From Chthonomonas sp. (GTDB lineage: Bacteria > Armatimonadota > Fimbriimonadia > Fimbriimonadales > Fimbriimonadaceae): a DNA stretch of 64,000 bases. Made by a program: the position numbers and the translations under genes. Positions 1 through 64,000 of the stretch are shown here, one piece after another; the stretch's first letter is position 1; each line of letters begins with the position of its first letter. The DNA lies in contig JAEURQ010000002.1 of the NCBI GenBank assembly GCA_016788425.1, positions 558,001-622,000 on the forward strand, read 5' to 3'. The notes beneath the pieces were generated by a model. The model was not told where the DNA came from. It ran no database searches and worked only from the letters and a program-made list of their open reading frames with translations.

Positions 1-171
1 CCCGGTCGGGCGACCAGCGCCGCGAATGGTTTGGGCCAACATGTCTTGGAACGTGACGCGGCTACCCTTGTAGGCGGTCGTGTTCACGTTGGCAACGTTG
101 TTGCCGATGATGTTCATGCGCGTTTGTTGCGCTTTGATGCTGGCGACGCCAGCGAGCATTGCTTGTAGCAT
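1..171 (-). CDS. flgE: Flagellar hook protein FlgE, N-terminal part (cut by window edge)
   Basis: The first 57 codons of a minus-strand gene are visible, starting at the ATG at 171 and running off the left edge. The start MLQAMLAGVAS, followed by the rod motif NNVANVNTTAYK (about residues 24-35) and RVTFQDMLAQT, is the conserved N-terminus of axial flagellar proteins. The length and sequence of this segment fit FlgE better than FlgG or FlgF. FlgE polymerises outside the cell into the hook that joins rod and filament. It lies downstream of fliK, flgD and the small flagellar-operon protein, the usual hook-operon order, which supports the call. The rest of the protein, including its C-terminal helix, is not in the window. 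Confidence 0.9.
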   Translation of the reverse strand, partial: MLQAMLAGVASIKAQQTRMNIIGNNVANVNTTAYKGSRVTFQDMLAQTIRGAGRPTG

Positions 172-321
172 AGTGGTTCTCTGTTACTGTCCTAGGTTGG
201 AAAGGGAACCGGGCTCGGCCATTCGGGCCTTGCGTTGCTCTCGAACACCGGGGTGTTCGATCCAGCGGTTTTCAGTTCTGTTTCCGGTCGTCGCTGGCGA
301 GCCAGCTACAAATTGTTGGCG
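172..321. other. Intergenic gap in the flagellar operon with an inverted repeat
   Basis: These 150 bases separate the small flagellar gene from flgE and hold no convincing ORF. A perfect inverted repeat (tcgaacacc / ggtgttcga) lies at 241-249 and 252-260. It has no T tract on either side, so it could be an RNA-processing hairpin or a protein site rather than a terminator. No clear promoter is visible. Confidence 0.4.
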
Positions 322-708
322 CTAAACGATGACGGCGCTATCGATGTTGGTAAACACGTTGTCCTTGAGTCCGGCCTTGTCCACGGCGGTGATGACCGTC
401 CGGTTCTTGACCGAGACCACGAGGGCCACGTCGTCGACCATGACCAGCGATTCGCGCGCACCTTTGGCGGCGGCCTGATCCACCCCCTTCATCACTCGCT
501 CCCATTCGCCTTGACCGAGTTCGATGTTGCGGCTCGCCAGACGGGTCTGGGCGTGGCCACTCACCTTGAGGCGGTCGGCAAGAAGGGATTGAAACTCGGC
601 GCCTTGCTGAGCACGATCGACCGGCGTGGTCGGCGCACTTGTGGCCGGGGTGACGCCCCGGGTGGCCAGCATGTCGCTAAGTTTCGAGTTCTGAATCGGG
701 TTACTCAT
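322..708 (-). CDS. Small flagellar operon protein (TIGR02530-type)
   Basis: A 128-residue soluble protein with no signal peptide or membrane segment. The segment from about residue 36 (GAEFQSLLADRLKVSGHAQTR) onward, with RL near 56 and the V-S-V-K-N-R-T-V-I-T-A-V-D stretch near 100-112, matches the family annotated as flagellar operon protein that sits between flgD and flgE in many Firmicutes. Its exact role is not established; position suggests a hook or cap assembly accessory. It starts 2 bases after the flgD stop, so it is translationally close-coupled. The long acidic-basic tail ends in IDSAVIV. Confidence 0.75.
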   Translation of the reverse strand: MSNPIQNSKLSDMLATRGVTPATSAPTTPVDRAQQGAEFQSLLADRLKVSGHAQTRLASRNIELGQGEWERVMKGVDQAAAKGARESLVMVDDVALVVSVKNRTVITAVDKAGLKDNVFTNIDSAVIV

Positions 709-710
709 GG

Positions 711-1367
711 TTAGTTGCTAAACGAAAGCACGTTCGAGAGCGAGACTTTGACGTTAGTTCCAAGACGATCCTTCATGGTCAGATAGACCGTGCCCTTTTC
801 GAAAGACACCTTGTCCACCGTGCCATCAAATTCCAGCGGCGAGCCGTCGGCGTTCTTTTGCGTCGGGTGATAGGCAGTTGCCTTTTTGCCGATGAGGTTG
901 GCCGCGCTGGCCGCATCCAGAATCTGCTGAACGCTCGACGAAACCGCCGAATCACCCACGGCGCGGATGTGTTCGGATTGGATTTCGACAATCCCGCCAT
1001 TGCTTTCTTGCACTTGCAGGAAGCGGTCGCCGTTGCGGATGATGAGTCCCCGCACCACGCCTTGCACGTAGTCGGTGTCGCCAGCGGCGGCATTGGGTCG
1101 GGTGGCCGTAATGGATTTGCCGATCAGCTGGTTCGCCTGCGTAATCTCGTCGTTATTGGAGATTTTATCGAGGCCTTGAACCGTACCGAGCTGCGCCATT
1201 TGGGCGAAGAAGTCGCGGTCGTTCATGGGTTCCAGCGGGTTTTGGTTGGCCAACTGTGTGGTCAACAGCCGCAGGAACGTCTCCATGTTCAGTTCCGAGG
1301 TCTTGCGGGGAGTGGTCGCGCCGAAATACTGCGCGCCATTTACCGGGGTTACTGCGATGTCAGGCAT
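711..1367 (-). CDS. flgD: Flagellar hook-capping protein FlgD
   Basis: A 218-residue protein. The N-terminal block (residues 27-55: NMETFLRLLTTQL, NQNPLEPMND, FFAQMAQL) is the diagnostic FlgD N-terminal domain, which is secreted by the flagellar export apparatus and forms the scaffold cap at the tip of the growing hook. The C-terminal half, with GKKATAY near 160 and the closing KVSLSNVLSFSN, fits the FlgD Ig/tudor-like region. It lies 12 bases downstream of fliK and just upstream of the small flagellar gene and flgE. A possible alternative ATG lies a few codons in, but the stated start gives the usual spacing before the conserved block. Confidence 0.93.
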   Translation of the reverse strand: MPDIAVTPVNGAQYFGATTPRKTSELNMETFLRLLTTQLANQNPLEPMNDRDFFAQMAQLGTVQGLDKISNNDEITQANQLIGKSITATRPNAAAGDTDYVQGVVRGLIIRNGDRFLQVQESNGGIVEIQSEHIRAVGDSAVSSSVQQILDAASAANLIGKKATAYHPTQKNADGSPLEFDGTVDKVSFEKGTVYLTMKDRLGTNVKVSLSNVLSFSN

Positions 1368-1379
1368 GGTTGAGGTTCC

Positions 1380-2954
1380 CTAGATGAGGTAGTCGAGGCC
1401 CATGGACGTAGGCGAGGTATAAGCTCGGGCGACCGGGGCGAGGGCGTGGCTCGGAGGAGCGAAGTGTCGAGCCAGTTGTTGCTGGCGGGCGAAATCTTGG
1501 TGCGTCGCGGTTTGGTGCTGACCTTGCTGGTTGCCGGAATGGCCGCCGGTGCTCACGTTGAGCGAGCCCAGGCTAAGGCCGCGGCTCTCAACCTGCTGCA
1601 CGAGTTGCTGCTTATTGCTTTCCAGCGACTGCGCGACTTGCTGATTGGTGGCCTGAATCTCGGTGCGGACCTGGCCGTTGTCAAGCTTCACGCTCATCGT
1701 GATCTGGCCCAATTCGCGCGGTTCCAGATGGATGGTCAACGCACCTTCTCGGCGAAACGCGAGGAAAGTCTCGGCGCGGTCCACGATTTGACGGTGCAGT
1801 TTGGCATCGTCAATCGGGGCTTGCGGCTTTTCCTTAGGCTGGCTCGCTTCGGTGCGCGTCGGCGCTACGCCTTCGCGGGTCGTCAAGTCAGCCTTTGGTT
1901 CGTCAACCGGCTTGGAATCCTTGCTTGTTTCCTTGGTTTCGAGGGTGAGGAGTCCGTCCTTAATTGGGGTGGTCTCGCTGCCCTTGAGTTGGAAAACTTC
2001 TTCCTTCGGCGCGTTGGCGGGTGCCTGCGGCTCCACGACCGGTTCCGGCGTGGGCTTGGCGGCCTTGGTCACGGTTTCGGTCACGGGTTGCGCTGGGACT
2101 TCAACACGCTCGATGGTTTCCGAGAAGCCGCTTTCAAAGGCGCGCTTCATATCCACGCGGTCGGCGAACGCGAACTTGCTCTTGGGCTTCGGTTGGGCGG
2201 CGACCACTGGCTCAGTCGGGGTGGTGACCTTGGCTTCGGCGGGTTGCTTGGGAGCAATCTCGTCCGTCGTGAACGTGATTTTCGCCGGATTCAAGGGCTC
2301 GCCGGTGAGCGGATGGCGCGGCACTTCTGCGGATTGCTCCACCTTCGTCGGGTTCAGAAAGTCGAGTTGCTCGCTGGTCAGCAGCTGGGTGTCAGCCGAC
2401 TGCTTGACGGTGCCAGGCGCGACCTGCAAGTCTTGCTCGGGCGTGGTGACTTCCACCTTGGCATCGGCCTTTGGCGCGAGGTCGTATTCGGCGAACTCGC
2501 GGCTCGGGGCGAACACGGGCTCTTCATCCGGGGCTACGGCACCCACGGTTTCGACCTTGGCTTCCGGCTCATCGGTGGCCACGATCGCAGCTGACGGAAC
2601 GAACTGCGGCGGCACCGCATAGGCGAGAACCTCGGCGGTAAGCGCGGGCTCGACCTCGTCGTCGCCATCGGTCTGCGGGCGGCAGTCCGTGTGAGCGGCG
2701 TTTCGTGGTTCGATCGGGAGGTCCAGCGGCTGGGTTTCGGTTGCATTCGGCAATTCGATGTGCGCTTCCTCGATCGTCAGGTTGATCGGAGGGCCGGGTG
2801 GTCCCGGGTCTGGAACATCGGGCGGCGTGGTGAGCGCCTGTTCCAAGAGACCCGCAAACTCCGGGGCCAGGTCCGGCGAGACTGCCGGCGCGCCAAACTG
2901 CGCTCCGGTTTCCGCGGGAACTGCTCCTAGTTGAAGTAGCGACTCGATCTGCAT
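1380..2954 (-). CDS. fliK: Flagellar hook-length control protein FliK
   Basis: A 524-residue protein built like FliK: a long, low-complexity, Pro/Glu/Lys-rich region (about residues 1-390) acting as the molecular ruler, then a compact C-terminal Flg_hook domain at about 395-465. That domain holds the signature LTIHLEPRELGQITM and the following VRTEIQATNQQ..LESNKQQL helix. Through contact with FlhB this domain switches export from hook to filament subunits. The tail is Gln/His-rich. It is the first recognisable flagellar gene of the operon, with the ATG 87 bases after the preceding minus-strand gene. The ruler region is poorly conserved, so identification rests on the C-terminal domain and on neighbours flgD and flgE. 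Confidence 0.9.
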   Translation of the reverse strand: MQIESLLQLGAVPAETGAQFGAPAVSPDLAPEFAGLLEQALTTPPDVPDPGPPGPPINLTIEEAHIELPNATETQPLDLPIEPRNAAHTDCRPQTDGDDEVEPALTAEVLAYAVPPQFVPSAAIVATDEPEAKVETVGAVAPDEEPVFAPSREFAEYDLAPKADAKVEVTTPEQDLQVAPGTVKQSADTQLLTSEQLDFLNPTKVEQSAEVPRHPLTGEPLNPAKITFTTDEIAPKQPAEAKVTTPTEPVVAAQPKPKSKFAFADRVDMKRAFESGFSETIERVEVPAQPVTETVTKAAKPTPEPVVEPQAPANAPKEEVFQLKGSETTPIKDGLLTLETKETSKDSKPVDEPKADLTTREGVAPTRTEASQPKEKPQAPIDDAKLHRQIVDRAETFLAFRREGALTIHLEPRELGQITMSVKLDNGQVRTEIQATNQQVAQSLESNKQQLVQQVESRGLSLGSLNVSTGGHSGNQQGQHQTATHQDFARQQQLARHFAPPSHALAPVARAYTSPTSMGLDYLI

Positions 2955-3010
2955 AGTGCCATTTGTGTTGTTGGCAAGATGCCGATTTCCTTCAGGGGGA
3001 AAATCGCTCT

Positions 3011-3029
3011 CCTCAAGTAGCGCTTGAGG
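3011..3029 (-). terminator. Weak terminator-like hairpin upstream of fliK
   Basis: A 7-bp perfect stem (cctcaag / cttgagg, 5-base loop) lies between the membrane-protein pair and fliK. On the minus strand it is followed by gagcgatttt, a short T run. It may end the upstream transcript or only attenuate it. Confidence 0.3.
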
Positions 3030-3041
3030 TTTTGAGGCGGA

Positions 3042-3632
3042 CTAGGCTGGATCCGGGGAGGTTTCGCGCAGCCCCGAATCGCGGTGCCGCCTGCCGATGC
3101 CCCACCCGATGATGAGTGAGACAACTGGCAGTCCGAGTTCAAGATAGTAAATGCCCTGGGGCCAATTGGTCTTGACGATCGATGCCAACGCTTCGAACAC
3201 CAACGATATACAGGCGGTGCCAGCGAAGAACTCCAGGATTCCCTTGGGGGCGGGGCGGCGCCAAACAAGAAGGGCGGGGATAAGCACAACAACCAGATAT
3301 CCGTACCACGGAAGTCTGATTTGAACGCCGGCCAAACTCAGGAGTTTGAACACCAAACTCACCACAATGCTAGTAAACGCGATGCTTATGGCGAGCTTTT
3401 CCGCTGAGGTGTCCTTGGTATTCCAGGCGACCGTAATGGCAATCACCGTTGAGAGGATTGAGACAAAGATTCCCCTTGCGGTGTTTGGTTCGCCGATGGG
3501 GAGGCTTTGCATGAGCCACAGCCAACCCAGCGCACCGGCCGCGAATCGCAGCAAGCCATTGCGCCGGCCATCCCAGCCATCAACCAGACACGCGAAAACC
3601 CCGAGGGTCAGGAGGATGGCAGATATTTGCAT
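3042..3632 (-). CDS. Unknown integral membrane protein, second of a pair
   Basis: A 196-residue protein with about seven hydrophobic segments (for example MQISAILLTLGVFACLV, then segments near residues 30-50, 60-75, 85-110, 115-130, 140-160 and 170-190) and a basic C-terminus (GRRHRDSG). I chose the ATG at 3632 because it is 4 bases downstream of the neighbour's stop and starts directly with a membrane helix; an upstream start would add a cysteine-rich, unlikely leader. I do not recognise a family. It forms a likely two-gene operon with the next membrane protein. Base composition here looks visibly less G+C-rich than in the flagellar genes, a possible sign of transfer. Confidence 0.6.
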   Translation of the reverse strand: MQISAILLTLGVFACLVDGWDGRRNGLLRFAAGALGWLWLMQSLPIGEPNTARGIFVSILSTVIAITVAWNTKDTSAEKLAISIAFTSIVVSLVFKLLSLAGVQIRLPWYGYLVVVLIPALLVWRRPAPKGILEFFAGTACISLVFEALASIVKTNWPQGIYYLELGLPVVSLIIGWGIGRRHRDSGLRETSPDPA

Positions 3633-3636
3633 GACA

Positions 3637-4272
3637 CTAAGATATACCAGTTGGACTGGCCGGAGGATTCGAGTTTTTCTGCTGACGCAGGGTCTCGTGT
3701 CGAGCTGCGACCAGAGCGCTGGCGCCCAACCAGACTGCAAGTAGCATGAACCACAAGTTCGGCGTGTTATCAAACAGCCTAGTCTCGATGCTGATTGCGA
3801 TATATATCCCGAGGAGCAAGACGGGAAGCGTGCAGATGGCAGCCCGAGTAAACGTCACCCAACGGCTTTCGTGGTAGCCGAAAGCGGCGGCCACAACGAG
3901 GCAGATTAACAGCGTCAGGCTCCGGTCTTGCCAAAAATCTGCGCTCCTCGGCGGTATTGCGCCGGCAATCCCAATGGCAAACGAGGCGATAGTGGCGAGG
4001 AAGGCAACGCCGGGCAAGATTCGGTGTACGAAGCTCCTTGGGATCAAACTGAGCGCGATTATGGGCACGGCCAAAAAAATTGACCAAGGGGAATCGAGAT
4101 AGACCCAGGAAGTATCCCACCATACTGAGCCGAATAAGCCGAGTGGAATGAGTGGTGCCGCAACCGTTGTTGAGTAACCGGCCAGCCACCGATCCTCACC
4201 TGTCCTCCACGCGATTCCAAGGATCGCCAACGGAACCACGAAGTAGAACACAAACATCAATGGAGTACTCAT
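3637..4272 (-). CDS. Unknown integral membrane protein, first of a pair
   Basis: A 211-residue protein with about seven predicted membrane helices (MFVFYFVVPLAILGIAW at the N-terminus, then segments near 35-55, 65-80, 85-110, 118-138, 142-162 and 170-190) and a short polar tail. The segment spacing resembles its downstream neighbour, so the two may be diverged paralogues or subunits of one complex, but I see no clear sequence identity and recognise no family. The start ATG at 4272 is preceded by a divergent gap shared with rfbD. No catalytic motif is visible. Confidence 0.6.
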   Translation of the reverse strand: MSTPLMFVFYFVVPLAILGIAWRTGEDRWLAGYSTTVAAPLIPLGLFGSVWWDTSWVYLDSPWSIFLAVPIIALSLIPRSFVHRILPGVAFLATIASFAIGIAGAIPPRSADFWQDRSLTLLICLVVAAAFGYHESRWVTFTRAAICTLPVLLLGIYIAISIETRLFDNTPNLWFMLLAVWLGASALVAARHETLRQQKNSNPPASPTGIS

Positions 4273-4377
4273 TTCGTATCGGAATCGGCGCGTAAAGGGT
4301 TAGCCAGGGCAGGTTAGTGCGCAACGGTGAGCCACAGGTAGAAACTCCACACCCTACCTTACACTCATAATCTGACC

Positions 4378-5262
4378 GTGGCTGCAAAAAAATCCCAACC
4401 GCAACCGGCAACGCTCGTCCTGGGCGGCACGGGCATGCTGGGGCGAGAGGTTGTGGCGCACTTGCCGCCGCCGGTTTGGGCGCCGACCCGTGACGAATTC
4501 GAGCTGGTCAATGTGAATCTCGAAACCGCCATCGGCGACCGCCGCCTTGCGGCAGTGGTCAATTGCGCCGCCTACACGGCCGTGGACCGAGCGGAATCCG
4601 AACCGATTCTCGCCCGCGAGTTGAACCACTTTTTGCCGAAGACGCTGGGCGCATGGGCGACTAAGCACCGCGTGCCGGTGGTCCACGTCAGCACCGACTT
4701 TGTCTTTGATGGCCGCGCCACAACTCCCTACTCGGCGGAAGCGCTCACCAACCCGCAAGGCGTGTACGCCAAGACCAAGGAGGCGGGCGAGCGCTACATC
4801 AACCACGGCTGGGTGGTGCGCACATCGTGGCTGTTCGGGAATGCTGGGGCGTGTTTTCCGCGGACGATGGTGCGCGCATGGCTGGCTGGGCGCGAACTGC
4901 GCGTGGTGAGCGATCAGGTGGGCACGCCGACCTACGCCTCCGACCTTGCGCAGTGGATCCGGGCGTTGTTGGCCAGTCCGATGCCGTTTGGAACGCTCCA
5001 CGCCGCAGGCGCCGAGGCCATGAGTTGGTTCGAGTTTGCCCGATTGGTGATTGGGACTTACGAGGAAGTTCACCAGACTGGCTGCCCCATCCACATTGAG
5101 CCCATCGCGACCAAAGATTGGCCCGCGCCCGCTCCGCGACCCGCCTATTCCGCGCTCGATTCGTCCGTGGTGCACGAGCGTTACGGCCCGCCCACCCCGC
5201 TGCGAGAGGCAATTATCCAATTCGCCGAGCAAAACCCGCCGGAAACCCTGCTGGGACCTTAG
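4378..5262 (+). CDS. rfbD: dTDP-4-dehydrorhamnose reductase (RmlD/RfbD)
   Basis: A 294-residue short-chain dehydrogenase-like protein that reduces dTDP-4-keto-L-rhamnose to dTDP-L-rhamnose for surface polysaccharide. The NAD(P)-binding glycine motif GGTGMLG is at residues 16-22; NCAAYTAVD (about 62-70), the STDFVFDG strand (about 105-112) and the catalytic Tyr-x3-Lys (YAKTK, about 130-134) are all present, as is RTSWLFG. The start is GTG at 4378; no closer ATG precedes the Rossmann motif. The other rml genes are not in the window, so it is detached from a complete dTDP-rhamnose operon. A -10-like CATAAT lies just upstream near 4362. Confidence 0.92.
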   Translation: MAAKKSQPQPATLVLGGTGMLGREVVAHLPPPVWAPTRDEFELVNVNLETAIGDRRLAAVVNCAAYTAVDRAESEPILARELNHFLPKTLGAWATKHRVPVVHVSTDFVFDGRATTPYSAEALTNPQGVYAKTKEAGERYINHGWVVRTSWLFGNAGACFPRTMVRAWLAGRELRVVSDQVGTPTYASDLAQWIRALLASPMPFGTLHAAGAEAMSWFEFARLVIGTYEEVHQTGCPIHIEPIATKDWPAPAPRPAYSALDSSVVHERYGPPTPLREAIIQFAEQNPPETLLGP

Positions 5263-5312
5263 TCGGGCCGCACAACAGAAATGCCCGCAACCCCGTTACA
5301 ATAAGCAAGAAC

Positions 5313-5885
5313 ATGAGCGGAATCCCGAACAGCGTGGAATGGTATTACGTTGGCCACTATGGCCGCCTCGGTCCGCTCACCGAGGAGCAAGTCCGTGGCC
5401 TCATCACCGACCTGGTGATCGAGCGCAGCACCTACGTCTGGGTGACCGGCATGGCCGATTGGGCTCCGGCCGGCAACGTGCCGGCGCTGGTCACGATGTT
5501 CCCGGCGATGGCGTCTTCGCCGCCCCCGTTCCAGCCGAACATGCCGCCGGTGCAAACTTACGCCGCTCAGCCGCAAGGCGATGTTTTCCACCGCATGTTC
5601 AACGAGCCGGATTACGGCACCATGCCGACCGTGCCGAGCACGATGAACCCCTACGCGCGGCAAGATCCGGCGTATCAAGTGAGCGACAAGAGCCGCATCG
5701 CCGCCGGCATTTTGCAGATTCTCATCCCCGGCGTTGGGCGCATGTACCTGGGCCACGTTGCCCAGGGGGTCATGCAACTCATTTTGTCGCCCTGCGTGAT
5801 CGGCGCCGTCTGGGCGTGGATCGACGGCATTTTGATGCTGTGCGGAAACGTGAAGTTCGACGGCTACGGCCGTCGGTTGCAGTAG
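5313..5885 (+). CDS. GYF-like plus TM2 domain membrane protein
   Basis: A 190-residue protein with two recognisable parts. Residues 8-55 (EWYYVGHYGRLGPLTEEQV .. WVTGMADWAPAG) form a GYF_2-type domain common in bacterial membrane proteins. After a Pro/Met-rich linker, residues about 125-185 (KSRIAAGILQILIPGVGRMYLGH, then CVIGAVWAWIDGILML) match a TM2 domain with two membrane helices and the aspartate of the W-x-x-D-G motif. Function is unknown; GYF domains bind proline-rich peptides. The ATG at 5313 follows the purine run aagcaagaac. It sits between rfbD and a transaldolase with short gaps. Confidence 0.8.
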   Translation: MSGIPNSVEWYYVGHYGRLGPLTEEQVRGLITDLVIERSTYVWVTGMADWAPAGNVPALVTMFPAMASSPPPFQPNMPPVQTYAAQPQGDVFHRMFNEPDYGTMPTVPSTMNPYARQDPAYQVSDKSRIAAGILQILIPGVGRMYLGHVAQGVMQLILSPCVIGAVWAWIDGILMLCGNVKFDGYGRRLQ

Positions 5886-5932
5886 CACTTGTCCACGGGC
5901 TGGTCGGCCGCCCTCCGGTAAACTAGCTGGAC

Positions 5933-6589
5933 ATGAAAATCTTTCTCGATACCGGCGATATCAACGAAGTGCGGCAGGCCGCCGAGTGGGGCGTGATTGA
6001 TGGCGTCACCACCAATCCCACGCTCATCGCCAAGTCAGGAAAGGGATTCAAGGAAACCGTGCTCGCGATTTGCGAGGCCGTGCCCGGCGGCGACATTAGC
6101 GCCGAAGTCGTGGCCACCGACTACGAAACCATGGTGAAGGAAGCCATGGAGATTAGTAGCTGGCATCCGCAAGTCACGGTTAAGGTGCCGCTGATCAAAG
6201 ACGGCATTCGGCTGGTGAGTTTCCTCGCCGACAAGGGCATTCGTACCAACGTGACGCTGGTCTTTACGGTGGGACAGGCACTTCTGGCGGCCAAGGCGGG
6301 CGCCACCTACATTTCCAATTTTGTCGGGCGCGTGGATGACCTCAACACAGACGGCATGCAAGCCGTCATTGACACCGTCGAGATGGTGGATGTGTACGGT
6401 TTTGATAGCGAAGTGCTCGTCGCCAGCGTGCGCCATCCGCTACACGTGACGCAGGCCATCCAAGCCGGAGCGCATGTGGCCACGATGCCGCTCAAGATCA
6501 TTGAAGCGCTGTTCCATCACCCGCTCACCGATTCGGGCCTCACCCGGTTCCTTAAGGATTGGAGCGACGCCGGATTGAGCATCAGCTAA
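5933..6589 (+). CDS. tal: Transaldolase, small (TalC/FSA) type
   Basis: A 218-residue (beta/alpha)8 aldolase of the short transaldolase family. MKIFLDTGDINEV and DGVTTNPTLIAKSG (residues 24-37) are typical, and the Schiff-base lysine is Lys84 in VTVKVPL. The later motifs GIRTNVTLVFTVGQA and ATYISNFVGRVDD (about 133-145) are also intact. It either transfers dihydroxyacetone between sugar phosphates in the non-oxidative pentose phosphate pathway or acts as a fructose-6-phosphate aldolase; the sequence alone does not separate these. The length equals the family norm of about 215-220. A NIL-domain gene follows after 21 bases. Confidence 0.93.
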   Translation: MKIFLDTGDINEVRQAAEWGVIDGVTTNPTLIAKSGKGFKETVLAICEAVPGGDISAEVVATDYETMVKEAMEISSWHPQVTVKVPLIKDGIRLVSFLADKGIRTNVTLVFTVGQALLAAKAGATYISNFVGRVDDLNTDGMQAVIDTVEMVDVYGFDSEVLVASVRHPLHVTQAIQAGAHVATMPLKIIEALFHHPLTDSGLTRFLKDWSDAGLSIS

Positions 6590-6610
6590 GGGTATAACCA
6601 ACACAAACGC

Positions 6611-6850
6611 ATGGCACTGGTTGACATTCATCTCACCGCAAAAGGCGACGCCGTAAACGAGCCGTTCATCTGGCGCATCGGCCGCGATTTCGACGTCAAA
6701 GTGAACATCGTCAAGGCGAGCATCGACACCGATTTCGGGTGGATGCACATCACCCTGGAAGGAGCGGTGGAAGAAATTCAGCGCGCCACCAGCTGGCTGA
6801 TGACCACCGGCCTGCACGTCGATACCCAGCAACGCTCCGTAAAGGCGTGA
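6611..6850 (+). CDS. NIL domain protein
   Basis: A 79-residue protein that is essentially one NIL domain (ferredoxin-like fold). It shows PFIWRIGRDFDVKVNIVKASID followed by GWMHITLEGAVEEIQRATSWL, the usual strand-helix-strand pattern. NIL domains occur at the C-terminus of methionine ABC ATPases and as stand-alone proteins next to ferredoxins or sulfur-amino-acid genes; the role of this free copy is unknown. Its TGA overlaps the GTG start of the next gene by 4 bases, so the pair is translationally coupled. Confidence 0.75.
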   Translation: MALVDIHLTAKGDAVNEPFIWRIGRDFDVKVNIVKASIDTDFGWMHITLEGAVEEIQRATSWLMTTGLHVDTQQRSVKA

Positions 6851-7749
6851 CGCCGTACGTGCCCGAAGACTTCGACCAGTTTTGGGCCGAAGTGGTCGAG
6901 GAAGCGCGCGCCGTCCCTCTTGATTTCCGTCGCTCGCGGCGCAACGATTTCGTGCTCGACGGGTTTTTTGTCGAGACGATTTGGTTTCAATCGGTGCAGG
7001 GTCGCACGGTCGAAGGCTGGCTCGCGATCCCGCGCGACGGCGAGGTCTTCCCGGGCTTCGTTTGGTCGCCGCCGTATGGCCGCGAATCGCTGCTCCCGAA
7101 TCGGTACGGCACCCGAGCCGGAATGGTGAGCCTCTCGCTCAATTTTCATGGGCACGGCGCTTTCCACCAGGAAAAGTACACGCCCACCCGCGGCTACTTT
7201 GCCGATGGTGCGGACGACCCCAACACCTGGGTGTTTCGCCGCATGTTTCAGGATGCGTTTATCGCCGCCCGCGTGCTGGAAGCCCAACTCGAAGTGGATG
7301 AACGTCAGATCGCGGCGATGGGCATGAGCCAAGGCGCGGGCCTTTCGTTGTGGCTCGGCGCGCACTGCCCGATTGTTCGCGCGGTGGCCGCGGACATGCC
7401 ATTTCTCGGCGCGATGCCTGACGCGCTCAGCCGGAACGCGTACCGCTACCCGCTCAAAGAGCTGATTGACTACATGGAGACGATTCCGTTTGGGCGGGAA
7501 CGCGTGCTCTACACCATTAGCTACTTCGACACCATGAATCAGGCCACGCGCGTGCGGGTGCCGACGCTCATTAGCCGCGGTCTGAAAGACCCCGCCTGCC
7601 GACCAGAAAACGTGCAGGCAATATACGACGCCGTTCCGGCCGCCGACAAGCAACTGGTCACATACGATTGGGGCCACGATTGGCATCCGGACATGGTGGA
7701 GAATAATCGCGATTTCGTCCTTCGCGCCTTAAAGTCGGAACTCAGTTAA
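6847..7749 (+). CDS. Acetyl-xylan-esterase-like alpha/beta hydrolase
   Basis: A 300-residue cytoplasmic alpha/beta hydrolase resembling the AXE1/cephalosporin-C deacetylase family. Hallmarks are the early DFDQFWAEVVEEA, the RTVEGWLAIPRDG strand region, the nucleophile elbow GMSQGAG (Ser161), and DAFIAARVLEAQLEVDERQIAAMG just before it. A late Asp (about residue 254) and the His in DWGHDWH (about 277) complete a plausible triad. There is no signal peptide, so the substrate is likely an imported acetylated sugar. The GTG start at 6847 overlaps the NIL-gene stop (GTGA). An upstream start in this frame would run deep through the NIL gene and is unlikely. Confidence 0.8.
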   Translation: MTPYVPEDFDQFWAEVVEEARAVPLDFRRSRRNDFVLDGFFVETIWFQSVQGRTVEGWLAIPRDGEVFPGFVWSPPYGRESLLPNRYGTRAGMVSLSLNFHGHGAFHQEKYTPTRGYFADGADDPNTWVFRRMFQDAFIAARVLEAQLEVDERQIAAMGMSQGAGLSLWLGAHCPIVRAVAADMPFLGAMPDALSRNAYRYPLKELIDYMETIPFGRERVLYTISYFDTMNQATRVRVPTLISRGLKDPACRPENVQAIYDAVPAADKQLVTYDWGHDWHPDMVENNRDFVLRALKSELS

Positions 7750-7761
7750 CGCAATTGTCAT

Positions 7762-9672
7762 ATGAACACTGGTATGCCCCTTCGTCTTCGCTCGGTCCTT
7801 GTCGCTCTTTTCGCGTTCATGCTTTCGTTGGCCGGAGCGCAACTGACCGAGAAAACCGCGGTGAAGTGGGAGGCCGCTTTGGGCCAGGACACCCTGAACA
7901 AGGGCGAGTGGGGAACCATTAAGCTGACTGCGACCGTGGCCGAGGGCTATCACATCTACGACACCACCGAAGTCGCCGATGGGCCGTTCCCAACTCAGGT
8001 GACGGTGACCGGCGATGCCGTGTTTACCGAGAAGCTGACGATTTTGGGCTCCGAAGTGAGCCGCCTGATGGAGCCGGCGCCGAAGGTGAAGTTCGACCCC
8101 AACTTCCAGAAGAAGGTTGGCACGCACGAAGGAACGATCACCTTCACGGTGCCGTTCCGGGCCGAAAAATCAGGCGAGATCGTGGTGAAGCTGAATCCGA
8201 TGGCGCAAGCCTGCAACGACGGCGGCTGCCTCCGACCCTGGGGGCCGGAGATGACCGTCAAGGTCTCGGTCGGAACCGGCGCGGTGCGTAGCGATTTCGC
8301 CAATCCACCCGCCGCCAAGGTGGTGGAAAAGGCCGCTCCGGCTGGCGGTGCGATCAACGAAACCGCTCAGCGCTTTAACGAAGCGAAAGACGGCGGCATC
8401 TTCAGCTTTTTCCTTTTTGCCTTCGCCAGCGGCCTCATCGCGCTTGTCACGCCATGCGTGTTCCCGATGATCCCGGTGACCGTGAGCTTCTTTAGCAAAT
8501 CGAGCGGCGGCAGCTTCAGCAAGCAGATGAAGAGCGCCGGGCTCTACTGCCTCGGCATCATCGGCACGTTCACCATTTTGGGGCTCGGCATTACCGCCAT
8601 CGCGGGACCCACCGGGGTTTCGCAGCTCGCCAACAATCTTTGGGTCAACCTGTTCCTCGCGATCCTGTTTGTCGTGCTCAGCCTGAGCCTCTTCGGCCTG
8701 TTTGAGCTTGTTCTGCCCAGCGGATTTGTGAACAAGGTGGACAAGTTCGGGCGCGGCGCGGGGTGGATGGCACCGATCTTTATGGGCACCACATTCTCGC
8801 TGACGACGTTCACCTGCACGGTGGCATTTGTGGGCACGGTACTCGCCAGTTCCGCCAAACTCGGGCCGCTTTACAGCATCGTCGGCATGGTCGGGTTTAG
8901 CACCGCGTTTGCGTTGCCATTCTTCTTCTTCGCGCTCTTCCCGAGCATGCTCAGCAAGATGCCTAAGTCGGGCTCGTGGCTGAACACGGTCAAGGCGACG
9001 CTCGGTTTCGTCGAGCTCATGGCGGCCTTAAAGTTCTTCTCGAACGTGGACCTCGCCGTGCAAGCCAAAGCGCTGACCATGCCCGTGTTCCTCGCGATCT
9101 GGGCGGGCCTCGCGCTGGTCACCGCGGCCTACCTGTTTGGCGGGCTGAAGCTTCCGCACGAAGAGCGCAGCAAAATCGGCTGGCTGCGCCGCGGCTTTGG
9201 CGTGGCGTTTATCGTGCTGGGCGGATACTTGCTCATGGGTCTAAACGGCAAATCGCTCGGCGAACTCGACTCGTTCTTGCCGCCAAACCCCTACCCAGGC
9301 ATGGCTGAGAACCAAGGCGAAAAGCTCGTCTGGGAATCTGATCTCGAGAAGGCCAAGGCCCGAGCCGCCGCCGAAGGCAAGCTCATGTTCATTGACTTCA
9401 CCGGCGTGTTCTGCACCAACTGCCGGTACGTGGAGCGCAACATCTTCCCGAAGGACGCGGTGAACGCCGAGCTCGAAAAGTTTGTGCTGGTGAAGCTGTA
9501 CACCGACCGCCCTAAGAACGAGCAGGACGAAAAGTACAACCAGCTGAAGCTTAAGATGACGAAGTCCGCCGAGCTCCCCAGCTACGTGGTGACGCAAGAC
9601 GGCGAGACGCCGATCCGGGTGAGCGGCTTCACCAAGAACGCCGAAGCGTTTGCCAAGTTCTTGCGCGGCTAG
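7762..9672 (+). CDS. dsbD: Thiol:disulfide interchange protein DsbD
   Basis: A 636-residue, three-part protein: signal peptide (about 1-26), a periplasmic N-terminal DsbD-alpha-like domain with a Cys pair (CNDGGC, about 152-157), an eight-helix transmembrane domain with its two conserved cysteines (ALVTPCVFPMIPVT and TFTCTVAFVG), and a C-terminal thioredoxin-like domain with active site FCTNC near residue 551. It moves electrons from cytoplasmic thioredoxin across the membrane to reduce periplasmic thiols, for example for cytochrome c assembly. The start is one of two nearby ATGs (7762 or 7774); both leave a signal peptide. Its stop TAG lies inside a CTAG shared with the convergent HD-GYP gene. 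Confidence 0.93.
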   Translation: MNTGMPLRLRSVLVALFAFMLSLAGAQLTEKTAVKWEAALGQDTLNKGEWGTIKLTATVAEGYHIYDTTEVADGPFPTQVTVTGDAVFTEKLTILGSEVSRLMEPAPKVKFDPNFQKKVGTHEGTITFTVPFRAEKSGEIVVKLNPMAQACNDGGCLRPWGPEMTVKVSVGTGAVRSDFANPPAAKVVEKAAPAGGAINETAQRFNEAKDGGIFSFFLFAFASGLIALVTPCVFPMIPVTVSFFSKSSGGSFSKQMKSAGLYCLGIIGTFTILGLGITAIAGPTGVSQLANNLWVNLFLAILFVVLSLSLFGLFELVLPSGFVNKVDKFGRGAGWMAPIFMGTTFSLTTFTCTVAFVGTVLASSAKLGPLYSIVGMVGFSTAFALPFFFFALFPSMLSKMPKSGSWLNTVKATLGFVELMAALKFFSNVDLAVQAKALTMPVFLAIWAGLALVTAAYLFGGLKLPHEERSKIGWLRRGFGVAFIVLGGYLLMGLNGKSLGELDSFLPPNPYPGMAENQGEKLVWESDLEKAKARAAAEGKLMFIDFTGVFCTNCRYVERNIFPKDAVNAELEKFVLVKLYTDRPKNEQDEKYNQLKLKMTKSAELPSYVVTQDGETPIRVSGFTKNAEAFAKFLRG

Positions 9673-10778
9673 TTGAGTCCGGCGGCAACGCCGCTGAACA
9701 GCCCCATATCCGCCCGAACTGCTCGAACGCGTGGTTCGGCGCGGAAGAACGCGTTGACCACGCGCGGGTCGAAGTGCGTGCCGCTTTCGCTGAAAATGAT
9801 GTCGAGCGCGCGCTGGTGCGAATATTCGTCTTTGTAGCATCGCGCCGAGGTCAGCGCGTCGTAGACGTCGGCCACGGCCACCACCCGCGCCACGAGCGGA
9901 ATCTGGTCGCCCTTCAGTTGGTTCGGGTAGCCATGGCCGTCCCACCACTCGTGATGGCTGGCCGCGATCTCGATGCCGATTTCGACAAAGGCGTTGGTCG
10001 GGTGCAGTTGGTGCACGGCCCGCAGCGTGTCGGCGCCCAGTTCGCAGTGCGTTTGCATCACGCGGCGTTCGTCATCGGTGAGGCGGCCGGGCTTGAGCAA
10101 AATGTGGTCGGGAAGCGCGACTTTGCCGATGTCGTGCAGCGGGCTCGCGCCGTAGACCAGCTGCAAAAATGCGTCGTCAATCTCATCGCCAAACGTGCCT
10201 TCGAGCATCAACTGCTCGGCGATGATGAGGCTGTACTCGCGCATGCGGTCCAGGTGCTCGCCGGTTTCGGGATCGCGCGATTCGGCCAGTTTGCACATCG
10301 CGAAAATGGTCGAAAGCTCGGCTGATTCGGTGCGCTGCTTTTCTTTCTCCACCCGAATCTTGAGGCGCGAGTGCTCGCGTTCGATCTTGCTTTGGCGCTT
10401 CAATTCGCGCAAGTTGCGCTTGCGGCGGTCGAGGAGCGTGACCACGCGGGCGCAAAGCACCACGGGGTGAATCGGTTTGACCAGATAATCGTCGGCTCCG
10501 GCCCGGACGCACTGCGCGATCTGGCCGATGCGGGTCATGTCGGTGAGGGCGAGAATCGGAATCTCTTGCACGCCGCCGCTCACCTTAAAGCGCTCGATGC
10601 CCGCGACGGTCACTGCATCGAGGTCAACGATGATGAGGTCGAACGGGGCCACCAAACTGACGCTGATGCCTTCGCGCTCGGACTCGGCGCGAACGATCTC
10701 CGTCCCGGGTCCGTTCATATTCGCGGCCAGCCCTTCGGCCACGTCGCCATCCTGGCTAACGATGAGTATCCGGCTCAT
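9669..10778 (-). CDS. Response regulator with HD-GYP phosphodiesterase domain
   Basis: A 369-residue protein: receiver domain (about 1-120), a helical linker rich in charged residues (about 125-165), then an HD-GYP domain, which hydrolyses c-di-GMP. The HD motif is in HDIGKVALPDHILLKPGRL and the GYP-region motif reads HHEWWDGHGYPNQLKGDQIP; ARVVAVADVYDALT follows. In the receiver, the acidic pair normally found after strand 1 is reduced (ILIVSQDGD) and the phospho-acceptor loop reads VDLDAV, so phosphorylation may be altered. It is divergent from the GAF kinase and has its own sigma-70-like promoter. It shares its stop region with dsbD. Confidence 0.9.
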   Translation of the reverse strand: MSRILIVSQDGDVAEGLAANMNGPGTEIVRAESEREGISVSLVAPFDLIIVDLDAVTVAGIERFKVSGGVQEIPILALTDMTRIGQIAQCVRAGADDYLVKPIHPVVLCARVVTLLDRRKRNLRELKRQSKIEREHSRLKIRVEKEKQRTESAELSTIFAMCKLAESRDPETGEHLDRMREYSLIIAEQLMLEGTFGDEIDDAFLQLVYGASPLHDIGKVALPDHILLKPGRLTDDERRVMQTHCELGADTLRAVHQLHPTNAFVEIGIEIAASHHEWWDGHGYPNQLKGDQIPLVARVVAVADVYDALTSARCYKDEYSHQRALDIIFSESGTHFDPRVVNAFFRAEPRVRAVRADMGLFSGVAAGLN

Positions 10779-10804
10779 AATCCCCGCAAAATTGCGTTGA
10801 TCGA

Positions 10805-10832
10805 ATTATAACCTAAATCGAACCTATTGCAA
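10805..10832 (-). promoter_or_regulatory. Sigma-70-type promoter of the HD-GYP gene
   Basis: On the minus strand TTGCAA (10832-10827) and TATAAT (10810-10805) are separated by 16 bases. This predicts a start of transcription near 10798, about 20 bases before the ATG at 10778. The -35 box overlaps the region just upstream of the divergent kinase gene. Confidence 0.6.
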
Positions 10833-10847
10833 GCCAATAATTTTGGA

Positions 10848-12017
10848 ATGCATCATTCAGAGGACATTTGGGGCCTGTTTGACCTCGTCGGTCGAGCCTC
10901 CACCGACATCGGTCGAGCGCGCTTCGACCGGATTTTGGAGCACGTCGTGCGCGTGTTCGAAGCCGATGGCGGATCACTCTTTTTGCGCGAGGCGGGCGGC
11001 GACCACCATCCGCTGGTGAGTAAGGCGGGCGATCTTTCGAAGATGCCCTGGACGGCGGAAATCGTCCCTGGCGAGGGCATCGCGGGTACTGCGATCATGG
11101 AGTGCCAACCCTTGCTAATCGGCGATCCGAGCCAAGAATCGCTGCTCAAAAGCTCCATCACCCGCCGCAAGGAAATCGCAACGAGCCTTGTGCTTCCACT
11201 GGAGGGCCGCGCGAACGACGTATTGGGTGTGCTCTGCCTTTCGCGCCGCGCCAGCCATCAGCCGTTTACCGCCGACGATCTGCAAAAAGGCAAGAGTTTG
11301 GCCGGGTATCTCGCGCTGGCCGTGGCTAACGCCCAGATGATGCGGGACCTGCAAGACATGGAGCGCATGAAGCGCATGGCGGAGATCGGCCAAATGACGG
11401 CGAGCATCGCGCACGAAATCCGCAATCCGCTGACCGGAATCCGATCCGCCGCGCAGATGGTGCGCAGCAACCCCGAGTTGGCCGACGAATTTGGCGAGAT
11501 TATCGAGAGCGAGGCGCGTCGCCTCAACGGTCTTTGCGACGACTTTTTGGCGTTCGCCAAGCCGCTCGCCTTGCACCCCGCGCCCACTGACTTGGGCGTG
11601 TTAGTACGGCTGGTCTGCGGTTTGTTGCAACCTCAGTTTGATCAGGCTCGCATCGCCTTGGTCGTGCGGGCTCCGGAGAAACCGGTTCGCCGCGAGGTGG
11701 ACGAGTCGCGCATCAAGCAGGTGCTGAGCAACTTGGTGCTCAACGCGCTGCAAGCGAGCCAAGCCGGCTCGCGTGTGACCGTCGCGCTCAGCTCGGGCGG
11801 CACCATCACGGTCGAAGACGAGGGCGTGGGAATGGATGCGGAGACCGTCGGAAGACTGTTCAGCGCGTTCTTCACAACCAAGCCCAGCGGCACCGGACTC
11901 GGGCTCAGCATGGTGCAAAAAATTGTCGAAGCGCACGGCGGGGAAGTGAAAGTGACTTCAGAACCGCGCGTTGGCAGCCGATTTGAAATAGTGTTCTCCG
12001 AACGAAACGCCGCATGA
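10848..12017 (+). CDS. GAF-domain sensor histidine kinase (NtrB/FlgS-like)
   Basis: A 389-residue soluble kinase. A GAF domain covers about residues 20-160 (VFEADGGSLFLRE, VPGEGIAGTAI, TSLVLPLEG, DVLGVLCLSRR), followed by a short coil and the HisKA helix with phospho-acceptor His189 in SIAHEIRNPLTGI. The HATPase domain has the N box (NLVLNALQAS), the G1 box VEDEGVGM and the G2 box GTGLGLSMVQ. There are no membrane segments, so the signal is cytoplasmic. I chose the ATG at 10848; an in-frame TTG at 10827 is possible but overlaps the divergent promoter. The stop overlaps the next ATG by 4 bases (ATGA), so it is coupled to its response regulator. Confidence 0.9.
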   Translation: MHHSEDIWGLFDLVGRASTDIGRARFDRILEHVVRVFEADGGSLFLREAGGDHHPLVSKAGDLSKMPWTAEIVPGEGIAGTAIMECQPLLIGDPSQESLLKSSITRRKEIATSLVLPLEGRANDVLGVLCLSRRASHQPFTADDLQKGKSLAGYLALAVANAQMMRDLQDMERMKRMAEIGQMTASIAHEIRNPLTGIRSAAQMVRSNPELADEFGEIIESEARRLNGLCDDFLAFAKPLALHPAPTDLGVLVRLVCGLLQPQFDQARIALVVRAPEKPVRREVDESRIKQVLSNLVLNALQASQAGSRVTVALSSGGTITVEDEGVGMDAETVGRLFSAFFTTKPSGTGLGLSMVQKIVEAHGGEVKVTSEPRVGSRFEIVFSERNAA

Positions 12018-13195
12018 GTACTTTGCCCCGCCTCCTAATTGTCGACGACGAAGCCAATATCCGGCGGATTCTGCAGGTGGCCTTCGAGAAGGCTGGCTAC
12101 GCTGTGGTGATCGCCGAGGATGCTCACCGCGCCCAAAGCGCCATGCGCGAAAGCGCGTTTCAGTGCGTCATTTCCGACGTCACGATGCCGGGAATCACAG
12201 GTTACGAGTTCCAAAAGTGGGTGGCCGCCGAGTACCCCGACACGCCGTTTATCCTCATGACGGCCTTCGGCACGATCCCGCAAGCGATTCAAGCAATTCG
12301 CGACGGCGCGTTTGAATTTGTGACCAAGCCGTTTGATCTGGAGAACCTCAAGCGCGTGGTCGCCGCCGCGCTCAGCGAGCCGGGCCAAGCGCCAGCCAAA
12401 ACAACGCGCAACAAAGCCAAGGGCAAGCAGGTGAACTTCATCGCCGAGAGCCCGCAGATGAAGGAGATTTATGAACTCGTTGAGCAGGTTGCCGACAGCC
12501 GCGCGACGGTGCTGGTCACCGGCGAGAGCGGTGCGGGCAAGGAGGTCATCGCCAACCTGCTGCACCAACTGAGCCCGCGCTCAGGCAAGCCGTTTGTCGC
12601 GTGCTCGTGCGCGGCGATGCCGGAGACACTGCTTGAGAGCGAGCTCTTTGGCTACGAAAAGGGGGCGTTCACGGGCGCCAATGGCAGCAAGCCTGGCCGG
12701 TTTGAACTCGCCCACAACGGCACGCTATTTCTGGATGAGATCGGCGAGATTCCGGGCACCATTCAGGCGAAGCTCCTGCGCGTGCTGCAAGAGCGCGAGT
12801 TTGAGCGTCTCGGCGCGACCAAGCCCACGCAGGTGGACGTGCGCCTGGTCACCGCGACGAACCGCGATTTGCAGGCCGAAGTGGATGCCGGCAACTTCCG
12901 ACTCGACTTGCTGTACCGATTGCAGGTCGTGGAGATTTATCTGCCGCCGCTGCGCGAACGTCAGGCGGATATCGTGCCGCTGGCCGAGCATTTCTTGCGG
13001 AAGTTCGCGACCGAAAACGAGCGGAGCCTCACCACGCTCAGCGACGAGGCGGTGCATGCGTTGCAAACGCACAATTGGCCGGGTAACGTACGGGAGTTGA
13101 GTAACGTGATCGAGCGAGCCGTGGTGATGTCATCGCGCGAGGCGACCGAACTGGCCGCCAAGAGTTTGCCATCGCAAGTGCGACTCGCGGCGTAA
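12014..13195 (+). CDS. Sigma-54-dependent response regulator lacking a DNA-binding domain
   Basis: A 393-residue NtrC-family regulator. The receiver (1-120) has Asp11, Asp12 and phospho-acceptor Asp55 (VISDVTMP). The AAA+ domain has Walker A GESGAGKE (170-177), the sigma-54-contacting GAFTGA loop (217-222), Walker B LFLDE (238-242) and the sensor/arginine-finger region [10 protein letters not shown]. The protein ends about 15 residues after the AAA+ C-terminal subdomain ([18 protein letters not shown]..), so the usual Fis-type HTH is absent. Regulators of this build, such as FlgR of Helicobacter, activate sigma-54 polymerase from solution at flagellar promoters. It is coupled to the upstream kinase, and flagellar genes lie about 9 kb away. 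The sequence is intact, so this is not a visible truncation. Confidence 0.88.
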
Positions 13196-13270
13196 AGTAG
13201 GGAAATCTTCTCTCGCGGCACCATAATGCCAGCGGGCTTCGGGTATGCTTGTAAATTCCCCGGAGCACGA

Positions 13271-16200
13271 ATGCGAGTAATTCAACCGACTTCCAAGCGC
13301 ATTGGACGACACCTCGAGGTCCCGAACCTCATCGAACTTCAACTCAATAGCTACAAGTGGTTTCTGGAAGAAGGACTTCCTGAGCTCTTTAAAACGTTCT
13401 CCCCGATTTGGGACTTCACCCAATCCAGCTTTATCGAATTCGTCGATTTTAACCTGGGAGAACCGAAATACGATATCCAAGATTGCCGCGACCGCGACAT
13501 GACCTACGAAGCGCCGATCAAGGCGACGGTCCGTTTCGGCGGTAAGGATCGGGAAGAAATGGAAACCGAGGTCTATCTTGGCGATTTGCCGCTGATGACC
13601 GACAAGGGCACCTTCATCATCAACGGTCGCGAGCGCGTCATTGTCAGCCAGCTGAGCCGCTCGCCGGGTCTGTACTTTGAAGAAGGCGTGGACACGGCCA
13701 TGCAGGTCGTCGTCTCGGCGCGCGTCATTCCGACCGAAGGCCCCTGGCTCGAAGTCGAATCGGACGCGAACACCGCGGTGTTCACCCAAATTTCGCAATC
13801 AAAGAAGCTGCCGATCACGCAGCTGATCAAGGCCATTCACGCGTTCTTCGATTCGAACAACCCCGAGCGTGTGCGTGGACGCATTCGCTACACCAAGAAG
13901 GTTTCGGAAGCCCTCAAGATGAAGCTCGTGGACCCGCTCGTGGATCAAAGCACCGGCGAAGTGCTCCACGACAAGGGCACGGTGCTGACCAAGAAGATTC
14001 TCGCTGGGCTCGACAAGGCCGTGCTCGCCACCGAGGTTTCGGTCGAGCAGCCGTTTGGCAGCAACGAAGACTTGATTCGCTACTTTAGCGAAGAAGTGAC
14101 GCTGGAGAACCCGACCGCCGAGCAGCTCGTGGGCAACCGCGCCGCCGCCGACATCAAGGAAGGCAACAAGATCGTCATCCACGCGCTCAAGCTGATTGAC
14201 GCGGACACGGCCAAGAAGCTCGAATCCATGGGTCTGAAAACCCTGGACATCCTGCAAACCAACTCGATCTTCGAAGCGACGCTGGAGCACGATAAGACGG
14301 AAAACTCGAAGGACGCGGTCATTGACCTGTTCAAGCGACTCCGTCCGGGTGAAGCCGCGACCGACGAAGCCGCGCGCCAACTGATTTACAATCAATTCTT
14401 CGAGCGAAAGCGCTACGACCTCGGTAAGGTCGGACGCCGCTTCCTTAATAGCCGCCTCGGCATCAACGTGCCGGGTGGCGTGCGCAACCTCACCAGCGAC
14501 GACCTCGCCAGCCTCATGCTTGCGATTGAGCCGTACGTGCGCAAGGAAGCCGAGCGCGACGATATTGACGACCTCCGCAACAAGCGCGTGCGCTCGGTGG
14601 GCGAACTTCTCGCCGGCCAAATGCGACTCGGCTTTGTCCGCATGGAAAAGGTCGCTCGCGAACGCATGACTTCGGCGGACCAGGAAAACCTGCTGCCGGG
14701 CATCATCCTGAGCGTCAAGCCGGTAAGTGCGAGCATCAAGAGCTTCTTTAGCTCGAACCAGCTCAGCACGTTCATGGACCAAACCAACCCGCTGAGCGAA
14801 ATCACGAACAAGCGTCGTCTTTCGAGCCTTGGCCCGGGTGGTCTGCAACGAACCAGCGCCAAGCTGGAAGTTCGCGACGTTCACCGTTCGCACTTCGGCC
14901 GTATCTGCCCGATCGAAACGCCGGAAGGTCCGAACATCGGTCTGATCAGTCAGCTGACGACGCACGCCCGGGTGGACGAATTCGGCTTCATCATGACGCC
15001 GTATCGTCGCATTGTGGATGCCCGCGTCACGGAAGAGATCGTCTACCTGACGGCCCAAGAAGACTTCAACTACAAGATCGCTCCCGCTGACCTTGAAACG
15101 GACGCCGACGGCTTTATCGTGCACGACATGGTGCAGGTGCGATGTCCGGGTGGTGACCGCGAAAACGGTGGCGCAAGCTACCCGATGGTCGCCAAGGAAA
15201 AGGTGCAGTTTGTGGACGTTTCGCCGGTGCAGATCATTTCGGTCGCCACCGCGCTGATTCCGTTCCTTGAGAACGACGACGCCAACCGCGCTCTGATGGG
15301 CGCGAACATGCAACGCCAAGCCGTGCCGTGCCTCATCTCCGATGCTCCGATTGTGGGTACCGGTTACGAAGGCATCGCCGCCGTTGACTCGGGCGCGGCG
15401 GTTATCGCGCGCCGCGGCGGAACCGTGGAGTTCGTCACCAGCAGCGAGATTCGCGTTCGCACCGACGCGGGCGAATTGGACAAGTACGACCTGCTTCACA
15501 TGATGCAGTCGAACAAGTCAACCTGCTTTACGCACACCCCGGTGGTGATGCCCGGCGACGTGGTGTTGCCGAGCCAACCGCTGGCCGACGGCGCTACGTG
15601 CGACGACGGTCGCCTGGCTCTCGGCCAAAACGTGCTGGTCGCGTTTATGCCGTGGGGCGGTTACAACTACGAAGACGCCGTCATCATTAGTGAGCGCCTC
15701 GTGAAGGACGACGTGTACACCTCGATTCACATCGAGCGGCACGAAGTCGAAGCCGTGGACACCAAGCTGGGTCCGGAAGAAATCACGCGCGACATCCCGA
15801 ACGTGGGTGAAGACGCGCTGAAGGACCTCGACGAAAACGGCATCATCCGCATTGGCGCCGAAGTCCGACCGGAAGACATTCTGGTGGGTAAGGTTGCGCC
15901 GAAGGGCCAAACCGAAATGACCGCTGAAGAGCGGCTCATCATCGCGATCTTTGGGAAGAAGGCCGAAGAAACCCGCGACGTCTCGCTCCGATTGCCGCAC
16001 GGCGAAAAGGGCACCATCGTGGATGTCAAGGTCTTTAGCCGCTACAAGTACCTTTCGCCGTCGATCAACAAGATCTACAACGAAAGCAAGAAGCGCGAAC
16101 GCCTGATCTGCGACATCACGGAAGAGCCGCTCATCCAGATTCCGGGTGACGAACTTCCCGCCGGCACCAACATGACGGTGCAGGTGTACATCGCCCAAAA

Positions 16201-17311
16201 GCGCAAGCTGATGGTCGGCGACAAGATGGCCGGACGCCACGGCAACAAGGGGGTTATCTCCAAGGTTGTGCCGGTGGAAGACATGCCGATGCTCGCCGAC
16301 GGAACGCCCGCCGACATCATCCTCAACCCGCTCGGGGTTCCGAGCCGGATGAACATCGGTCAGATTCTGGAAACGCACCTTGGCTATGCCGGTCGCCACT
16401 TCGGTGTCCGCTATGTTTGCCCCGCGTTTGAAGGCGCAACCGAGCACGAGATTCTGGACGAAATGAAGCGAATGGCGGAGGACCTGCGCATGCGCTCGCT
16501 CCAAGCCTATTGCAACAGCGAACTCCACCTCGGGATTGATTTCGGCACCGAACGCTCGATTGACAACATGAAGGCGATCGTCAAGAGCGCCATCGAAAAG
16601 CTGGACGAGCCGCATCTGGATCGCGTCAGCCGAATCGTGGCCGCGCCTCCGGTACGCAACACCGGCGAGCAAATCGACGCGGAAGAATTCCAAGCGGAAG
16701 AGCTTCCCGAGTCGATGGGTGCTCCGGCGAAGGCCGGCAAGGAAGTCTATGAGGCGATCATGGAGCGCATCATGTCGAACGTGTACGATCGTTCGGGTCT
16801 CGATCCCAAGACGTGTAAGTCAACGGTTCGCGATGGCATGACCGGCGACAAGGTGCCGAACCCGATTACGGTCGGGATCATGTACTTCCTTAAGCTCGAG
16901 CACTTGGTCGATGAAAAGATTCACGCCCGCTCGATTGGCCCGTACTCGCTCGTCACGCAGCAGCCGCTGGGTGGTAAGGCGCAGTTCGGTGGTCAGCGCT
17001 TTGGTGAAATGGAAGTGTGGGCGCTGGAAGCGTATGGCGCGGCCTACACCCTGCAAGAGCTTCTCACCATCAAGTCGGACGACGTGATGGGCCGCGTGAA
17101 GGCATACGAAAGCATCGTGAAGGGCGAATCGATCAGCGATCCGGGCATCCCTGAGTCGTTCAAGATTCTCGTGAACGAGCTTCGCTCGCTGTGTCTGAAG
17201 GTCGCGGTGGAAGATGCTTCGAACAAGGAACTTTCGCTGAAGGATCTGGACGAGCTGACTGGCGGCAGCGACGACGCTCGCCTCGCCAAGACGGTCGGGT
17301 TCTTCAACTAA
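13271..17311 (+). CDS. rpoB: DNA-directed RNA polymerase subunit beta
   Basis: A 1346-residue beta subunit with all main landmarks: the N-terminal VPNLIELQLNSYKWFLEEGLP, the rifampicin region around residues 497-521, the HFGRICPIETPEGPNIGLI block, the GQNVLVAFMPWGGYNYEDA region, KMAGRHGNKG and the closing QPLGGKAQFGGQRFGEMEVWALEAYGAAY clamp. The ATG at 13271 follows a purine-rich ggag at 13262; an in-frame upstream ATG lacks such support. In the rifampicin pocket Thr500 and Asn513 replace the residues equal to E. coli Gln513 and His526. rpoC does not follow, and no rplJ/rplL precedes. A strong terminator lies 21 bases after the stop. Confidence 0.98.
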   Translation: MRVIQPTSKRIGRHLEVPNLIELQLNSYKWFLEEGLPELFKTFSPIWDFTQSSFIEFVDFNLGEPKYDIQDCRDRDMTYEAPIKATVRFGGKDREEMETEVYLGDLPLMTDKGTFIINGRERVIVSQLSRSPGLYFEEGVDTAMQVVVSARVIPTEGPWLEVESDANTAVFTQISQSKKLPITQLIKAIHAFFDSNNPERVRGRIRYTKKVSEALKMKLVDPLVDQSTGEVLHDKGTVLTKKILAGLDKAVLATEVSVEQPFGSNEDLIRYFSEEVTLENPTAEQLVGNRAAADIKEGNKIVIHALKLIDADTAKKLESMGLKTLDILQTNSIFEATLEHDKTENSKDAVIDLFKRLRPGEAATDEAARQLIYNQFFERKRYDLGKVGRRFLNSRLGINVPGGVRNLTSDDLASLMLAIEPYVRKEAERDDIDDLRNKRVRSVGELLAGQMRLGFVRMEKVARERMTSADQENLLPGIILSVKPVSASIKSFFSSNQLSTFMDQTNPLSEITNKRRLSSLGPGGLQRTSAKLEVRDVHRSHFGRICPIETPEGPNIGLISQLTTHARVDEFGFIMTPYRRIVDARVTEEIVYLTAQEDFNYKIAPADLETDADGFIVHDMVQVRCPGGDRENGGASYPMVAKEKVQFVDVSPVQIISVATALIPFLENDDANRALMGANMQRQAVPCLISDAPIVGTGYEGIAAVDSGAAVIARRGGTVEFVTSSEIRVRTDAGELDKYDLLHMMQSNKSTCFTHTPVVMPGDVVLPSQPLADGATCDDGRLALGQNVLVAFMPWGGYNYEDAVIISERLVKDDVYTSIHIERHEVEAVDTKLGPEEITRDIPNVGEDALKDLDENGIIRIGAEVRPEDILVGKVAPKGQTEMTAEERLIIAIFGKKAEETRDVSLRLPHGEKGTIVDVKVFSRYKYLSPSINKIYNESKKRERLICDITEEPLIQIPGDELPAGTNMTVQVYIAQKRKLMVGDKMAGRHGNKGVISKVVPVEDMPMLADGTPADIILNPLGVPSRMNIGQILETHLGYAGRHFGVRYVCPAFEGATEHEILDEMKRMAEDLRMRSLQAYCNSELHLGIDFGTERSIDNMKAIVKSAIEKLDEPHLDRVSRIVAAPPVRNTGEQIDAEEFQAEELPESMGAPAKAGKEVYEAIMERIMSNVYDRSGLDPKTCKSTVRDGMTGDKVPNPITVGIMYFLKLEHLVDEKIHARSIGPYSLVTQQPLGGKAQFGGQRFGEMEVWALEAYGAAYTLQELLTIKSDDVMGRVKAYESIVKGESISDPGIPESFKILVNELRSLCLKVAVEDASNKELSLKDLDELTGGSDDARLAKTVGFFN

Positions 17312-17332
17312 CCCTAGAGTCGGCTGACAGCA

Positions 17333-17369
17333 AGGGCGGCATCCTCACCGGATGCCGCCCTCATCTTTT
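17333..17369 (+). terminator. Rho-independent terminator of rpoB
   Basis: A perfect 12-bp stem (agggcggcatcc 17333-17344 / its complement 17350-17361) with a 5-base loop is followed by catctttt. It ends the rpoB transcript and so confirms that rpoC is not co-transcribed here. Confidence 0.88.
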
Positions 17370-17408
17370 CTCAACAAGCTATTCTGCGGTAAAAGCCGAC
17401 TATAGTCG

Positions 17409-18440
17409 TCAAGAAGCGGCTCGTCGTCGCAGCATAACGATCGCGAGAGCGAGGCCAAGCCACGCACTTGGTTCGGGCACTGGCGTTGCGGTGAAGGCTC
17501 TGGTCGCGCCATTGAGCCTCATATGCCCGGCAATCATCCCATTGTCGTTGATGCAGTCCAGCGTATATCCCTCGGCTCCAAAGCTCAGAATATCGCTCAC
17601 GGTGCCGAAGTCAATATAGGGGTCGTTACCATATCGGATGAATCCGTTGAGTGCGTCTGAGTTTCTCAGCTTGTGAGTCCCCACGATGGTGGAAGATGAG
17701 TTGATCGCGTTAGGGAAAATGAGGCTCTCTGGGGGCGTCGGAATAAGTCAATGTATTGACCAGGGGTCCAAATGCCAGCTCCATAACTGTTGCGGCCAAG
17801 GAACTTATTGCCCGGCGCGGCATCGGTGATGCCGAACCCGACAATCGTAATTTTTTGCCCGTTGACTATCGCCACAGAATCCCGACCACCGTAACTGTTT
17901 GAATATGAGCCCGCGATTACCCCGGTCTCCGACACGATGGCCTATAGGAGTCGTGAGCTCTGAGAAGTTGGCGGCTAGCACACTGCCTTCGGTGGCAGTC
18001 CATCGGTACATCAGGTTTTGCTCGTTGACGAAGTAAAACGACCCTTCACCTCCGAATCCCGCGGCCACAAATTCGTCACCTGCGGGCAACTCGACAGAAG
18101 ATAAGGTTCCATTGGCAAGACGAACATCAACCGCGGTCGGTGAGAAACCAGTTCCATAACTGAACATCGCGATGTCGTCGAATGGAGAACCAACCGCATA
18201 CCTACTACTTGGACCACCGTCCAAATGGTAGGTTCCAGTTGAGTCCCACCATGTCGGACGGTTCGTTGACCAACTGCCCTCGCTTGACATGCCCACTGCT
18301 TTGCCACTATTGCTGAGGCTGTAAATTCCGGTTTTGGTGGCACCTTCGGGTAAGGGCGCGAGGGAAACACGATACGACGATGCCGCGCAAGTGCATCCAA
18401 GGATGCCCGATACAATGGTTGAGATAACCCATCGCATCAC
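17409..18440 (-). pseudogene. PEP-CTERM HAF-repeat surface protein broken by two frameshifts
   Basis: The reading starts at the ATG at 18440 with a signal peptide (MRWVISTIVSGILG), continues through repeats of the type T-G-I-Y-S-L-S-N-S-G-K-A-V-G-M, and ends with a PEP-CTERM anchor (VPEPSAW, hydrophobic helix, MLRRRAAS). Continuity needs two single-base shifts. One is near 17936-17944, where ELTTPIG must join IVSETGVIAGSY. The other is near 17733-17742 in a run of five C, where YIDLFRRP must join PESLIFPNAINSSS. With both repaired it would be about 340 residues, an extracellular HAF-family repeat protein sorted by exosortase. It may be a true decaying gene or an artefact of two read or assembly errors. 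No function beyond surface attachment is evident. Confidence 0.75.
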
Positions 18441-18540
18441 AGTTTCTCCTCCACCTTGTCGAAGAGACCCGCGAACTTTGCAATCATTTGGTCATCATAC
18501 GCCAGTTCACGGGTTGGTTTCACGGCATCACAATGTAAGC

Positions 18541-19419
18541 GTGGCTCGCATCGCCTTTCTCACTCTCGCCGAGGTTCTCGACTACGTCATTGACGACCAC
18601 CTCGTGATCACCGAACTGGAGCGGCGCGGGCACGAGGTGGAGCAGATTCCGTGGACCGACGAGCACGCCGATTGGGCGCGGCCCGATATGGTGATCGTCC
18701 GCACAACCTGGGATTATCATCACCAGCCCGAGCGATTTCTGTCCGCCATCGATCGCATCAGTCAGCGCGCCCAGCGGTTCGAAAACGACGCCGAGCTCAT
18801 CCGCTGGAACCTGGACAAGCGCTATCTGCGGGAGCTCAAGGCCGCCGGAGTGCCGATTGTTCCCAGCCGGTGGGGGTTTGGCGGCGAACCCGCTGATTTC
18901 GCCCGCGAGGCCGAGGCGCTCCAATCCGAGGAAGTCGTGGTGAAGCCAACCGTGAGCGCCAACGCCATGGACACGATGCGCCTGCCGGGCACGCTCACAG
19001 ACGCCCAAGCCGAGCAACTGAGCGCCACGTTCGCCGGTCGGCATTGGTTTGCGCAACCGTTCGTGGCGAGCATCCTCAGCGAAGGCGAAACGTCGGTGTT
19101 CTACTTCGGCGGGCGCTACAGTCACACCATCAGCAAGGTGCCGCGCGCGGGCGATTTTCGCGTGCAAGAGGAGCATGGCGGCGTCATTGTCGGCGTGGAG
19201 CCGAGCGGGGAAGTGTTGCGGGTGGCTGAGCAAGTAATGGCCGCGCTCGACAGCCCGCCGCTTCAAGCGCGGGTGGACCTGGTTCGGCTGGCCGACGGAA
19301 GCCTCGCCCTGATGGAACTCGAGCTCATTGAGCCCTCGCTTTACTTCCGGACCAGCGATGTCGCGGCGGCGCACTTTGCCGATGCGGTCGAGAGTCGCCT
19401 CGAACTTGCCGAGAATTGA
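18541..19419 (+). CDS. ATP-grasp ligase, DcsG/glutathione-synthetase-like
   Basis: A 292-residue ATP-grasp protein. Early motifs VIVRTTWDYHHQPERF (about 58-73) and AELIRWNLDKRYLRELKAAGVPIVPS, then VVVKPTVSANAMDT and the late metal-binding LVRLADGSLALMELELIEPSLYF, match the group that contains the cycloserine ligase DcsG and many uncharacterised homologues. It probably forms an amide or peptide-like bond with ATP, on an unknown substrate. The start is GTG at 18541; translation from further upstream would run through the divergent broken gene. rpsU follows 32 bases later. Confidence 0.75.
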   Translation: MARIAFLTLAEVLDYVIDDHLVITELERRGHEVEQIPWTDEHADWARPDMVIVRTTWDYHHQPERFLSAIDRISQRAQRFENDAELIRWNLDKRYLRELKAAGVPIVPSRWGFGGEPADFAREAEALQSEEVVVKPTVSANAMDTMRLPGTLTDAQAEQLSATFAGRHWFAQPFVASILSEGETSVFYFGGRYSHTISKVPRAGDFRVQEEHGGVIVGVEPSGEVLRVAEQVMAALDSPPLQARVDLVRLADGSLALMELELIEPSLYFRTSDVAAAHFADAVESRLELAEN

Positions 19420-19451
19420 GGTATTCTCTCTAACAGGAGTCCTAAGACTAA

Positions 19452-19622
19452 GTGAATCAGATTCAAGTTCAACCGAATGAGTCGATTGACAGCGCCGTAA
19501 AGCGCTTCAATCTGCGTGTCCAACAAAGCGGCGTTCTGCGCACGCTCAAGGAGCATGCACACTACGAAAAGCCGAGCGAAAAGCGCCGCCGTCGCGCCCG
19601 CCGCCGCCCGTCGTTCCGATAA
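19452..19622 (+). CDS. rpsU: 30S ribosomal protein S21
   Basis: A 56-residue basic protein, GTG start, reading VNQIQVQPNESIDSAVKRF and then RVQQSGVLRTLKEHAHYEKPSEKRRRR with an Arg-rich tail. This is bS21, which binds the 30S platform near the anti-Shine-Dalgarno region and helps initiation. The length is normal for the short bacterial form. An aggag sequence at 19435-19439 lies 12 bases before the GTG, rather far but the best candidate. The gene stands between the ATP-grasp gene and the 7TM-HD gene with a terminator-like hairpin after it; rpsU next to a ybeY cluster is a familiar arrangement in several phyla. Confidence 0.93.
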   Translation: MNQIQVQPNESIDSAVKRFNLRVQQSGVLRTLKEHAHYEKPSEKRRRRARRRPSFR

Positions 19623-19660
19623 GTTTTCTCGGGCGAACCCTTGGTTTCGCCCCGTTAGAC

Positions 19661-19690
19661 TCGGCTTTGGCCTCGCCAGAGCCGATTCTT
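19661..19690 (+). terminator. Terminator or attenuator between rpsU and the 7TM-HD gene
   Basis: An imperfect 10-bp stem (tcggctttgg 19661-19670 / ccagagccga 19676-19685, one mismatch) is followed by ttctt and an AT-rich tract. It ends 5 bases before the next ATG. A second hairpin (gggcgaac / gtttcgccc) lies at 19631-19652. Confidence 0.55.
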
Positions 19691-19695
19691 AATTT

Positions 19696-21198
19696 ATGAG
19701 CGACAATTTACCGACCTCCGCGCCCGCGGAGGTCCGCCAGGAAAAATGGAGCCGGAAAGGGTGGTTCGCCCTTCCCCTGATCAGCCTCCTCTTGGCCGCT
19801 CTGTGCTTGGTCCACCGGTCGTGGCCGGTGCCGCTCCCCGTCATCGGCGGGTCCTTCTTCATTGCCATCGTCGCCTCGGCGCTCATCCGCTACTACGCGG
19901 ACCACGTTGAGGTTGAGGAACTCGCGCCCTCCACGTTGGAGCGCATGCTGTGGGCGTTCTGCGGGCTCGGCCTCGTCGGCACGCAGCTGGTGCAGCTCGT
20001 CATCGAGGCACCCTCCCAAACCGGCATCACGTTTTTGCTCATTGCGCCGCTCTCGGCCATGGCAATGCTCGCTTCGGCGCTGGTCGGGCCGCAGGTCGCC
20101 ATGTTTGCGCTCACCATCGTCGCGTTCTTGCTCGGCGTGACAGGGCCGATTCCCAAGGAAGTCCTCGCGACCGCCTGGATTTCGGGCTCTATCGCCGCGC
20201 ACGCGGTCAACCCGATGCGTCAACGCGCCGACCTCATCCGCGCGCTCAGCGTCACCGCCTTGGCTCAGGCGCTCATTGCGGCCTGCGCCACTATGCTCAC
20301 GGTCAACACGGCCACCCCGGTTCTGCAAAGCGCGTCGTGGGCGGCGGTGAGCGCGGTCATCACCAGCGCCATTTTTTGGCTCGGCGTCACGGTGCTCGAG
20401 CGCATGTTCGGCACGATCTCCGATTGGTCGTTGCTGGAGCTATGTTCGCCGGAGCACCCGCTCATCCGCGAACTCTGCCTGCGCGCGCCGGGAACTTACG
20501 CGCACAGCGTGATGGTCGCCAACCTCGCCGAGCAAGCGGCTCGCGCCATCGGCGCAAACCCGATTCACCTGCGGGCAATGGCGTACTTCCACGACGTCGG
20601 CAAGATCGAGCGACCCACGTTTTTCATTGAGAACCAACTCGGAGAGAATCTGCACGACGACTTGCCGCCGACCATGAGCGCGCGCATCATCACCGCGCAC
20701 GTGCCCGATGGGCTCGAACTCGCGCGTCGCCATAAGCTCCCCAAGATTCTTCAGGACGGCATCGCGCAGCACCATGGCACCAGCCTGGTCAGCTATTTTT
20801 ATCACCTTGCACGCGACATGTCGGGCGAGGAAGTGCCGCAAGGGCTCGATCGCTTGTTCCGCTACGAAGGCCCCAAACCGCAGAACCGCGAAACCGCGAT
20901 TTTGCACCTTGCCGACCAGGTCGAGGCGGCGAGCAGGACGATCGCCAACCGCGAATTCGACCGCATGGAGGCCATTGTCAGCCGCATCATCGAGAACAGC
21001 CGCTCCGATGGGCAACTCGACGAATGCGACCTCACGTTCCGCGACCTTGCGCTTGTGAAGCAGGCGTTTCTGCACAGCCTTTCGGCGGTGCGCCACTCGC
21101 GAATCACGTACCCTACCTATGACGAAACACCAGATTCTGGTGCGCAACGAGACGAACTCGCGGATCCCGCTGAGGCTCGCTCGGACCGCCCTCAATAA
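19696..21198 (+). CDS. 7TM-HD family hydrolase (PgpH-like c-di-AMP phosphodiesterase), short form
   Basis: A 500-residue protein with about seven membrane helices in residues 25-245, then an HD domain: CLRAPGTYAHSVMVANLAEQAA, MAYFHDVGKIERPTFFIENQ (HD pair), ISARIITAHVPDG-like segment, IAQHHGTSLVSYFY. These are the metal ligands of 7TM-HD proteins, which degrade c-di-AMP in Listeria and Bacillus. The large extracytoplasmic 7TMR-HDED sensor domain found before the helices in typical PgpH is missing, so the protein is about 200 residues shorter than usual and may have lost signal input. The C-terminus is a long polar tail whose last 80 bases overlap ybeY. Position before ybeY and dgkA is the classical context. 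Confidence 0.85.
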   Translation: MSDNLPTSAPAEVRQEKWSRKGWFALPLISLLLAALCLVHRSWPVPLPVIGGSFFIAIVASALIRYYADHVEVEELAPSTLERMLWAFCGLGLVGTQLVQLVIEAPSQTGITFLLIAPLSAMAMLASALVGPQVAMFALTIVAFLLGVTGPIPKEVLATAWISGSIAAHAVNPMRQRADLIRALSVTALAQALIAACATMLTVNTATPVLQSASWAAVSAVITSAIFWLGVTVLERMFGTISDWSLLELCSPEHPLIRELCLRAPGTYAHSVMVANLAEQAARAIGANPIHLRAMAYFHDVGKIERPTFFIENQLGENLHDDLPPTMSARIITAHVPDGLELARRHKLPKILQDGIAQHHGTSLVSYFYHLARDMSGEEVPQGLDRLFRYEGPKPQNRETAILHLADQVEAASRTIANREFDRMEAIVSRIIENSRSDGQLDECDLTFRDLALVKQAFLHSLSAVRHSRITYPTYDETPDSGAQRDELADPAEARSDRPQ

Positions 21199-21571
21199 GC
21201 TTTTCGCGATGTACGACGTTCCTGCCTGCGAGGTCTCGGTGCTGCTCACCAACGATGCGGCCCTGCGCGAGCTCAACCAACAGTATCGCGGGATCGATGC
21301 CGCCACGGATGTGCTCACCTTTCCCGGCGGAGACTATGGCCCGCTCGGCGATATTGCGATCTCGGTGGATACCGCGAAGCGTCAGGCGCGATTCCGGCGC
21401 GACACCTTGGCCAATGAAATCGTCTTTTTGACTATCCATGGGGGATTGCATTTGCTGGGCTACGAAGACGAGACGGAGGCGGGCCGCGACGAGATGGTCG
21501 TGCGCATGAACGCTGTCGCCGTCGAACTAGGCCTGTCCCCCGAACCCGAATGGAGTTCGATGCCCCACTAA
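21119..21571 (+). CDS. ybeY: rRNA endoribonuclease YbeY
   Basis: A 150-residue metal-dependent RNase acting in 16S rRNA 3-prime maturation and ribosome quality control. ATDVLTFPGG (62-71), LGDIAIS (76-82) and the motif HGGLHLLGYEDETEAGRDEM (107-126) identify it. The metal site normally has three His (HGxLHLxGYDH); here His107 and His111 are present but the third position is Asp117. The start overlaps the 7TM-HD gene by 80 bases in another frame; the first YbeY strand (QILVRNETN) begins right after this ATG, so a later start would cut the domain. dgkA follows after 3 bases. Confidence 0.9.
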   Translation: MTKHQILVRNETNSRIPLRLARTALNKLFAMYDVPACEVSVLLTNDAALRELNQQYRGIDAATDVLTFPGGDYGPLGDIAISVDTAKRQARFRRDTLANEIVFLTIHGGLHLLGYEDETEAGRDEMVVRMNAVAVELGLSPEPEWSSMPH

Positions 21572-21574
21572 GCC

Positions 21575-22285
21575 ATGGCCAGTCGCGATCTCATCACTCC
21601 GTTCCGCGTCGCCATTCATGGCATGGTGCACACGTTCCGCACGCAGCGGCACATGCGCATTCACCTGTACGTCACGCTGGTGACGCTGCTCATGGCGGTG
21701 CTGCTGCCGTTGCGCGTGCGCGACGTGCTCGTGCTGTTCTTTATGATCGGCTCGGTGCTGGTGGCGGAAATGTTCAACAGCGCGATTGAGGCCGTCGTGG
21801 ACCTCGTCTCTCCGGGATATCACCCGCTGGCCAAGCACGCCAAGGATATTGCCGCTGGCGCGGTGCTTATCGCGACCATCATGGCCATCACGGCCGGGCT
21901 GCTCATCGCCATCGGCGACGACACCTGGGAGCGCATTCGCATTGGCCTGACCACCGAGGGCATGAGCTTGCCGTTCACCTTACGGTTCATTCTGGGCTCG
22001 CTGGTGTTGTTCACCATCATCGTCATCGGCAAGGGTTTGGGCAAGCGCGGCAACGTACTGCAAGGCGGTCTCGTGAGCGGCCACGCGGCCTTTGGATTCT
22101 TCTTTGCTTCAGCCGTGCCGTTTATTACCAATAATGCATTAGCATCGGCCATCGCGATTTTATTGGCCCTCATCATCGCGCAGAGCCGGTATGAAGCAAA
22201 GATTCACAGCATTTTTGAACTCTCCCTGGGAGCCACCGTCGGAACCGTCTTCGGACTGGTCGTGTTCGGATTGCTACCTCGATAA
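21575..22285 (+). CDS. Fused diacylglycerol kinase (DgkA) and PAP2-type phosphatase domain
   Basis: A 236-residue membrane protein. Residues 1-110 are a DgkA-type kinase: early FRVAIHGMVHTFRTQRHMRIH, then E65-x2-N68-SAIE and D76, and HPLAKHAKDIAAGAV, the catalytic and metal residues of the trimeric kinase. Residues 130-236 are a small PAP2 domain with KGLGKRG, SGH (168-170) and the SR-x5-H motif (Ser204, Arg205, His211) followed by Glu215 where Asp is common. It could recycle undecaprenol and undecaprenyl pyrophosphate or phospholipid head-group products. It sits in the ybeY cluster, consistent with a cell-envelope lipid cycle role. Both active sites look complete. Confidence 0.87.
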   Translation: MASRDLITPFRVAIHGMVHTFRTQRHMRIHLYVTLVTLLMAVLLPLRVRDVLVLFFMIGSVLVAEMFNSAIEAVVDLVSPGYHPLAKHAKDIAAGAVLIATIMAITAGLLIAIGDDTWERIRIGLTTEGMSLPFTLRFILGSLVLFTIIVIGKGLGKRGNVLQGGLVSGHAAFGFFFASAVPFITNNALASAIAILLALIIAQSRYEAKIHSIFELSLGATVGTVFGLVVFGLLPR

Positions 22286-22291
22286 GAACCT

Positions 22292-23782
22292 ATGAGTACA
22301 GAACCTCCTGAACGTCCCCGGCAACGCGCATCCGCTGCGCCGAGCCGGATTCACAACTGGATAAGCGGCCTTTGCTTTGGCCTGCTGGTCTTGGCCCCTT
22401 TGCCGGCCATGGCGCAACTCGTGCCGTTGTCGGCCGAGCGGGCAACCTTCCCCACGCGAACGCTGGTGCTCAGCCTCGTGGCGATCCCCGTCCTGATCTT
22501 CCTGAACGCGCTCTTTGTCGCCGCCGAGCAGGCGATTGAACTGCTGCGCCCGGGGCACATTCGCACGCAAAAGGACGAGAAGCACGAGAAGCTGCTGGAG
22601 CGCATCTACGAACGTCGCGCTGACTTCGTCGCCGGCTGTACGGTCGGCGGGGAGACAATGCAAGCGTGGATGCTGGTGCTTGCTTTGGTGCCGGCAACTT
22701 ACCTTGGGCAGAACCTCCATGCGGCGTATCCGAACCTCGGTTGGGGCGTGGCGCTGGTGCTCGCGATGCTCATTGTCGCGATTCCTGTGGTCGCGATCAA
22801 CATCACCTTTGGCGAGCTGGTCCCCAAGAGTCTGGCGACGCTGAACCCGCCGCGCACGATCATTCGCTTGCGGGCGTTTATCCGCACGTTTGCCAAGTTC
22901 TTCATCTGGCAAGGTCAGGTGCTGGCGCGGGTCGCAACAATCGTGACTCACCGCTTTGGCGCGCGGGCGACCTTCGCCCGCGAGTCCATAGTCGAAGAGG
23001 AAATCAAGACCATGGTCGCCGAGGCTCAGGAAGCGGGCGACATGGAGGATTCGGAGCGCGAAATGTTGCACTCGGTGTTCGAGTTCGGCGATACCTTCGC
23101 GCGGGAAATCATGACGCCGCGCACCGACCTCGAAGCGATGCCGGTGGATTCAAAGATCAGCGACCTGGTGGACCTCATCAAGGCGACGGGGTACTCGCGG
23201 ATTCCGATCTTCGAAGGCACGGACGACCACATCATCGGCATCATCCACGCGAAGGACCTACTGACCCTGAAGGACGATCCCGAGCGGCCCATCAACCTTC
23301 GCACGCTCACGCGGCCCGTGGTTCGCGTGTACGAAACGATTGACCTGCACAGCTTGCTGCGCGAGCTTCGGCAGAGCCGCGCGCAATTTGCGATTGTGCA
23401 AGACGAGCACGGCGGCACCTCGGGCATTGTGACCATCGAGGACGTCATTGAGGAACTGATCGGCGATATTCAGGACGAATACGACCGCGAAGAAGAGGAG
23501 ATTGAGCGCCGCGAAACCGGCTTCAGCGTGGATGGTCGGATGAACCTGTACGATCTCAACTCCAAGATCGGGGCCGAGTTCGAAAGCGATGAGTTCGACA
23601 CCGTCGGCGGGTTTGTTTTCGGCGCGTTTGGGTATCAGCCCGAGCGCGGGGCAACCATCACCCTGGATGGTTGGACCTTTACCGTGGACGAAACCGATGG
23701 CCGTCGCTTGGCGCGATTGACGATCCGCCCGGAAAGCAAAGCCGAGTCGGCGTCCGCCGAGGCTGGTACGCTCACCACGTGA
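22292..23782 (+). CDS. CNNM/CBS transporter (hemolysin C-type, CorB-like)
   Basis: A 496-residue inner-membrane protein: an N-terminal hydrophobic segment (about 25-40), a CNNM (DUF21) transmembrane domain (about 60-210, with NALFVAAEQAIELLR and ITFGELVPKSLA), an acidic helical bundle (VEEEIKTMVAEAQEAGDMEDSE), a CBS pair (about 270-400, MTPRTDLEAMPVDSK, GTSGIVTIEDVIEELIGDI), and a C-terminal CorC_HlyC domain (about 410-490). The family is tied to Mg2+ or Co2+ efflux. It follows dgkA-PAP2 by 6 bases. Its TGA overlaps the GTG of rdgB by 4 bases. Confidence 0.9.
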   Translation: MSTEPPERPRQRASAAPSRIHNWISGLCFGLLVLAPLPAMAQLVPLSAERATFPTRTLVLSLVAIPVLIFLNALFVAAEQAIELLRPGHIRTQKDEKHEKLLERIYERRADFVAGCTVGGETMQAWMLVLALVPATYLGQNLHAAYPNLGWGVALVLAMLIVAIPVVAINITFGELVPKSLATLNPPRTIIRLRAFIRTFAKFFIWQGQVLARVATIVTHRFGARATFARESIVEEEIKTMVAEAQEAGDMEDSEREMLHSVFEFGDTFAREIMTPRTDLEAMPVDSKISDLVDLIKATGYSRIPIFEGTDDHIIGIIHAKDLLTLKDDPERPINLRTLTRPVVRVYETIDLHSLLRELRQSRAQFAIVQDEHGGTSGIVTIEDVIEELIGDIQDEYDREEEEIERRETGFSVDGRMNLYDLNSKIGAEFESDEFDTVGGFVFGAFGYQPERGATITLDGWTFTVDETDGRRLARLTIRPESKAESASAEAGTLTT

Positions 23783-24405
23783 CCCGGCTCGTTATCGCGA
23801 CACACAACACCAAAAAGGCGGGCGAGATGATGCAAATCCTCTCGGCCGCTTTTCCTTCGTGGGAGATCCTCACCCTAGCGGACTACCCCAACGCGCCCGA
23901 ACCCGAGGAAACCGGCACGACTTACGAGGAAAACGCGACGATTAAGGCCGAGAGTGCCCTCGCTGCGACCGGCGAATGGTGTTTGGCCGACGACGCCGGA
24001 CTGGAGATTGATGCCTTTGGCGGCGAGCCCGGCTTGTACTCCAAACGCTTTTTGGGCGAGGAGACGACGTTCCCTGAGAAGATGCGCATTATCCTGGAGC
24101 GCATGCGAGAAACCCCTGAGGCGCAGCGCGGCGCGCGCTTTCGGTGTTGCGTGGCGCTCGCGCGCCCCGGCGAGCCGACCGAGACTCTGGTCGCGACGTG
24201 CGAAGGGCGCATCGCCACCGAGATGAGCGGCAACGGCGGCTTCGGTTACGACCCGATCTTCTGGCTGCCCCAGCTTGATTGCACGATGGCCGACCTCACC
24301 GCCGTGCAGAAGCACGCGATTAGCCATCGCGGCAAGGTGTTGGCGATGCTGACAGCGCGACTTACAGCACTAACGAGTACGTCGTGTACGTCCGCGCCTT
24401 TGTGA
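23779..24405 (+). CDS. rdgB: XTP/dITP diphosphatase (RdgB/HAM1)
   Basis: A 208-residue house-cleaning nucleotide pyrophosphatase that hydrolyses dITP, ITP and XTP. THNTKKAGEM, TYEENATIKAESA, LADDAGLEIDAFGGEPGLYSKR and the closing SHRGK match the active-site blocks, and GNGGFGYDPIFWLP is intact. The start is GTG at 23779 within GTGA, overlapping the CNNM stop; this gives exactly the family N-terminus (V-x-R-L-V-I-A-T-H-N). The C-terminus overlaps the convergent acetyltransferase gene by 44 bases, which suggests that its last ten or so residues are not under strong constraint. Confidence 0.93.
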   Translation: MTRLVIATHNTKKAGEMMQILSAAFPSWEILTLADYPNAPEPEETGTTYEENATIKAESALAATGEWCLADDAGLEIDAFGGEPGLYSKRFLGEETTFPEKMRIILERMRETPEAQRGARFRCCVALARPGEPTETLVATCEGRIATEMSGNGGFGYDPIFWLPQLDCTMADLTAVQKHAISHRGKVLAMLTARLTALTSTSCTSAPL

Positions 24406-25303
24406 ACCCGTGCGGGCCGTAGAAGTCGAAGAGGTTCGTCCAGTCAATGATCGTGCGGGTCACGCCGCGCGCCTTAAGGTCGAGTAGGGCGTTGCCGAGC
24501 AGGCCGTGGCCAAACTTTTTACCGCGCACTGCTTTGCTCACACCGATCGGGCCGAGCGAACCCCACGCCGCGCCGAGGTCGCTTTGCCACACCGCGCCGC
24601 CTATCGGCAAGTGACAGTCGCGATGATCTTGTAACAGCGCGAACCCGTGGCATTTGCCGCCATAAAACAGGCCGAAGATCGTGTTGGGCCCTTCGAGCTC
24701 GATCTTGGCGCGGATGTCGTAGTTCCACCGCAGCGGAAACTCCTGCGCGAAGAAGTCGAACACGTCGCCGAGATCGCTTTCTGAGCAGCGGCGATACTCC
24801 GCGCCGTCGTCGGGCCGATACTGCGCGGGATATTCATAGGCCGAAAGATCGCCTTCCAGGTCGTAGGTCTCGCCGATCTTCTCAAAGTTGCTGAGATTCA
24901 AAAACCCAGCGAGTTCGCAACAATCTGTCGGGCAGCCGGGGAAGAAGTGCAGGCTGTCTTGCCCAAAAACCAGCTCACGCGCGCCACGACTGCGGATGGT
25001 GCGGATCACCTCGTCCAGCAACAGCCCGCCGTACATCGGCTTTTCGAACCCAATGGACTGCAAGTGATAGCGATCGGGGTCGCCACCCGCATAAAGCGTG
25101 GGGCTCGCGGGCTTTTTCACGGTGGCGAACGCCACCACGCGGCCATCTTCCACCAACACTTGACTCGCGCCCCAGTCAAACACTGGCGAACCGAACGTGT
25201 GCGAATGAAAACACTCGGGCGTCACATGGTAGCGCGAGGGATAAAACCGTTCCCACAGAGGCAAAATCTCCGCGATATGGCTGGGTTGCAGAAGCTGCGT
25301 CAC
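24362..25303 (-). CDS. GNAT-type acetyltransferase, probable tandem-domain
   Basis: A 313-residue protein with two GNAT-like halves. In the C-terminal half, FYGGKCHGFALLQ, the SLGPIGVSKAVRGKKFGHGLL segment (acetyl-CoA pyrophosphate-binding pattern G-x-x-x-x-G near 262-270) and WTNLFDFYGPHGFT (late Y-x-x-x-G-F) are recognisable. The N-terminal half has GGLLLDEVIRTIRSRGARELVFG. The organisation resembles GNATs next to sugar or cell-wall metabolism genes, but the substrate cannot be told. It is read convergently with rdgB and overlaps the upstream gene start-to-stop by 4 bases, so it belongs to the three-gene minus-strand unit. Confidence 0.7.
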   Translation of the reverse strand: MTQLLQPSHIAEILPLWERFYPSRYHVTPECFHSHTFGSPVFDWGASQVLVEDGRVVAFATVKKPASPTLYAGGDPDRYHLQSIGFEKPMYGGLLLDEVIRTIRSRGARELVFGQDSLHFFPGCPTDCCELAGFLNLSNFEKIGETYDLEGDLSAYEYPAQYRPDDGAEYRRCSESDLGDVFDFFAQEFPLRWNYDIRAKIELEGPNTIFGLFYGGKCHGFALLQDHRDCHLPIGGAVWQSDLGAAWGSLGPIGVSKAVRGKKFGHGLLGNALLDLKARGVTRTIIDWTNLFDFYGPHGFTKARTYTTYSLVL

Positions 25304-25746
25304 CCGGCGGCTCGCAAATCTGAGGTTAGCTCGTCAATCGCGTGACGCGTGCTGAGAATCCGCTGAATCATCTGCCCATCGTCCGTCGCCAAAAAGGCCT
25401 CAAGCGTGTTCGGCGAGAACAATTCTTCAAATGGGTCGCGGCTGATTTCCCAGCGAGGGGCGGCTGAGCTCTCCAAGCGCGAGTTCAGCTCGGTTTGAAT
25501 GTGCGGATAGTTTTGCATCATCCAAGTACGGATACGTTCGTAGTGCGCGGAGAGTCGCGGCTCGGGGCCGTATGTTGCGCCATCGCAAAGAACCTCCACC
25601 AGCGCCTCATATTGCGCGCAAAACATCATCACCGTCTGCAAAGTAACGGGTTGCGATGGGGTTTTGTCGTCGGTGAGGGGTGCCAAAAAATGCCTCGGCA
25701 GAGTCGAGCGCGATGGTTGAACTCTTGCTTTAAGGTTCGGGTTCAA
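25300..25746 (-). CDS. Unknown small soluble protein
   Basis: A 148-residue protein with no signal peptide or membrane segment. After a basic N-terminus (about 1-30), the rest looks helical (VMMFCAQYEALVEVLCDG, RLSAHYERIRTWMM, LEAFLATDDGQMIQRILSTRHAIDELTSDL). I recognise no family. It overlaps both neighbours by 4 bases (DUF1844 upstream, GNAT downstream), so the three are translationally coupled. The N-terminal 25 residues are less helix-like, and an internal start is possible, but the overlap with the upstream stop favours this one. Confidence 0.6.
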   Translation of the reverse strand: MNPNLKARVQPSRSTLPRHFLAPLTDDKTPSQPVTLQTVMMFCAQYEALVEVLCDGATYGPEPRLSAHYERIRTWMMQNYPHIQTELNSRLESSAAPRWEISRDPFEELFSPNTLEAFLATDDGQMIQRILSTRHAIDELTSDLRAAG

Positions 25747-26027
25747 CGCGAAGCTCCGTTAGCTCGTTCAATATAATTTACTTGAAGATCGCGCACTAAG
25801 TTACGAATTTGGCGCTTATCCTCGTCATCCAGCTTCGCTTCCAGGTGTTTCGCGAGGTCGGAAACCACGTCCACCGCCACCTTTGCCTGCTCCAAATCGT
25901 TCTGCATTTGGCCAGTCAGCGGGTCGGGTTGCAGCCCGAGCTTGCTCCACGCAACTTGCGAAACTTGCTCCAGCATGATCATCAACAACGAGTGCACATC
26001 AATCGGCTCGGTCGGCGTATTGCTCAT
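25743..26027 (-). CDS. DUF1844 family protein
   Basis: A 94-residue protein beginning MSNTPTEPIDVHSLLMIMLEQVSQVAWSKLG. The core, with MIMLEQVSQVAW, LGLQPDPLTGQMQNDLEQAKVAVDVVSDL and DDEDKRQIRNLVRDLQVNYI, is the DUF1844 pattern, found across Armatimonadota, Planctomycetes, Acidobacteria and relatives. Function is unknown. The ATG at 26027 is chosen because the family starts just before the first helix; the in-frame upstream extension is unlike any homologue I recall. An 11-base palindrome sits directly upstream of the start. It opens the three-gene minus-strand unit. Confidence 0.82.
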   Translation of the reverse strand: MSNTPTEPIDVHSLLMIMLEQVSQVAWSKLGLQPDPLTGQMQNDLEQAKVAVDVVSDLAKHLEAKLDDEDKRQIRNLVRDLQVNYIERANGASR

Positions 26028-26038
26028 GAACAGTGTTC
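26028..26038. promoter_or_regulatory. Short palindrome abutting the DUF1844 start
   Basis: GAACAGTGTTC is a perfect 11-base dyad with its centre at 26033, immediately before the start codon. It resembles a half-spaced Gram-positive SOS box but has three rather than four central bases. It could be an operator; no protein can be assigned. Confidence 0.25.
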
Positions 26039-26160
26039 TGGACGCGCGCTCCGGCACGAACGTCGCAGAGAGTTTTACTAGGTTCCTCGCACAATTCGCG
26101 GTAAAGTTTTCGCCAGAACGAACGTCTAACACTCAACGCCATTCGGGCTACACTACAACC

Positions 26161-27156
26161 ATGTCATTGACACTTATCGCCGCTCTCGCGTTGCAATCCG
26201 CCGCCGCGCCCGCCCAAGAAGCCGTGACTCTGCACCGCGTTCTCAAAAAGGGTGACTCCCTGAGCTACCGCGTCAACGGCTGGCTCTTCTCCGAGCAGCG
26301 CGAGCAGAACCTCGTCACGTTCCTGCCGAGCGAAGAAGGCGTTGACTACGATTTCACGCTCAACATCGTGGAAGAAAAGGCCGATGGCATCGCCCGCGCC
26401 ATCTATCGCCGGCCCTACATGACCATCATCACCGGCGAAAGTTCCAATTCGCCCGAGATCCGCAAGAAGGAAAAGTCCGATTGGAACCTCGAACTCCTCC
26501 TCTCGCCGACCAACGAAGTTCTCGACGTCAAGGACATCACGCCGAAGCCCACGACGAAGCCGCCCAAGAAGCCGGCCAAGCCCATTTTCGCGCTCACGCC
26601 GAGCGGCAAGCTCAACTCGGCCGGCCAAGATATCGTCGGCAAGTACATTGGCGATATCGCCCGGCTCGCCATGTTCGTGGGTGATCTCGATAGCGGCATG
26701 GACTTCAACCCCAAGCTGCCGTTCTCGCCGATCAAGCCCGGCAAAACCTGGAAAAAGACCGTTGGCTACTCGCCGCAGCGCCTGAAGGGAAGCAAGAATT
26801 CTGCCGTGCAGCGTCTGGATTACACGTTCACCTATGTCGGTCTCGCAAGTTTTAACGGCGTGAAGGTCCACCGAATCACCGCCACGCTCGACCTCAACAC
26901 CGACGCCGGCGAGTTCATCAACCAGAGCCTCGGCATGAAGCCATCAGAGTCGGGACTCAAGAAATTCCAGCTTGCGCTAAAGGCCAACATCGAATACGAT
27001 CTCGACCTCAAGACGTGCCACACCATGGCTGCGCGGGCCACCAGCGAGGCCGGCGCCAAGCTGGAAGTGACCACGTCCAACGACGCCGTCTTGGAGCTAA
27101 ATATGAAGGGCAAGACCGATCTCAAGCTCATGTCTGCGAAAAACGGCAAGGCTTAG
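26161..27156 (+). CDS. Secreted protein of unknown function
   Basis: A 331-residue protein with an N-terminal signal peptide (MSLTLIAALALQSAAAPAQE; likely cleavage near residue 19). The mature part is beta-rich with repeated strands (DYDFTLNIVEEKADGIARAIYRRPY, TFTYVGLASFNGVKVHRITATLDL) and a Lys/Pro linker (KPTTKPPKKPAKP, about 122-134). I do not recognise a family. The ATG at 26161 is the start that places the signal peptide first; the frame is open much further upstream, but that extension would overlap the divergent DUF1844 gene. A small membrane protein follows after 15 bases. Confidence 0.65.
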   Translation: MSLTLIAALALQSAAAPAQEAVTLHRVLKKGDSLSYRVNGWLFSEQREQNLVTFLPSEEGVDYDFTLNIVEEKADGIARAIYRRPYMTIITGESSNSPEIRKKEKSDWNLELLLSPTNEVLDVKDITPKPTTKPPKKPAKPIFALTPSGKLNSAGQDIVGKYIGDIARLAMFVGDLDSGMDFNPKLPFSPIKPGKTWKKTVGYSPQRLKGSKNSAVQRLDYTFTYVGLASFNGVKVHRITATLDLNTDAGEFINQSLGMKPSESGLKKFQLALKANIEYDLDLKTCHTMAARATSEAGAKLEVTTSNDAVLELNMKGKTDLKLMSAKNGKA

Positions 27157-27171
27157 GCCACAATAGGGGTG

Positions 27172-27552
27172 ATGAATTTCTTGCCCGTGAGCCCGCTTGG
27201 CGTCTTTTTGTTTGAACCGGGGGAAGTGACGGCTGGGCCGCTGCTGATCTCGTTCATCGTCATTCTCGGGATCGGCATTCTGTTCATGGCGCTTGGCTCC
27301 TTCATGGACATCGACCGGAAGCGCAAGGGTATCAAGTATCTGTCCATCCCCTGGTTTGCGCTCGCGGCGTGGTGGGGCTACAACTATTGGGCGTACTCGC
27401 AAGAATCAATCGCCCTCAAGCTCAATCTGGTCGGCGGGAGCTCGCTCACGGCCTACCGTGTGATCTTCTTCGGGCCGCTTGCGATGGCGATCATCGCGCT
27501 TGGATTCTGCGTTTACTGGGATAAGTTCCGCCGCGACGACGAAGTATTCTAA
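27172..27552 (+). CDS. Small membrane protein
   Basis: A 126-residue protein with three hydrophobic segments (LLISFIVILGIGILFMALGSF about 24-44, YLSIPWFALAAWWGYNYWAY about 55-75, VIFFGPLAMAIIALGFCVYW about 96-115) and a charged end (DKFRRDDEVF). No family recognised. The ATG at 27172 has aggggt 4-9 bases upstream; an adjacent GTG at 27169 would add one residue. It sits between the unknown secreted protein and phhA. Confidence 0.55.
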   Translation: MNFLPVSPLGVFLFEPGEVTAGPLLISFIVILGIGILFMALGSFMDIDRKRKGIKYLSIPWFALAAWWGYNYWAYSQESIALKLNLVGGSSLTAYRVIFFGPLAMAIIALGFCVYWDKFRRDDEVF

Positions 27553-27582
27553 CGGACGACCCTGGCGATCAACGAAGCTCTC

Positions 27583-28494
27583 ATGGCGACCACACTCGGA
27601 CTCACCACCACTCAAGCCCCTTTTATTGAAGAGGCTCAAAGCCGCGGGGAAATGTATATCGAGCAGCCGTACGAACTGTACTCGCCCGATAACCACGAAG
27701 CCTGGACGCGGCTCTATTCGCGCATGTTGCCGCAGTGGGAAAAGTATGCCAACGAGCACTTTATGCGCGGCATCGCCAACCTATGCCTCTCGCCCGAGCG
27801 TGTTCCGCGCCTGGAAGACGTCAACAAGTTCCTGAATCCGCTCACCGGCTTCCAGGCGAAGGCGGTCAGCGGCTACGTTCCTGCGTATCACTTCTTCGAA
27901 TCGCTTCGCCGCCGCGAGTTCCCGACGACGATCACCATTCGGCACAAGGACAAGCTCGACTATCTGCCCGAGCCGGACATTTTCCACGACATCAGCGGGC
28001 ACGTTCCGATGCACACCGACCGCGCGTTTGCCGATGCGCTCGTGCGTTTTGGCGAGTGCGCCCACACCGCGGCCCTGCGCGCCAAGGAAGTGAAAGATGA
28101 GCACGAACGCGTGCGCAAGTTGGAGAGCGTGATCAAGGCGATGGCGCGGTTTTTCTGGTTTACGGTGGAGTTCGGCCTCATGCGCGATTCGAAATCCAGC
28201 GCCCTCAAGGCGTATGGCAGCGGCTTGCTGAGCTCGTATGGCGAGCTGCAGCATTGCATCGAATCACCGGACGTGCAGCGCTATCCGATCCAGATGGAAT
28301 GGGTCGTCAACCAGTATTTTGAGATCGACCACTACCAGCCGCTGCTGTTCATCGTGGATTCGTTCGACCACTTGTTTGAACTGGTGGACCAGCTGGAGCG
28401 CTGGATGCTGGAAGGGAAGCTGGACCACGTCTCGCCGGGCGAACCCGCGGTCAACGAGGCGGATTTGGCGAGCTTCTTGGAAGCGACGGTTTAA
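27583..28494 (+). CDS. phhA: Phenylalanine 4-monooxygenase
   Basis: A 303-residue aromatic amino acid hydroxylase of the bacterial monomeric type. The non-heme iron ligands are His135 and His140 in FHDISGHVP and Glu196 in FWFTVEFGL; GYVPAYHFFESL (pterin and substrate region) and YGSGLLSSYGEL are also intact. It converts phenylalanine to tyrosine using O2 and a tetrahydropterin. No regulatory ACT domain is present, as expected. No phhB or tyrosine-catabolic gene is adjacent. The reading frame ends at TAA 28492-28494, after which the same frame continues open through an unusual 21-base periodic tract. Confidence 0.95.
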   Translation: MATTLGLTTTQAPFIEEAQSRGEMYIEQPYELYSPDNHEAWTRLYSRMLPQWEKYANEHFMRGIANLCLSPERVPRLEDVNKFLNPLTGFQAKAVSGYVPAYHFFESLRRREFPTTITIRHKDKLDYLPEPDIFHDISGHVPMHTDRAFADALVRFGECAHTAALRAKEVKDEHERVRKLESVIKAMARFFWFTVEFGLMRDSKSSALKAYGSGLLSSYGELQHCIESPDVQRYPIQMEWVVNQYFEIDHYQPLLFIVDSFDHLFELVDQLERWMLEGKLDHVSPGEPAVNEADLASFLEATV

Positions 28495-28655
28495 ACCTTC
28501 GCCGCCAAGAGCGTCATCCTGGCCGCCAAACCGTGCATCGTCGCCGCGAAGAAGCCCATCTTCGCGGCCATCATCACGATTTCCGCGGCCACCACACCCA
28601 CTTTCGCCGCCAAAGCCCACGCCAGCGCGGCCAAAAGATGAACCCGTGCGGCCAC
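28491..28655 (-). CDS. Putative heptad-repeat peptide, antisense to the phhA 3-prime gap
   Basis: Reading the minus strand from a GTG at 28655 to TAA at 28493-28491 gives 54 residues made almost entirely of seven-residue units of the form h-A-A-(K/R/E/T)-h-x-x, for example LAAKVGV, VAAEIVM, MAAKMGF, FAATMHG, LAARMTL and the final LAAKV. Eight units are seen at DNA level as an imperfect 21-base repeat built on gcsgcc. The frame is open from a stop at 28679. The peptide would form a hydrophobic or amphipathic helix. No ribosome-binding site is clear, and the complementary plus-strand frame also gives AAK-type heptads but is interrupted by TGA at 28639. It may be a real small protein or only repetitive DNA. 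Confidence 0.35.
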   Translation of the reverse strand: MAARVHLLAALAWALAAKVGVVAAEIVMMAAKMGFFAATMHGLAARMTLLAAKV

Positions 28656-28680
28656 GAAGCCACGGGTAACATCGGCTTAC

Positions 28681-30498
28681 ATGCGACCCACCCTCTGCGT
28701 TGCCCTCCTCGCCGTCGCCGGCGTCTCCATGGCCCAGCGCGCCAATACGCGCGACCTTTACGACAAGGCCGAATACATGATTCCGATGCGCGACGGCGTG
28801 AAGCTGTACACCGCGGTTTACACGCCCAAAAAGCCGCGCGCGGCGACCAACCCCATGCTCATGGAGCGCACGCCCTACGGCTGCTGGCCGTACGGCCCCA
28901 CGCAGTTCGATCAGATCGCCGAGCGCTGGGCGAGCCGCGACTATATCATCGTCAACCAAGACGTGCGCGGGCGCTATCTGAGCGAGGGCGACTTCGAAGA
29001 ATTGCGGCCCCAACTGCAGATTCGAACCGGAAAATGGGACACCGACGAGAGCACGGATACCTACGACACGATTGAGTTTTTGACCAAAAAGGTGGCCGGC
29101 AACAATGGGCGTGTCGGCATTATGGGCATCTCGTATCCGGGCGGCTATGCCGCGCTCGCCGCGCTGAGCGGGCACCCCGCGCTGCGCGCCGTGAGTCCGC
29201 AAGCCCCCACAACGGACTGGTTTGTGGGCGACGATGTGCACCATTTGGGCGCGTTCTTCCTGCAAGATAACGCGAGTTTCATGCAGTTTTTCACGCCGCG
29301 CGGCCCGGAACCGACGCTGGAATCCAAGGGCACGCGCCTGCCCATCGGCTCGGACAGCTACAAGTGGTTTCTCGAACTCGGCCCGATCAAAAACATCGAC
29401 GAGAAGTACTTTAAGTTCCAAAATCACTACTGGACGGATATCATGAACAATCCGGATTACAACCACTTCTGGACGAGCCGGGCCGTGCAACACCAACTGC
29501 GCAACGTAAAGTGCGCGATGCTGAATGTGGGCGGATTGTTCGACGCGGAGGACTGTTACGGCCCGCAAGCATGCTACCGCGAAAACGAAAAGAACAGCCC
29601 GGCGAGCAAAAACCACCTGGTGCTCGGGCCGTGGAGCCACGGCATGTGGGCCTCGCCGAGCGGCGATTCGCTGGGCGACCAAAAGTGGGGAAGCGCGACC
29701 AGCAAATGGTACCAAGACAACGTCGAAGTGCCGTTTTTCGAGACGCATTTGCGCGGCGACGGCAAGGCAAAACTGGCCGAGGCCACGGTCTTTGATTCCG
29801 GCGCAAAGAAGTGGAGCACGTTTACGGTGTGGCCGCCGAAAACATCGGCGGTGAACCTGGTGTTGAATGGCGATCGGACAATTTCGATCGGCGGCGCCGG
29901 GAAGTCCGGCGAGATTTCGTGGACGAGCGACCCCGCGAATCCGGTGCCGTATCAAACCGCGGGCAGCGGCGGCCGCAAGAGCACGTACATGCTCGCCGAC
30001 CAGCGATTTGTGAGCGGTCGCGCGGATGTGATTACGTTCGTTTCCGCGCCGTTGACCAAGCCTCTGACGCTGGCTGGCGACTTGGAGCCGGTGCTGCGGA
30101 TGAAAACGAGCGGCACCGACATGGACGTGATTGTCAAGCTGATTGACCAGTATCCGGACGATGCTCCGACGCCATTTTCGGGCGGCTATCAGATGCTGGT
30201 GCGCGGCGAGGTGCTGCGTGGCAAATACCGCAATAGCCTGAGCAATCCGCGGCCATTTGTGCCCGGCGCGTATGAGGAAGTGCGCTACAAAATGCCGCAG
30301 ATATTGCACACGTTTGCCGCAGGACATCGCGTGGCGGTGCAGGTGCAGAGCAGCTGGTTCCCGCTGGTGGACCGCAATCCGCACAAGTTTTTGAACATCT
30401 ATCAGGCGAACGAGGCGGACTTTGTGAAGGCGGAGATTTCGCTGGCTTGCGGTGGCGGCGCGTCGGGCAGCCACTTGGCGGTCGGCACCCTTCCTTAA
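28681..30498 (+). CDS. Secreted CocE/NonD-type (S15) alpha/beta hydrolase
   Basis: A 605-residue protein with a signal peptide (MRPTLCVALLAVAGVSMA, cut near 18). The catalytic domain has MIPMRDGVKLYTAVYTPK (33-50), ERTPYG, the NQDVRGRYLSEG loop and the nucleophile elbow GISYPGG (Ser151); Asp in VGGLFDAED (near 285) and His in GPWSHGMW (near 320) complete the triad. The C-terminal third is the jelly-roll domain of X-Pro dipeptidyl-peptidase / alpha-amino-acid ester hydrolase proteins. It probably cleaves amino-acid esters or acylated peptides outside the cytoplasm. It starts 186 bases after phhA and is followed by an MFS gene with a 3-base gap. Confidence 0.88.
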   Translation: MRPTLCVALLAVAGVSMAQRANTRDLYDKAEYMIPMRDGVKLYTAVYTPKKPRAATNPMLMERTPYGCWPYGPTQFDQIAERWASRDYIIVNQDVRGRYLSEGDFEELRPQLQIRTGKWDTDESTDTYDTIEFLTKKVAGNNGRVGIMGISYPGGYAALAALSGHPALRAVSPQAPTTDWFVGDDVHHLGAFFLQDNASFMQFFTPRGPEPTLESKGTRLPIGSDSYKWFLELGPIKNIDEKYFKFQNHYWTDIMNNPDYNHFWTSRAVQHQLRNVKCAMLNVGGLFDAEDCYGPQACYRENEKNSPASKNHLVLGPWSHGMWASPSGDSLGDQKWGSATSKWYQDNVEVPFFETHLRGDGKAKLAEATVFDSGAKKWSTFTVWPPKTSAVNLVLNGDRTISIGGAGKSGEISWTSDPANPVPYQTAGSGGRKSTYMLADQRFVSGRADVITFVSAPLTKPLTLAGDLEPVLRMKTSGTDMDVIVKLIDQYPDDAPTPFSGGYQMLVRGEVLRGKYRNSLSNPRPFVPGAYEEVRYKMPQILHTFAAGHRVAVQVQSSWFPLVDRNPHKFLNIYQANEADFVKAEISLACGGGASGSHLAVGTLP

Positions 30499-30501
30499 GG
30501 C

Positions 30502-31725
30502 ATGGCACCCTCGCGGCTGTACCCGCTGATCACGTTCGGAATGGGGCTGGGCTACGCGCTGTTTTGGACGGTGGCGCTGTACTTTCAGGACAAGGTCGTG
30601 GGGATTTTGCCGTTCCAAATGGTGCTTCTGGGCACGTTTAGCGAGATTACGATCTTTCTTTGCGAGATTCCGACCGGGATTGTCGCGGACCTTTACTCAC
30701 GAAAACTCAGCGTGATCATCGGCTTGGTGCTGTTGGGCATCGGGTTCTTCGTGCAGCCGTTCTTCGCGTCGTGGGCGGGCCTGGTGGTGGGCATGGTTTT
30801 GTGGGGCCTCGGAGAGACTTTTCTTTCCGGTGCGTTTGAGGCGTGGGTCGCGGACGAGCTTCCGCATGAACCGGGCGCGCCGTCCGCGCCGACGATGTTC
30901 ATTCGCGGCAGCCAATCGCAGCAACTCGGCTATGTCGCGGGATTGTGGGTCGCGGTGATCGTCGGGCAGCACAATTTGGCGTGGCCAGGACTCGCCTCGG
31001 GCGGCGTGTTCGCTATTATGGCGGTGATGGCGCTTGTGTTGATGTCGGAGAAGGGCTTCCACCGCGCGGCAGAATCCGAACGCAGCACGTGGCAGCATTT
31101 CGGCCACACTCTGCGCACGGGTTTGGCGATTGCGGGCCGCAAACCACTGCTGCGCGACGCGCTGATGGTGGTGTTTTTCATCGGCTTGGCGAGCGAGGCG
31201 TTCGATCGCCTGTGGACGAAGCACATCACGAATATCGGCATGCCGCAAACCTTGCCCAGCGAAATCTACTGGTTCGCCATTCTCAACACACTCGCCATCG
31301 CGGGCGCGTTTTGCTTCATGACGATGGTGCGTCGCCGCGGCATGGAGCGCGATGGCTGGGTGGTGATTCGCCTCATCCGCGCCTTGCTATTCGCCCTCAT
31401 CGCCGCGACGCTCGCATTCGCGTTGGCCGGGCAGTTTTGGCTCGCCGCAGCGGGGCTTGTCATCGGGCGGGCGATCCGTCGCTGCCTCGATCCGCTCACC
31501 AGCGCGTGGGTCAACGATCACGCGGAGCCCGAGGTGCGCGCCACGATGCTGAGCATGAAGGGACAATCGCACGGGCTCGGCGAATTGCTCGGCGGCCCCG
31601 CGCTCGGCGCGATCTCGAGCCTTCGCTCGGTGTCGGCGGCGCTCATCGCCTCGGCGCTGACCAACACGCCTGGCTGGCTCACGGCTTGGCGCGCCTCGCA
31701 ACGCAAAAAAGCAGCGGATCAATGA
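30502..31725 (+). CDS. Major facilitator superfamily transporter
   Basis: A 407-residue protein with about 12 hydrophobic segments. The loop between helices 2 and 3 contains GIVADLYSRKLSVIIG, the MFS motif A pattern (G-x-x-x-D-x-x-x-R/K). A central hydrophilic loop (SEKGFHRAAESERSTWQHFG) divides the two six-helix halves, and the sequence around CEIPTGIVADLYSRK resembles sugar or drug exporters of the tetracycline-like type. The substrate is unknown; close spacing to the secreted hydrolase suggests it could import the hydrolase product. The stop codon lies inside the terminator hairpin shared with the convergent E2 gene. Confidence 0.85.
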   Translation: MAPSRLYPLITFGMGLGYALFWTVALYFQDKVVGILPFQMVLLGTFSEITIFLCEIPTGIVADLYSRKLSVIIGLVLLGIGFFVQPFFASWAGLVVGMVLWGLGETFLSGAFEAWVADELPHEPGAPSAPTMFIRGSQSQQLGYVAGLWVAVIVGQHNLAWPGLASGGVFAIMAVMALVLMSEKGFHRAAESERSTWQHFGHTLRTGLAIAGRKPLLRDALMVVFFIGLASEAFDRLWTKHITNIGMPQTLPSEIYWFAILNTLAIAGAFCFMTMVRRRGMERDGWVVIRLIRALLFALIAATLAFALAGQFWLAAAGLVIGRAIRRCLDPLTSAWVNDHAEPEVRATMLSMKGQSHGLGELLGGPALGAISSLRSVSAALIASALTNTPGWLTAWRASQRKKAADQ

Positions 31726-31736
31726 CCCGCTGCTTT
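31708..31736. terminator. Bidirectional terminator between MFS and E2 genes
   Basis: A perfect 10-bp stem (aaagcagcgg 31708-31717 / ccgctgcttt 31727-31736, 9-base loop) is flanked by A-rich sequence on one side and ttt on the other, so it can act for both converging transcripts. The MFS stop codon is in the loop. Confidence 0.65.
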
Positions 31737-31754
31737 GGTTAGTCGGCGCGAACC

Positions 31755-33011
31755 TTACTTAAAGAACGCGAAGCTTTCGAGCTTTTGTCGTACGCTCAGC
31801 AAGAACCGGCCCGCCACCCCGCCATCGATGATGCGGTGATCGTAGGTGAGCACCAGGTTCATGATGGAGCGGATCGCGATCATGTCTTCGATGATCGCCG
31901 GGACCTTCTTGATGGTGTACGTGCCGAGAATCGCGGCTTGCGGCGCGTTGATCATCGGCGTGCCCAGCAAGGCGCCGTAGCTGCCCGGGTTGGTCAGCGT
32001 AAAGGTGCCGCCCTGCACGTCGCTCACGCCGAGCGTGTTGCTGCGCGCCTTCTTGGCGATGCCTTCGAGTTCCTTCGCAATCTCAATCAGCGTCTTGTTG
32101 TTCGCCTCGCGGATGACGGGGACGATCAGTCCTTCGTCTCCCTTTGCGCCGAGCGAAACGGCGACGCCCATGTGGACATTCTTATTCTTGACAATGTTGT
32201 TGTCCGGCATCAGGGCCGCGTTGACGAGCGGGAATTCCAGCAGCGCCTCGCTAATCGCCTTGATAAAGAACGGGGTGTAGGTGAGCTTGACGCCGAACTG
32301 AGCCTGGAACGACTCCTTGTTCTGCTCGCGGAACTTCACCATGTTGGTCACGTCAACCTCGGTGACGGTGCTCACGGTCGGGACCTGCGAGCTCTTCACC
32401 ATGTGGTCGGCAATCATCTTGCGCATGCCAACCAGGGCTTCCATCGTCTGCTCCGGCCCGGCTACGGTGGCGGGTGCACTGGCGACCTCGAGCTTGGCGG
32501 CGGGAGCCGAGGGCTTTCCTTGGCCACCACCGGCCAGGAACCCTTCAATATCTTTCTTGGTGACGCGACCACCGGTGCCCGAACCCGCGATTTGGGCGAG
32601 TTGACCGTCGCCGATGCCGTTTGCCTTGGCAATTGAGCGCACAACGGGGGTGTACCAGCGGCGATCGCCACTCGCGGCGGGGGCCGGCGCAGCTTCTTCG
32701 GCAACCGGAGCCACGGCCGCGGGCTTGGCTTCGGCGGGGGTTTGAGCCGCCGGGGCGTCGGCGACGTAGTCGCCGGTGTCGTCGATGAGGCCCATGGCGT
32801 GGAACACTTCCACCGGACCGCCCTCGGGAATCAGGATTTTAACGAGCACTCCGGAGGCGGGTGCAGGGAGTTCGGTGTTGACCTTGTCGGTCATGATCTC
32901 CACAATCGGTTCGTCTTCCTTAACGGTGTCGCCCACTTGCTTGAGCCAGCGACTTACCGTTCCTTCGTGGACGGACTCGCCGAGTTCGGGCATCAAAATT
33001 TCGATTGCCAT
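31755..33011 (-). CDS. Dihydrolipoamide acyltransferase (2-oxoacid dehydrogenase E2)
   Basis: A 418-residue E2 subunit: one lipoyl domain (1-78, lipoylated Lys43 in EIMTDKVNTELPAP), an Ala/Pro linker (about 80-110), an E3-binding domain (about 118-150, TPVVRSIAKANGI.. GTGGRVTKKDIEGFL), a second Ala-rich linker, and the catalytic domain (about 190-418) with the active-site block TYDHRIIDGG near the C-terminus. It transfers acyl groups from E1 to CoA. E1 and E3 genes are not adjacent, so whether it belongs to pyruvate, branched-chain or oxoglutarate dehydrogenase is open; the MPELGESVHEGTVSRW start leans toward the branched-chain or oxoglutarate group. A GNAT gene lies 8 bases upstream. Confidence 0.93.
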   Translation of the reverse strand: MAIEILMPELGESVHEGTVSRWLKQVGDTVKEDEPIVEIMTDKVNTELPAPASGVLVKILIPEGGPVEVFHAMGLIDDTGDYVADAPAAQTPAEAKPAAVAPVAEEAAPAPAASGDRRWYTPVVRSIAKANGIGDGQLAQIAGSGTGGRVTKKDIEGFLAGGGQGKPSAPAAKLEVASAPATVAGPEQTMEALVGMRKMIADHMVKSSQVPTVSTVTEVDVTNMVKFREQNKESFQAQFGVKLTYTPFFIKAISEALLEFPLVNAALMPDNNIVKNKNVHMGVAVSLGAKGDEGLIVPVIREANNKTLIEIAKELEGIAKKARSNTLGVSDVQGGTFTLTNPGSYGALLGTPMINAPQAAILGTYTIKKVPAIIEDMIAIRSIMNLVLTYDHRIIDGGVAGRFLLSVRQKLESFAFFK

Positions 33012-33019
33012 GAGTAGCG

Positions 33020-33622
33020 TTAGTTTACCTTTGCCTCAGGCAGTTTCAAACGTTCGATGAGGCCCGCTTTGGCTTCCGGCCACTCGGCATCGGTGAGGCT
33101 AAACATGACCGTGTCGCGAACAAAGCCGTTCGGCTGAATCGCGTGGTTGCGCAAGGTGCCCTCCAGCTTCGCGCCAAGCTTCATGATCGCTCGCTGCGAG
33201 TGGTAGTTGCGGCCATCGGTCTTCAGTTGGACGCGCAGGCAGAGCCATCGCTCAAAGGCTTGTTCGAGCATGAGGAGTTTGACTTCGGGATTCACCGAGG
33301 TGCCGCGAAAGTCGGGTCGGTACCAGGTCATGCCGATTTCGAGAGCCCGGTGCTCCTCGCGCATGTCCATAAACGTGGACATGCCCACGAACTCGCCGGT
33401 GCCGCGATCTTCGATGACAAACGCCTGGGTGCGGCGCGCCCGCAGCAGTTGCTCGACAAAGTCGCGCGAGCCTTCCAAGTCAAAGGTGGCCGGCTGAATC
33501 GTGACGAAGTATTTGAACGTGTCCGGCTCCAGATGCGGCTGAACCAGAAAGGCATCCTGCAGTTGCAGAGGGCGGATGCGCACGCGTTGGCCGCGAAGTT
33601 CGAGCGGCTGAGTCCATTCCAT
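33020..33622 (-). CDS. GNAT acetyltransferase, RimJ/RimL-like
   Basis: A 200-residue protein with the RimJ/L-type pattern: early LRGQRVRIRPLQLQDA, FVIEDRGTGEFVGMSTFMD, ALEIGMTWYRPDFRGTSVNPEVKLLML and LCLRVQLKTDGRNYHSQRAIMKLGAKLEGTLRNH, where RAIMKLGA and EGTLR are the usual late motifs. Members acetylate the N-terminus of ribosomal proteins or detoxify small amines; the substrate here is not known. It is likely co-transcribed with the E2 gene 8 bases downstream. Confidence 0.85.
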   Translation of the reverse strand: MEWTQPLELRGQRVRIRPLQLQDAFLVQPHLEPDTFKYFVTIQPATFDLEGSRDFVEQLLRARRTQAFVIEDRGTGEFVGMSTFMDMREEHRALEIGMTWYRPDFRGTSVNPEVKLLMLEQAFERWLCLRVQLKTDGRNYHSQRAIMKLGAKLEGTLRNHAIQPNGFVRDTVMFSLTDAEWPEAKAGLIERLKLPEAKVN

Positions 33623-33639
33623 AGTTCAATTATTGGTCA

Positions 33640-33664
33640 TTGGGGGGCGAATCTCGCCCCCCAA
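33640..33664 (-). terminator. Strong hairpin downstream of the Gfo/Idh/MocA gene
   Basis: An 11-bp perfect stem (ttggggggcga 33640-33650 / tcgccccccaa 33654-33664) with a 3-base loop lies 8 bases after the minus-strand stop of the oxidoreductase. The following minus-strand bases (tgaccaataattg) are AT-rich but not a T tract, so termination efficiency is uncertain. Confidence 0.55.
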
Positions 33665-33672
33665 ATGGCGAC

Positions 33673-34752
33673 TTAATAGTCGACGTTGACGAGTTCTTCT
33701 TTGCCCGACGCGCTGCTCTTGTAGAGCGCGTCGAAGATGGCATTGAGCGTCAGGCCATTTTCGCCTGGAACCGGCGACGGCTTGCCGTTCTGAATCGCAT
33801 CCACAAACGCCTCGATTTCGGCCACGTAGGGCGACTCGACGTGCGGAATGTTTTGCGGCTTCATTTCGAAATACTGGCCGTCAATCTGCTTGAAGATCGT
33901 GACCGGGTCTTCGCCGAGCGCCTTCACGATTGCGCCGGCCTTGGTGCCGAAGACTTGCGTCTCCATGGGGTCGCCTTCGATGTTCGCCATAAACGAGCTT
34001 TCGAGGCTGATCACCGCGCCGTTTTCGAAGCGGATCATGCCGACGGCGAAGTCCTCAACCGTGAACTTGTCGCGGTCGTATTCGCCCCAGAAGTTGCGGT
34101 TGTCCGGGTTCTTGCCGAGCATGTCCCAGGTTTTGCCGCTCGCGGCGACTGGCTTGGGATAGCCCATGAGGAATAGCGTGAGGTCGAGAATGTGGACGCC
34201 GATGTCAATGAGCGGGCCGCCACCTTGCTTTTCCTTGTCGATAAACACGCCCCAACCGGGAACACCACGGCGTCGGAGAGCGCGGGCCCGAGCGAAGTAG
34301 ATGTCGCCCATATGGCCGTTTCGAATGAACTCGGCGGTGAACTGGGCAAAGCCCGAGAAGCGGTATTGCAATGCAACTTGGAGAATCTTGCCGGAATCCT
34401 TGGCCGCGCGGCACATCGCCTTGGCCTGCTCGGCGTTCATTGCTAGCGGCTTTTCGCACAGTACGTGCTTGCCGGCGGCGAGCGCATCGAGCGTCGGTTG
34501 CATGTGAACTGCGTTCGGAGTGGCGATGACCACGGCGTCAATGTCCGGGTCATTGAGAATTTGCTTGTAATCGTCGGTGTAGTTGGCTCCGGTAAAGCCA
34601 AACTTTGTGCGCATAATTTCGCGCGTTTCGTGCTTCAAATCGCAGATGGTAACGACCTCGCACTTGTCGGCGAGTTGTTCGTAGCCCTTTACGTGGGCGC
34701 CCTGAGAGATAAAACCTGTTCCGATGAGACCGAGTCGAACCTTGCGTGACAT
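33673..34752 (-). CDS. Gfo/Idh/MocA family oxidoreductase
   Basis: A 359-residue NAD(P)-dependent oxidoreductase. The Rossmann motif GLIGTGFISQGAH (8-20), the conserved DAVVIATPNAVH and CEKPLAMN (Lys of the EKP motif, about 99-106), then the C-terminal beta-sheet domain with GGGPLIDIGVHILDLTLFLMG (catalytic Asp and His) are intact. Members oxidise or reduce sugars, inositol or their derivatives; substrate unknown. There is no Tat signal, so it is cytoplasmic. It is 14 bases downstream of terC and ends before a strong hairpin. Confidence 0.92.
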   Translation of the reverse strand: MSRKVRLGLIGTGFISQGAHVKGYEQLADKCEVVTICDLKHETREIMRTKFGFTGANYTDDYKQILNDPDIDAVVIATPNAVHMQPTLDALAAGKHVLCEKPLAMNAEQAKAMCRAAKDSGKILQVALQYRFSGFAQFTAEFIRNGHMGDIYFARARALRRRGVPGWGVFIDKEKQGGGPLIDIGVHILDLTLFLMGYPKPVAASGKTWDMLGKNPDNRNFWGEYDRDKFTVEDFAVGMIRFENGAVISLESSFMANIEGDPMETQVFGTKAGAIVKALGEDPVTIFKQIDGQYFEMKPQNIPHVESPYVAEIEAFVDAIQNGKPSPVPGENGLTLNAIFDALYKSSASGKEELVNVDY

Positions 34753-34766
34753 CGAACCTAGGTTAC

Positions 34767-35609
34767 CTAGGCGCGGGTTTCTTCCGTGTTATCCCCATCC
34801 AGCGCTTCCAGCACCTCGTCGGTCATCTCGTCCATGCCTTCTTCAATGGCCGCCGCATCGCCGGGCTGAACCTCGGCCCGCTGCGAGAAGCTAATGAAGC
34901 CTCCGACCAACAGGATCACGCCGACCCCAACCCAGAAGACGAGCGGCGACATTTCGGGAATTTTGAAGGCGAGCGCGTTCGGGTACGCGCGCTCGAAGTT
35001 ATGCCCCCCAATGAGGGTCATCTTGAGCCCCGCCCAGCCGATGAGCGCGTAGGCCAAGTGCTCCAACTTCGGATAGCGCTCCAGAATGCCGATGAACACC
35101 GAAGCCGCGAGCCGCAGGATGATGATGCCCATGATTGCTCCGGCGAACACCACCCACATCTTGTCGGGGTGCTTGGAGGGATCGACAAATGCCACGGCCA
35201 CCAGCACGCTATCTAGCGCAAAGGCGATGTCCATGAGTTCGACGGCGACCACCGTGCGCCAGAACGACATCGGCTTGTTGATCACCGGTTTGTCGGAATC
35301 GCTCTTCGAGTGGATCACGAAGTGCTTCAGCGGGAGCCAAAGCAAGTAAAGCGCGCCGATGACCTGAAGCCACCAGAACTTGATGATCGTGCTGGCGAAG
35401 AGAATCGCAGTACCGCGGAGTAGGAATGCGCCCCACAGCCCCCAAAGCAGCGCCTTCTTTTGCTGGTCTTTGGGCAGGTGCCGCACCATGATCGCCAACA
35501 CCAGCGCGTTATCCACCGAGAGCAAAATCTCCAGCAGAACCAAGACCGCTACGGTCCCAATATCACTTGCGCTGAACGTGAATGGCATGAGCACTCCATT
35601 GTGACCCAA
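34767..35609 (-). CDS. TerC family integral membrane protein
   Basis: A 280-residue protein with about seven to eight membrane helices. Diagnostic segments are LEILLSVDNALVLAIMV, the LLWGLWGAFLLRG motif, and VELMDIAFALDSVLVAVAFV, in which the acidic residues line the helices of TerC/Alx proteins. This family is linked to metal ion (notably Mn2+) export and tellurium resistance. The C-terminal tail (about 245-280) is acidic and polar. It is read away from the translin-like gene. The ATG at 35609 is chosen; an in-frame ATG at 35588 (MPFTFSASD) is a credible alternative. Confidence 0.88.
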   Translation of the reverse strand: MGHNGVLMPFTFSASDIGTVAVLVLLEILLSVDNALVLAIMVRHLPKDQQKKALLWGLWGAFLLRGTAILFASTIIKFWWLQVIGALYLLWLPLKHFVIHSKSDSDKPVINKPMSFWRTVVAVELMDIAFALDSVLVAVAFVDPSKHPDKMWVVFAGAIMGIIILRLAASVFIGILERYPKLEHLAYALIGWAGLKMTLIGGHNFERAYPNALAFKIPEMSPLVFWVGVGVILLVGGFISFSQRAEVQPGDAAAIEEGMDEMTDEVLEALDGDNTEETRA

Positions 35610-35652
35610 GAATAATGGTGAATAAGGAAGCGACTATGTAACAATCCGCATC

Positions 35653-36267
35653 ATGCGAAATTGGGAAGCGGCGCTGGAAACGGTCCGCACGAGACTGGAT
35701 GCCGTGCACGGCGCGCGCGAAAAGGCGCTGGCCGGATCGCGGGAGATCATTCAGATTGCGAGCAAAGCGATCCGCGCTCTGCACCGAAATGAAGTGGAGA
35801 AGGCGCGGGACCTCATCGCCGGTGGTTGGGAGCGCGCCCGAGCGATCCGCTCCGTGATTGAAGCCACGCCCAACGTGTTGCACGCGGGCTATCTGCAAGA
35901 TGCCGAAAAAGAGCTAGTAGAAGCCACCGCGCTGGATTGGCTGATTCATCAGCATCCGTTGCCGTCGCCAGCGGAACTGGGTGTCGAGGCGCACACATAC
36001 GTGAACGGCGTGGCCGAAGCCGCCAGCGAGGGACGCCGATACATGCTCGACCTGATGCGCAACGGCGATCTGGAGGGTGCGAAAAGAGTGTTCGAGTTCA
36101 TGGATCTGATTTACGACGACCTGATTACGCTGGACTATCCCGACGCAGTAACGGGCGGACTCCGCCGCACCTGCGACGCGCTCCGCGCCGTGCTCGAGCG
36201 ATCGCGCAGCGACCTCTCGATGACGCTGATGCAGTCGGAGCTACTTAGCGAATTGAAACGTCGCTGA
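35653..36267 (+). CDS. Translin-family protein
   Basis: A 204-residue all-helical protein. AREKALAGSREIIQIASKAIRALHRNEVEKARDLI, HAGYLQDAEKELVEATALDWLI, LGVEAHTYVNGVAEAASEGRRYMLDLMRNGDLEGA and LITLDYPDAVTGGLRRTCDALRAVLERSRSDL (given here in parts) reproduce the translin/TRAX fold segments, including the acidic EKELVEA helix. Eukaryotic translin-TRAX is a nucleic-acid-binding RNase complex; archaeal homologues act as RNA-processing nucleases. Bacterial members are uncommon and uncharacterised. The divergent neighbour is terC; the convergent neighbour overlaps by 23 bases. Confidence 0.8.
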   Translation: MRNWEAALETVRTRLDAVHGAREKALAGSREIIQIASKAIRALHRNEVEKARDLIAGGWERARAIRSVIEATPNVLHAGYLQDAEKELVEATALDWLIHQHPLPSPAELGVEAHTYVNGVAEAASEGRRYMLDLMRNGDLEGAKRVFEFMDLIYDDLITLDYPDAVTGGLRRTCDALRAVLERSRSDLSMTLMQSELLSELKRR

Positions 36268-37021
36268 GCTCGGCGAGTTTGCGCTTGTCGCCTTTGGTCG
36301 CCAGCAAGGCGCGCCACAGGAAGTAGGGGTTGCCGAGGACGTAGCGGTGGAACATGCGCTTGGGCTCCAGGCTTAGGCGATAGAGCCACTCCATGCCGGT
36401 GGCCCGCATGATCTTGGGCGCGCGCGGCTTGGTGCCGCTGAAAAAGTCGAACATCCCGCCGCACGTGACCTGGACCTTGACGTTCAGCTTGTCGCGATTG
36501 CGGATCATAAACTGCTCCTGCTTGGGCTGGCCGAGGGCGGCCATCAGGATATCCGCGCCTGAGTCGGCGATCATCGGCACCGCGTCGTTATCCCAGTCGC
36601 AGTAGCCGTGCATGCGACCGACGATCTTGAGGTTCGGATGGCGCTCGGTGATGATGCGGCACGCCTGCTCGTTGACCTCGTCTTTTGCACCAAAGAAAAA
36701 CGCTGTCTGCGGCAAGTCTTCGCTAAACAGGCGCGGCATGAGGTCGGTCCCGGCGAAGTTGTACGGCGAATCCACCCCGCGCCATTTGCTGGCGATGCGA
36801 ATGCCAATGCCGTCGTTGACCCACACGTCGCACTGTTGCAGATCGCGGTAGACCTGCTCATCCCAAAGCATCAGGTTAATGGTGTTAGGGTTGGCAAGAC
36901 ACAAAATGGGGCTGCTGCGATCCTCGCCCTGAATCACCGACTTCCACCACGAGAAGAAATCCTCGTAGGTCGGGTTCCAAAATGGCACCCCGCAGATAAA
37001 GACGTCGGTTTTGGGAGTCAT
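36245..37021 (-). CDS. WecG/TagA/CpsF-family glycosyltransferase
   Basis: A 258-residue GT26-family enzyme. CLANPNTINLM (about 41-52), VWVNDGIGIRIASKWRG, the FFFGAKDEV strand, RMHGYCDW, and GADILMAALGQPKQEQFM followed by CGGMFDFFSGTKPRAPK are the conserved blocks; Asp and the A-L-G-x-P-x-Q-E motif form the active site. Members add ManNAc(A) or a similar sugar to a lipid-linked carrier for polysaccharide or teichoic-acid-like polymers. There is no membrane helix, so it is peripheral. It overlaps the translin-like gene tail-to-tail. Confidence 0.92.
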   Translation of the reverse strand: MTPKTDVFICGVPFWNPTYEDFFSWWKSVIQGEDRSSPILCLANPNTINLMLWDEQVYRDLQQCDVWVNDGIGIRIASKWRGVDSPYNFAGTDLMPRLFSEDLPQTAFFFGAKDEVNEQACRIITERHPNLKIVGRMHGYCDWDNDAVPMIADSGADILMAALGQPKQEQFMIRNRDKLNVKVQVTCGGMFDFFSGTKPRAPKIMRATGMEWLYRLSLEPKRMFHRYVLGNPYFLWRALLATKGDKRKLAELSDVSIR

Positions 37022-37136
37022 CGGTCAGCTGTATTTTGGCAGAGGTGCAATCTCCGTGCCGAATCCTCATCCGGCATTGCTCCGTACTTATCACGTGCAA
37101 CAACCGATTAGCCAGCAGCCGAACCTGCACCAGTGG

Positions 37137-37451
37137 GTGACAACTGGCCTCGCCTTTGAGGGTTACCGAATCGTGCGCTCGCTGGGCGTGGTTCGTGGAA
37201 TTCGCGTGCGAAGCCGTAGCGTCTTCGGCAGCATTATGGGCGGGCTCCAAACGCTCGTCGGCGGCAATATCTCAATTTACGAGGAACTCGCCGAAAAGAC
37301 GCGCTCAGACGCCTACGACCTCATGGTGCGCCACGCCGCCCTCATCGGCGCGAACGCGATTATCTCGTTTCGCTATGATGCGACCGAGATCATGGCGGGG
37401 GTCACCGAGGTTTTGGCGTACGGGACCGCGGTTGTCATCGAGCCGGCATGA
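37137..37451 (+). CDS. YbjQ/DUF74 (heavy-metal-binding-fold) protein
   Basis: A 104-residue protein, GTG start, beginning VTTGLAFEGYRIVRSLGVVRGI. With IRVRSRSVFGSIMGGLQTLVGG, TRSDAYDLMVRHAALIGANAIISFRYDA and a closing strand it matches the pentameric YbjQ family, often annotated as heavy-metal-binding although the function is not proven. I chose GTG at 37137 because homologues start within a few residues of (V/I)TT; the frame is open about 40 codons upstream. Its TGA overlaps the following ATG by 4 bases. Confidence 0.8.
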   Translation: MTTGLAFEGYRIVRSLGVVRGIRVRSRSVFGSIMGGLQTLVGGNISIYEELAEKTRSDAYDLMVRHAALIGANAIISFRYDATEIMAGVTEVLAYGTAVVIEPA

Positions 37452-38020
37452 CGAGCTCAGTGATGGCCGACCTCTCGGCCCGCGACCGCTATCGGCTGCT
37501 GGCCAACACGGTGGTGCCTCGCCCCATTGCCTTGGTCAGCACAATGGGCGCGAACGGCGTGGCGAACCTGGCTCCTTTTTCGTTTTTTAACGTCGGCGGC
37601 GGCGACCCCGCCTCGCTCGTTTTTTGCCCGGGTCACAAGCGCGATGGCTCGCCCAAAGACACCTTGCGAAACATCGAGGAGACCGGCGAGTTCGTGGTGA
37701 ACTTGGTCTCTCGCGACATGGCGCTGGGGATGAATGCGACTGCCGCGGAACTCGACGCTGACGACAGCGAGTGGGAACGCGCCGGATTCACGCCGTTGGC
37801 GAGTACGGCGGTCGCACCCGCGCGGGTGCGGGAAAGCTATGCGCACTTCGAATGCCGCCTCTTTGAGGTGGTGCGGCACGGCCCCGACGCGATCTATGTG
37901 ATCGGCGAAGTGCTGGTCGCCCACATCGAGGAGGGTCCGTTGCCGATCGCGCGACTCGGCGGAGCGGGCTACATTGATTTGGCCGAAACCCAGCCGTTCG
38001 AAATTCGCCGCCCGGGCTAG
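37448..38020 (+). CDS. Flavin reductase-like (FMN-binding split-barrel) protein
   Basis: A 190-residue protein of the DIM6/NTAB flavin reductase domain. RPIALVSTMGANGVANLAPFSFFNVGGGDPASLVF is the FMN-binding stretch (given from residue 25 to 59), with DTLRNIEETGEFVVNLVS following. Members reduce flavins with NAD(P)H or act as FMN-binding redox proteins. The start overlaps YbjQ by 4 bases and thus is coupled; a second ATG at residue 6 is possible. The C-terminus YIDLAETQPFEIRRPG closes the domain. Confidence 0.87.
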   Translation: MTSSVMADLSARDRYRLLANTVVPRPIALVSTMGANGVANLAPFSFFNVGGGDPASLVFCPGHKRDGSPKDTLRNIEETGEFVVNLVSRDMALGMNATAAELDADDSEWERAGFTPLASTAVAPARVRESYAHFECRLFEVVRHGPDAIYVIGEVLVAHIEEGPLPIARLGGAGYIDLAETQPFEIRRPG

Positions 38021-38072
38021 GGAACTCCGCGCCAAACGTGCGTGTTAGGGTCAAAAAGGTACCCTTATAGCC

Positions 38073-39200
38073 GTGCGATTCCGTCAACTTCTCATCCTGC
38101 TGATGTTGCTTTCGTTCGCCGGAGCGTTTGTCGCCTCGGCGCTCACGCTCTCGCACTACATGGGGGCCAGCCTCTCTTGCACGGTCGCCGAAGCCTGCGA
38201 AAAGGTGCTGACGCACAAAAGCGCGACCTGGCTGGGGTTGCCGGTGGCGGTCTACGGCCTGCTCGCCTACGTGGATTTCATCGTGCTGTTTAGCCTGATG
38301 GCGCGGCCCGGCAAGACTCGACGCCAACTATGGCCTGTGATTGTCGGTCTAACGGGCGCGGGCGCGGCGATCAGCATGTACCTGCAGTACGTGGCCCTCG
38401 CGGTCATCGGCGCACGGTGCGATTGGTGCCTTAGCTCCGCCGCGATCATGATGGCGATTTTCCTGGGCTCGATCATGCTGAAGTCGGGCCTTGATGACGA
38501 AGAAGAAGTTGATCTTCTGCGGCCTATGGCCATTGGCGGCGTGGCTTGGCTTGCCATGTTTGGCTTGGTCGCCGTGACGCTCAAGCAAAAGAATACGAAC
38601 CCAGTGACCAGCATGACCGGCCTGGACAAGGTCAAGGTGAGCGATGTGGTGAGCGATCCCGACAAGTACGCGATCGGCCCGAAGGACGCGAAGATCACGG
38701 TCGTTGAGTTCGCCGACATCTATTGCCCCGGCTGCCGCCGCTCGTATGCCGACTTTCACGCCTTGCTGAATTCGCCCAAGCTGAGCGGCAAGGTCCGCTT
38801 CATTTTCCGGCATTATCCGCTCACCGGCAAAGAGGGGCACGAGTTTAGCGACCTCGCTGCGATGGCGGTCGAATACGCCGCGAAGCAAGGGAAGTTCCAG
38901 CCCGTGCTCGACGCGTTCTTCACCACCGACGAAGAAGAGATTCGCAACGCCGCCGGCATCGCCAAGGTCCTGGATTCGAACGGCGTTTCTAGCGCGGGAT
39001 TCGAAACCGAGCTCTCGAAGGGAGCGCAATGGCTGATTGATGCCGTAGAACTGGACAAGGCGAGCGCCGATCGCGTCGGCGTCTCGGCCACCCCCACGTA
39101 TCTCGTGTTCGCGGAAGGCTTGCCAACCCGTTCGGCCGATCATCGCGTGATCATCGAGATGTGGGATCGCCCCGAATACGCGAACCTGCTGAAAAAGTAA
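38073..39200 (+). CDS. VKOR-DsbA fusion: membrane thiol oxidase
   Basis: A 375-residue two-part protein. Residues 1-170 are a VKOR-type four-to-five-helix membrane domain: shuttle cysteines Cys36 and Cys42 in the first loop, Ser/Thr region, and active-site CDWC (116-119). After a linker, residues 195-375 form a DsbA-like thioredoxin domain with active site CPGC (218-221) and the cis-Pro segment ATPTYLVF. Such fusions, known in cyanobacteria and actinobacteria, oxidise periplasmic cysteines and pass electrons to quinone, replacing DsbA plus DsbB. The start is GTG at 38073. The stop overlaps the mnmA ATG by one base (TAATG), implying coupling. Confidence 0.92.
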   Translation: MRFRQLLILLMLLSFAGAFVASALTLSHYMGASLSCTVAEACEKVLTHKSATWLGLPVAVYGLLAYVDFIVLFSLMARPGKTRRQLWPVIVGLTGAGAAISMYLQYVALAVIGARCDWCLSSAAIMMAIFLGSIMLKSGLDDEEEVDLLRPMAIGGVAWLAMFGLVAVTLKQKNTNPVTSMTGLDKVKVSDVVSDPDKYAIGPKDAKITVVEFADIYCPGCRRSYADFHALLNSPKLSGKVRFIFRHYPLTGKEGHEFSDLAAMAVEYAAKQGKFQPVLDAFFTTDEEEIRNAAGIAKVLDSNGVSSAGFETELSKGAQWLIDAVELDKASADRVGVSATPTYLVFAEGLPTRSADHRVIIEMWDRPEYANLLKK

Positions 39201-40282
39201 TGCCGAAGAAGCCCACCGTACTCGTCGCCATGTCCGGCGGCGTTGATAGTAGTGTTGTTGCCGCGCTCCTGATGGATCGCGGATATGACGTTATTGGGGT
39301 GACGATGCAGATTTGGCAGGAGTCGCAGCGCGACCCCCGCCATAGCGGGTGTTGCTCGCTGGGCGCGGTAGAAGATGCTCGTCGCGTGTGCCGCATTTTG
39401 GGCATGCCCTTGTATGTGATCAACTACAAGGACAAGTTTCGCGAGACGGTGATTGACCACTTTATCGACGAGTACGCGGCGGGGCGCACGCCAAACCCCT
39501 GTGTGGAATGCAACCGCAAGGTGAAGTTTGAGGCGCTGCTCCAGACCATGCACGAACTCGGTTGCGACAAACTCGCGACCGGGCACTATGCTCGCGTGCG
39601 ACAAAATCGCGAAACCGGCGAGTACCGATTGCTCCGCGCGAAGGGCGGTATCAAGGATCAAAGCTACGTGCTGTATATGCTGAATCAGCAGCAACTGAGC
39701 CACGTCATGTTTCCGCTCGGCGAGATCGGCGGAAAGGTGATTACGCGCGAATTGGCCAAGCAATATGGGCTTCCGGTCGCGAACAAGCCCGACTCGCAGG
39801 AGATTTGTTTTGTGAGCGAGGCTGGTGGCTACCGCGAGTTTTTGCGAAAGGAACGCCCGGACCTCTTTGAGCCAGGCGAGGTGATTGACACCACTGGCGC
39901 TAAGGTGGCCGACCACGAAGGCGTGGTGGGGTTCACTGTCGGCCAGCGCAAGGGGCTCGGCCTGAGCACGGGCAAGCCGCTGTACGTGATTGGCCTTCGC
40001 CCGAACGAAGGGAAGGTGATCATCGGCGACGGCGACAGCCTGCTGCGGCGCGAAGTTCCGCTGGAGAAGATGCACTGGGGCACCGTGGGCGACGACGTTT
40101 ACGACTTGCCGGTGCGCGCCAAGATCCGCTACAACATGGAAGCCGAACCGGCTCGCCTGTTCGGCGGCGAGCGTCCGCGGCTGGTGTTCTCGCGCCCGGT
40201 ACGGGCCGTCACGCCGGGGCAGATCGCGGTGGCGTATCGCGGCGAAAGCGTCGTGGCCGGGGGCTCTATTGCCGCCTACTGA
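39200..40282 (+). CDS. mnmA: tRNA-specific 2-thiouridylase MnmA
   Basis: A 360-residue enzyme that puts sulfur on U34 of tRNA-Lys, -Glu and -Gln using a TusE- or IscS-supplied persulfide. The PP-loop SGGVDSS is at 12-18; catalytic cysteines are Cys101 (TPNPCVECN) and Cys203 (SQEICF); ATGHYAR and KDQSYVLYML are intact. Cys51-Cys52 (GCCSLGA) after the loop is the usual pair. The ATG at 39200 overlaps the VKOR-DsbA stop; an upstream in-frame ATG lies within that gene. NotI-like gene follows 13 bases later. Confidence 0.97.
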   Translation: MPKKPTVLVAMSGGVDSSVVAALLMDRGYDVIGVTMQIWQESQRDPRHSGCCSLGAVEDARRVCRILGMPLYVINYKDKFRETVIDHFIDEYAAGRTPNPCVECNRKVKFEALLQTMHELGCDKLATGHYARVRQNRETGEYRLLRAKGGIKDQSYVLYMLNQQQLSHVMFPLGEIGGKVITRELAKQYGLPVANKPDSQEICFVSEAGGYREFLRKERPDLFEPGEVIDTTGAKVADHEGVVGFTVGQRKGLGLSTGKPLYVIGLRPNEGKVIIGDGDSLLRREVPLEKMHWGTVGDDVYDLPVRAKIRYNMEAEPARLFGGERPRLVFSRPVRAVTPGQIAVAYRGESVVAGGSIAAY

Positions 40283-40295
40283 GTAGAATTGGCCG

Positions 40296-41228
40296 ATGGC
40301 TAGGCAAAAGAACGATGGCTCACGGTTCGGGATCGCCGAATGGTTCGGTCGCGATTTTGCCGGTTTGAGCCAGAGTGAACGAGTTTCGCTCATTGAAGCC
40401 GCCAAATCTCGAACGCAGTCCGAGCGACCAATCTGCCCATTTAGGGCTGATCGTTCGGGCGTATTCAAACCCTGCTCGAAACAGAGCGGCATCTGTTCTA
40501 TCAGGAAAGTTGGAGTTGCGGCTGAAGTAACCGTACATCCTGATAGCAATTTGCGTTGCCTGTGTCCGGTACGGTTTTATCAGAGCAACACTCTGTTGAA
40601 CTGGGTAGGAAGCGAACTCTTGGGGGATCAGAACCCCGAGATGGTGAGCGAAATCCCCTTCCTCAAGTCCCCACGAGGCGAACTTGACGACGAGGTTTTG
40701 GGGAGCGATGGAGCAAGCGTTGGTCGGATTGATAACGTATTGGTTAGTCGAATCGCGGGCCGCATGGAATGGTGTGCGGTCGAAATGCAAGCGGTTTACT
40801 TTAGCGGTCCTGCGTTTTCAGATGACTTCAAGAGCATTGCGGCCACGCCGGACGGAATCCTCCATTTCCCGACAAAGATTCGGCGCCCCGATTACCGTAG
40901 TTCTGGGCCAAAAAGGCTGATGCCACAGCTTCAGATCAAGGTACCGACATTGCGGCGCTGGGGCAAAAAGATGGCGGTTGTCGTCGACGAAGCTTTCTTT
41001 GAGTCGCTCGGCAAAATGGAAACTGTCAGCCATATATCGAACGCCGATATTGCATGGTTCGTTGTTGGGTTCGATCAGGCGAAGGACGGATTCGAACTCA
41101 TGCCTCGGACGGTGCACATGACGACGTTGGAACGAGCAGTCGAGGGCCTCACGAATGGCGTGCCTGTGACCCTGTCGCAGTTTGAGCTTGACATCACCGA
41201 GCGGTTGCGCTCTCGGGCAGCCAACTGA
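40296..41228 (+). CDS. NotI-like restriction endonuclease
   Basis: A 310-residue protein with extensive match to the NotI family. The N-terminal cysteines Cys47 (CPFR), Cys60 (PCSKQSG), Cys67 (CSIR) and Cys88/Cys90 (RCLCP) fit the Fe-S or metal-bound structural cluster of NotI. The nuclease core has Asp146 (GRIDNVLV) and Glu163-x-Gln165 (AVEMQAVYFSG), the D..ExQ variant of PD-(D/E)xK. RRPDYRSSGPKRLMPQ and QIKVPTLRRWGKKMAVVVD are near-identical to the family core. It should cut an 8-bp-class site, but the specificity is unknown. It stands 13 bases after mnmA and overlaps the facing methyltransferase gene by 35 bases. Local G+C is lower than in neighbours, suggesting transfer. Confidence 0.9.
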   Translation: MARQKNDGSRFGIAEWFGRDFAGLSQSERVSLIEAAKSRTQSERPICPFRADRSGVFKPCSKQSGICSIRKVGVAAEVTVHPDSNLRCLCPVRFYQSNTLLNWVGSELLGDQNPEMVSEIPFLKSPRGELDDEVLGSDGASVGRIDNVLVSRIAGRMEWCAVEMQAVYFSGPAFSDDFKSIAATPDGILHFPTKIRRPDYRSSGPKRLMPQLQIKVPTLRRWGKKMAVVVDEAFFESLGKMETVSHISNADIAWFVVGFDQAKDGFELMPRTVHMTTLERAVEGLTNGVPVTLSQFELDITERLRSRAAN

Positions 41229-42288
41229 AATCTCGCGATATCAGGAGCTCCAGCTTTCGTTCATGGTGCGTACTTTTCATCGGAACCAGCCGAGTTTGGA
41301 AGCCGAATTGACGGGCCAAGGACTCAATGAACGGATTGTTATCATAGGTTGCTAACAGCGGGCCTCGGCACTTCTGCATAGCTCCAAACAGCGCTTCGTG
41401 GTCCAGTTCGTGGTGAGAGTAGAGCCTCCTTCCGGCAACCGGATAGGGCGGGTCAACGAAGTGGGCCGTCCTTCTATCTTCGGCTGAGCCCTGAAGAGCC
41501 CGAATGCCATCACCCTCGGTTAGCCGAAACTGGTGTCGCAGTTGGTCGATCGCAAGAATTCGCTTGGCAAGTGTTTCGGGATACCAGCGGCTTGCAATTC
41601 CTTTTCCAGCTTCGCCGGTCTTAACCAGCCCCGCTCCCTGCGCGAGAATTCCTCCTCGGCTCGCGCGATTTCGAATGATGGTTCGAAACGCCTGATCCAC
41701 TTGTTCCGTTGGGTTGCTTTGAAGGATCTCGTTGACCGAGTCCACGTTGAACCTAAAGGTTCGGATTCTATCGCAAAGCTGAGTTCCGCAGCCTTCAAAT
41801 ATTACACGCCACACTACGGCTACATCGGCGTCGAGTTCGACGAGTTCGCTCAGTTCCACAAATCTCTCAAAGACCGCGGCGAGGGAGATTCCCGCCCCAC
41901 CCGCAAACGGCTCCAGAAGTCGAGTAGTTCCGAGTGGAAACGAAGCCATCCATGCTCGGGCCAGCGGAATGAGCCACGTTTTTCCGCCTGGATAGCGAAA
42001 TGGGCTTCGTTGCGGAACCGAGGCAACGTTGACGGCGGGTGCGAACTCAAGGTCGGGGAAAAGGGTCTCCAATTGGGGCGGTTCCTTGATCGCGGTGAGT
42101 TGCGGTTTCGCCTTGCGCTCAGAGTCGTAAGCCGCAATGGAATCCGTGAGGGCAAGCCAGTCGCGTCCTGCTCGTACCCCTTCGATGCGCCCCTCGCGAA
42201 TCAACAAGCGGACGTGCTGGACAGTACACTCCAAGAGTTCTGCCGCTTTATTCGTGGTGATGAGGCCAGCCGACCGTAGGTCTTCCAT
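41194..42288 (-). CDS. D12-class DNA adenine methyltransferase with N-terminal HTH
   Basis: A 364-residue protein. Residues 8-56 are an excisionase/MerR-like helix-turn-helix (ITTNKAAELLECTVQHVRLLIREGRIEG). The rest is a D12 (Dam-type) methyltransferase: motif X PFRYPGGKTWL (96-106), the AdoMet motif FAGGAG (128-133), and the catalytic DPPY (279-282), which signals N6-adenine methylation. Paired with the NotI-like nuclease it should protect the shared site. The HTH sits where autorepressor domains of other methyltransferases (for example M.EcoRII-type) are found, and a palindrome overlaps its promoter. The gene has low G+C for the window. Its 3-prime end overlaps the nuclease gene by 35 bases. 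Confidence 0.88.
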   Translation of the reverse strand: MEDLRSAGLITTNKAAELLECTVQHVRLLIREGRIEGVRAGRDWLALTDSIAAYDSERKAKPQLTAIKEPPQLETLFPDLEFAPAVNVASVPQRSPFRYPGGKTWLIPLARAWMASFPLGTTRLLEPFAGGAGISLAAVFERFVELSELVELDADVAVVWRVIFEGCGTQLCDRIRTFRFNVDSVNEILQSNPTEQVDQAFRTIIRNRASRGGILAQGAGLVKTGEAGKGIASRWYPETLAKRILAIDQLRHQFRLTEGDGIRALQGSAEDRRTAHFVDPPYPVAGRRLYSHHELDHEALFGAMQKCRGPLLATYDNNPFIESLARQFGFQTRLVPMKSTHHERKLELLISRDFSWLPESATAR

Positions 42289-42290
42289 TG

Positions 42291-42330
42291 TTCTCTAGAG
42301 AATATACTAAGAGACGGTCGCAAGAGTCAA
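42291..42330 (-). promoter_or_regulatory. Methyltransferase promoter with overlapping palindromic operator
   Basis: On the minus strand TTGACT (42330-42325) and TATATT (42306-42301) are 18 bases apart. The perfect 12-base palindrome TTCTCTAGAGAA (42291-42302) overlaps the end of the -10 and the predicted start near 42294. The leader before the ATG at 42288 would be only about 6 bases. The layout fits repression by the HTH domain of the methyltransferase itself. Confidence 0.6.
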
Positions 42331-42334
42331 CAAG

Positions 42335-43474
42335 ATGTCAAATAGTTTTCCCCCGAATCAATCGTCCGTTGGCCCCGATCCTGCACTGAATCCTGCCATG
42401 ACTTCTCGTTCCGGGCGGACGGACGACCTGCGCATTCGCGCCGTGAAGGAGCTCGCGCCGCCGATGCACCTCATGCGTGAGTTCCCGATCACTGCGCGCG
42501 CTGAGCAGACCGTCGAGCAGGCGCGCGAGGCCGCGCACCGCATTTTGCACGGCTCGGATAGCCGCTGCCTTGTCGTGGTGGGGCCGTGCAGCATCCACGA
42601 TGCCGATGCCGCCATCGAATTCGGGCAACGGTTGCGAGGGCTACAGGACGAGCTAGAGAATGACCTGCTCTTGGTCATGCGCGTGTACTTCGAAAAACCG
42701 CGCACCACGATCGGCTGGAAGGGCTACATCAACGACCCCTACCTGGACGGCAGTTACCAAATTAACGAGGGGCTGAGACTGGCGCGCAAGCTCTTGCTCG
42801 ACCTCAACGAACTCGGCGTGCCGGCGGGGACCGAATACCTCGATATGATCACGCCCCAATATCTCTCGGACCTCGTGAGTTGGGGGGCGATTGGTGCGCG
42901 CACCACCGAATCGCAGGTTCACCGCGAACTGGCGAGTGGTCTCAGCTGCCCGGTCGGGTTCAAAAACGGTAGCGACGGTAACGTCCGCGTGGCCGTGGAC
43001 GCGATGAAGGCGGCGGCGGTGCCGCACCACTTCCTCTCGGTCACCAAGGGCGGCATCAGCGCGATTGTCTCCACCGCCGGAAACGAAGATTGCCACGTGA
43101 TTTTGCGGGGCGGAAAGTCGCCCAATTTTGACGCCGATTCCGTGGAATCCGCGGCCACGATTCTCGCGAAAGCGGGTCTCGCCAGCCGCATCATGATCGA
43201 CTGTTCGCACGCGAATAGCGGCAAGGACGCGACCCGTCAACCGGTGGTTCTCGCCGATGTTGCGGGGCAACTCGCGGCCGGTGACACGCGCGTAATCGGG
43301 GTGATGCTCGAAAGCCACCTTATCGCGGGGCGACAAGACGTGGAAGCGAAGCCGCTGACCTACGGCATGAGCGTGACCGACGCCTGCATTGGCTGGGACG
43401 AAACCGCGACGAGCCTGCGGGCTCTGGCGAAGGCCGTCCGCGACCGCCGCAAGATTCTGGCCGAAGACGCCTAG
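42335..43474 (+). CDS. aroG: 3-deoxy-7-phosphoheptulonate synthase (class I, AroG-like)
   Basis: A 379-residue DAHP synthase that joins phosphoenolpyruvate and erythrose 4-phosphate, the first step of aromatic amino acid synthesis. DDLRIRAVKELAPP, VVVGPCSIHD, VMRVYFEKPRTTIGWKGYINDP, GTEYLDMITPQY, WGAIGARTTESQVHREL and GFKNGSDGN match AroF/G/H nearly residue for residue. The first 21 residues (Ser/Pro-rich) precede the normal start; an ATG at 42398 would give MTSRSGRTDDLRIR and is a good alternative. No clear ribosome-binding site marks either. It is divergent from the methyltransferase and shares a CTAG stop with the convergent gene. Confidence 0.95.
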   Translation: MSNSFPPNQSSVGPDPALNPAMTSRSGRTDDLRIRAVKELAPPMHLMREFPITARAEQTVEQAREAAHRILHGSDSRCLVVVGPCSIHDADAAIEFGQRLRGLQDELENDLLLVMRVYFEKPRTTIGWKGYINDPYLDGSYQINEGLRLARKLLLDLNELGVPAGTEYLDMITPQYLSDLVSWGAIGARTTESQVHRELASGLSCPVGFKNGSDGNVRVAVDAMKAAAVPHHFLSVTKGGISAIVSTAGNEDCHVILRGGKSPNFDADSVESAATILAKAGLASRIMIDCSHANSGKDATRQPVVLADVAGQLAAGDTRVIGVMLESHLIAGRQDVEAKPLTYGMSVTDACIGWDETATSLRALAKAVRDRRKILAEDA

Positions 43475-44607
43475 GGTTCAGCTGGGAATTGCGGCGTCGA
43501 ACGGGTGTAAACCAAGTCGATCCGCCCCTGCTCTAAGCCGCCCTCAGAGTAGATTTCATAGCTACCCGAGCCAGTCTGAGCGTAAACAAAGTCCTTGCCG
43601 CTCAGCGGATCGTGGCGATCAGCTTCGGCGGTGAAGTCTTTCAGGGCACCCGGCAACCGGGCGTGCTGCCACCGATAAAGCTCGACTTTTGCCATCAGGC
43701 GAGCCAGCCGCAACTGCGTGCGTGACCGTGCCATGACGCTCAGCCAGCCGGTATAGTCCGGCATGAGGTCGTCCAAGAAGCCGACCGTGGGGACGTCGAT
43801 CACCCAGTTCTTCTCAGGTTGCTTGAGAGTCTCAATGGCGCGGCTGCCGACGTCACGAAGTATGGAGATCGCGCTCCCAATTTCTCGCGCCAAGTCTTGC
43901 GGGCTCAGTTCACGCAACTTCTTGCTGGTTTCCGGTTCTTCGCCCTCCGCGTTCACGAGGAATTCCTTGTGCGCGCGAGGATCCTTTTGGAAGTCGGTGA
44001 ACATCTTGATGGCTCCGCCGATCTCGCCCGATATTGCGTTGAGGGTGGATTCGTCGCCTCGCAACATCTGATCAAGTTCGCGGTCGAGCCGCTCCAAGTC
44101 GGGCACGGGCAAGCGCGGAATGGTTCGCGACAACGTCATAAGGCCGACGCCATCGCCGGCAATACCAACCAATCGGAAAATTATGTTCGCATCCAGACGG
44201 CGGCTAAACTTGAGCCCCGTGAGGATGGTGCTAGTTGACTTCTGCCACTGGCCGGCGGCCGCTTCGGCGTAGGCAGTTTCGTACGTGCCACGCAGCAACT
44301 CGCGAAAGTGCGTCAGCTCAGGGAAGGTTGATGTCCAGTCCTCGAGACCGGTACGAGTCGCTGGCTTGCGATTCCCGTCCTCGATGAGCTTGATCATCGG
44401 CTCCATCAAGACGGCGATCTTTTTCGCCTTCTCCAGGACCGGCGCATCCGAGCGCGTCAGTTCGCGCAGATTTTTCGTTTTGGCCATGTCCGCGGCGATG
44501 ACATAGTCTTGATAACCGTTCGTCACGTCTCGCGACGAGAACAATTGCGAAAAGAGACTGGGCCCGGCCTGAGCAAAGACAAGGGCGGCAATGGCGGAGG
44601 TGAGCAT
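43471..44607 (-). CDS. Unknown, probably exported protein
   Basis: A 378-residue protein with a short hydrophobic start (MLTSAIAALVFAQAGPS) that may be a signal peptide. The rest is largely helical (LTRSDAPVLEKAKKIAVLMEPMIKLIED, ELLRGTYETAYAEAAAGQWQKSTSTILTGL, RTQLRLARLMAKVELYRWQHARLPGAL) and ends with a beta-rich patch containing DPLSGKDFVYAQTGSGSYEIYS, the kind of segment seen at the C-terminus of secreted proteins from this group and of Planctomycetes. I recognise no family. It follows the symporter gene with 3 bases between stop and start, so the two are one operon. The stop shares CTAG with aroG. Confidence 0.55.
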   Translation of the reverse strand: MLTSAIAALVFAQAGPSLFSQLFSSRDVTNGYQDYVIAADMAKTKNLRELTRSDAPVLEKAKKIAVLMEPMIKLIEDGNRKPATRTGLEDWTSTFPELTHFRELLRGTYETAYAEAAAGQWQKSTSTILTGLKFSRRLDANIIFRLVGIAGDGVGLMTLSRTIPRLPVPDLERLDRELDQMLRGDESTLNAISGEIGGAIKMFTDFQKDPRAHKEFLVNAEGEEPETSKKLRELSPQDLAREIGSAISILRDVGSRAIETLKQPEKNWVIDVPTVGFLDDLMPDYTGWLSVMARSRTQLRLARLMAKVELYRWQHARLPGALKDFTAEADRHDPLSGKDFVYAQTGSGSYEIYSEGGLEQGRIDLVYTRSTPQFPAEP

Positions 44608-44610
44608 TTG

Positions 44611-45915
44611 TTACGCCTCGATGGGAGCCGGAAGCTCGCGCTCGCTCCCCGCCACGCAGGCAGCAATCGCGATGTCGCCGGTCACATTCAGGACGGTGCG
44701 GCTCATGTCCAAAATTCGGTCCACGCCAAGGCAAATGCCGATGGCTTCGGCAGGCACGCCGATCTTCACCAAGATTAGGGCGATCATCGGCCACGCGCCA
44801 CCCGGGACGCCCGCGGTTCCCACCCCGGCCAAAATCGCGAGCCCCATCACCGTGAGCTGTTGGCCGAGATCGAGGCTTACGCCGAACATTTGCGCCAGAA
44901 ACAGTATAGTGATCCCCTCAAACAGCGCAGTTCCGTTTTGGTTCGCGGTGGCGCCCACGGTCAGCACAAAGCGGCTGATGGTTGGCGGCAATCCAACTTC
45001 TTCCTCGGCGACTTTGAGCGCAGTCGGAAGCGTGGCGTTGCTGCTGCTCGTCGAAAATGCGGTGAGCATCACCGAGCGAATCTGCCGGAAGAATTGCCAC
45101 GGATTGCGCTTGGCAAAGACGCGGAGCATCACGCTGTAAACCACGAACTGGTGGATGAGCAGGGCCACCATCACCACCACGACGTACTTGCCGAGCGCGA
45201 TAAATGCCTCCGGCCCCAAGGTCGCGGCGACCGAAAACACCAGCGCAAACACCCCGATGGGCGCGAGCTTCATCGCCATGTCAATGATGCGCAGCGAGAC
45301 CGCAAACAGCCCATCCAAAAAGGCCTTGACGGGCGCGGCGCGCTCGGGCTCCACCCCGGCCAAAGCGATGCCGAAGATCAGCGCGAACACCATAAATGGC
45401 AGCAATCCGCCGTCGAGCGCCTTCACCGCCTGCTCCAGCGGGTTGCGAGGAATCAACTCGACAATCGTGTCCGCGGCGGACTTGACTTCCTTGGATTTCT
45501 CGACGCTCTTGGTCGCATCGGCTTTTTTGCCGATCGTGGTTTCCAGTTTCTGAACCTGCTCGGGCGTAAAGCCGCTGCCTGGTTTGAACGTGTTGACCAT
45601 GCCCACGCCGATGGCGACGGCGATCCCACTGAACAAAATCGTGAAGGCAAGGCACTTCATGCCGACGCGCCCGATTTTGGCGGCGTCGCCGAGTTCGCTC
45701 ACACCCAGCACCAGCGCCGAAAACAGGAGCGGCACCACGATCATGAAGATCAGGTTGAGGAAGATCGCCCCGATCGGCTTCATCACGTTGGTGACCAAGC
45801 CTTCGAGGAAGGGCCACGCCATCTGCTGGGCGATCGCCCCGCAAATCGCTCCCAAAAGAAGGCCGAGCAGCACCTTGGTGTGCATGGCCATGCCGCGTCG
45901 TTCGGACGAACTCAT
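44611..45915 (-). CDS. Dicarboxylate/amino acid:cation symporter (DAACS)
   Basis: A 434-residue transporter with about eight helices and two re-entrant loops. TAFSTSSSNATLPTAL is the serine-rich loop motif, FVLTVGATANQNGTALFEGI is the NMDGT-type segment (here N-Q-N-G-T), and GVPGGAWPMIALILVKIGVPAEAIG and DRILDMSRTVLNVTGD follow, all defining for GltP/DctA-type carriers. It takes up glutamate, aspartate or C4-dicarboxylates with Na+ or H+. A periplasmic loop (about 120-175) is longer and Lys/Ser-rich. The ATG at 45915 is used; an ATG nine codons later (MAMHTKVLLG) also fits. Confidence 0.93.
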   Translation of the reverse strand: MSSSERRGMAMHTKVLLGLLLGAICGAIAQQMAWPFLEGLVTNVMKPIGAIFLNLIFMIVVPLLFSALVLGVSELGDAAKIGRVGMKCLAFTILFSGIAVAIGVGMVNTFKPGSGFTPEQVQKLETTIGKKADATKSVEKSKEVKSAADTIVELIPRNPLEQAVKALDGGLLPFMVFALIFGIALAGVEPERAAPVKAFLDGLFAVSLRIIDMAMKLAPIGVFALVFSVAATLGPEAFIALGKYVVVVMVALLIHQFVVYSVMLRVFAKRNPWQFFRQIRSVMLTAFSTSSSNATLPTALKVAEEEVGLPPTISRFVLTVGATANQNGTALFEGITILFLAQMFGVSLDLGQQLTVMGLAILAGVGTAGVPGGAWPMIALILVKIGVPAEAIGICLGVDRILDMSRTVLNVTGDIAIAACVAGSERELPAPIEA

Positions 45916-45961
45916 GGCGGGCAGTTTACATGGGTCAGCGAGAAACCGCTACAGTAACGCT

Positions 45962-46309
45962 ATGCCTTTGACAAAAGAGGTGTTCGATTCGACGGTGGCT
46001 GTGTTGCAAGGAGTTCGCCCGGTGACCTGGCGAAAGATGTTCGGCGGGGCTGGATTCTATGTGGATGGCGTGTTTTTCGCGCTGCTCGATGATGATCGCC
46101 TGTTCTTTAAGGTGGACGACCACAGCAAGGGCGAGTACGAAGAGCGGGGAATGGAGCCGTGGGTGTGGGATGGCAATGTGAGCGACGCTTACCGTGAGCT
46201 GCCAGAAGAGATCATGGCTTCCGACGAGCAGCTGGGATTGTGGATTGACGAGGCGGTGCAAGCCGCAATTCGTCGCAAGAGCAAAACAAAGACCAAGAAA
46301 TCGAAGTAG
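45962..46309 (+). CDS. TfoX N-terminal domain protein
   Basis: A 115-residue protein: TWRKMFGGAGFYVDGVFFALLDDDRLFFKVDDHSKGEYEERGMEPW is the TfoX_N pattern (given in part), with the usual R-K-M-F-G-G-x-G-x-Y start. It lacks the C-terminal TfoX domain of the competence regulator and ends in a Lys-rich tail (RRKSKTKTKKSK). Function is unknown; single-domain members are often called RNA methyltransferase-like or regulator proteins without proof. It is divergent from the symporter and 8 bases upstream of a BON-like gene. Confidence 0.82.
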   Translation: MPLTKEVFDSTVAVLQGVRPVTWRKMFGGAGFYVDGVFFALLDDDRLFFKVDDHSKGEYEERGMEPWVWDGNVSDAYRELPEEIMASDEQLGLWIDEAVQAAIRRKSKTKTKKSK

Positions 46310-46317
46310 AGTAAGGC

Positions 46318-46572
46318 ATGGCTACCGATCCCGCCGATGTTTCTAGCACCAAGTACGTGCGAGCCATGCTCGCCAAGTTTGGCGTTGACGCCACCATGGC
46401 CGATGTTCGCGTTCACCACGGCATCGTATCCATTCGCGGATCGCTCAAGACCGTGAAGGGTTCGGAGTCGGAAGGGCAGGACCTCCGCGCCATCGTCGAA
46501 GGCATGGCGAAAGGACTCAAAAACAAGCCCGGCATCAAAGATGTCGTGATCGAAGCGAGTTACCGCAGTTAG
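46318..46572 (+). CDS. Small BON-like domain protein
   Basis: An 84-residue protein with VRAMLAKFGVDATMADVRVHHGIVSIRGSLKTVKG, then GMAKGLKNKPGIKDVVIEASYRS. The helix, a strand pair with G-I-V-S-I-R-G, a second helix and a last strand resemble one BON domain, but the family match is loose. No signal peptide, so cytoplasmic. It is likely co-transcribed with the TfoX protein. Its stop overlaps the convergent dtd stop (TTAG). Confidence 0.55.
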   Translation: MATDPADVSSTKYVRAMLAKFGVDATMADVRVHHGIVSIRGSLKTVKGSESEGQDLRAIVEGMAKGLKNKPGIKDVVIEASYRS

Positions 46573-47018
46573 GCTCGGCTGTCCAAAATCAGCGTGACCG
46601 GCCCGTCGTTAACGAGGCTGACCTGCATGTTCGCGCCAAACACGCCCTCGGCAAGGGTGGCTCCACATGCGCGCAGCGCGGCCGTGAACTGGTTGTAAAG
46701 CTCAAGGCCACGATCATAGGGCGCGGAGCCGACAAAGCTCGGGCGACGACTCTTGCGGGCATCGCCATAGAGCGTGAACTGGCTGACCACCAAGATTTCG
46801 CTGAGGCCCGCATCGGCCAGGGAGAGGTTCATCTTGCCGTCGGCGTCGCTGAGGATGCGCATGCCCCAAATGCGGTCGGCCAACCAGACGGCGTCGGCGT
46901 CCGTGTCGTCGGTTGCCCCGGCGACCAAAACGAGGAAGCCCGGCCCGATTCGCCCCGTAATTTTGCCAGAAATGCACACCTCGGCCTCGGTGACCCTTTG
47001 AACTACCGCCCGCATCAT
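46569..47018 (-). CDS. dtd: D-aminoacyl-tRNA deacylase
   Basis: A 149-residue Dtd that hydrolyses D-aminoacyl-tRNA and glycyl-tRNA-Ala. MRAVVQRVTEAEV, the catalytic motif SQFTLYGD (about 79-86), RRPSFVGSAP and the cis-Pro motif NDGPVT (about 137-142) are all present. The length matches the family. Either of the first two Met codons can be the start. It shares its stop with the convergent BON-like gene. Confidence 0.95.
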   Translation of the reverse strand: MMRAVVQRVTEAEVCISGKITGRIGPGFLVLVAGATDDTDADAVWLADRIWGMRILSDADGKMNLSLADAGLSEILVVSQFTLYGDARKSRRPSFVGSAPYDRGLELYNQFTAALRACGATLAEGVFGANMQVSLVNDGPVTLILDSRA

Positions 47019-47076
47019 TTGAGTTTACAGCTTGTGGGCCGAGCCGGTATTTCATACATCATTCATAAAATTTAGG

Positions 47077-47104
47077 TTAAGAATACGTATTTTCGGTGTA
47101 CAAT
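47077..47104 (+). promoter_or_regulatory. Candidate promoter of the dockerin-protein gene
   Basis: TTAAGA (47077-47082) and TACAAT (47099-47104) are 16 bases apart in an AT-rich island, unusual in this window. Transcription would start near 47111, leaving a 33-base leader with aggtagg before the ATG. Confidence 0.45.
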
Positions 47105-47143
47105 TCGTTTGGGCAACTCTCTTGCTATAAAGGTAGGAAAATC

Positions 47144-48223
47144 ATGAAGAAATTTGCAATCCTCGCGATGACGCTTGGACTGGGCATCGTAGCTCAGGCA
47201 CAACCCTTTTATCTCCGCGGTTCCATCAACAACTGGGACACTAGCGCCGAATTTCTGCTGCAGTCGGGCACAACATACGAAGCTGCGGTTACCGGCCTCA
47301 ACCCGGGCGACGACCACCAATTCAAGATGGGCAACGCCGACTGGACCATCGTGCAACCGAGCGGCTTCCAAAATCTGCGCGCTCGCGTGAACGCTTCGGG
47401 CGAAATCCGATGCCGCCTCTACGATGTGGAAACTCCGAACGACGGTTGGCTTCCCAACTCGCGCCGCGTGGGCATCGTCAACGTGGGCACGACGTACGAA
47501 CTGATTGGCGAACTGACCGGCTGGGGCTTCGGTATTCCGATGACCATGAACGGTTCGGTCGAATCGGCTGTGGCTGACCTCGATGGCGGTCGCAACAACG
47601 AATTCAAGTTCCGCGGCACGGGCGGCGACTGGTCGTATAACGTCGGCAACGACCTTGGCGAAGCCAACAACATCGCGATTGCCCCGGCCAGCGCGGGTGC
47701 ACACAGCTTTGAACTCGACATCCTGAACGGCAAGTACCGCATCGTCGAAGCTTCTGCGAACAAGGCCGCCGGTGTCATCAACCTGGGCAACTACGCTGGT
47801 CAAGTTCCGAACAGCGACAAGGTCCGCATTTCGATGCAAGTGATGGACTCGGCGAACAACGTTGTCCAAACGACGGCTTACATCGTGGATGCCGCGACGC
47901 AAAACTTCAACTACAGTGTGGTGCTCCACCCGTCGATCACCGGTACGGCGAAGATTCGCTTTGATGGCCCGACGTGGATCAGCCGCGTGGTCGCGTTCGA
48001 CGTCATCAACGGCACGGCTTCGGTCAACGTGACCCTGCCGAACGGCGACTCGAACAACGACACCATTGTTGACATTGGTGACTACACGATCCTTGCCGCT
48101 GCGTTCGACGCAAACTTTGGTGAAGGCAACTACGTGGAAGGTGCCGACCTCAACAAGGATGCGATTGTCGACATTGCTGACTACACCATCCTCGCCGGTT
48201 CGTTCGACGCTTCGGACGAGTAA
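47144..48223 (+). CDS. Secreted protein with SusE/CBM-like domains and a C-terminal dockerin
   Basis: A 359-residue protein. Residues 1-20 are a signal peptide (MKKFAILAMTLGLGIVAQAQ). Two similar beta domains follow (FYLRGSINNWDTSAEF near 21 and YELIGELTGWGFGIPMTM near 125), like the starch-binding or SusE/F-type modules. A beta domain (about 205-305) comes next, then a type I dockerin-like ending with two EF-hand loops: GDSNNDTIVDIGDYTIL and ADLNKDAIVDIADYTIL. Dockerins of this kind occur in many non-cellulosomal bacteria and may serve attachment or Ca2+ folding. ATG 47144 has aggtagg 12 bases upstream. Codon use is strongly biased, suggesting high expression. A strong terminator follows. 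Confidence 0.85.
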   Translation: MKKFAILAMTLGLGIVAQAQPFYLRGSINNWDTSAEFLLQSGTTYEAAVTGLNPGDDHQFKMGNADWTIVQPSGFQNLRARVNASGEIRCRLYDVETPNDGWLPNSRRVGIVNVGTTYELIGELTGWGFGIPMTMNGSVESAVADLDGGRNNEFKFRGTGGDWSYNVGNDLGEANNIAIAPASAGAHSFELDILNGKYRIVEASANKAAGVINLGNYAGQVPNSDKVRISMQVMDSANNVVQTTAYIVDAATQNFNYSVVLHPSITGTAKIRFDGPTWISRVVAFDVINGTASVNVTLPNGDSNNDTIVDIGDYTILAAAFDANFGEGNYVEGADLNKDAIVDIADYTILAGSFDASDE

Positions 48224-48247
48224 GCGAGATTCCTCGATAACCGTGGG

Positions 48248-48284
48248 CGGGCGGCGATCCAGTTGGATCGCCGCCCGTTCGTTT
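48248..48284 (+). terminator. Rho-independent terminator of the dockerin-protein gene
   Basis: A 13-bp perfect stem (cgggcggcgatcc / ggatcgccgcccg, loop agtt) at 48248-48277 is followed by ttcgtttt. It separates a probably highly expressed monocistron from the next gene. Confidence 0.88.
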
Positions 48285-48354
48285 TGAGCATAGCCAGGGC
48301 CAAAAATGCTACAATAGAAATTCGCGTCACTCTCGACGAGACTACGAGGAACCC

Positions 48355-50175
48355 TTGGCAAAAGCGATTCAAATTCAACCCGAAGAAGCCCGTGCGCGGG
48401 CCTACGCCGACCGCTTGATTCTCCAAAAGCTCACCGAACTGCAGTCGGTGGTAAAGCTCAGCGAGATCGCAGAAGACCTGAGCAAGGACGGCTTGACGCT
48501 GGGCAGCATTCGAGCCCTGCTCGCCTCGAACGAAGAAAAGTTTGCCTATCACGAGCGCCGCTGGGTGCCCGCCGCCCGCATTGAAGGGGCCGGTCGTCCC
48601 GTTCTCGAATGCGTGCGCCTGATCGTGGATCGCTTCGGCGGCCCGATGCCGATCGAACTCGTCGTGCGCGAAGTCTGCCTCCTGCGCGGTGGAGTCGAAT
48701 CCGAAGTTGAAGCGCAAGTTATGCGCCTGGCCAACAGCGCGCCCGAACTGTTTATCACCGAGAACCTCGAAGTTTGCCTTCGGTCGTGGACTTTTGCCGC
48801 AACCGATGAATCCACCGATGCGGCCTACACCAAGTTTGGTGTGAAGGCGGAAGACGTCGCCGCGCTCGCCGCGAAGCTCGAAGGAGTGAACTGGCTGGCC
48901 AAGGGCAGCGTGCAAGAAGCGCTCAAGAAGACTGGCGCGGTGAACGTGAAAGCGCTCGGCGCCGTGGTTTGGCAAAGCCAAAACTCGCAAGACCCGCGAG
49001 CCCACCTTTTCTACAACTGGCGCGAATTCTCGGTCGCTCTCTTCAGCACCGACGGTTTCGTGCACGGCTCCGATGGCGTGCTCTATCCGCTCGAAGACGC
49101 CAAGAAGTGGATCAGCACAGCCGTGAAACTGGCTGACCGCATCGCCCCGACGGTGGAAATCGAAGACGTTCAGCCGATCGAAGTTAAGGCCGCGGACGTC
49201 GAGCGCATCGTCAAGAAGATCGTCGGCAGCGAAGACTCGGTGCCCGCCACGCAACTCCTGGAAGAGTTTTACGAAATCACGCCGAGCGTCAAGACGTTCC
49301 CCGACGATCTGGAGAACCTCAAGAAGGCGCTCGTGGATCACGGCGGAGTCTGGTGGGTTGGCGGCGACCGCTTCCGCAAGCCGAAGACCGCCCCCGACTT
49401 TATCTATTCGGTGCCCGAGGTCTTTGACTTCGAAGAAAGCGACATCACTGACGAGGATGGCGACTATGTGGATTCGGAAATCACCGACGAAGGTCTCAGC
49501 ACAACCCTGCGCAAGTTGCTGAACCACCCGCTGGCCACCGACGTGCTGGACGAAGAAATTCTTCCTGCGCCGAAGCAGCAGCCGGAAACCCTCCGCTTGG
49601 TGCTCCGCACGATTCACCGCGAAATCGGGACGTTCCCGATGTCGCAAATTCCCACTGGCTGGATGGACGACCAACCTGGCATTCAGGAACTCATTTTCGT
49701 GGACCCGGCGGGTCGCGAAGCTCAGGTCTGGCTGAACTCGGACGCTCGCCTGATGTTCGGTCTGCTGGAGTGGTTCTTCGAGCAACCGGTCGAATCCGGC
49801 GCGGTCTTTACGCTGAGCAAGACGCACAAGCCGAACGTGTTTAACTTCTCGTGGCTGGAGCAAACCGACCCGGTTGTGTTCATCTCGAACCAACGCATGG
49901 AAGAACTGCGCACGATTCAAGCCGAGGCCGAAGGGAAGTCCACCTTGCAGTTGCTGCAAGAAGTGATGTCGCACTGGCCGAAGGGTGCTGACTTCCTGAC
50001 GATCCTGTGGGAACTCAACGTAGTGCGCCGCACGCGCCGCCGCCTCGTGGCCAGTTTGCTCACCAACTACCACTCGTTCTATCAGCGCAGCGGTTCGCCG
50101 GTTTGGCACTTCGATGCCAAGAAGGTGGAGCAGGGCTTCGACAAGACCAAGAAGAAGTTCCTCATTAAGCGCTAA
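48355..50175 (+). CDS. Large unknown protein with possible winged-helix segments
   Basis: A 606-residue soluble protein, TTG start at 48355 with the ribosome-binding site acgagga 8-14 bases upstream. Residues 20-70 (ILQKLTELQSVVKLSEIAEDLSKDGLTLGSIRALLAS) and 85-150 (VLECVRLIVDRFGGPMPIELVVREVCLLRGGVESEVEAQVMRLANSAPELF) look like two winged-helix units of the HARE-HTH/RpoE-delta kind, but this is a visual judgement. A third helical region (270-330) and an acidic patch (about 365-390) follow; the C-terminus is basic (KKVEQGFDKTKKKFLIKR). I recognise no named family. It precedes rpsT by 36 bases and shares the highly biased codon use of translation genes. Confidence 0.6.
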   Translation: MAKAIQIQPEEARARAYADRLILQKLTELQSVVKLSEIAEDLSKDGLTLGSIRALLASNEEKFAYHERRWVPAARIEGAGRPVLECVRLIVDRFGGPMPIELVVREVCLLRGGVESEVEAQVMRLANSAPELFITENLEVCLRSWTFAATDESTDAAYTKFGVKAEDVAALAAKLEGVNWLAKGSVQEALKKTGAVNVKALGAVVWQSQNSQDPRAHLFYNWREFSVALFSTDGFVHGSDGVLYPLEDAKKWISTAVKLADRIAPTVEIEDVQPIEVKAADVERIVKKIVGSEDSVPATQLLEEFYEITPSVKTFPDDLENLKKALVDHGGVWWVGGDRFRKPKTAPDFIYSVPEVFDFEESDITDEDGDYVDSEITDEGLSTTLRKLLNHPLATDVLDEEILPAPKQQPETLRLVLRTIHREIGTFPMSQIPTGWMDDQPGIQELIFVDPAGREAQVWLNSDARLMFGLLEWFFEQPVESGAVFTLSKTHKPNVFNFSWLEQTDPVVFISNQRMEELRTIQAEAEGKSTLQLLQEVMSHWPKGADFLTILWELNVVRRTRRRLVASLLTNYHSFYQRSGSPVWHFDAKKVEQGFDKTKKKFLIKR

Positions 50176-50211
50176 AAGTTGGGTATCATCTGACGTTACT
50201 GGAAATTATCA

Positions 50212-50463
50212 ATGGCAAACATTAAGTCAATGAAGAAGGATCTTCGCCGCAACGCGAAGAAGCGAGCCGTGAACCTCGCAATGAAGAGCAGCTTGAAGAC
50301 CTACATCAAGAAGGCGAAGGGCGAAGGTTCGGCCGATACCGTGACCAAGGCCGTCAAGGCTCTGGACAAGGCCGTGCAACGTGGCATCATCCACAAGAAC
50401 CAAGCCGCGCGCCGCAAATCGCGCATGATGCTGGCCGCCAACAAGGCTGCCGCCGCAAAGTAA
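50212..50463 (+). CDS. rpsT: 30S ribosomal protein S20
   Basis: An 83-residue, Lys/Ala-rich helical protein. MANIKSMKKDLRRNAKKRAVN, MKSSLKTYIKKAK and RGIIHKNQAARRKSRMM are the bS20 pattern; S20 binds 16S rRNA helix 44 and helix 6-11 and helps 30S assembly. The length is at the short end of the family. A TATCAT -10-like element lies near 50184. A strong terminator follows 20 bases after the stop. Confidence 0.96.
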   Translation: MANIKSMKKDLRRNAKKRAVNLAMKSSLKTYIKKAKGEGSADTVTKAVKALDKAVQRGIIHKNQAARRKSRMMLAANKAAAAK

Positions 50464-50482
50464 CCTAGTTTAGGTTCAAATC

Positions 50483-50516
50483 AAAAGCCGAGACCCGCAG
50501 GTCTCGGCTTTTTTTC
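50483..50516 (+). terminator. Rho-independent terminator of rpsT
   Basis: A 13-bp stem (aaaagccgagacc 50483-50495 / complement from 50500) with loop cgca runs into seven T. It is the strongest terminator in the window. Confidence 0.92.
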
Positions 50517-50557
50517 ATTTTGTGGATGGAATTTTGGGGGTGTCGCATTGACTATAC

Positions 50558-51430
50558 ATGGCACTCAACAAGACCAAGAAAATCCTCCTTATCACCGCCA
50601 TTCCCGTCGCCATCGCCGGCTGGGCACTCTTCCGCCCCGAACTGGCGCTCATCAACAAGACGGTCAACGAATCGGCCCCGAGCGCCGCGACCAGCAAGGT
50701 GCTCGCCGCCGGCCAATTCGAGAGCTTCGCTCACGAAACCGTGGGCAACGCTCAGTTCATCAACGACGGCGGCAAGACCATCCTTCGCCTGACGAACTTC
50801 AAGACTTCGAACGGTCCCGACGTACGGGTGCTGCTGGTCCGCGGCGACAACGCCCAGAAGTTCGGCGACGACTATCTTGATCTCGGCGAGATCAAGGGTA
50901 ATCACGGCGATCAGAACTATGTGTTGCCGGCCGGCACGGAGATTAGCTCCTACCAAGCGGTGAGCATTTGGTGCAAGCGCTTCAACGTCTCCTTCGGTGG
51001 AGCCAAGCTGAAGTCCGAAAAGGTTCAGGCATCGCTCCCCACCGTGGCGAGCACCCGCCTGGCTGCGTTCGGCGAGATCAAGGTTACCGGCGGCAAGTTC
51101 TCCGGCGCGGCCGGTCGCGCCGATATGATCGAGAACGACGGCAAACGCCTCCTGCGGCTCTCGGGTGTCAAGGTGAAAGGGCTCGAGCTCTACCTCCTTA
51201 AGAAGGAGACCTACTCCAAGTCGGTGGACATTTCGAAGGTGACCAAGGAATTCTTGGGCGCAACGAAGTCCGCGGCCACTCAACAATTTTCCGTCTCCAA
51301 AGACCTTGACCTCTGGCTTTACCGCTCGGTAGTTCTCGTTGATCCCAAAACGAAAACGGTCAAAGCTTCCGCCGCCCTGCGCTCGGATCAAGAGCAAAAG
51401 TCCGGCTCGTCACTCTCGCTTGCGATCTAG
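50558..51430 (+). CDS. Membrane-anchored protein with two DM13-like domains
   Basis: A 290-residue protein anchored by an N-terminal helix (LLITAIPVAIAGWALF, 10-25). The first DM13 domain (about 45-155) carries NGPDVRVLLVRG, LGEIKGNHGDQNYVLPAG and the hallmark VSIWCKRFNVSFG with its single Cys. The second half (about 165-270) repeats the layout (GKRLLRLSGVKVKGLELYLL, SVSKDLDLWLYRSVVLVD) but has Tyr at the Cys position, so it looks like a degenerate copy. DM13 domains are proposed to be redox-active or electron-transfer modules; this is not proven. It opens a run of five plus-strand genes including an ECF sigma factor. Confidence 0.75.
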   Translation: MALNKTKKILLITAIPVAIAGWALFRPELALINKTVNESAPSAATSKVLAAGQFESFAHETVGNAQFINDGGKTILRLTNFKTSNGPDVRVLLVRGDNAQKFGDDYLDLGEIKGNHGDQNYVLPAGTEISSYQAVSIWCKRFNVSFGGAKLKSEKVQASLPTVASTRLAAFGEIKVTGGKFSGAAGRADMIENDGKRLLRLSGVKVKGLELYLLKKETYSKSVDISKVTKEFLGATKSAATQQFSVSKDLDLWLYRSVVLVDPKTKTVKASAALRSDQEQKSGSSLSLAI

Positions 51431-51470
51431 CTTCGCTCGCCCCGACCTTGAAACCACTCATCACAACAAC

Positions 51471-51911
51471 ATGAAACTCACAACAATCGCTCTGTCCCTC
51501 GCCCTCGGCCTCTCGACCTTCGCTCCGGCGATCACCCAAGCTCACGCGTCGCAAGACATGAAGCCCGGCATGAAGCAAGGCTCAATGGCGATGATGATGA
51601 CGTCGTCCAAATTCTCCGGAATTGAAGTGAATGGCGGAACCGTCTCGGCTAGCATGAACAAGGGCATGATCACCCTCACGCTCAGCGACGACTTCAAGAC
51701 CCCGAAGTCGCCCGCGCCGCACTGGCAGGTCGTGGACAGCAAGGGTAACGTCTATCTGCTCAAGCAACTGCGCATCAAGGACGACATGGAAAACCGGTCG
51801 ATTCAGCTGCCGTCCTACATCAAGAGCGTGGCCAAGGTGCAAATCTGGTGCTCATATGCAGAAGTCAACCTGGGAGAAGCAAAGTTCAGCAAGCCGATGA
51901 TGGCCCGCTGA
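51471..51911 (+). CDS. Secreted DM13-like protein
   Basis: A 146-residue protein with a signal peptide (MKLTTIALSLALGLSTFAPAITQAHA). The mature part has a Met-rich start (DMKPGMKQGSMAMMMTSS) and then SPAPHWQVVDSKGNVYLLKQLRIKD and IKSVAKVQIWCSYAEVNLGEAKF, the last matching the I-W-C-x-x-x-x-V-x-(F/L)-G ending of DM13 domains with its Cys intact. The Met-rich segment could bind copper; this is speculation. The ATG at 51471 is chosen because it begins the signal peptide. It follows the two-domain DM13 gene by 40 bases. Confidence 0.7.
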   Translation: MKLTTIALSLALGLSTFAPAITQAHASQDMKPGMKQGSMAMMMTSSKFSGIEVNGGTVSASMNKGMITLTLSDDFKTPKSPAPHWQVVDSKGNVYLLKQLRIKDDMENRSIQLPSYIKSVAKVQIWCSYAEVNLGEAKFSKPMMAR

Positions 51912-51971
51912 AGCTACTCAACCCCACAACCGGCCCCGCCCGAAAGGCGGGGCACAAACGCACCGACCACC

Positions 51972-52499
51972 ATGTTTAACCGCTCACGCCAACCGGGAAC
52001 AAAGTCCAGCCTCGCGCTGGCGATTGACGAGAATCTCGAACTTCTGTTTCGGGTCGCTCGCCAACTTACGGGCAACGATACGGACGCCGAGGACATCGTT
52101 GGTCAAACGCTCCTCCAAGCCACCAAAGCGTGGCCGAGGTTCGATGGACGCCATCCGCGAGCCTGGCTGCTCACCATTCTTCGCAATGAGTTCTTCGCCT
52201 CGGCTCGCTGGGCTAAAGCTCGGCCGGAGGTTCCCATTGAAGACTCGCAAGAGCCGATGGACAACACCTTTTGGCATGAGATTGATTGGCGTCTCATTGG
52301 CGATGGCCTCAGCAAAATCCTCACTGCCTTGCCGGACGAGTTCCGGCACGTCATCGCCCTGTGCGATATCGAAGAAGTGAGCCGGGACGAGGCGGCGCTG
52401 GTGCTGAATGTGCCGGTCGGAACGATCAATTCCCGGTTGCACCGGGGCAGAAAACTTTTGAGAGAACGCGTTATTCGAGAATTGGGCCTGTCCCACTAA
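51972..52499 (+). CDS. ECF-type RNA polymerase sigma factor
   Basis: A 175-residue sigma factor. Region 2 (about 20-85) includes LFRVARQLTGNDTDAEDIVGQTLLQATKAWPRFDG and PRAWLLTILRNEFF; region 4 (about 110-170) includes LSKILTALPDEFRHVIALCDIEEVSRDEAALVLNVPVGTINSRLHRGRKLLRE with the HTH. A zinc-type anti-sigma gene starts 4 bases after its stop, the usual partnership. It lies between DM13 genes and a DUF1579-like gene, so it may control its own neighbourhood. Confidence 0.92.
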   Translation: MFNRSRQPGTKSSLALAIDENLELLFRVARQLTGNDTDAEDIVGQTLLQATKAWPRFDGRHPRAWLLTILRNEFFASARWAKARPEVPIEDSQEPMDNTFWHEIDWRLIGDGLSKILTALPDEFRHVIALCDIEEVSRDEAALVLNVPVGTINSRLHRGRKLLRERVIRELGLSH

Positions 52500-52503
52500 G
52501 ATC

Positions 52504-52770
52504 ATGAAACATCACAACACCGAAGGTCCTCCGTGCCGTGGCATGGAAAAGCTGCTTCAAGAAGCCGCTGACGACAAACTTGGCCCGATTCGGCGCCTTT
52601 ACGTTTTGGCCCACGCGGCGCGGTGCCGACGCTGCGGCTCGTTCTTGGAGCGCATGCGCATGACGTTGGCCGCCCTGGCTCAAGAGAAGCAGGCCGCTCC
52701 GGCAGACGCGTTGGCGCGGCTCCGCGCAAAGCACATGCCAATCGGAGATGGCGAAGAGAAGTCCGGCTAA
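52504..52770 (+). CDS. Small zinc-binding anti-sigma factor (ZAS-like)
   Basis: An 88-residue protein with potential zinc ligands Cys11 and the H37-x3-C41-x2-C44 motif (AHAARCRRC), the ZAS signature. The segment between them (MEKLLQEAADDKLGPIRRLYVL) is the helical part that contacts the sigma factor. No membrane helix is present, so it is a soluble anti-sigma factor like RsrA or ChrR, a form that often senses thiol oxidation. It starts 4 bases after the ECF sigma stop and should be coupled to it. Confidence 0.8.
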   Translation: MKHHNTEGPPCRGMEKLLQEAADDKLGPIRRLYVLAHAARCRRCGSFLERMRMTLAALAQEKQAAPADALARLRAKHMPIGDGEEKSG

Positions 52771-52809
52771 TTCGGCCACTTCTCTTTTGCGACTGACGTA
52801 CAAGTGGTC

Positions 52810-53301
52810 ATGTTAGCTTCGCTCGCTCTCGCCGTCACGGCTGTTCAAGCCGCCGCTCCGCCCGTCAATACCGAGTTCGATTTCTGGGTTGGCAAGTGGT
52901 CCAGCGAGGGCCGCATGCGCTCAGCACCCGGAAAGGATGAGTGGACGGTGACCAAAGGCACCAACATCATCAAGAAGCAGCTGAAGAATCAGGTGATAGA
53001 GGAGAACTTCAGCATGACCGGCTTTGCGGGGCGGAGTTGGACGATGTACCACGCGCCGAGCAAGACGTGGCGGCAGACTTGGGTGGATGATTCGGGGGCA
53101 TACCTGACGTTCACCGGTGGATGGAACGCCGAGACCAAGCAGATGATCCTGACGCAGACCTTCCCGCAGCGCGGCGAGCAGTTCAGTCGCATGGTGTTTC
53201 GCGACTTCACGAAAACGGGATTCACCTGGGATTGGCAACTCTCGACGGACAACCAGAAAACTTGGGAAACGCAGTGGCTCTTGACCTACAAACGCAAGTG
53301 A
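52810..53301 (+). CDS. Secreted DUF1579-like protein
   Basis: A 163-residue protein with a signal peptide (MLASLALAVTAVQAAAPP). The mature part begins TEFDFWVGKWSSEGRM, the F-D-F-W-x-G-x-W motif of DUF1579 and related lipocalin-like proteins, with SWTMYHAPSKTWRQTWVDDSGAYLTFTGG and a final WLLTYKRK. Function is unknown; such proteins may bind small ligands. ATG at 52810 is chosen; a GTG two codons earlier is possible. It is the last gene of the DM13/ECF run, before the SAH riboswitch. Confidence 0.72.
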   Translation: MLASLALAVTAVQAAAPPVNTEFDFWVGKWSSEGRMRSAPGKDEWTVTKGTNIIKKQLKNQVIEENFSMTGFAGRSWTMYHAPSKTWRQTWVDDSGAYLTFTGGWNAETKQMILTQTFPQRGEQFSRMVFRDFTKTGFTWDWQLSTDNQKTWETQWLLTYKRK

Positions 53302-53308
53302 TTTGACG

Positions 53309-53314
53309 TATAAT
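53309..53314 (+). promoter_or_regulatory. -10 element driving the SAH riboswitch and ahcY
   Basis: A consensus TATAAT lies seven bases before the aptamer, so transcription would begin near 53321, just at its 5-prime end. No -35 at normal spacing is clear; TTGACC at 53281 is 22 bases away, too far. Confidence 0.55.
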
Positions 53315-53322
53315 TGAGGGTA

Positions 53323-53378
53323 GCTGAGGAGCGCTGCGATCTCCGAAGGAGACCAGGCTCAGCACACTAACGGCGCTC
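53323..53378 (+). ncRNA. S-adenosylhomocysteine (SAH) riboswitch aptamer
   Basis: The leader of ahcY carries the SAH-riboswitch signature. P1 pairs gctgag (53323-53328) with ctcagc (53358-53363); the conserved core gaggagcgctgcga lies at 53326-53339; P2 pairs tctcc (53340-53344) with ggaga (53348-53352) around gaa; accaggctc follows. The pseudoknot pairs gagcgc (53329-53334) with gcgctc (53373-53378) after taacg. This class raises expression of SAH-recycling genes when SAH is high, and ahcY is its classical target. Confidence 0.92.
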
Positions 53379-53409
53379 GCGATCAATCCGGATCGCGGGC
53401 GTTTTGCTT
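53374..53409 (+). terminator. Expression-platform terminator of the SAH riboswitch
   Basis: cgctcgcgatc (53374-53384) pairs with gatcgcgggcg (53391-53401) around aatccg, one G-U pair, followed by ttttgcttt. Its 5-prime arm shares bases 53374-53378 with the aptamer pseudoknot, so the two structures exclude each other: ligand binding should block termination. Confidence 0.75.
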
Positions 53410-53438
53410 TCGATCTGGGTTCAAAAGGATTGAAGCAG

Positions 53439-54857
53439 ATGAGTTCAAACACAACCTCTCCCACATTCTTGGATTACCACGTCGCGAACCTGGACCTGGC
53501 CGCTTGGGGCCACAAGGAAATCCGAATCGCCGAAACCGAAATGCCCGGTCTCATGGCGATCCGCGACGAGTACAAGGCGAGTCAGCCGCTGAAGGGCGCA
53601 AAGATCGCCGGCTCGCTCCACATGACCATCCAAACCGCGGTCCTCATCGAGACCCTCATTGCGCTTGGCGCCGAGGTTCGATGGGCGAGCTGCAACATTT
53701 TTTCAACGCAAGACCATGCGGCGGCGGCGATTGCCGACCAGAAGATCCCCGTATTCGCGTTCAAGGGCGAAAACCTCGACGAGTACTGGGACTTTACGCA
53801 CCGCATTATGGAGTGGCAAGATGGCGGCACCCCTAACATGATTCTGGACGATGGGGGCGACGCCACCATGCTGGTGCTGCTGGGTAGCCAAGCGGAGACC
53901 GACATCTCGGTGCTCGACAACCCGGATAGCGAAGAGGCCGTTTGCTTCTTCAATTCGATCCGCCGCAAGCTTGCGCAAGACCCGACCTTCTACAGCCGGA
54001 TCAAGGCGAACATTCAGGGCGTTAGCGAAGAAACCACGACCGGCGTGAAGCGACTGTATCAGCTGCAAAAGGACGGCAAGCTGCCGTTTGCGTGCTTCAA
54101 CGTGAACGACTCGGTGACGAAGTCGAAGTTCGATAACCTTTACGGCTGCCGCGAATCGCTGGTGGATGGCATTAAGCGCGCCACCGACGTGATGATCGCC
54201 GGCAAGGTCGCGTTGGTCTGCGGCTACGGCGACGTGGGCAAGGGAAGTGCGCAGGCTCTGCGCGCTCTGAGCGCCCAAGTGTGGGTCACCGAGTGCGACC
54301 CGATCTGTGCGCTGCAGGCGGCAATGGAAGGCTATCGCGTGGTGACCACGGACTACGCCGCCGACAAGGCAGACATCTTCGTCACCGCCACCGGCAACAA
54401 GAACGTGATTACGCATGACCACATGGCCGCGATGAAGGACCAGGCGATTGTCTGCAACATCGGCCACTTCGACAACGAGATTGAAGTTGCCGCGTTGGAG
54501 CAGTACGAGTGGGAAGAAATCAAGCCGCAGGTAGATCACGTGATCTTCCCGAACGGCAAGCGCATTATCCTGCTCGCCAAGGGCCGCCTGATCAACCTTG
54601 GTTGCGGCACGGGTCACCCAAGCTACGTCATGAGCTCGTCGTTTGCGAACCAAGTTTTGGCGCAGATTGAACTGTGGCAAGAGCGCGGCAAGTACGCTCC
54701 CGGGGTTTACGTGCTTCCGAAGCAACTTGATGAGAAAGTCGCCCGCTTGCAACTGAGCAAACTCGGCGTGGAACTCACCACGCTCTCGAACGACCAAGCG
54801 TCGTACATCGGCGTGGACGTGGCTGGGCCGTACAAGCCCGACACCTACCGCTACTAA
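53439..54857 (+). CDS. ahcY: Adenosylhomocysteinase
   Basis: A 472-residue SAH hydrolase that splits SAH to adenosine and homocysteine, relieving product inhibition of methyltransferases. [69 protein letters not shown] (catalytic Asp/Lys/Asn segment), the NAD motif [12 protein letters not shown] and the closing [10 protein letters not shown] are all intact. I use ATG 53439 with aaagga 10 bases upstream; a TTG at 53430 would add three residues. Regulation is by the SAH riboswitch. A strong bidirectional terminator follows. Confidence 0.98.
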
Positions 54858-54860
54858 GAA

Positions 54861-54905
54861 GCATAAAGCGGGGCGGCTGAATCTAGCCGCCCCGCCTTTT
54901 TTATG
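54861..54905. terminator. Bidirectional terminator between ahcY and the PEP-CTERM gene
   Basis: An 11-bp stem (gcggggcggct 54868-54878 / agccgccccgc 54885-54895) extends outward through gcataaa and ttttttatgc, giving T tracts on both strands. The minus-strand gene ends at 54901, inside it. Confidence 0.85.
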
Positions 54906-55800
54906 CTCGCTTGCGCCGCAAGAGGAGGGCGCCCAGGGCGAGCGCCATGAAGCTCGCCGAAGCGGGTTCGGGGGCAACGATCGTCGCGAGGCCGGTGATG
55001 CGTCCCATTGTTACATTGGTGCCAAAGTAGCTAATTGTGGAGTTGGTGCCGAGGTGGTGACGAACGAGTTGTTGTGGGTTACCCGTGGTCGAAGAAGTGG
55101 TTGCGGCATACATGTTGACGCCGTGACCAAAGGCCAAGCCCTCAACGGCACTGGTGGCGGTGGTGCCTCCCAGCAGGGTTTCGGTATAGCCCGACATCGA
55201 GCTGATGTTAAACCGGCCGAAGCGCCCTGCCATGGCGACCCCGCCGACGAACGCCTCATTCCCGCGGATCTTGATCTCATAAATGTTGCGGCCTGGGGTC
55301 GTAACTGTGCCAAGTAGTGTTCCAGTGGTGTTGAACTTGCGGACCGTGCCGGCGTCGCCGATGAAAATGTTTGTCCCATCCGTGCCCACGCCATAAGAAC
55401 TACCGACCAAAAAGCTGCTGAGGAAAATAAAGTTGGAATTGTATGTGGTCGCCGTGCCCCCATTCACGACAACAAAGTTGCCGTTGTTAAGGCGAGTGAG
55501 TCCCCAAGGCGCGGTGTTGACCTGAAACTCGTTCACCAAAACCCCTGAACTATAGTTCCAAGCCTGAACCGAACCCAGATTATAGTTGGTTAGATAGGCG
55601 ATTCCAGCGGCGCCATCCACATGAATCTTGGCTGGTTGGCTCATGTACCCTGCTCCAAACGAGCCAAAGTACTGACCGGTTACAGGGTCAAAGCGGTGAA
55701 CTTGATTCAGGTTGGAATCTACCGCCAGCAGTAGCTCGTAACTGGCTGGCGAAAGAGCAGGCAAAGACACAACTGCCGCGAACAAAAAGATTGAGCGCAT
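54901..55800 (-). CDS. PEP-CTERM surface protein with a beta-propeller-like body
   Basis: A 299-residue protein: signal peptide (MRSIFLFAAVVSLPALSPAS), a repeat-rich body with propeller-like strands (LLAVDSNLNQVHRFDPVTGQYFGSFG, GIAYLTNYNLGSVQAW, NIFIGDAGTVRKFNTTG) resembling NHL or SMP-30 blades, and a PEP-CTERM tail (VAPEPASASF, hydrophobic helix, LLLRRKRA). PEP-CTERM proteins are sorted and cut by an exosortase, which is not in this window. Function of the body is unknown. It ends inside the shared terminator with ahcY. Confidence 0.85.
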   Translation of the reverse strand: MRSIFLFAAVVSLPALSPASYELLLAVDSNLNQVHRFDPVTGQYFGSFGAGYMSQPAKIHVDGAAGIAYLTNYNLGSVQAWNYSSGVLVNEFQVNTAPWGLTRLNNGNFVVVNGGTATTYNSNFIFLSSFLVGSSYGVGTDGTNIFIGDAGTVRKFNTTGTLLGTVTTPGRNIYEIKIRGNEAFVGGVAMAGRFGRFNISSMSGYTETLLGGTTATSAVEGLAFGHGVNMYAATTSSTTGNPQQLVRHHLGTNSTISYFGTNVTMGRITGLATIVAPEPASASFMALALGALLLRRKRA

Positions 55801-55848
55801 GCCCTATTGTAAGGGAATGCGCTCAGTTCTGCATGGTCTTGCGGCGAA

Positions 55849-56340
55849 TTATTCGTAAACTTCCTTGCCGTTCTCCCATGTGCGATCTTCGATTGAGCGC
55901 ACCTTGGTAATCCGCCAACCCTTGTTGTAAGTCCAATAGTCGTCGGTGACGCTGCGAAGCTTGAGCGAGTGCAGCTTCTTGGGATTCTCGCGATCGGGTA
56001 CTTGCGCCTCCATTGTAACCACGGCCCGTACCCTTGCGGAGTTGCCATTTACCGTGATGGTTTTGGTGGACGTTTTGAATTTGAACGTCTTGGAGTTTGA
56101 GTAGCGTTCGGTGAGCAGGAGCACGGCATCCACGATATTGAGCGGTTTGCCCTTGAGCGGATACACTTTCGCGGTGCGGTCGTACGCCTTCAATGCGGCC
56201 TCGGCGTCGTGCTTAATCAGCGCTGCATCAAGTTCCTGATAAATCTCTTTGATCTTCTTAAGAACTTGGGCTTCGCGGGCGTTCGATTGGCCGTAGGCCA
56301 TCGCGGCGACGAGCGCTACGGCGCAGGCAAATCGCTTCAT
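55849..56340 (-). CDS. Secreted NTF2/SnoaL-fold protein, tandem copy B
   Basis: A 163-residue protein with signal peptide (MKRFACAVALVAAMAYGQ). The mature part has ALIKHDAEAALKAYDRTAKVYPLKGKPLNIVDAVLLL, TSTKTITVNGNSARVRAVVTME and SVTDDYWTYNKGWRITKVRSIED, the pattern of the SnoaL/DUF4440 NTF2-like fold (helix pair then curved sheet). No catalytic residues can be named. It is clearly a paralogue of the upstream gene, sharing S-N-A-R-E-x-x-V-L-x-K-(I/L)-K and K-G-W-R-I-T. The start overlaps that gene by 4 bases. Confidence 0.75.
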   Translation of the reverse strand: MKRFACAVALVAAMAYGQSNAREAQVLKKIKEIYQELDAALIKHDAEAALKAYDRTAKVYPLKGKPLNIVDAVLLLTERYSNSKTFKFKTSTKTITVNGNSARVRAVVTMEAQVPDRENPKKLHSLKLRSVTDDYWTYNKGWRITKVRSIEDRTWENGKEVYE

Positions 56341-56852
56341 TGCTTCTTCGTCGCTCCCTGCAGTTTGCCGTCAAACCACATTTGATCTTCTAAAGACTTG
56401 ACCTGGGTGATGCGCCAGCCCTTGGAGTATTTCCACTGATCTTCGGTGACGCTTCGAACACGAACTTCTACCGTTCGGTCCGGGAATCCGCGCTGCGGCA
56501 AGGTGGCGACCACGGTGATGACCGCGACGACTTGCGCCGAGTTGCCGTTCACGCGGATGGTCTTGGTCGAAGTCCGGATCGAAATCTTTTTCGCCAAGTC
56601 GAACTGGTCGGTGCGGGCGATGATCGCGTCGAGAATCTCGATCGGCTTGCCCTTGATGGGATAGACCAAACAGTCCTTGCTGTAGTAGGTTGCCGCTTTG
56701 TCGATGTCTTGCTTCTGAATCGCAAGATCAAGCTCCTTATACATTGCCTTAAGCTTTTGCAACACGGCGTTTTCGCGTGCGTTGGATTGCGAAAAACTCC
56801 CCGTGATGGTCAGGCCAACCAGCGCAACCGCTGTCATTCCACGAACCGCCAT
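56337..56852 (-). CDS. Secreted NTF2/SnoaL-fold protein, tandem copy A
   Basis: A 171-residue protein with signal peptide (MAVRGMTAVALVGLTITGSFSQ). The mature part QSNARENAVLQKLKAMYKELDLAIQKQDIDKAATYYSKDC, the strand TSTKTIRVNGNSAQVVAVITVV and VTEDQWKYSKGWRITQVKSLED mirror its downstream partner. I chose ATG 56852 because it begins the signal peptide; the open frame continues about 66 codons upstream into the murB 3-prime end and is not credible. Together the pair looks like a tandem duplication with later divergence. Confidence 0.75.
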   Translation of the reverse strand: MAVRGMTAVALVGLTITGSFSQSNARENAVLQKLKAMYKELDLAIQKQDIDKAATYYSKDCLVYPIKGKPIEILDAIIARTDQFDLAKKISIRTSTKTIRVNGNSAQVVAVITVVATLPQRGFPDRTVEVRVRSVTEDQWKYSKGWRITQVKSLEDQMWFDGKLQGATKKQ

Positions 56853-56907
56853 AAATCTCCTTCTCAGCTGAAGTACCCCTATTGTACGTTCCACAATTGA
56901 GGTGAGT

Positions 56908-57864
56908 TCAGCGACTTTGCGGCGAAAAATCCGACCAATCGCCGAGGTAGAGCACCTCTTCTTCGAGCCGGACGCCATAAAGCTTCTCCACTTCGTCGCG
57001 TACCTGACCGGCAAGCATGCGAATATCGGTCGCCGTCGCCCGCCGCGCATTGATCATAAAGTTGGCATGACGCCGCGCAAACATGGCCCCGCCCACGCTG
57101 GCTCCGGCCAGCTTGGCTTGATCAATCAGGTAGCCCGCTGGCACAACTCCGGCCGCCTTGAGGCGAGCGGGCAGGTTCGGCAGGGAATCGGCCAGCCGCT
57201 GATCGTAAACGTTCTTGAAAAACGAACCCGCGCTTGCCATTGCGGGCTGCTTGCTGATGCGTTGCCGCTGGTAGTCGCGCGCCTCGTCGTAGATTTCCTT
57301 TTGGGCGCGTCGCGGAAGGGCCAGGCGAATCTGGAGCACGCCGAGCCGGGGAGGGTTCGTCGCGCGCAGCACGCTATCACGGTAGGCAAACTCCATGATC
57401 TCGGGATCGGCCCACATGCGCACGCCATTTTGCACGACCTCCAGAGCGGTGATGTGCTCGCTTATGTTGCTGCGGTAAGCGCCCGCATTGCTGACCAGCG
57501 CGCCGCCGACCGAACCCGGAATGCCGACCGCATACTCCAGCCCGCCGAGCCCGACTTGCGCCGTTTTGAGGAAGAGTTCCTGGAACCACACGCCGGTATC
57601 GGCGTGAACCACGCCATCGTCGGCGCTGATGGAAATGGACTTGGTGCGATTGAGAATAACCAGGCCCGGCACCCCGCGATCGCTGGGCAGCATGTTGCTA
57701 CCGCCACCGAGAATCGTGATCGGGTGCCCCCGATCGTGCCCCCACGTCAGCAGTTCCGCGAGCTCGTCAAGGTGATTCGCTTGACCAAAAAGCTCCGCGT
57801 TACCGCCCGCTTTGAGCGTGCAAAACTTGGCGATCGGGACGTCTTGCTGAATCGTGACCGTCAT
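56908..57864 (-). CDS. murB: UDP-N-acetylenolpyruvoylglucosamine reductase MurB
   Basis: A 318-residue FAD enzyme that reduces UDP-GlcNAc-enolpyruvate to UDP-MurNAc in peptidoglycan synthesis. FCTLKAGGNAELF, the FAD motif ILGGGSNMLPSDRG, GLGGLEYAVGIPGSVGGALVSNAGAY, FAYRDS and the catalytic SAGSFFKN are present; the Ser of that loop and Glu near the C-terminus (EVEKLYGVRLEEEV) complete the site. The Y-R-D-S motif marks it as the type I/II group with Tyr. It starts 4 bases inside the tsaB stop, so it is coupled. Confidence 0.95.
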   Translation of the reverse strand: MTVTIQQDVPIAKFCTLKAGGNAELFGQANHLDELAELLTWGHDRGHPITILGGGSNMLPSDRGVPGLVILNRTKSISISADDGVVHADTGVWFQELFLKTAQVGLGGLEYAVGIPGSVGGALVSNAGAYRSNISEHITALEVVQNGVRMWADPEIMEFAYRDSVLRATNPPRLGVLQIRLALPRRAQKEIYDEARDYQRQRISKQPAMASAGSFFKNVYDQRLADSLPNLPARLKAAGVVPAGYLIDQAKLAGASVGGAMFARRHANFMINARRATATDIRMLAGQVRDEVEKLYGVRLEEEVLYLGDWSDFSPQSR

Positions 57865-58376
57865 GGCGTGAGGAGTCCAGGCGCGCGTTTGGGCTGGCTG
57901 ATGCTGGGCGGAAAGATATAGTTGGGCTCAAGCTCCAGCGCCGTGGACCACTGAATGCGGTCCCAAGTCGCGGCCAGATGGGCGGCGATCGGGGGCTCGC
58001 TCGCCAAGGCGTGTGGGCTGATCGTCAACTCGTGACCGTCGTGCACGAAAAACTCACCCTTGCGGCTGGGGATGACGCGGACCCCGTCGCGTGAAATGAG
58101 GTCAAAAGCTGCGATTCCTCCGACCGGGATTTGGTAGAGATAACCCCACGTCTTGGCGAGCATCACCGCCACCTTCACGCCCGTAAAACTACCAGGGCCA
58201 ACATCGGCGACGATGCCGCTTAGCGCGTGCTCCTGTAGCCACGGCTCGCACAACTGAATCAAAGCGCCCGAAGCAGCGCGCGGGGCCTCGCGCTCACCGC
58301 TGGCCACAAGCTGACCCTCCGGCGAAAACAAGGCGGCCGAGGCGATGGCGGAAGAACTGCTCAGCGCCAGGATCAA
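57861..58376 (-). CDS. tsaB: TsaB-like threonylcarbamoyl-adenosine biosynthesis protein, short form
   Basis: A 171-residue protein matching the N-terminal part of TsaB: MILALSSSSAIASAALF, then IVADVGPGSFTGVKVAVMLAKTWGYLYQIPVGGIAAFDLIS. TsaB partners TsaD and TsaE in making t6A37 of tRNA. At 171 residues it is about 50 shorter than usual (about 220-230): most of the second ASKHA half is reduced, and the last 60 residues are a poorly conserved tail with ALELEPNYIFPPSISQP. It overlaps murB and the preceding gene by 4 bases each, so it sits in a coupled operon. Confidence 0.82.
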   Translation of the reverse strand: MILALSSSSAIASAALFSPEGQLVASGEREAPRAASGALIQLCEPWLQEHALSGIVADVGPGSFTGVKVAVMLAKTWGYLYQIPVGGIAAFDLISRDGVRVIPSRKGEFFVHDGHELTISPHALASEPPIAAHLAATWDRIQWSTALELEPNYIFPPSISQPKRAPGLLTP

Positions 58377-59470
58377 CCCTTGACCTCAAGGGCGAGCGTG
58401 CGGATGAGCTGTTCAATGAGCGCCAGCGACTTTTTGCTGGACTCGCTCGCGCCGGTGTAGCTGAGTACCCAGTAGCGGTCGTCCTTTGCGCCCACGGCGA
58501 GAAAGGCCGTGGTGTCCACGCTCTTCATTTTGCCGGTTCGCGAGGATCGCCACACGGAGTAGCCCGCCGCATTGAACTTGGCGGGGGCGTCGGCTCGGTT
58601 GGCCACGCTGTCAAAACTCTTGAGGTCGGCGGCCATCATTTCGGCGAGCATGCGGGCCGGCGTGGGCGACGTGACCACGCTGTGGAGGGCAATTTTAACC
58701 GTGCCGGTGAGTTGCGGGTGAGTGAGCAGCACCGCCTCGTCCCCAGCTTTTGCGGTCCAGCCCTTGGCGAACAGAACATTGGCCGTGGAACCCGCCAGCA
58801 AGGTGGGCGCAGCTTGCTCGCCCGTAACTGGCTTGGTGGGCGCGCCATCAGGCTTAAACGTGAACTGCACGGGGGGTGCCGAAGGCGCCACTCGGACCTC
58901 CTCGGCCACAAACGGCTTTTCCTTGGAAGGCTTGGTGGTGGGCAGTTGCTGCGTGGGGTCCTCGGGCAGGTAGTCGCCGCCGGTCGAGGTGCGCATGGTG
59001 AGCAACACGGCGCGCACCAAGGTCTCGGCTTCGTCGTAGCCGGGTTTGGGTACTTCCAGGCGAATCTGGAACTTCGTTGTGGTGCGCGAATACAGCAGGC
59101 CGCTGAGCGTGGAGATGGTGAACCCCTTGTCGTCGTGCTCGCTGAGCGTGTAGAGCATGGGCGCGCCGAGATAGACCTCGTCCCACTGCTTTACCAACAC
59201 GCGCTTCTGGGTTTTCACCACGTCGGCTTGCATGGTTTGCCAGACATCACTGGCCCCGCGGAATCCGGCATCCAAAATCTGCAACTTCGCCTGACTCGCC
59301 CCGTTGAGAACCGGGAAGGTGAACTCCGAGTAAGTGCGCTTGAGCGAAAACTTCCACTTTTGCGGATAGGTGAAACTGAGCCCCTGGGCCGGGCTGGTGT
59401 AAACCATTTGGGTTTGAGCCACGGCGGCAACACCGCTCAGGGCTAGGGCGACAACGACGGCCAGTTTCAT
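58373..59470 (-). CDS. Secreted protein of unknown function
   Basis: A 365-residue protein with signal peptide (MKLAVVVALALSGVAAVAQTQ). Residues 25-150 (YTSPAQGLSFTYPQKWKFSLKRTYSEFTFPV) and 225-360 (ANVLFAKGWTAKAGDEAVLL .. YWVLSYTGASESSKKSLALIEQLIRTL) resemble two copies of the PsbP/Mog1-like fold used for surface proteins, split by a Pro/Lys/Thr linker (about 165-225). This is a visual similarity, not a firm family call. It overlaps trmFO and tsaB by 4 bases each, so it is co-expressed with tRNA-modification and cell-wall genes. Confidence 0.6.
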   Translation of the reverse strand: MKLAVVVALALSGVAAVAQTQMVYTSPAQGLSFTYPQKWKFSLKRTYSEFTFPVLNGASQAKLQILDAGFRGASDVWQTMQADVVKTQKRVLVKQWDEVYLGAPMLYTLSEHDDKGFTISTLSGLLYSRTTTKFQIRLEVPKPGYDEAETLVRAVLLTMRTSTGGDYLPEDPTQQLPTTKPSKEKPFVAEEVRVAPSAPPVQFTFKPDGAPTKPVTGEQAAPTLLAGSTANVLFAKGWTAKAGDEAVLLTHPQLTGTVKIALHSVVTSPTPARMLAEMMAADLKSFDSVANRADAPAKFNAAGYSVWRSSRTGKMKSVDTTAFLAVGAKDDRYWVLSYTGASESSKKSLALIEQLIRTLALEVKG

Positions 59471-60843
59471 ACGGATAGATTACCGACTTTGGGCAACCAG
59501 GATTCCCAGGCCGCGTGCGCGGCTTCGATCTTTTTGCCTCGCTTCACGCCCTTGTCGCGTTCGGTTTCGAAGCCAGGCAAGAGCCCCCAGTTGACGTTCA
59601 TCGGCGCGAACTCGCGCGGCGTGTCGTCTTGTAGGTGCCCAAGCAAGCTGCCGTAAGCGGTGGCGGCCGGCGGTGTCGGCAGGGCCGCGCCGGTGTGGCG
59701 GGCCAGCACCGCGAGGGCCGCATAGATGCCCATCGCCGCGCTTTCGACGTAGCCTTCGACGCCGGTGAGTTGACCCGCCACCCACACATTCGACATGCTC
59801 CGGAGGCTCAGGTCGTCGCTCAGCACCTGCGGCGCGTTGAGATAGGTGTTGCGGTGGATCACGCCGTAGCGCACAAACTCCGCCCGCTCCAGCCCCGGCA
59901 CCATGCGGAACACGCGTTGCTGCTCGCCGAATCGAAGGCGGTTTTGGCAGGCGACCAGGCTGTAGAGAGTTTTCTCGCGGTTTTCGGGACGCAGCTGTAG
60001 GGCCGCGTAGGGGCGGCGTCCCGTGCGCGGGTCTTCCAGCCCGACCGGCTTAAAGTTGCCGAAGGCCAGCGACCGCGGCCCGCCCTCGGCAATCACTTCA
60101 ATCGGCATGCAACCCGCGAAGTACTTCACCTTTTCGACCAGGTCTTCTTCGCGGCCGGTGGCTTCGCCATCCCGTTTTCCGCCGGCCTCAAACGCATGAA
60201 ACGGAGCGCGCTCGGCGGAGATCAGCGCCTCGACAAACGCGAGGTAGGAATCCTTCTCGAAAGGGCAGTTGAGGTAGTCGTCGCCCTCGCCCTTGTCGTA
60301 TCGGCTCTGCGCGAAAACGATCGAGCGGTCGAGCGAACTCGCCTCGACGACCGGGCTCACCGCGTCGTAAAAGTGCAGATGCGTGCGGCCCGTGATGGTG
60401 GCGAGAAACTCCGAGACTGGGTCGGTGCTGAGCGGGCCGGTCGCGAGAATCGTGGGCGTCGTCGCATCAATGAGCGCAGGCGTCCACTCGCTTGCCCTTA
60501 CGGTTACGTTTGGGTGCTCGGATATGGTCGCGGTAACCGCCGCCCCAAACTTATCGCGATCCACCGCCAGCGCCTGACCGCCGGGGACTTCGTGCTCCTT
60601 GGCCATCGCCAGAATCAGCGAGCCTAGACTCGCCATTTCGGTCTTGAGCAAGCCCGCGGGGCTCTCTGGATTTTTTGACTTAAGGCTGTTCGAGCACACC
60701 AGTTCGGCGAAGTAGCCGGTGGTGTGAGCGGGCGTGGTGGTCGCCGGCCGCATTTCGTAGAGTTCGACCTGGGCGCCGCGATTCGCAAGCGCCCAGGCGG
60801 CCTCGACACCCGCGAAACCGGCCCCGACCACCACCACCTTCAT
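59467..60843 (-). CDS. trmFO: tRNA (uracil-5-)-methyltransferase TrmFO
   Basis: A 458-residue folate- and FAD-dependent enzyme making m5U54 (ribothymidine) in the T loop. The FAD motif VVGAGFAGVEAAWALA, RPATTTPAHTTGYFAELVCSNSLKS, AKEHEVPGGQALAVDRDKF and the YDAVSPVVEASSLD block are diagnostic; GRRPYAALQLRPENREKTLYSLVACQNRLRFGEQ and MVPGLERAEFVRYGVIHRNTYLNAP follow. The length matches the family. It follows the SnoaL gene by 9 bases and overlaps the next gene by 4. Confidence 0.97.
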   Translation of the reverse strand: MKVVVVGAGFAGVEAAWALANRGAQVELYEMRPATTTPAHTTGYFAELVCSNSLKSKNPESPAGLLKTEMASLGSLILAMAKEHEVPGGQALAVDRDKFGAAVTATISEHPNVTVRASEWTPALIDATTPTILATGPLSTDPVSEFLATITGRTHLHFYDAVSPVVEASSLDRSIVFAQSRYDKGEGDDYLNCPFEKDSYLAFVEALISAERAPFHAFEAGGKRDGEATGREEDLVEKVKYFAGCMPIEVIAEGGPRSLAFGNFKPVGLEDPRTGRRPYAALQLRPENREKTLYSLVACQNRLRFGEQQRVFRMVPGLERAEFVRYGVIHRNTYLNAPQVLSDDLSLRSMSNVWVAGQLTGVEGYVESAAMGIYAALAVLARHTGAALPTPPAATAYGSLLGHLQDDTPREFAPMNVNWGLLPGFETERDKGVKRGKKIEAAHAAWESWLPKVGNLSV

Positions 60844-60852
60844 CGGCGGAAC

Positions 60853-61215
60853 CTAGGCACCGTAGAAGAAGCGCTCGCGAGTGATTTTGCCGTCGGCGTC
60901 GAGCTCATAAAGGGCGAGCTCGTCCATGTGGTTTTCTTCGCCGGTCTGCTTGTTCACCGTGTCCAGGCGGAAGATCACGCCGAATTCGCTCTCGCCATGC
61001 GGGAACGGGCCCTCGACTTCCATCTTCTTCACGTCGAACGTGCTGTCCCACCACTCCATCTTGCCGCGAATGGCGGCCATGCCCTTGGCAACACGGTCTT
61101 CGCCCATGGCTTCGACCGATTCGGGTTCGGCGACAAAGAGTTCGGTGTAGGCGTCGGCCCAATTGGCCCCGCGACAAAGTTCAACAAGCTTGTTTCCAAT
61201 TTCAATGGATTTCAT
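60853..61215 (-). CDS. SnoaL-like NTF2-fold protein
   Basis: A 120-residue cytoplasmic protein. MKSIEIGNKLVELCRGANWADAYTELFVAEPESVEAMGEDRVAKGMAAIRGKMEWWDSTFDVKKMEVEG (given in part) and NHMDELALYELDADGKITRERFFYG are the SnoaL/nuclear transport factor 2 pattern. Members include polyketide cyclases and many unknown proteins; no catalytic role can be fixed. The ATG at 61215 has ggagga 9 bases upstream and matches homologue length; an upstream in-frame start lacks this. A consensus promoter lies at 61254-61282, so it opens the trmFO-tsaB-murB operon. Confidence 0.85.
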   Translation of the reverse strand: MKSIEIGNKLVELCRGANWADAYTELFVAEPESVEAMGEDRVAKGMAAIRGKMEWWDSTFDVKKMEVEGPFPHGESEFGVIFRLDTVNKQTGEENHMDELALYELDADGKITRERFFYGA

Positions 61216-61253
61216 AACGTGATCCTCCAACCGCAATTCTACGGTTGTAGACA

Positions 61254-61282
61254 AGTGTACACCAGTTTGCCGAGAATTGCAA
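61254..61282 (-). promoter_or_regulatory. Sigma-70-type promoter of the SnoaL-trmFO-tsaB-murB operon
   Basis: On the minus strand TTGCAA (61282-61277) and TACACT (61259-61254) are 17 bases apart. Transcription would start near 61247, leaving a leader of about 32 bases with a good ggagga site. Confidence 0.6.
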
Positions 61283-61284
61283 AC

Positions 61285-62061
61285 TTACAGCTTAAAAAAT
61301 GTGATTTGTGGTTGGAGGGCCACCGTAGGCGAACCAACCTTGCCGCTAACCACGGCGAGATAGACTCCGCCCGGATCGAACACAAAGGTCTTTTGCGCAT
61401 AAACAACGGCCGCGTCCGCGCCGTTCTGACGGGCTTGGAACGTCAGGGTGCCGCTGTCAATATCGAGCACGTGCGTGCTCGTGCTGAAGTCGCCGAACGA
61501 GAGGTTCGCGCGGTTGAACTGCGGATTTTCGCCACCGGCGGGATTCGAGGGGTCGAACGAGCGGAAGTCAATCGCGTACGGGTCCACGCCATCCTTTTCG
61601 ACGAGCGCGTTAAAAATGATGAGGCGAGCGCGGTTACCGACCGGTGCATCGCGATCTACCGTGAAGAACGTTTGCTCCAGGCGTTTGATGTTCTCGGTGC
61701 CAAAGTTGGCCAGTCCGTAGGAAATCCAGATGTACTCTTGGTCGCGTTGCCAAACCTGTTCGTTGCGAACTTCGATTTCGGTGCTCGGAACGTAGGTCGT
61801 GGCATCGTAACCACCATCGGCGTCGTTGCGAAACTCGACGCTGTTAAACGCCGGGGTGCCGCCCAGGTAGGGCACATTCGTGGCGACATCGCTATCGTTC
61901 AGCGATGCGTTGATCGTGGCGTCGACGGAGAGATTGAAGTAACGGTACTTGGGATTTGGAAGCGTGGTAAGGGCACCGCCGCCACCGCATCCAGAGAGTA
62001 AGACCCCCGAAATCAAAGCCGTTGCTACAAAAAAAGTGCGCTTCCAATTCGCCACAGTCAT
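61285..62061 (-). CDS. Secreted lipoprotein of unknown function
   Basis: A 258-residue protein with a lipoprotein signal (WKRTFFVATALISGVLLSGCGGGG; lipobox LSGC with Cys25). The mature part is beta-rich and acidic (YRYFNLSVDATINASLNDSDVATNVPYLGG, GTLTFQARQNGADAAVVYAQKTFVFD, GGVYLAVVSGKVGS), like a DUF4397-type beta-sandwich, though this is only an impression. ATG 62061 lies 7 bases after the stop of the zinc-ribbon gene; an alternative ATG at 62076 would overlap it. The gene ends with the C-terminus TFFKL just before the promoter of the next operon. Confidence 0.7.
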   Translation of the reverse strand: MTVANWKRTFFVATALISGVLLSGCGGGGALTTLPNPKYRYFNLSVDATINASLNDSDVATNVPYLGGTPAFNSVEFRNDADGGYDATTYVPSTEIEVRNEQVWQRDQEYIWISYGLANFGTENIKRLEQTFFTVDRDAPVGNRARLIIFNALVEKDGVDPYAIDFRSFDPSNPAGGENPQFNRANLSFGDFSTSTHVLDIDSGTLTFQARQNGADAAVVYAQKTFVFDPGGVYLAVVSGKVGSPTVALQPQITFFKL

Positions 62062-62068
62062 AAGATAC

Positions 62069-62269
62069 CTAGTCATTCGAAGAAGGTCCCGAAGGTGAGA
62101 CGTCCGAAACCCCGACTTCGTACTCAAAAATTGAATAGCAGAGCGGGCAGCCGTAGAGTCCAGTACGAACCCAGTCGGCTTCGGTCCATCCACAAAAAGG
62201 ACAATCCCCGCGCGATTCTCGCTCCCCACGAAGGGCGTCGAGAAATCGCACAGGGATTTCTGGGGTCAT
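62069..62269 (-). CDS. Small McsA-like zinc-ribbon protein
   Basis: A 66-residue protein with CPFCGWTEADWVRTGLYGCPLCYSIFE (given in part; four cysteines at 23, 26, 41 and 44). The spacing C-x2-C-x14-C-x2-C and the T-G-x-x-G-C-x-x-C-Y-x-x-F ending resemble the zinc ribbon of McsA, the activator of the protein arginine kinase McsB. No mcsB or clpC is in the window. It begins where the ilvE stop ends and stops 7 bases before the lipoprotein start, so it is part of that operon. An adaptor role is conceivable but unproven. Confidence 0.65.
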   Translation of the reverse strand: MTPEIPVRFLDALRGERESRGDCPFCGWTEADWVRTGLYGCPLCYSIFEYEVGVSDVSPSGPSSND

Positions 62270-63166
62270 CTAGCTCGCGTTGGCGGCTACTTTGTCAAAG
62301 GCAACGCCGGTCACGCGGACCTTGGCGTAGGCTTCCATGAGCTTGCGGGTGATCGGGCCGGGCTTGCCGTCACCGATCTTGCGACCGTCCAGGCTCACCA
62401 TCCCGATGATTTCGGCGGCGGTACCGGTCAGGAACGCTTCGTCGGCGGTGAAGATGTCAAACGGAGTCAGAACTTCTTCGACCATTTTGTAGCCGGCGGC
62501 AACGGCCAATTCCATGGCCGTGTTGCGGGTGACGCCTTGCAGAATGCCGCAGCTGGGGTGCGGGGTGCGAACCTTGTTGCCTTGGATCAGGAAGATGTTG
62601 TCGCCACTGCACTCGGCGATTTGGCCCATTTGATTCAGCATGAGCGCCTCGCCCGCGCCTTGGCGGTTGGCTTCCATCTTCGCCATGATGTTGCTTGCGT
62701 ACTTGCCGATGCACTTCACACGCGGCTCAATGGTGTCCGGCGACATCACGCGGAAGCTGCTGGTGACCACGTCGAGCCCGGTGTCGTAGGCGCTCGGCGG
62801 ATACAGCGCCAGCTCATTGACCATGATCATCACGTTCGGCTTGCGATTGATGTTCTTGGGGTCGAGGCCAAGGCCGGTGCCGCGGGTGACGTTTAGGCGA
62901 ATGTAACCGTTGCTGATGTCGGCCTGCGCGCACATGTCCAGGATGATCGAGCGCAGTTCCGGCTGGGTGATCGTCATTTCGTAGCCGAAGTAAGCGATCC
63001 CATGATAAAGGCGGTCGAGGTGCTCGTCGAGCTTAAACACTCGCCGCGAGTAGATGCGGATCCCTTCGAAGATGCCATCGCCATAAAGGTGGGCGTGGTC
63101 TGCGGCACTGACGGTCGCTGTCTCCAAGGGCATGACATCCCCATTAAGCCAAACCAGTTTGGGCAT
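62270..63166 (-). CDS. ilvE: Branched-chain amino acid aminotransferase
   Basis: A 298-residue fold-type IV PLP transaminase that makes leucine, isoleucine and valine from their keto acids. VSAADHAHLYGDGIFEGIRIYSRRVFKLDEHLDRL, the PLP lysine Lys155 (CIGKYASNIMAK), NQMGQIAECSGDNIFLI and the TGTAAEIIGMVSLDGRKIG region all fit IlvE. The zinc-ribbon and lipoprotein genes follow directly. It is the first gene of a minus-strand unit, divergent from the VanW gene. Confidence 0.95.
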   Translation of the reverse strand: MPKLVWLNGDVMPLETATVSAADHAHLYGDGIFEGIRIYSRRVFKLDEHLDRLYHGIAYFGYEMTITQPELRSIILDMCAQADISNGYIRLNVTRGTGLGLDPKNINRKPNVMIMVNELALYPPSAYDTGLDVVTSSFRVMSPDTIEPRVKCIGKYASNIMAKMEANRQGAGEALMLNQMGQIAECSGDNIFLIQGNKVRTPHPSCGILQGVTRNTAMELAVAAGYKMVEEVLTPFDIFTADEAFLTGTAAEIIGMVSLDGRKIGDGKPGPITRKLMEAYAKVRVTGVAFDKVAANAS

Positions 63167-63220
63167 AGTTAAATTGTACCGTCCGAGGGACTTGTGCCCG
63201 TGCCCAAACGTTCAATCTTG

Positions 63221-63226
63221 TATAAT
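63221..63226 (+). promoter_or_regulatory. Candidate -10 element for the VanW gene
   Basis: A consensus TATAAT lies 15 bases before the ATG at 63242, with no well-spaced -35. Leader length would be under 10 bases. Confidence 0.35.
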
Positions 63227-63241
63227 TTGTGGCAATCATTC

Positions 63242-64000
63242 ATGGGCTCTTCACGTTGCTTTCTCGCACTCTTCTTGGTGGCCGGTTCGGCCGTTGCTGC
63301 CTTCGCTCAGGCGAACGATCCGATTCTGCAGCCGGAAGTCACCATCGCCGGGCTCAATGTGGGTGGCCTGACGACCACCGAGGCGCGATACCAGCTTCGT
63401 TTGTGGTGGGATAACGAGCGACGCACGCTGTTCTCGCTGACCAACTCTCAGCTCAAAAAGCAACCCGAGGCGCGCAGTCTGACTTCGTGGGGGGTGGCTC
63501 TCGACGATGCCGCGACGCTGGCGGCGATGCCGAAGGAAGCGTTCTACAGCGAAACGGTGCCGACCGGCCCTCCGACCAAGCGCGATTTCGACGCAGTCTA
63601 CAAGTTCGACGCGGCCAAGATGGACAGCCTGCAACGCTTTATCGAAGCCCAACTTGGCACTGGCGGCGGCGACGCGCAGGTCGCCATTGTGGGCGGCAAA
63701 GTCGTGGTGAAGGGCGCTAAGCCCGCGCCGAAGTTTGACCGCAAAAAGACGCTGGACAACCTGATGGCGGCCTGGCGCAACGGCGACGCTCAAGCGCAAA
63801 TTGACATTGACGTTCCTGCAAGTTCGATCCCGGAAGGCGGGCTCGCTCTGGTGGAAATCTCGCGGTTTAGCACGCGATATCCGACCGGCCAAAAGAGCCG
63901 CAACAACAACTTGAGTCTGGCCAGCGGCAAGATTGACGGCCATGTACTGATGCCAGGCGAGGTGTTTAGCTTCAATGGCACCGTCGGCAAGCGAACGGTT
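63242..64000 (+). CDS. VanW-family protein, N-terminal part (cut by window edge)
   Basis: The first 253 codons are visible and stay in frame to the right edge. A signal peptide (MGSSRCFLALFLVAGSAVAAFAQ) is followed by a PG-binding-like domain (about 25-180, beginning PEVTIAGLNVGGLTTTEARYQL) and the start of the VanW domain (VEISRFSTRYPTGQKSRNNNLSLASGKIDG, then MPGEVFSFNGTVGKRT). VanW proteins are found with vancomycin-resistance clusters and in cell-wall-associated roles; function is not proven. No vanHAX genes are present. The ATG at 63242 is the first start before the signal peptide. Confidence 0.88.
   Translation, partial: MGSSRCFLALFLVAGSAVAAFAQANDPILQPEVTIAGLNVGGLTTTEARYQLRLWWDNERRTLFSLTNSQLKKQPEARSLTSWGVALDDAATLAAMPKEAFYSETVPTGPPTKRDFDAVYKFDAAKMDSLQRFIEAQLGTGGGDAQVAIVGGKVVVKGAKPAPKFDRKKTLDNLMAAWRNGDAQAQIDIDVPASSIPEGGLALVEISRFSTRYPTGQKSRNNNLSLASGKIDGHVLMPGEVFSFNGTVGKRTV

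Follow-up and report, generated by a model that had tools for sequence, protein, structure and literature searches.

An apparently acquired restriction-modification pair of a NotI-fold nuclease and an HTH-fused D12-like methyltransferase, probably an N4-cytosine rather than an N6-adenine enzyme

The described systems closest to the locus reported here are the restriction enzyme NotI, the methyltransferase M.CbeI, and those restriction-modification systems in which the methyltransferase controls its own gene. M.CbeI has been shown experimentally to be an N4-cytosine methyltransferase acting at GGCC; it carries DPPY and had been mis-annotated as a D12 adenine enzyme (PMC3425538), and its structure is available as 7M6B (PMC8616854). 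Some restriction-modification systems are known to be controlled by their methyltransferase, whose N-terminal helix-turn-helix (HTH) represses its own gene through an operator that covers the promoter (PMC3874152).

The pair of genes described here lies in the window, that is, the whole stretch of 64,000 nucleotides of Chthonomonas sp. DNA that was analysed. A sequence-only reading had described it as a NotI-like nuclease facing an adenine-type methyltransferase. The features of the nuclease gene are as follows.

40296-41228, plus strand: NotI-type restriction endonuclease gene, 310 aa (Pfam PF12183, NotI structure match, aligned residues)
40434-40565, plus strand: cysteines C47, C60, C67 and C90 of a predicted metal site (conservation and alignment with the NotI cysteine cluster)
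40731-40790, plus strand: catalytic core codons D146 (40731-40733), E163 (40782-40784) and Q165 (40788-40790), invariant and aligned with NotI

The open reading frame of the nuclease matched the Pfam family named NotI (PF12183) with an E value of 1.1e-63. When 29 nuclease homologues were aligned, D146, E163 and Q165 were unchanged, C60, C67 and C90 were likewise invariant, and C47 was at least 90% conserved. In an alignment made with intermediates, D146, E163 and Q165 stand opposite D160, E182 and Q184 of NotI, the PD-(D/E)xK-type core being present in the nuclease as D...E-x-Q, and the four cysteines align with cysteines of NotI, as would be expected of a Cys4 metal-binding domain predicted from sequence. 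A KRxxxQxxxK helix is also common to both proteins. The NotI family core read earlier, namely D146, E163-x-Q165 and the cysteine cluster, is thus borne out by Pfam, by conservation and by the NotI alignment. The NotI sequence that we used was identical letter for letter to that of PDB 3bvq, and this protein matched no Pfam family at E values up to 1, PF12183 included; conversely, the profile of the nuclease family did not recover NotI from the PDB. Since NotI was missed by the sequence profile, structures were compared instead. The AlphaFold model of the nuclease (pLDDT 90) aligned with NotI 3c25 over 268 residues with a Z score of 17.7 and 16% identity, and with NotI 3bvq with a Z score of 16.6, whereas the next best match, which is unrelated, reached only 6.9. 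As modelled, the window nuclease has the overall fold of NotI and is a NotI-fold enzyme with NotI as only distant kin, a kinship too remote for the site of NotI to be inherited by default. The Pfam family PF12183 bears the name NotI without matching the NotI protein, and annotation may be misled by this.

The methyltransferase gene faces that of the nuclease and overlaps its end.

41194-42288, minus strand: HTH-D12-like DNA methyltransferase gene, 364 aa, probably of the alpha-class N4-cytosine type (PADLOC, PDB 7m6b, structure)
41443-41454, minus strand: DPPY catalytic motif, residues 279-282, within VDPPY, invariant in 29 homologues and also present in M.CbeI
41194-41228, no strand: convergent overlap of the nuclease and methyltransferase genes, 35 bp (ORF coordinates)

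A methyltransferase with DPPY opposite the nuclease had been reported, and it is there, with VDPPY and a D12 fold; its score with the Pfam D12 model is 15.4 bits, below the cut-off of 22 that sibling proteins pass. When the profile of the methyltransferase family was searched against the PDB, M.CbeI (7m6b) was found at an E value of 6e-15 and no Dam structure was found at E values of 0.01 or less. Among PADLOC profiles the M.CbeI-type one gave 63 bits and that of Dam 15 bits; the top profile was PD-Lambda-5_B, which counts against the m4C reading. The predicted structure also placed M.CbeI first, with a Z score of 24.6 and 21% identity, compared to 22.5 and 14% for Dam. About 35 residues past DPPY there is a (T/S)YD motif, as in M.CbeI, where E. 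coli Dam, the sequence of which was verified against a PDB entry before use, has SNHD. The closest characterised enzyme by both sequence and structure is thus the alpha-class N4-cytosine enzyme M.CbeI, and the sequence profile prefers it to Dam, an m6A enzyme. This likeness favours m4C, short of proof, in the window methyltransferase; against m4C stand the identity to M.CbeI of about 21% and the closeness of the two Z scores, by which structure poorly separates M.CbeI from Dam. On balance the enzyme probably makes m4C, and m6A is an unlikely product. The argument that DPPY means adenine, from which an adenine-containing site had been deduced, does not hold, because the nearest characterised relative is an m4C enzyme with DPPY. 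The DPPY-bearing D12 fold also includes genuine m6A enzymes.

A genome scan yielded 68 relatives of the nuclease, and a methyltransferase of the window type adjoins the nuclease in 48 loci, the window's own counted, from many phyla. The genes overlap tail to tail in 30 of these 48 paired loci, and the 35-base overlap noted earlier in the window was confirmed. The distances among the nucleases correlate with those among the methyltransferases (Mantel r 0.785, a value reached in none of 5000 permutations, and 0.375 for distant pairs). The pair was also found on plasmids and in viral contigs, where the nucleases are more divergent. As both genes recur together in 48 loci across phyla, plasmids and viral contigs, they form one real restriction-modification system, as had been supposed. 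In the viral contigs (L226, L228-L233 and L236-L238) NotI-fold nucleases that are 27-36% identical to that of the window lie beside window-type methyltransferases that are 43-49% identical, and (pro)phages may thus be a vehicle for such systems; no NotI-type nuclease was found in the isolate phage collection. A 4-kb plasmid of Aeromonas veronii (L076, NZ_CP121823.1) has three annotated genes, which are MobC, a NotI-family nuclease and a D12-like methyltransferase. Plasmids of Bdellovibrio and Deinococcus carry window-type methyltransferases (L101:2983-3867 and L102:2974-3915) with no detectable NotI-type nuclease nearby, and in L101 a 452-aa hypothetical gene that overlaps the methyltransferase directly upstream could be another nuclease.

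The partner of the nuclease is not always D12-like, and in the nuclease tree there are at least four changes of partner type. Within a single supported clade, the C5-partnered nucleases of L024, L041, L064 and L025 share 80-89% identity with those of L067, L036, L033 and others, whose partner is D12-like; the C5 identity was confirmed with Pfam at three loci and the remaining C5 labels are from a motif search. The gene vsr, a repair gene for deaminated m5C, adjoins 5 of the 17 loci with a C5 partner but none of the 46 with a D12-like one (Fisher p 0.0009, the counts not being independent across related loci), and it also lies beside one C5 copy on a plasmid. At 80-89% identity, nucleases guarded by C5 and by D12-like enzymes almost certainly recognise the same site, and a site common to the swapped-partner nucleases therefore contains cytosine. 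The swap is proof of C in a shared site and no proof that C is the base which the D12-like enzyme modifies. The presence of m5C partners beside near-identical nucleases also leaves the step from DPPY to N6-adenine, and from there to adenine in the site, unsupported.

In this 2.67-Mb genome, which has Fimbriimonadaceae of the Armatimonadota as its relatives, the pair is flanked by mnmA and by a gene for DAHP synthase. Among the 61 genomes searched overall, the nuclease occurs in just 2 of the 37 of the same family, its own included, and a genome of the same genus has neither the nuclease nor the methyltransferase. The lower G+C that had been noticed was confirmed, with GC3 of 0.59-0.60 in the two genes compared to 0.75-0.81 in their neighbours. 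From this patchy distribution and low GC3 the pair looks recently and horizontally acquired, which fits a mobile module, and the earlier proposal of a transferred module is supported. A clean insertion scar was looked for and not found: upstream of the pair, the order of a dsb-like gene and mnmA is kept in relatives, but aroG is not beside mnmA there. A genome of the same order (G037) retains both genes, tail to tail, in a decayed state with frame shifts and stop codons (L072/L218, G037:C1:205094-206734).

With respect to the recognition site, GCGGCCGC does occur at 29969-29976 and 44255-44262, as had been pointed out, and these 2 copies in the window compare with 6.4 expected from shuffles. 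They lend no support to a site other than GCGGCCGC, nor is their presence evidence against GCGGCCGC as the site, since cognate methylation would protect them and the frequency of the word equals that in relatives without the system. The genome has 189 copies, an observed/expected ratio of about 0.95 with a Markov model compared to 0.71-1.05 in 16 relatives without the system; a reversed-word control (246) was dropped as an expectation because it is not valid. Over 2.46 Mb of the genome, counting candidate octamers singled none out: none of the 256 8-bp palindromes stood out as avoided (lowest z -3.6), and short palindromes are under-represented there in general. Recently acquired systems often leave no site avoidance (Rusinov et al., PMC4687349), so the absence of GCGGCCGC avoidance is uninformative. 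Many 6-bp palindromes are strongly rare in the 2.46 Mb (G000), among them GTCGAC, CTCGAG and CGGCCG at 0.32, 0.36 and 0.56 of expected, and these are possibly traces of other restriction systems. Among the papers searched, none gave a measured site for a PF12183 nuclease. Nothing was inferred about the site from the C5 partners, as their best small bacterial relative in the PDB, M.HaeIII, matches by the catalytic part only. GGCC is read by NotI and by M.CbeI alike, and by analogy a site containing it would be a sensible starting guess. A new specificity is possible and is not implied by the evidence; should the site prove to be new and 8 bp long, the enzyme would be of use as a rare cutter.

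The sequence-only reading had overlooked an HTH at the N-terminus of the methyltransferase, and this directs attention to the DNA around its start codon.

42127-42264, minus strand: N-terminal helix-turn-helix of the HTH_17/excisionase type, residues 9-54 (HTH_17, excise)
42271-42320, no strand: putative autorepressor operator, spanning the ATG (block shared with L002 and L045, upstream of their HTH-fused methyltransferases)
42291-42302, no strand: perfect palindrome of 12 bp, TTCTCTAGAGAA, which overlaps the -10 and the presumed transcription start (sequence)
42301-42330, minus strand: promoter-like TTGACT-18-TATATT of the methyltransferase, 13 bp separating the -10 from the ATG (1 found compared to 0.7 expected from shuffles)

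The N-terminus matched HTH_17 at an E value of 1.4e-5 and excise at 3e-6, both just under the curated cut-offs, and the model predicts helices at residues 12-31. The HTH is limited to the Fimbriimonadaceae copies (window, L002 and L045/L071), the methyltransferases of L002 and L045/L071 being 55-57% identical to that of the window; the other aligned homologues are without it. The arms of the putative operator, CGACCGT at 42271-42277 and ACGGTCG at 42314-42320, are inverted around the central palindrome TTCTCTAGAGAA. In the 2.46 Mb of genome sequence examined, this palindrome has no second copy, and neither does the pair of arms at this spacing. The three HTH-fused copies have in common the block CGACCGT-N9-TATTC-N6-GAA, then the ATG, and then ACGGTCG inside the coding sequence, and the DNA flanking the block is far less conserved among them. 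An N-terminal HTH together with an operator-like inverted repeat over the gene's own promoter is what an autorepressor has, and the conserved block over promoter and start codon suggests, by analogy, autorepression by the HTH-methyltransferase.

Taken jointly, an acquired Type II system with a NotI-fold nuclease, an m4C D12-like partner and HTH autorepression is the explanation that we consider reasonably likely. The pair would then be a Type II restriction-modification system gained by horizontal transfer, whose nuclease, by analogy with NotI a homodimer, cuts a probably GC-rich site that the D12-like alpha-class methyltransferase most likely guards by N4-cytosine methylation, as M.CbeI does at GGCC, and not by N6-adenine methylation. 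The HTH of the Fimbriimonadaceae methyltransferases would bind the inverted repeat that covers the promoter and start codon of the methyltransferase gene, and a rise in the level of the methyltransferase would turn its own synthesis off. A sharper form of this explanation, which does not exclude it, is that the nuclease is an isoschizomer or near neighbour of NotI, with GCGGCCGC or another GGCC-core site protected by m4C. The nuclease has the whole NotI fold, keeps the catalytic core and carries the KRxxxQxxxK helix, all of which agree with this form, as do the GGCC that M.CbeI reads, which is the core of NotI's site, and the m5C partners, which are compatible with an all-GC site; the identity to NotI is just 16%, however, and GCGGCCGC is not avoided compared to the 16 relatives, so that we hold this form to be tentative.

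The sequence-only reading, that a true N6-adenine methyltransferase gives the nuclease a new adenine-containing specificity unlike that of NotI, is compatible with the C5 swap, as one site may hold both A and C, and it draws on a D12/Dam fold and DPPY that are typical of m6A, on public records that label these partners DNA adenine methylase, and on the remoteness of NotI, which at 16% identity misses the Pfam model, so that the site need not be GCGGCCGC. We think it unlikely, as the sequence profile points to a DPPY-bearing m4C enzyme as the nearest relative that has been characterised, and the segment that is SNHD in Dam reads (T/S)YD as in M.CbeI; an extended version, in which the NotI-fold nuclease is a rare cutter of a new site that contains adenine and its N6-adenine methyltransferase doubles as its own transcriptional repressor, is improbable to the same degree. 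The two plasmid methyltransferases without a detectable nuclease nearby would suit chance neighbours, in which an orphan methyltransferase acts at an unrelated short site, but this is strongly disfavoured and very improbable given the 48 loci with both genes, their correlated divergence and the C5 enzymes present where the D12-like partner is missing.

What this locus mainly adds is a probable m4C activity for a widespread family recorded as adenine methylases beside a 'NotI family restriction endonuclease', a natural methyltransferase swap and a putative autorepressor operator. The adenine label is probably wrong for this family, and if it is wrong, predictions of methylomes and recognition sites for the carrier strains are misled. 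The natural exchange of m5C and D12-like enzymes beside nearly the same nuclease is a ready-made test of both the base and the site.

Compared to NotI (PDB 3bvq/3c25, site GCGGCCGC), the window nuclease is alike in whole fold, cysteine cluster, D/E-x-Q active site and KRxxxQxxxK helix; the two are only 16% identical, and NotI differs in having no PF12183 match. M.CbeI shares with the window methyltransferase the Dam-like fold and the RYPGGK, DPPY, RLY and TYD motifs and is its best match in sequence and structure; unlike the window enzyme it has no HTH, the identity is about 21%, and its restriction partner CbeI is a HaeIII isoschizomer; M.CbeI and the window enzyme are not known to have a site in common. 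The plasmid pairs of a NotI-family nuclease and a DNA adenine methylase (pEST4011, pIJB1, Variovorax and Aeromonas) have nucleases 47% and methyltransferases 48-50% identical to those of the window; the partners are called adenine methylase by annotation alone, and on pEST4011 and the Aeromonas plasmids R is followed by M on the same strand, whereas R and M of the window are convergent. Systems of the M.SsoII/Ecl18kI type (PMC3874152, PMC3978073) likewise have an N-terminal HTH on the methyltransferase and an operator over its own promoter, but M.SsoII is a C5 enzyme, whereas the window methyltransferase is D12-like, with a putative operator and convergent R and M. The HTH on this methyltransferase and its inverted-repeat operator are new here, and the regulatory type itself is known.
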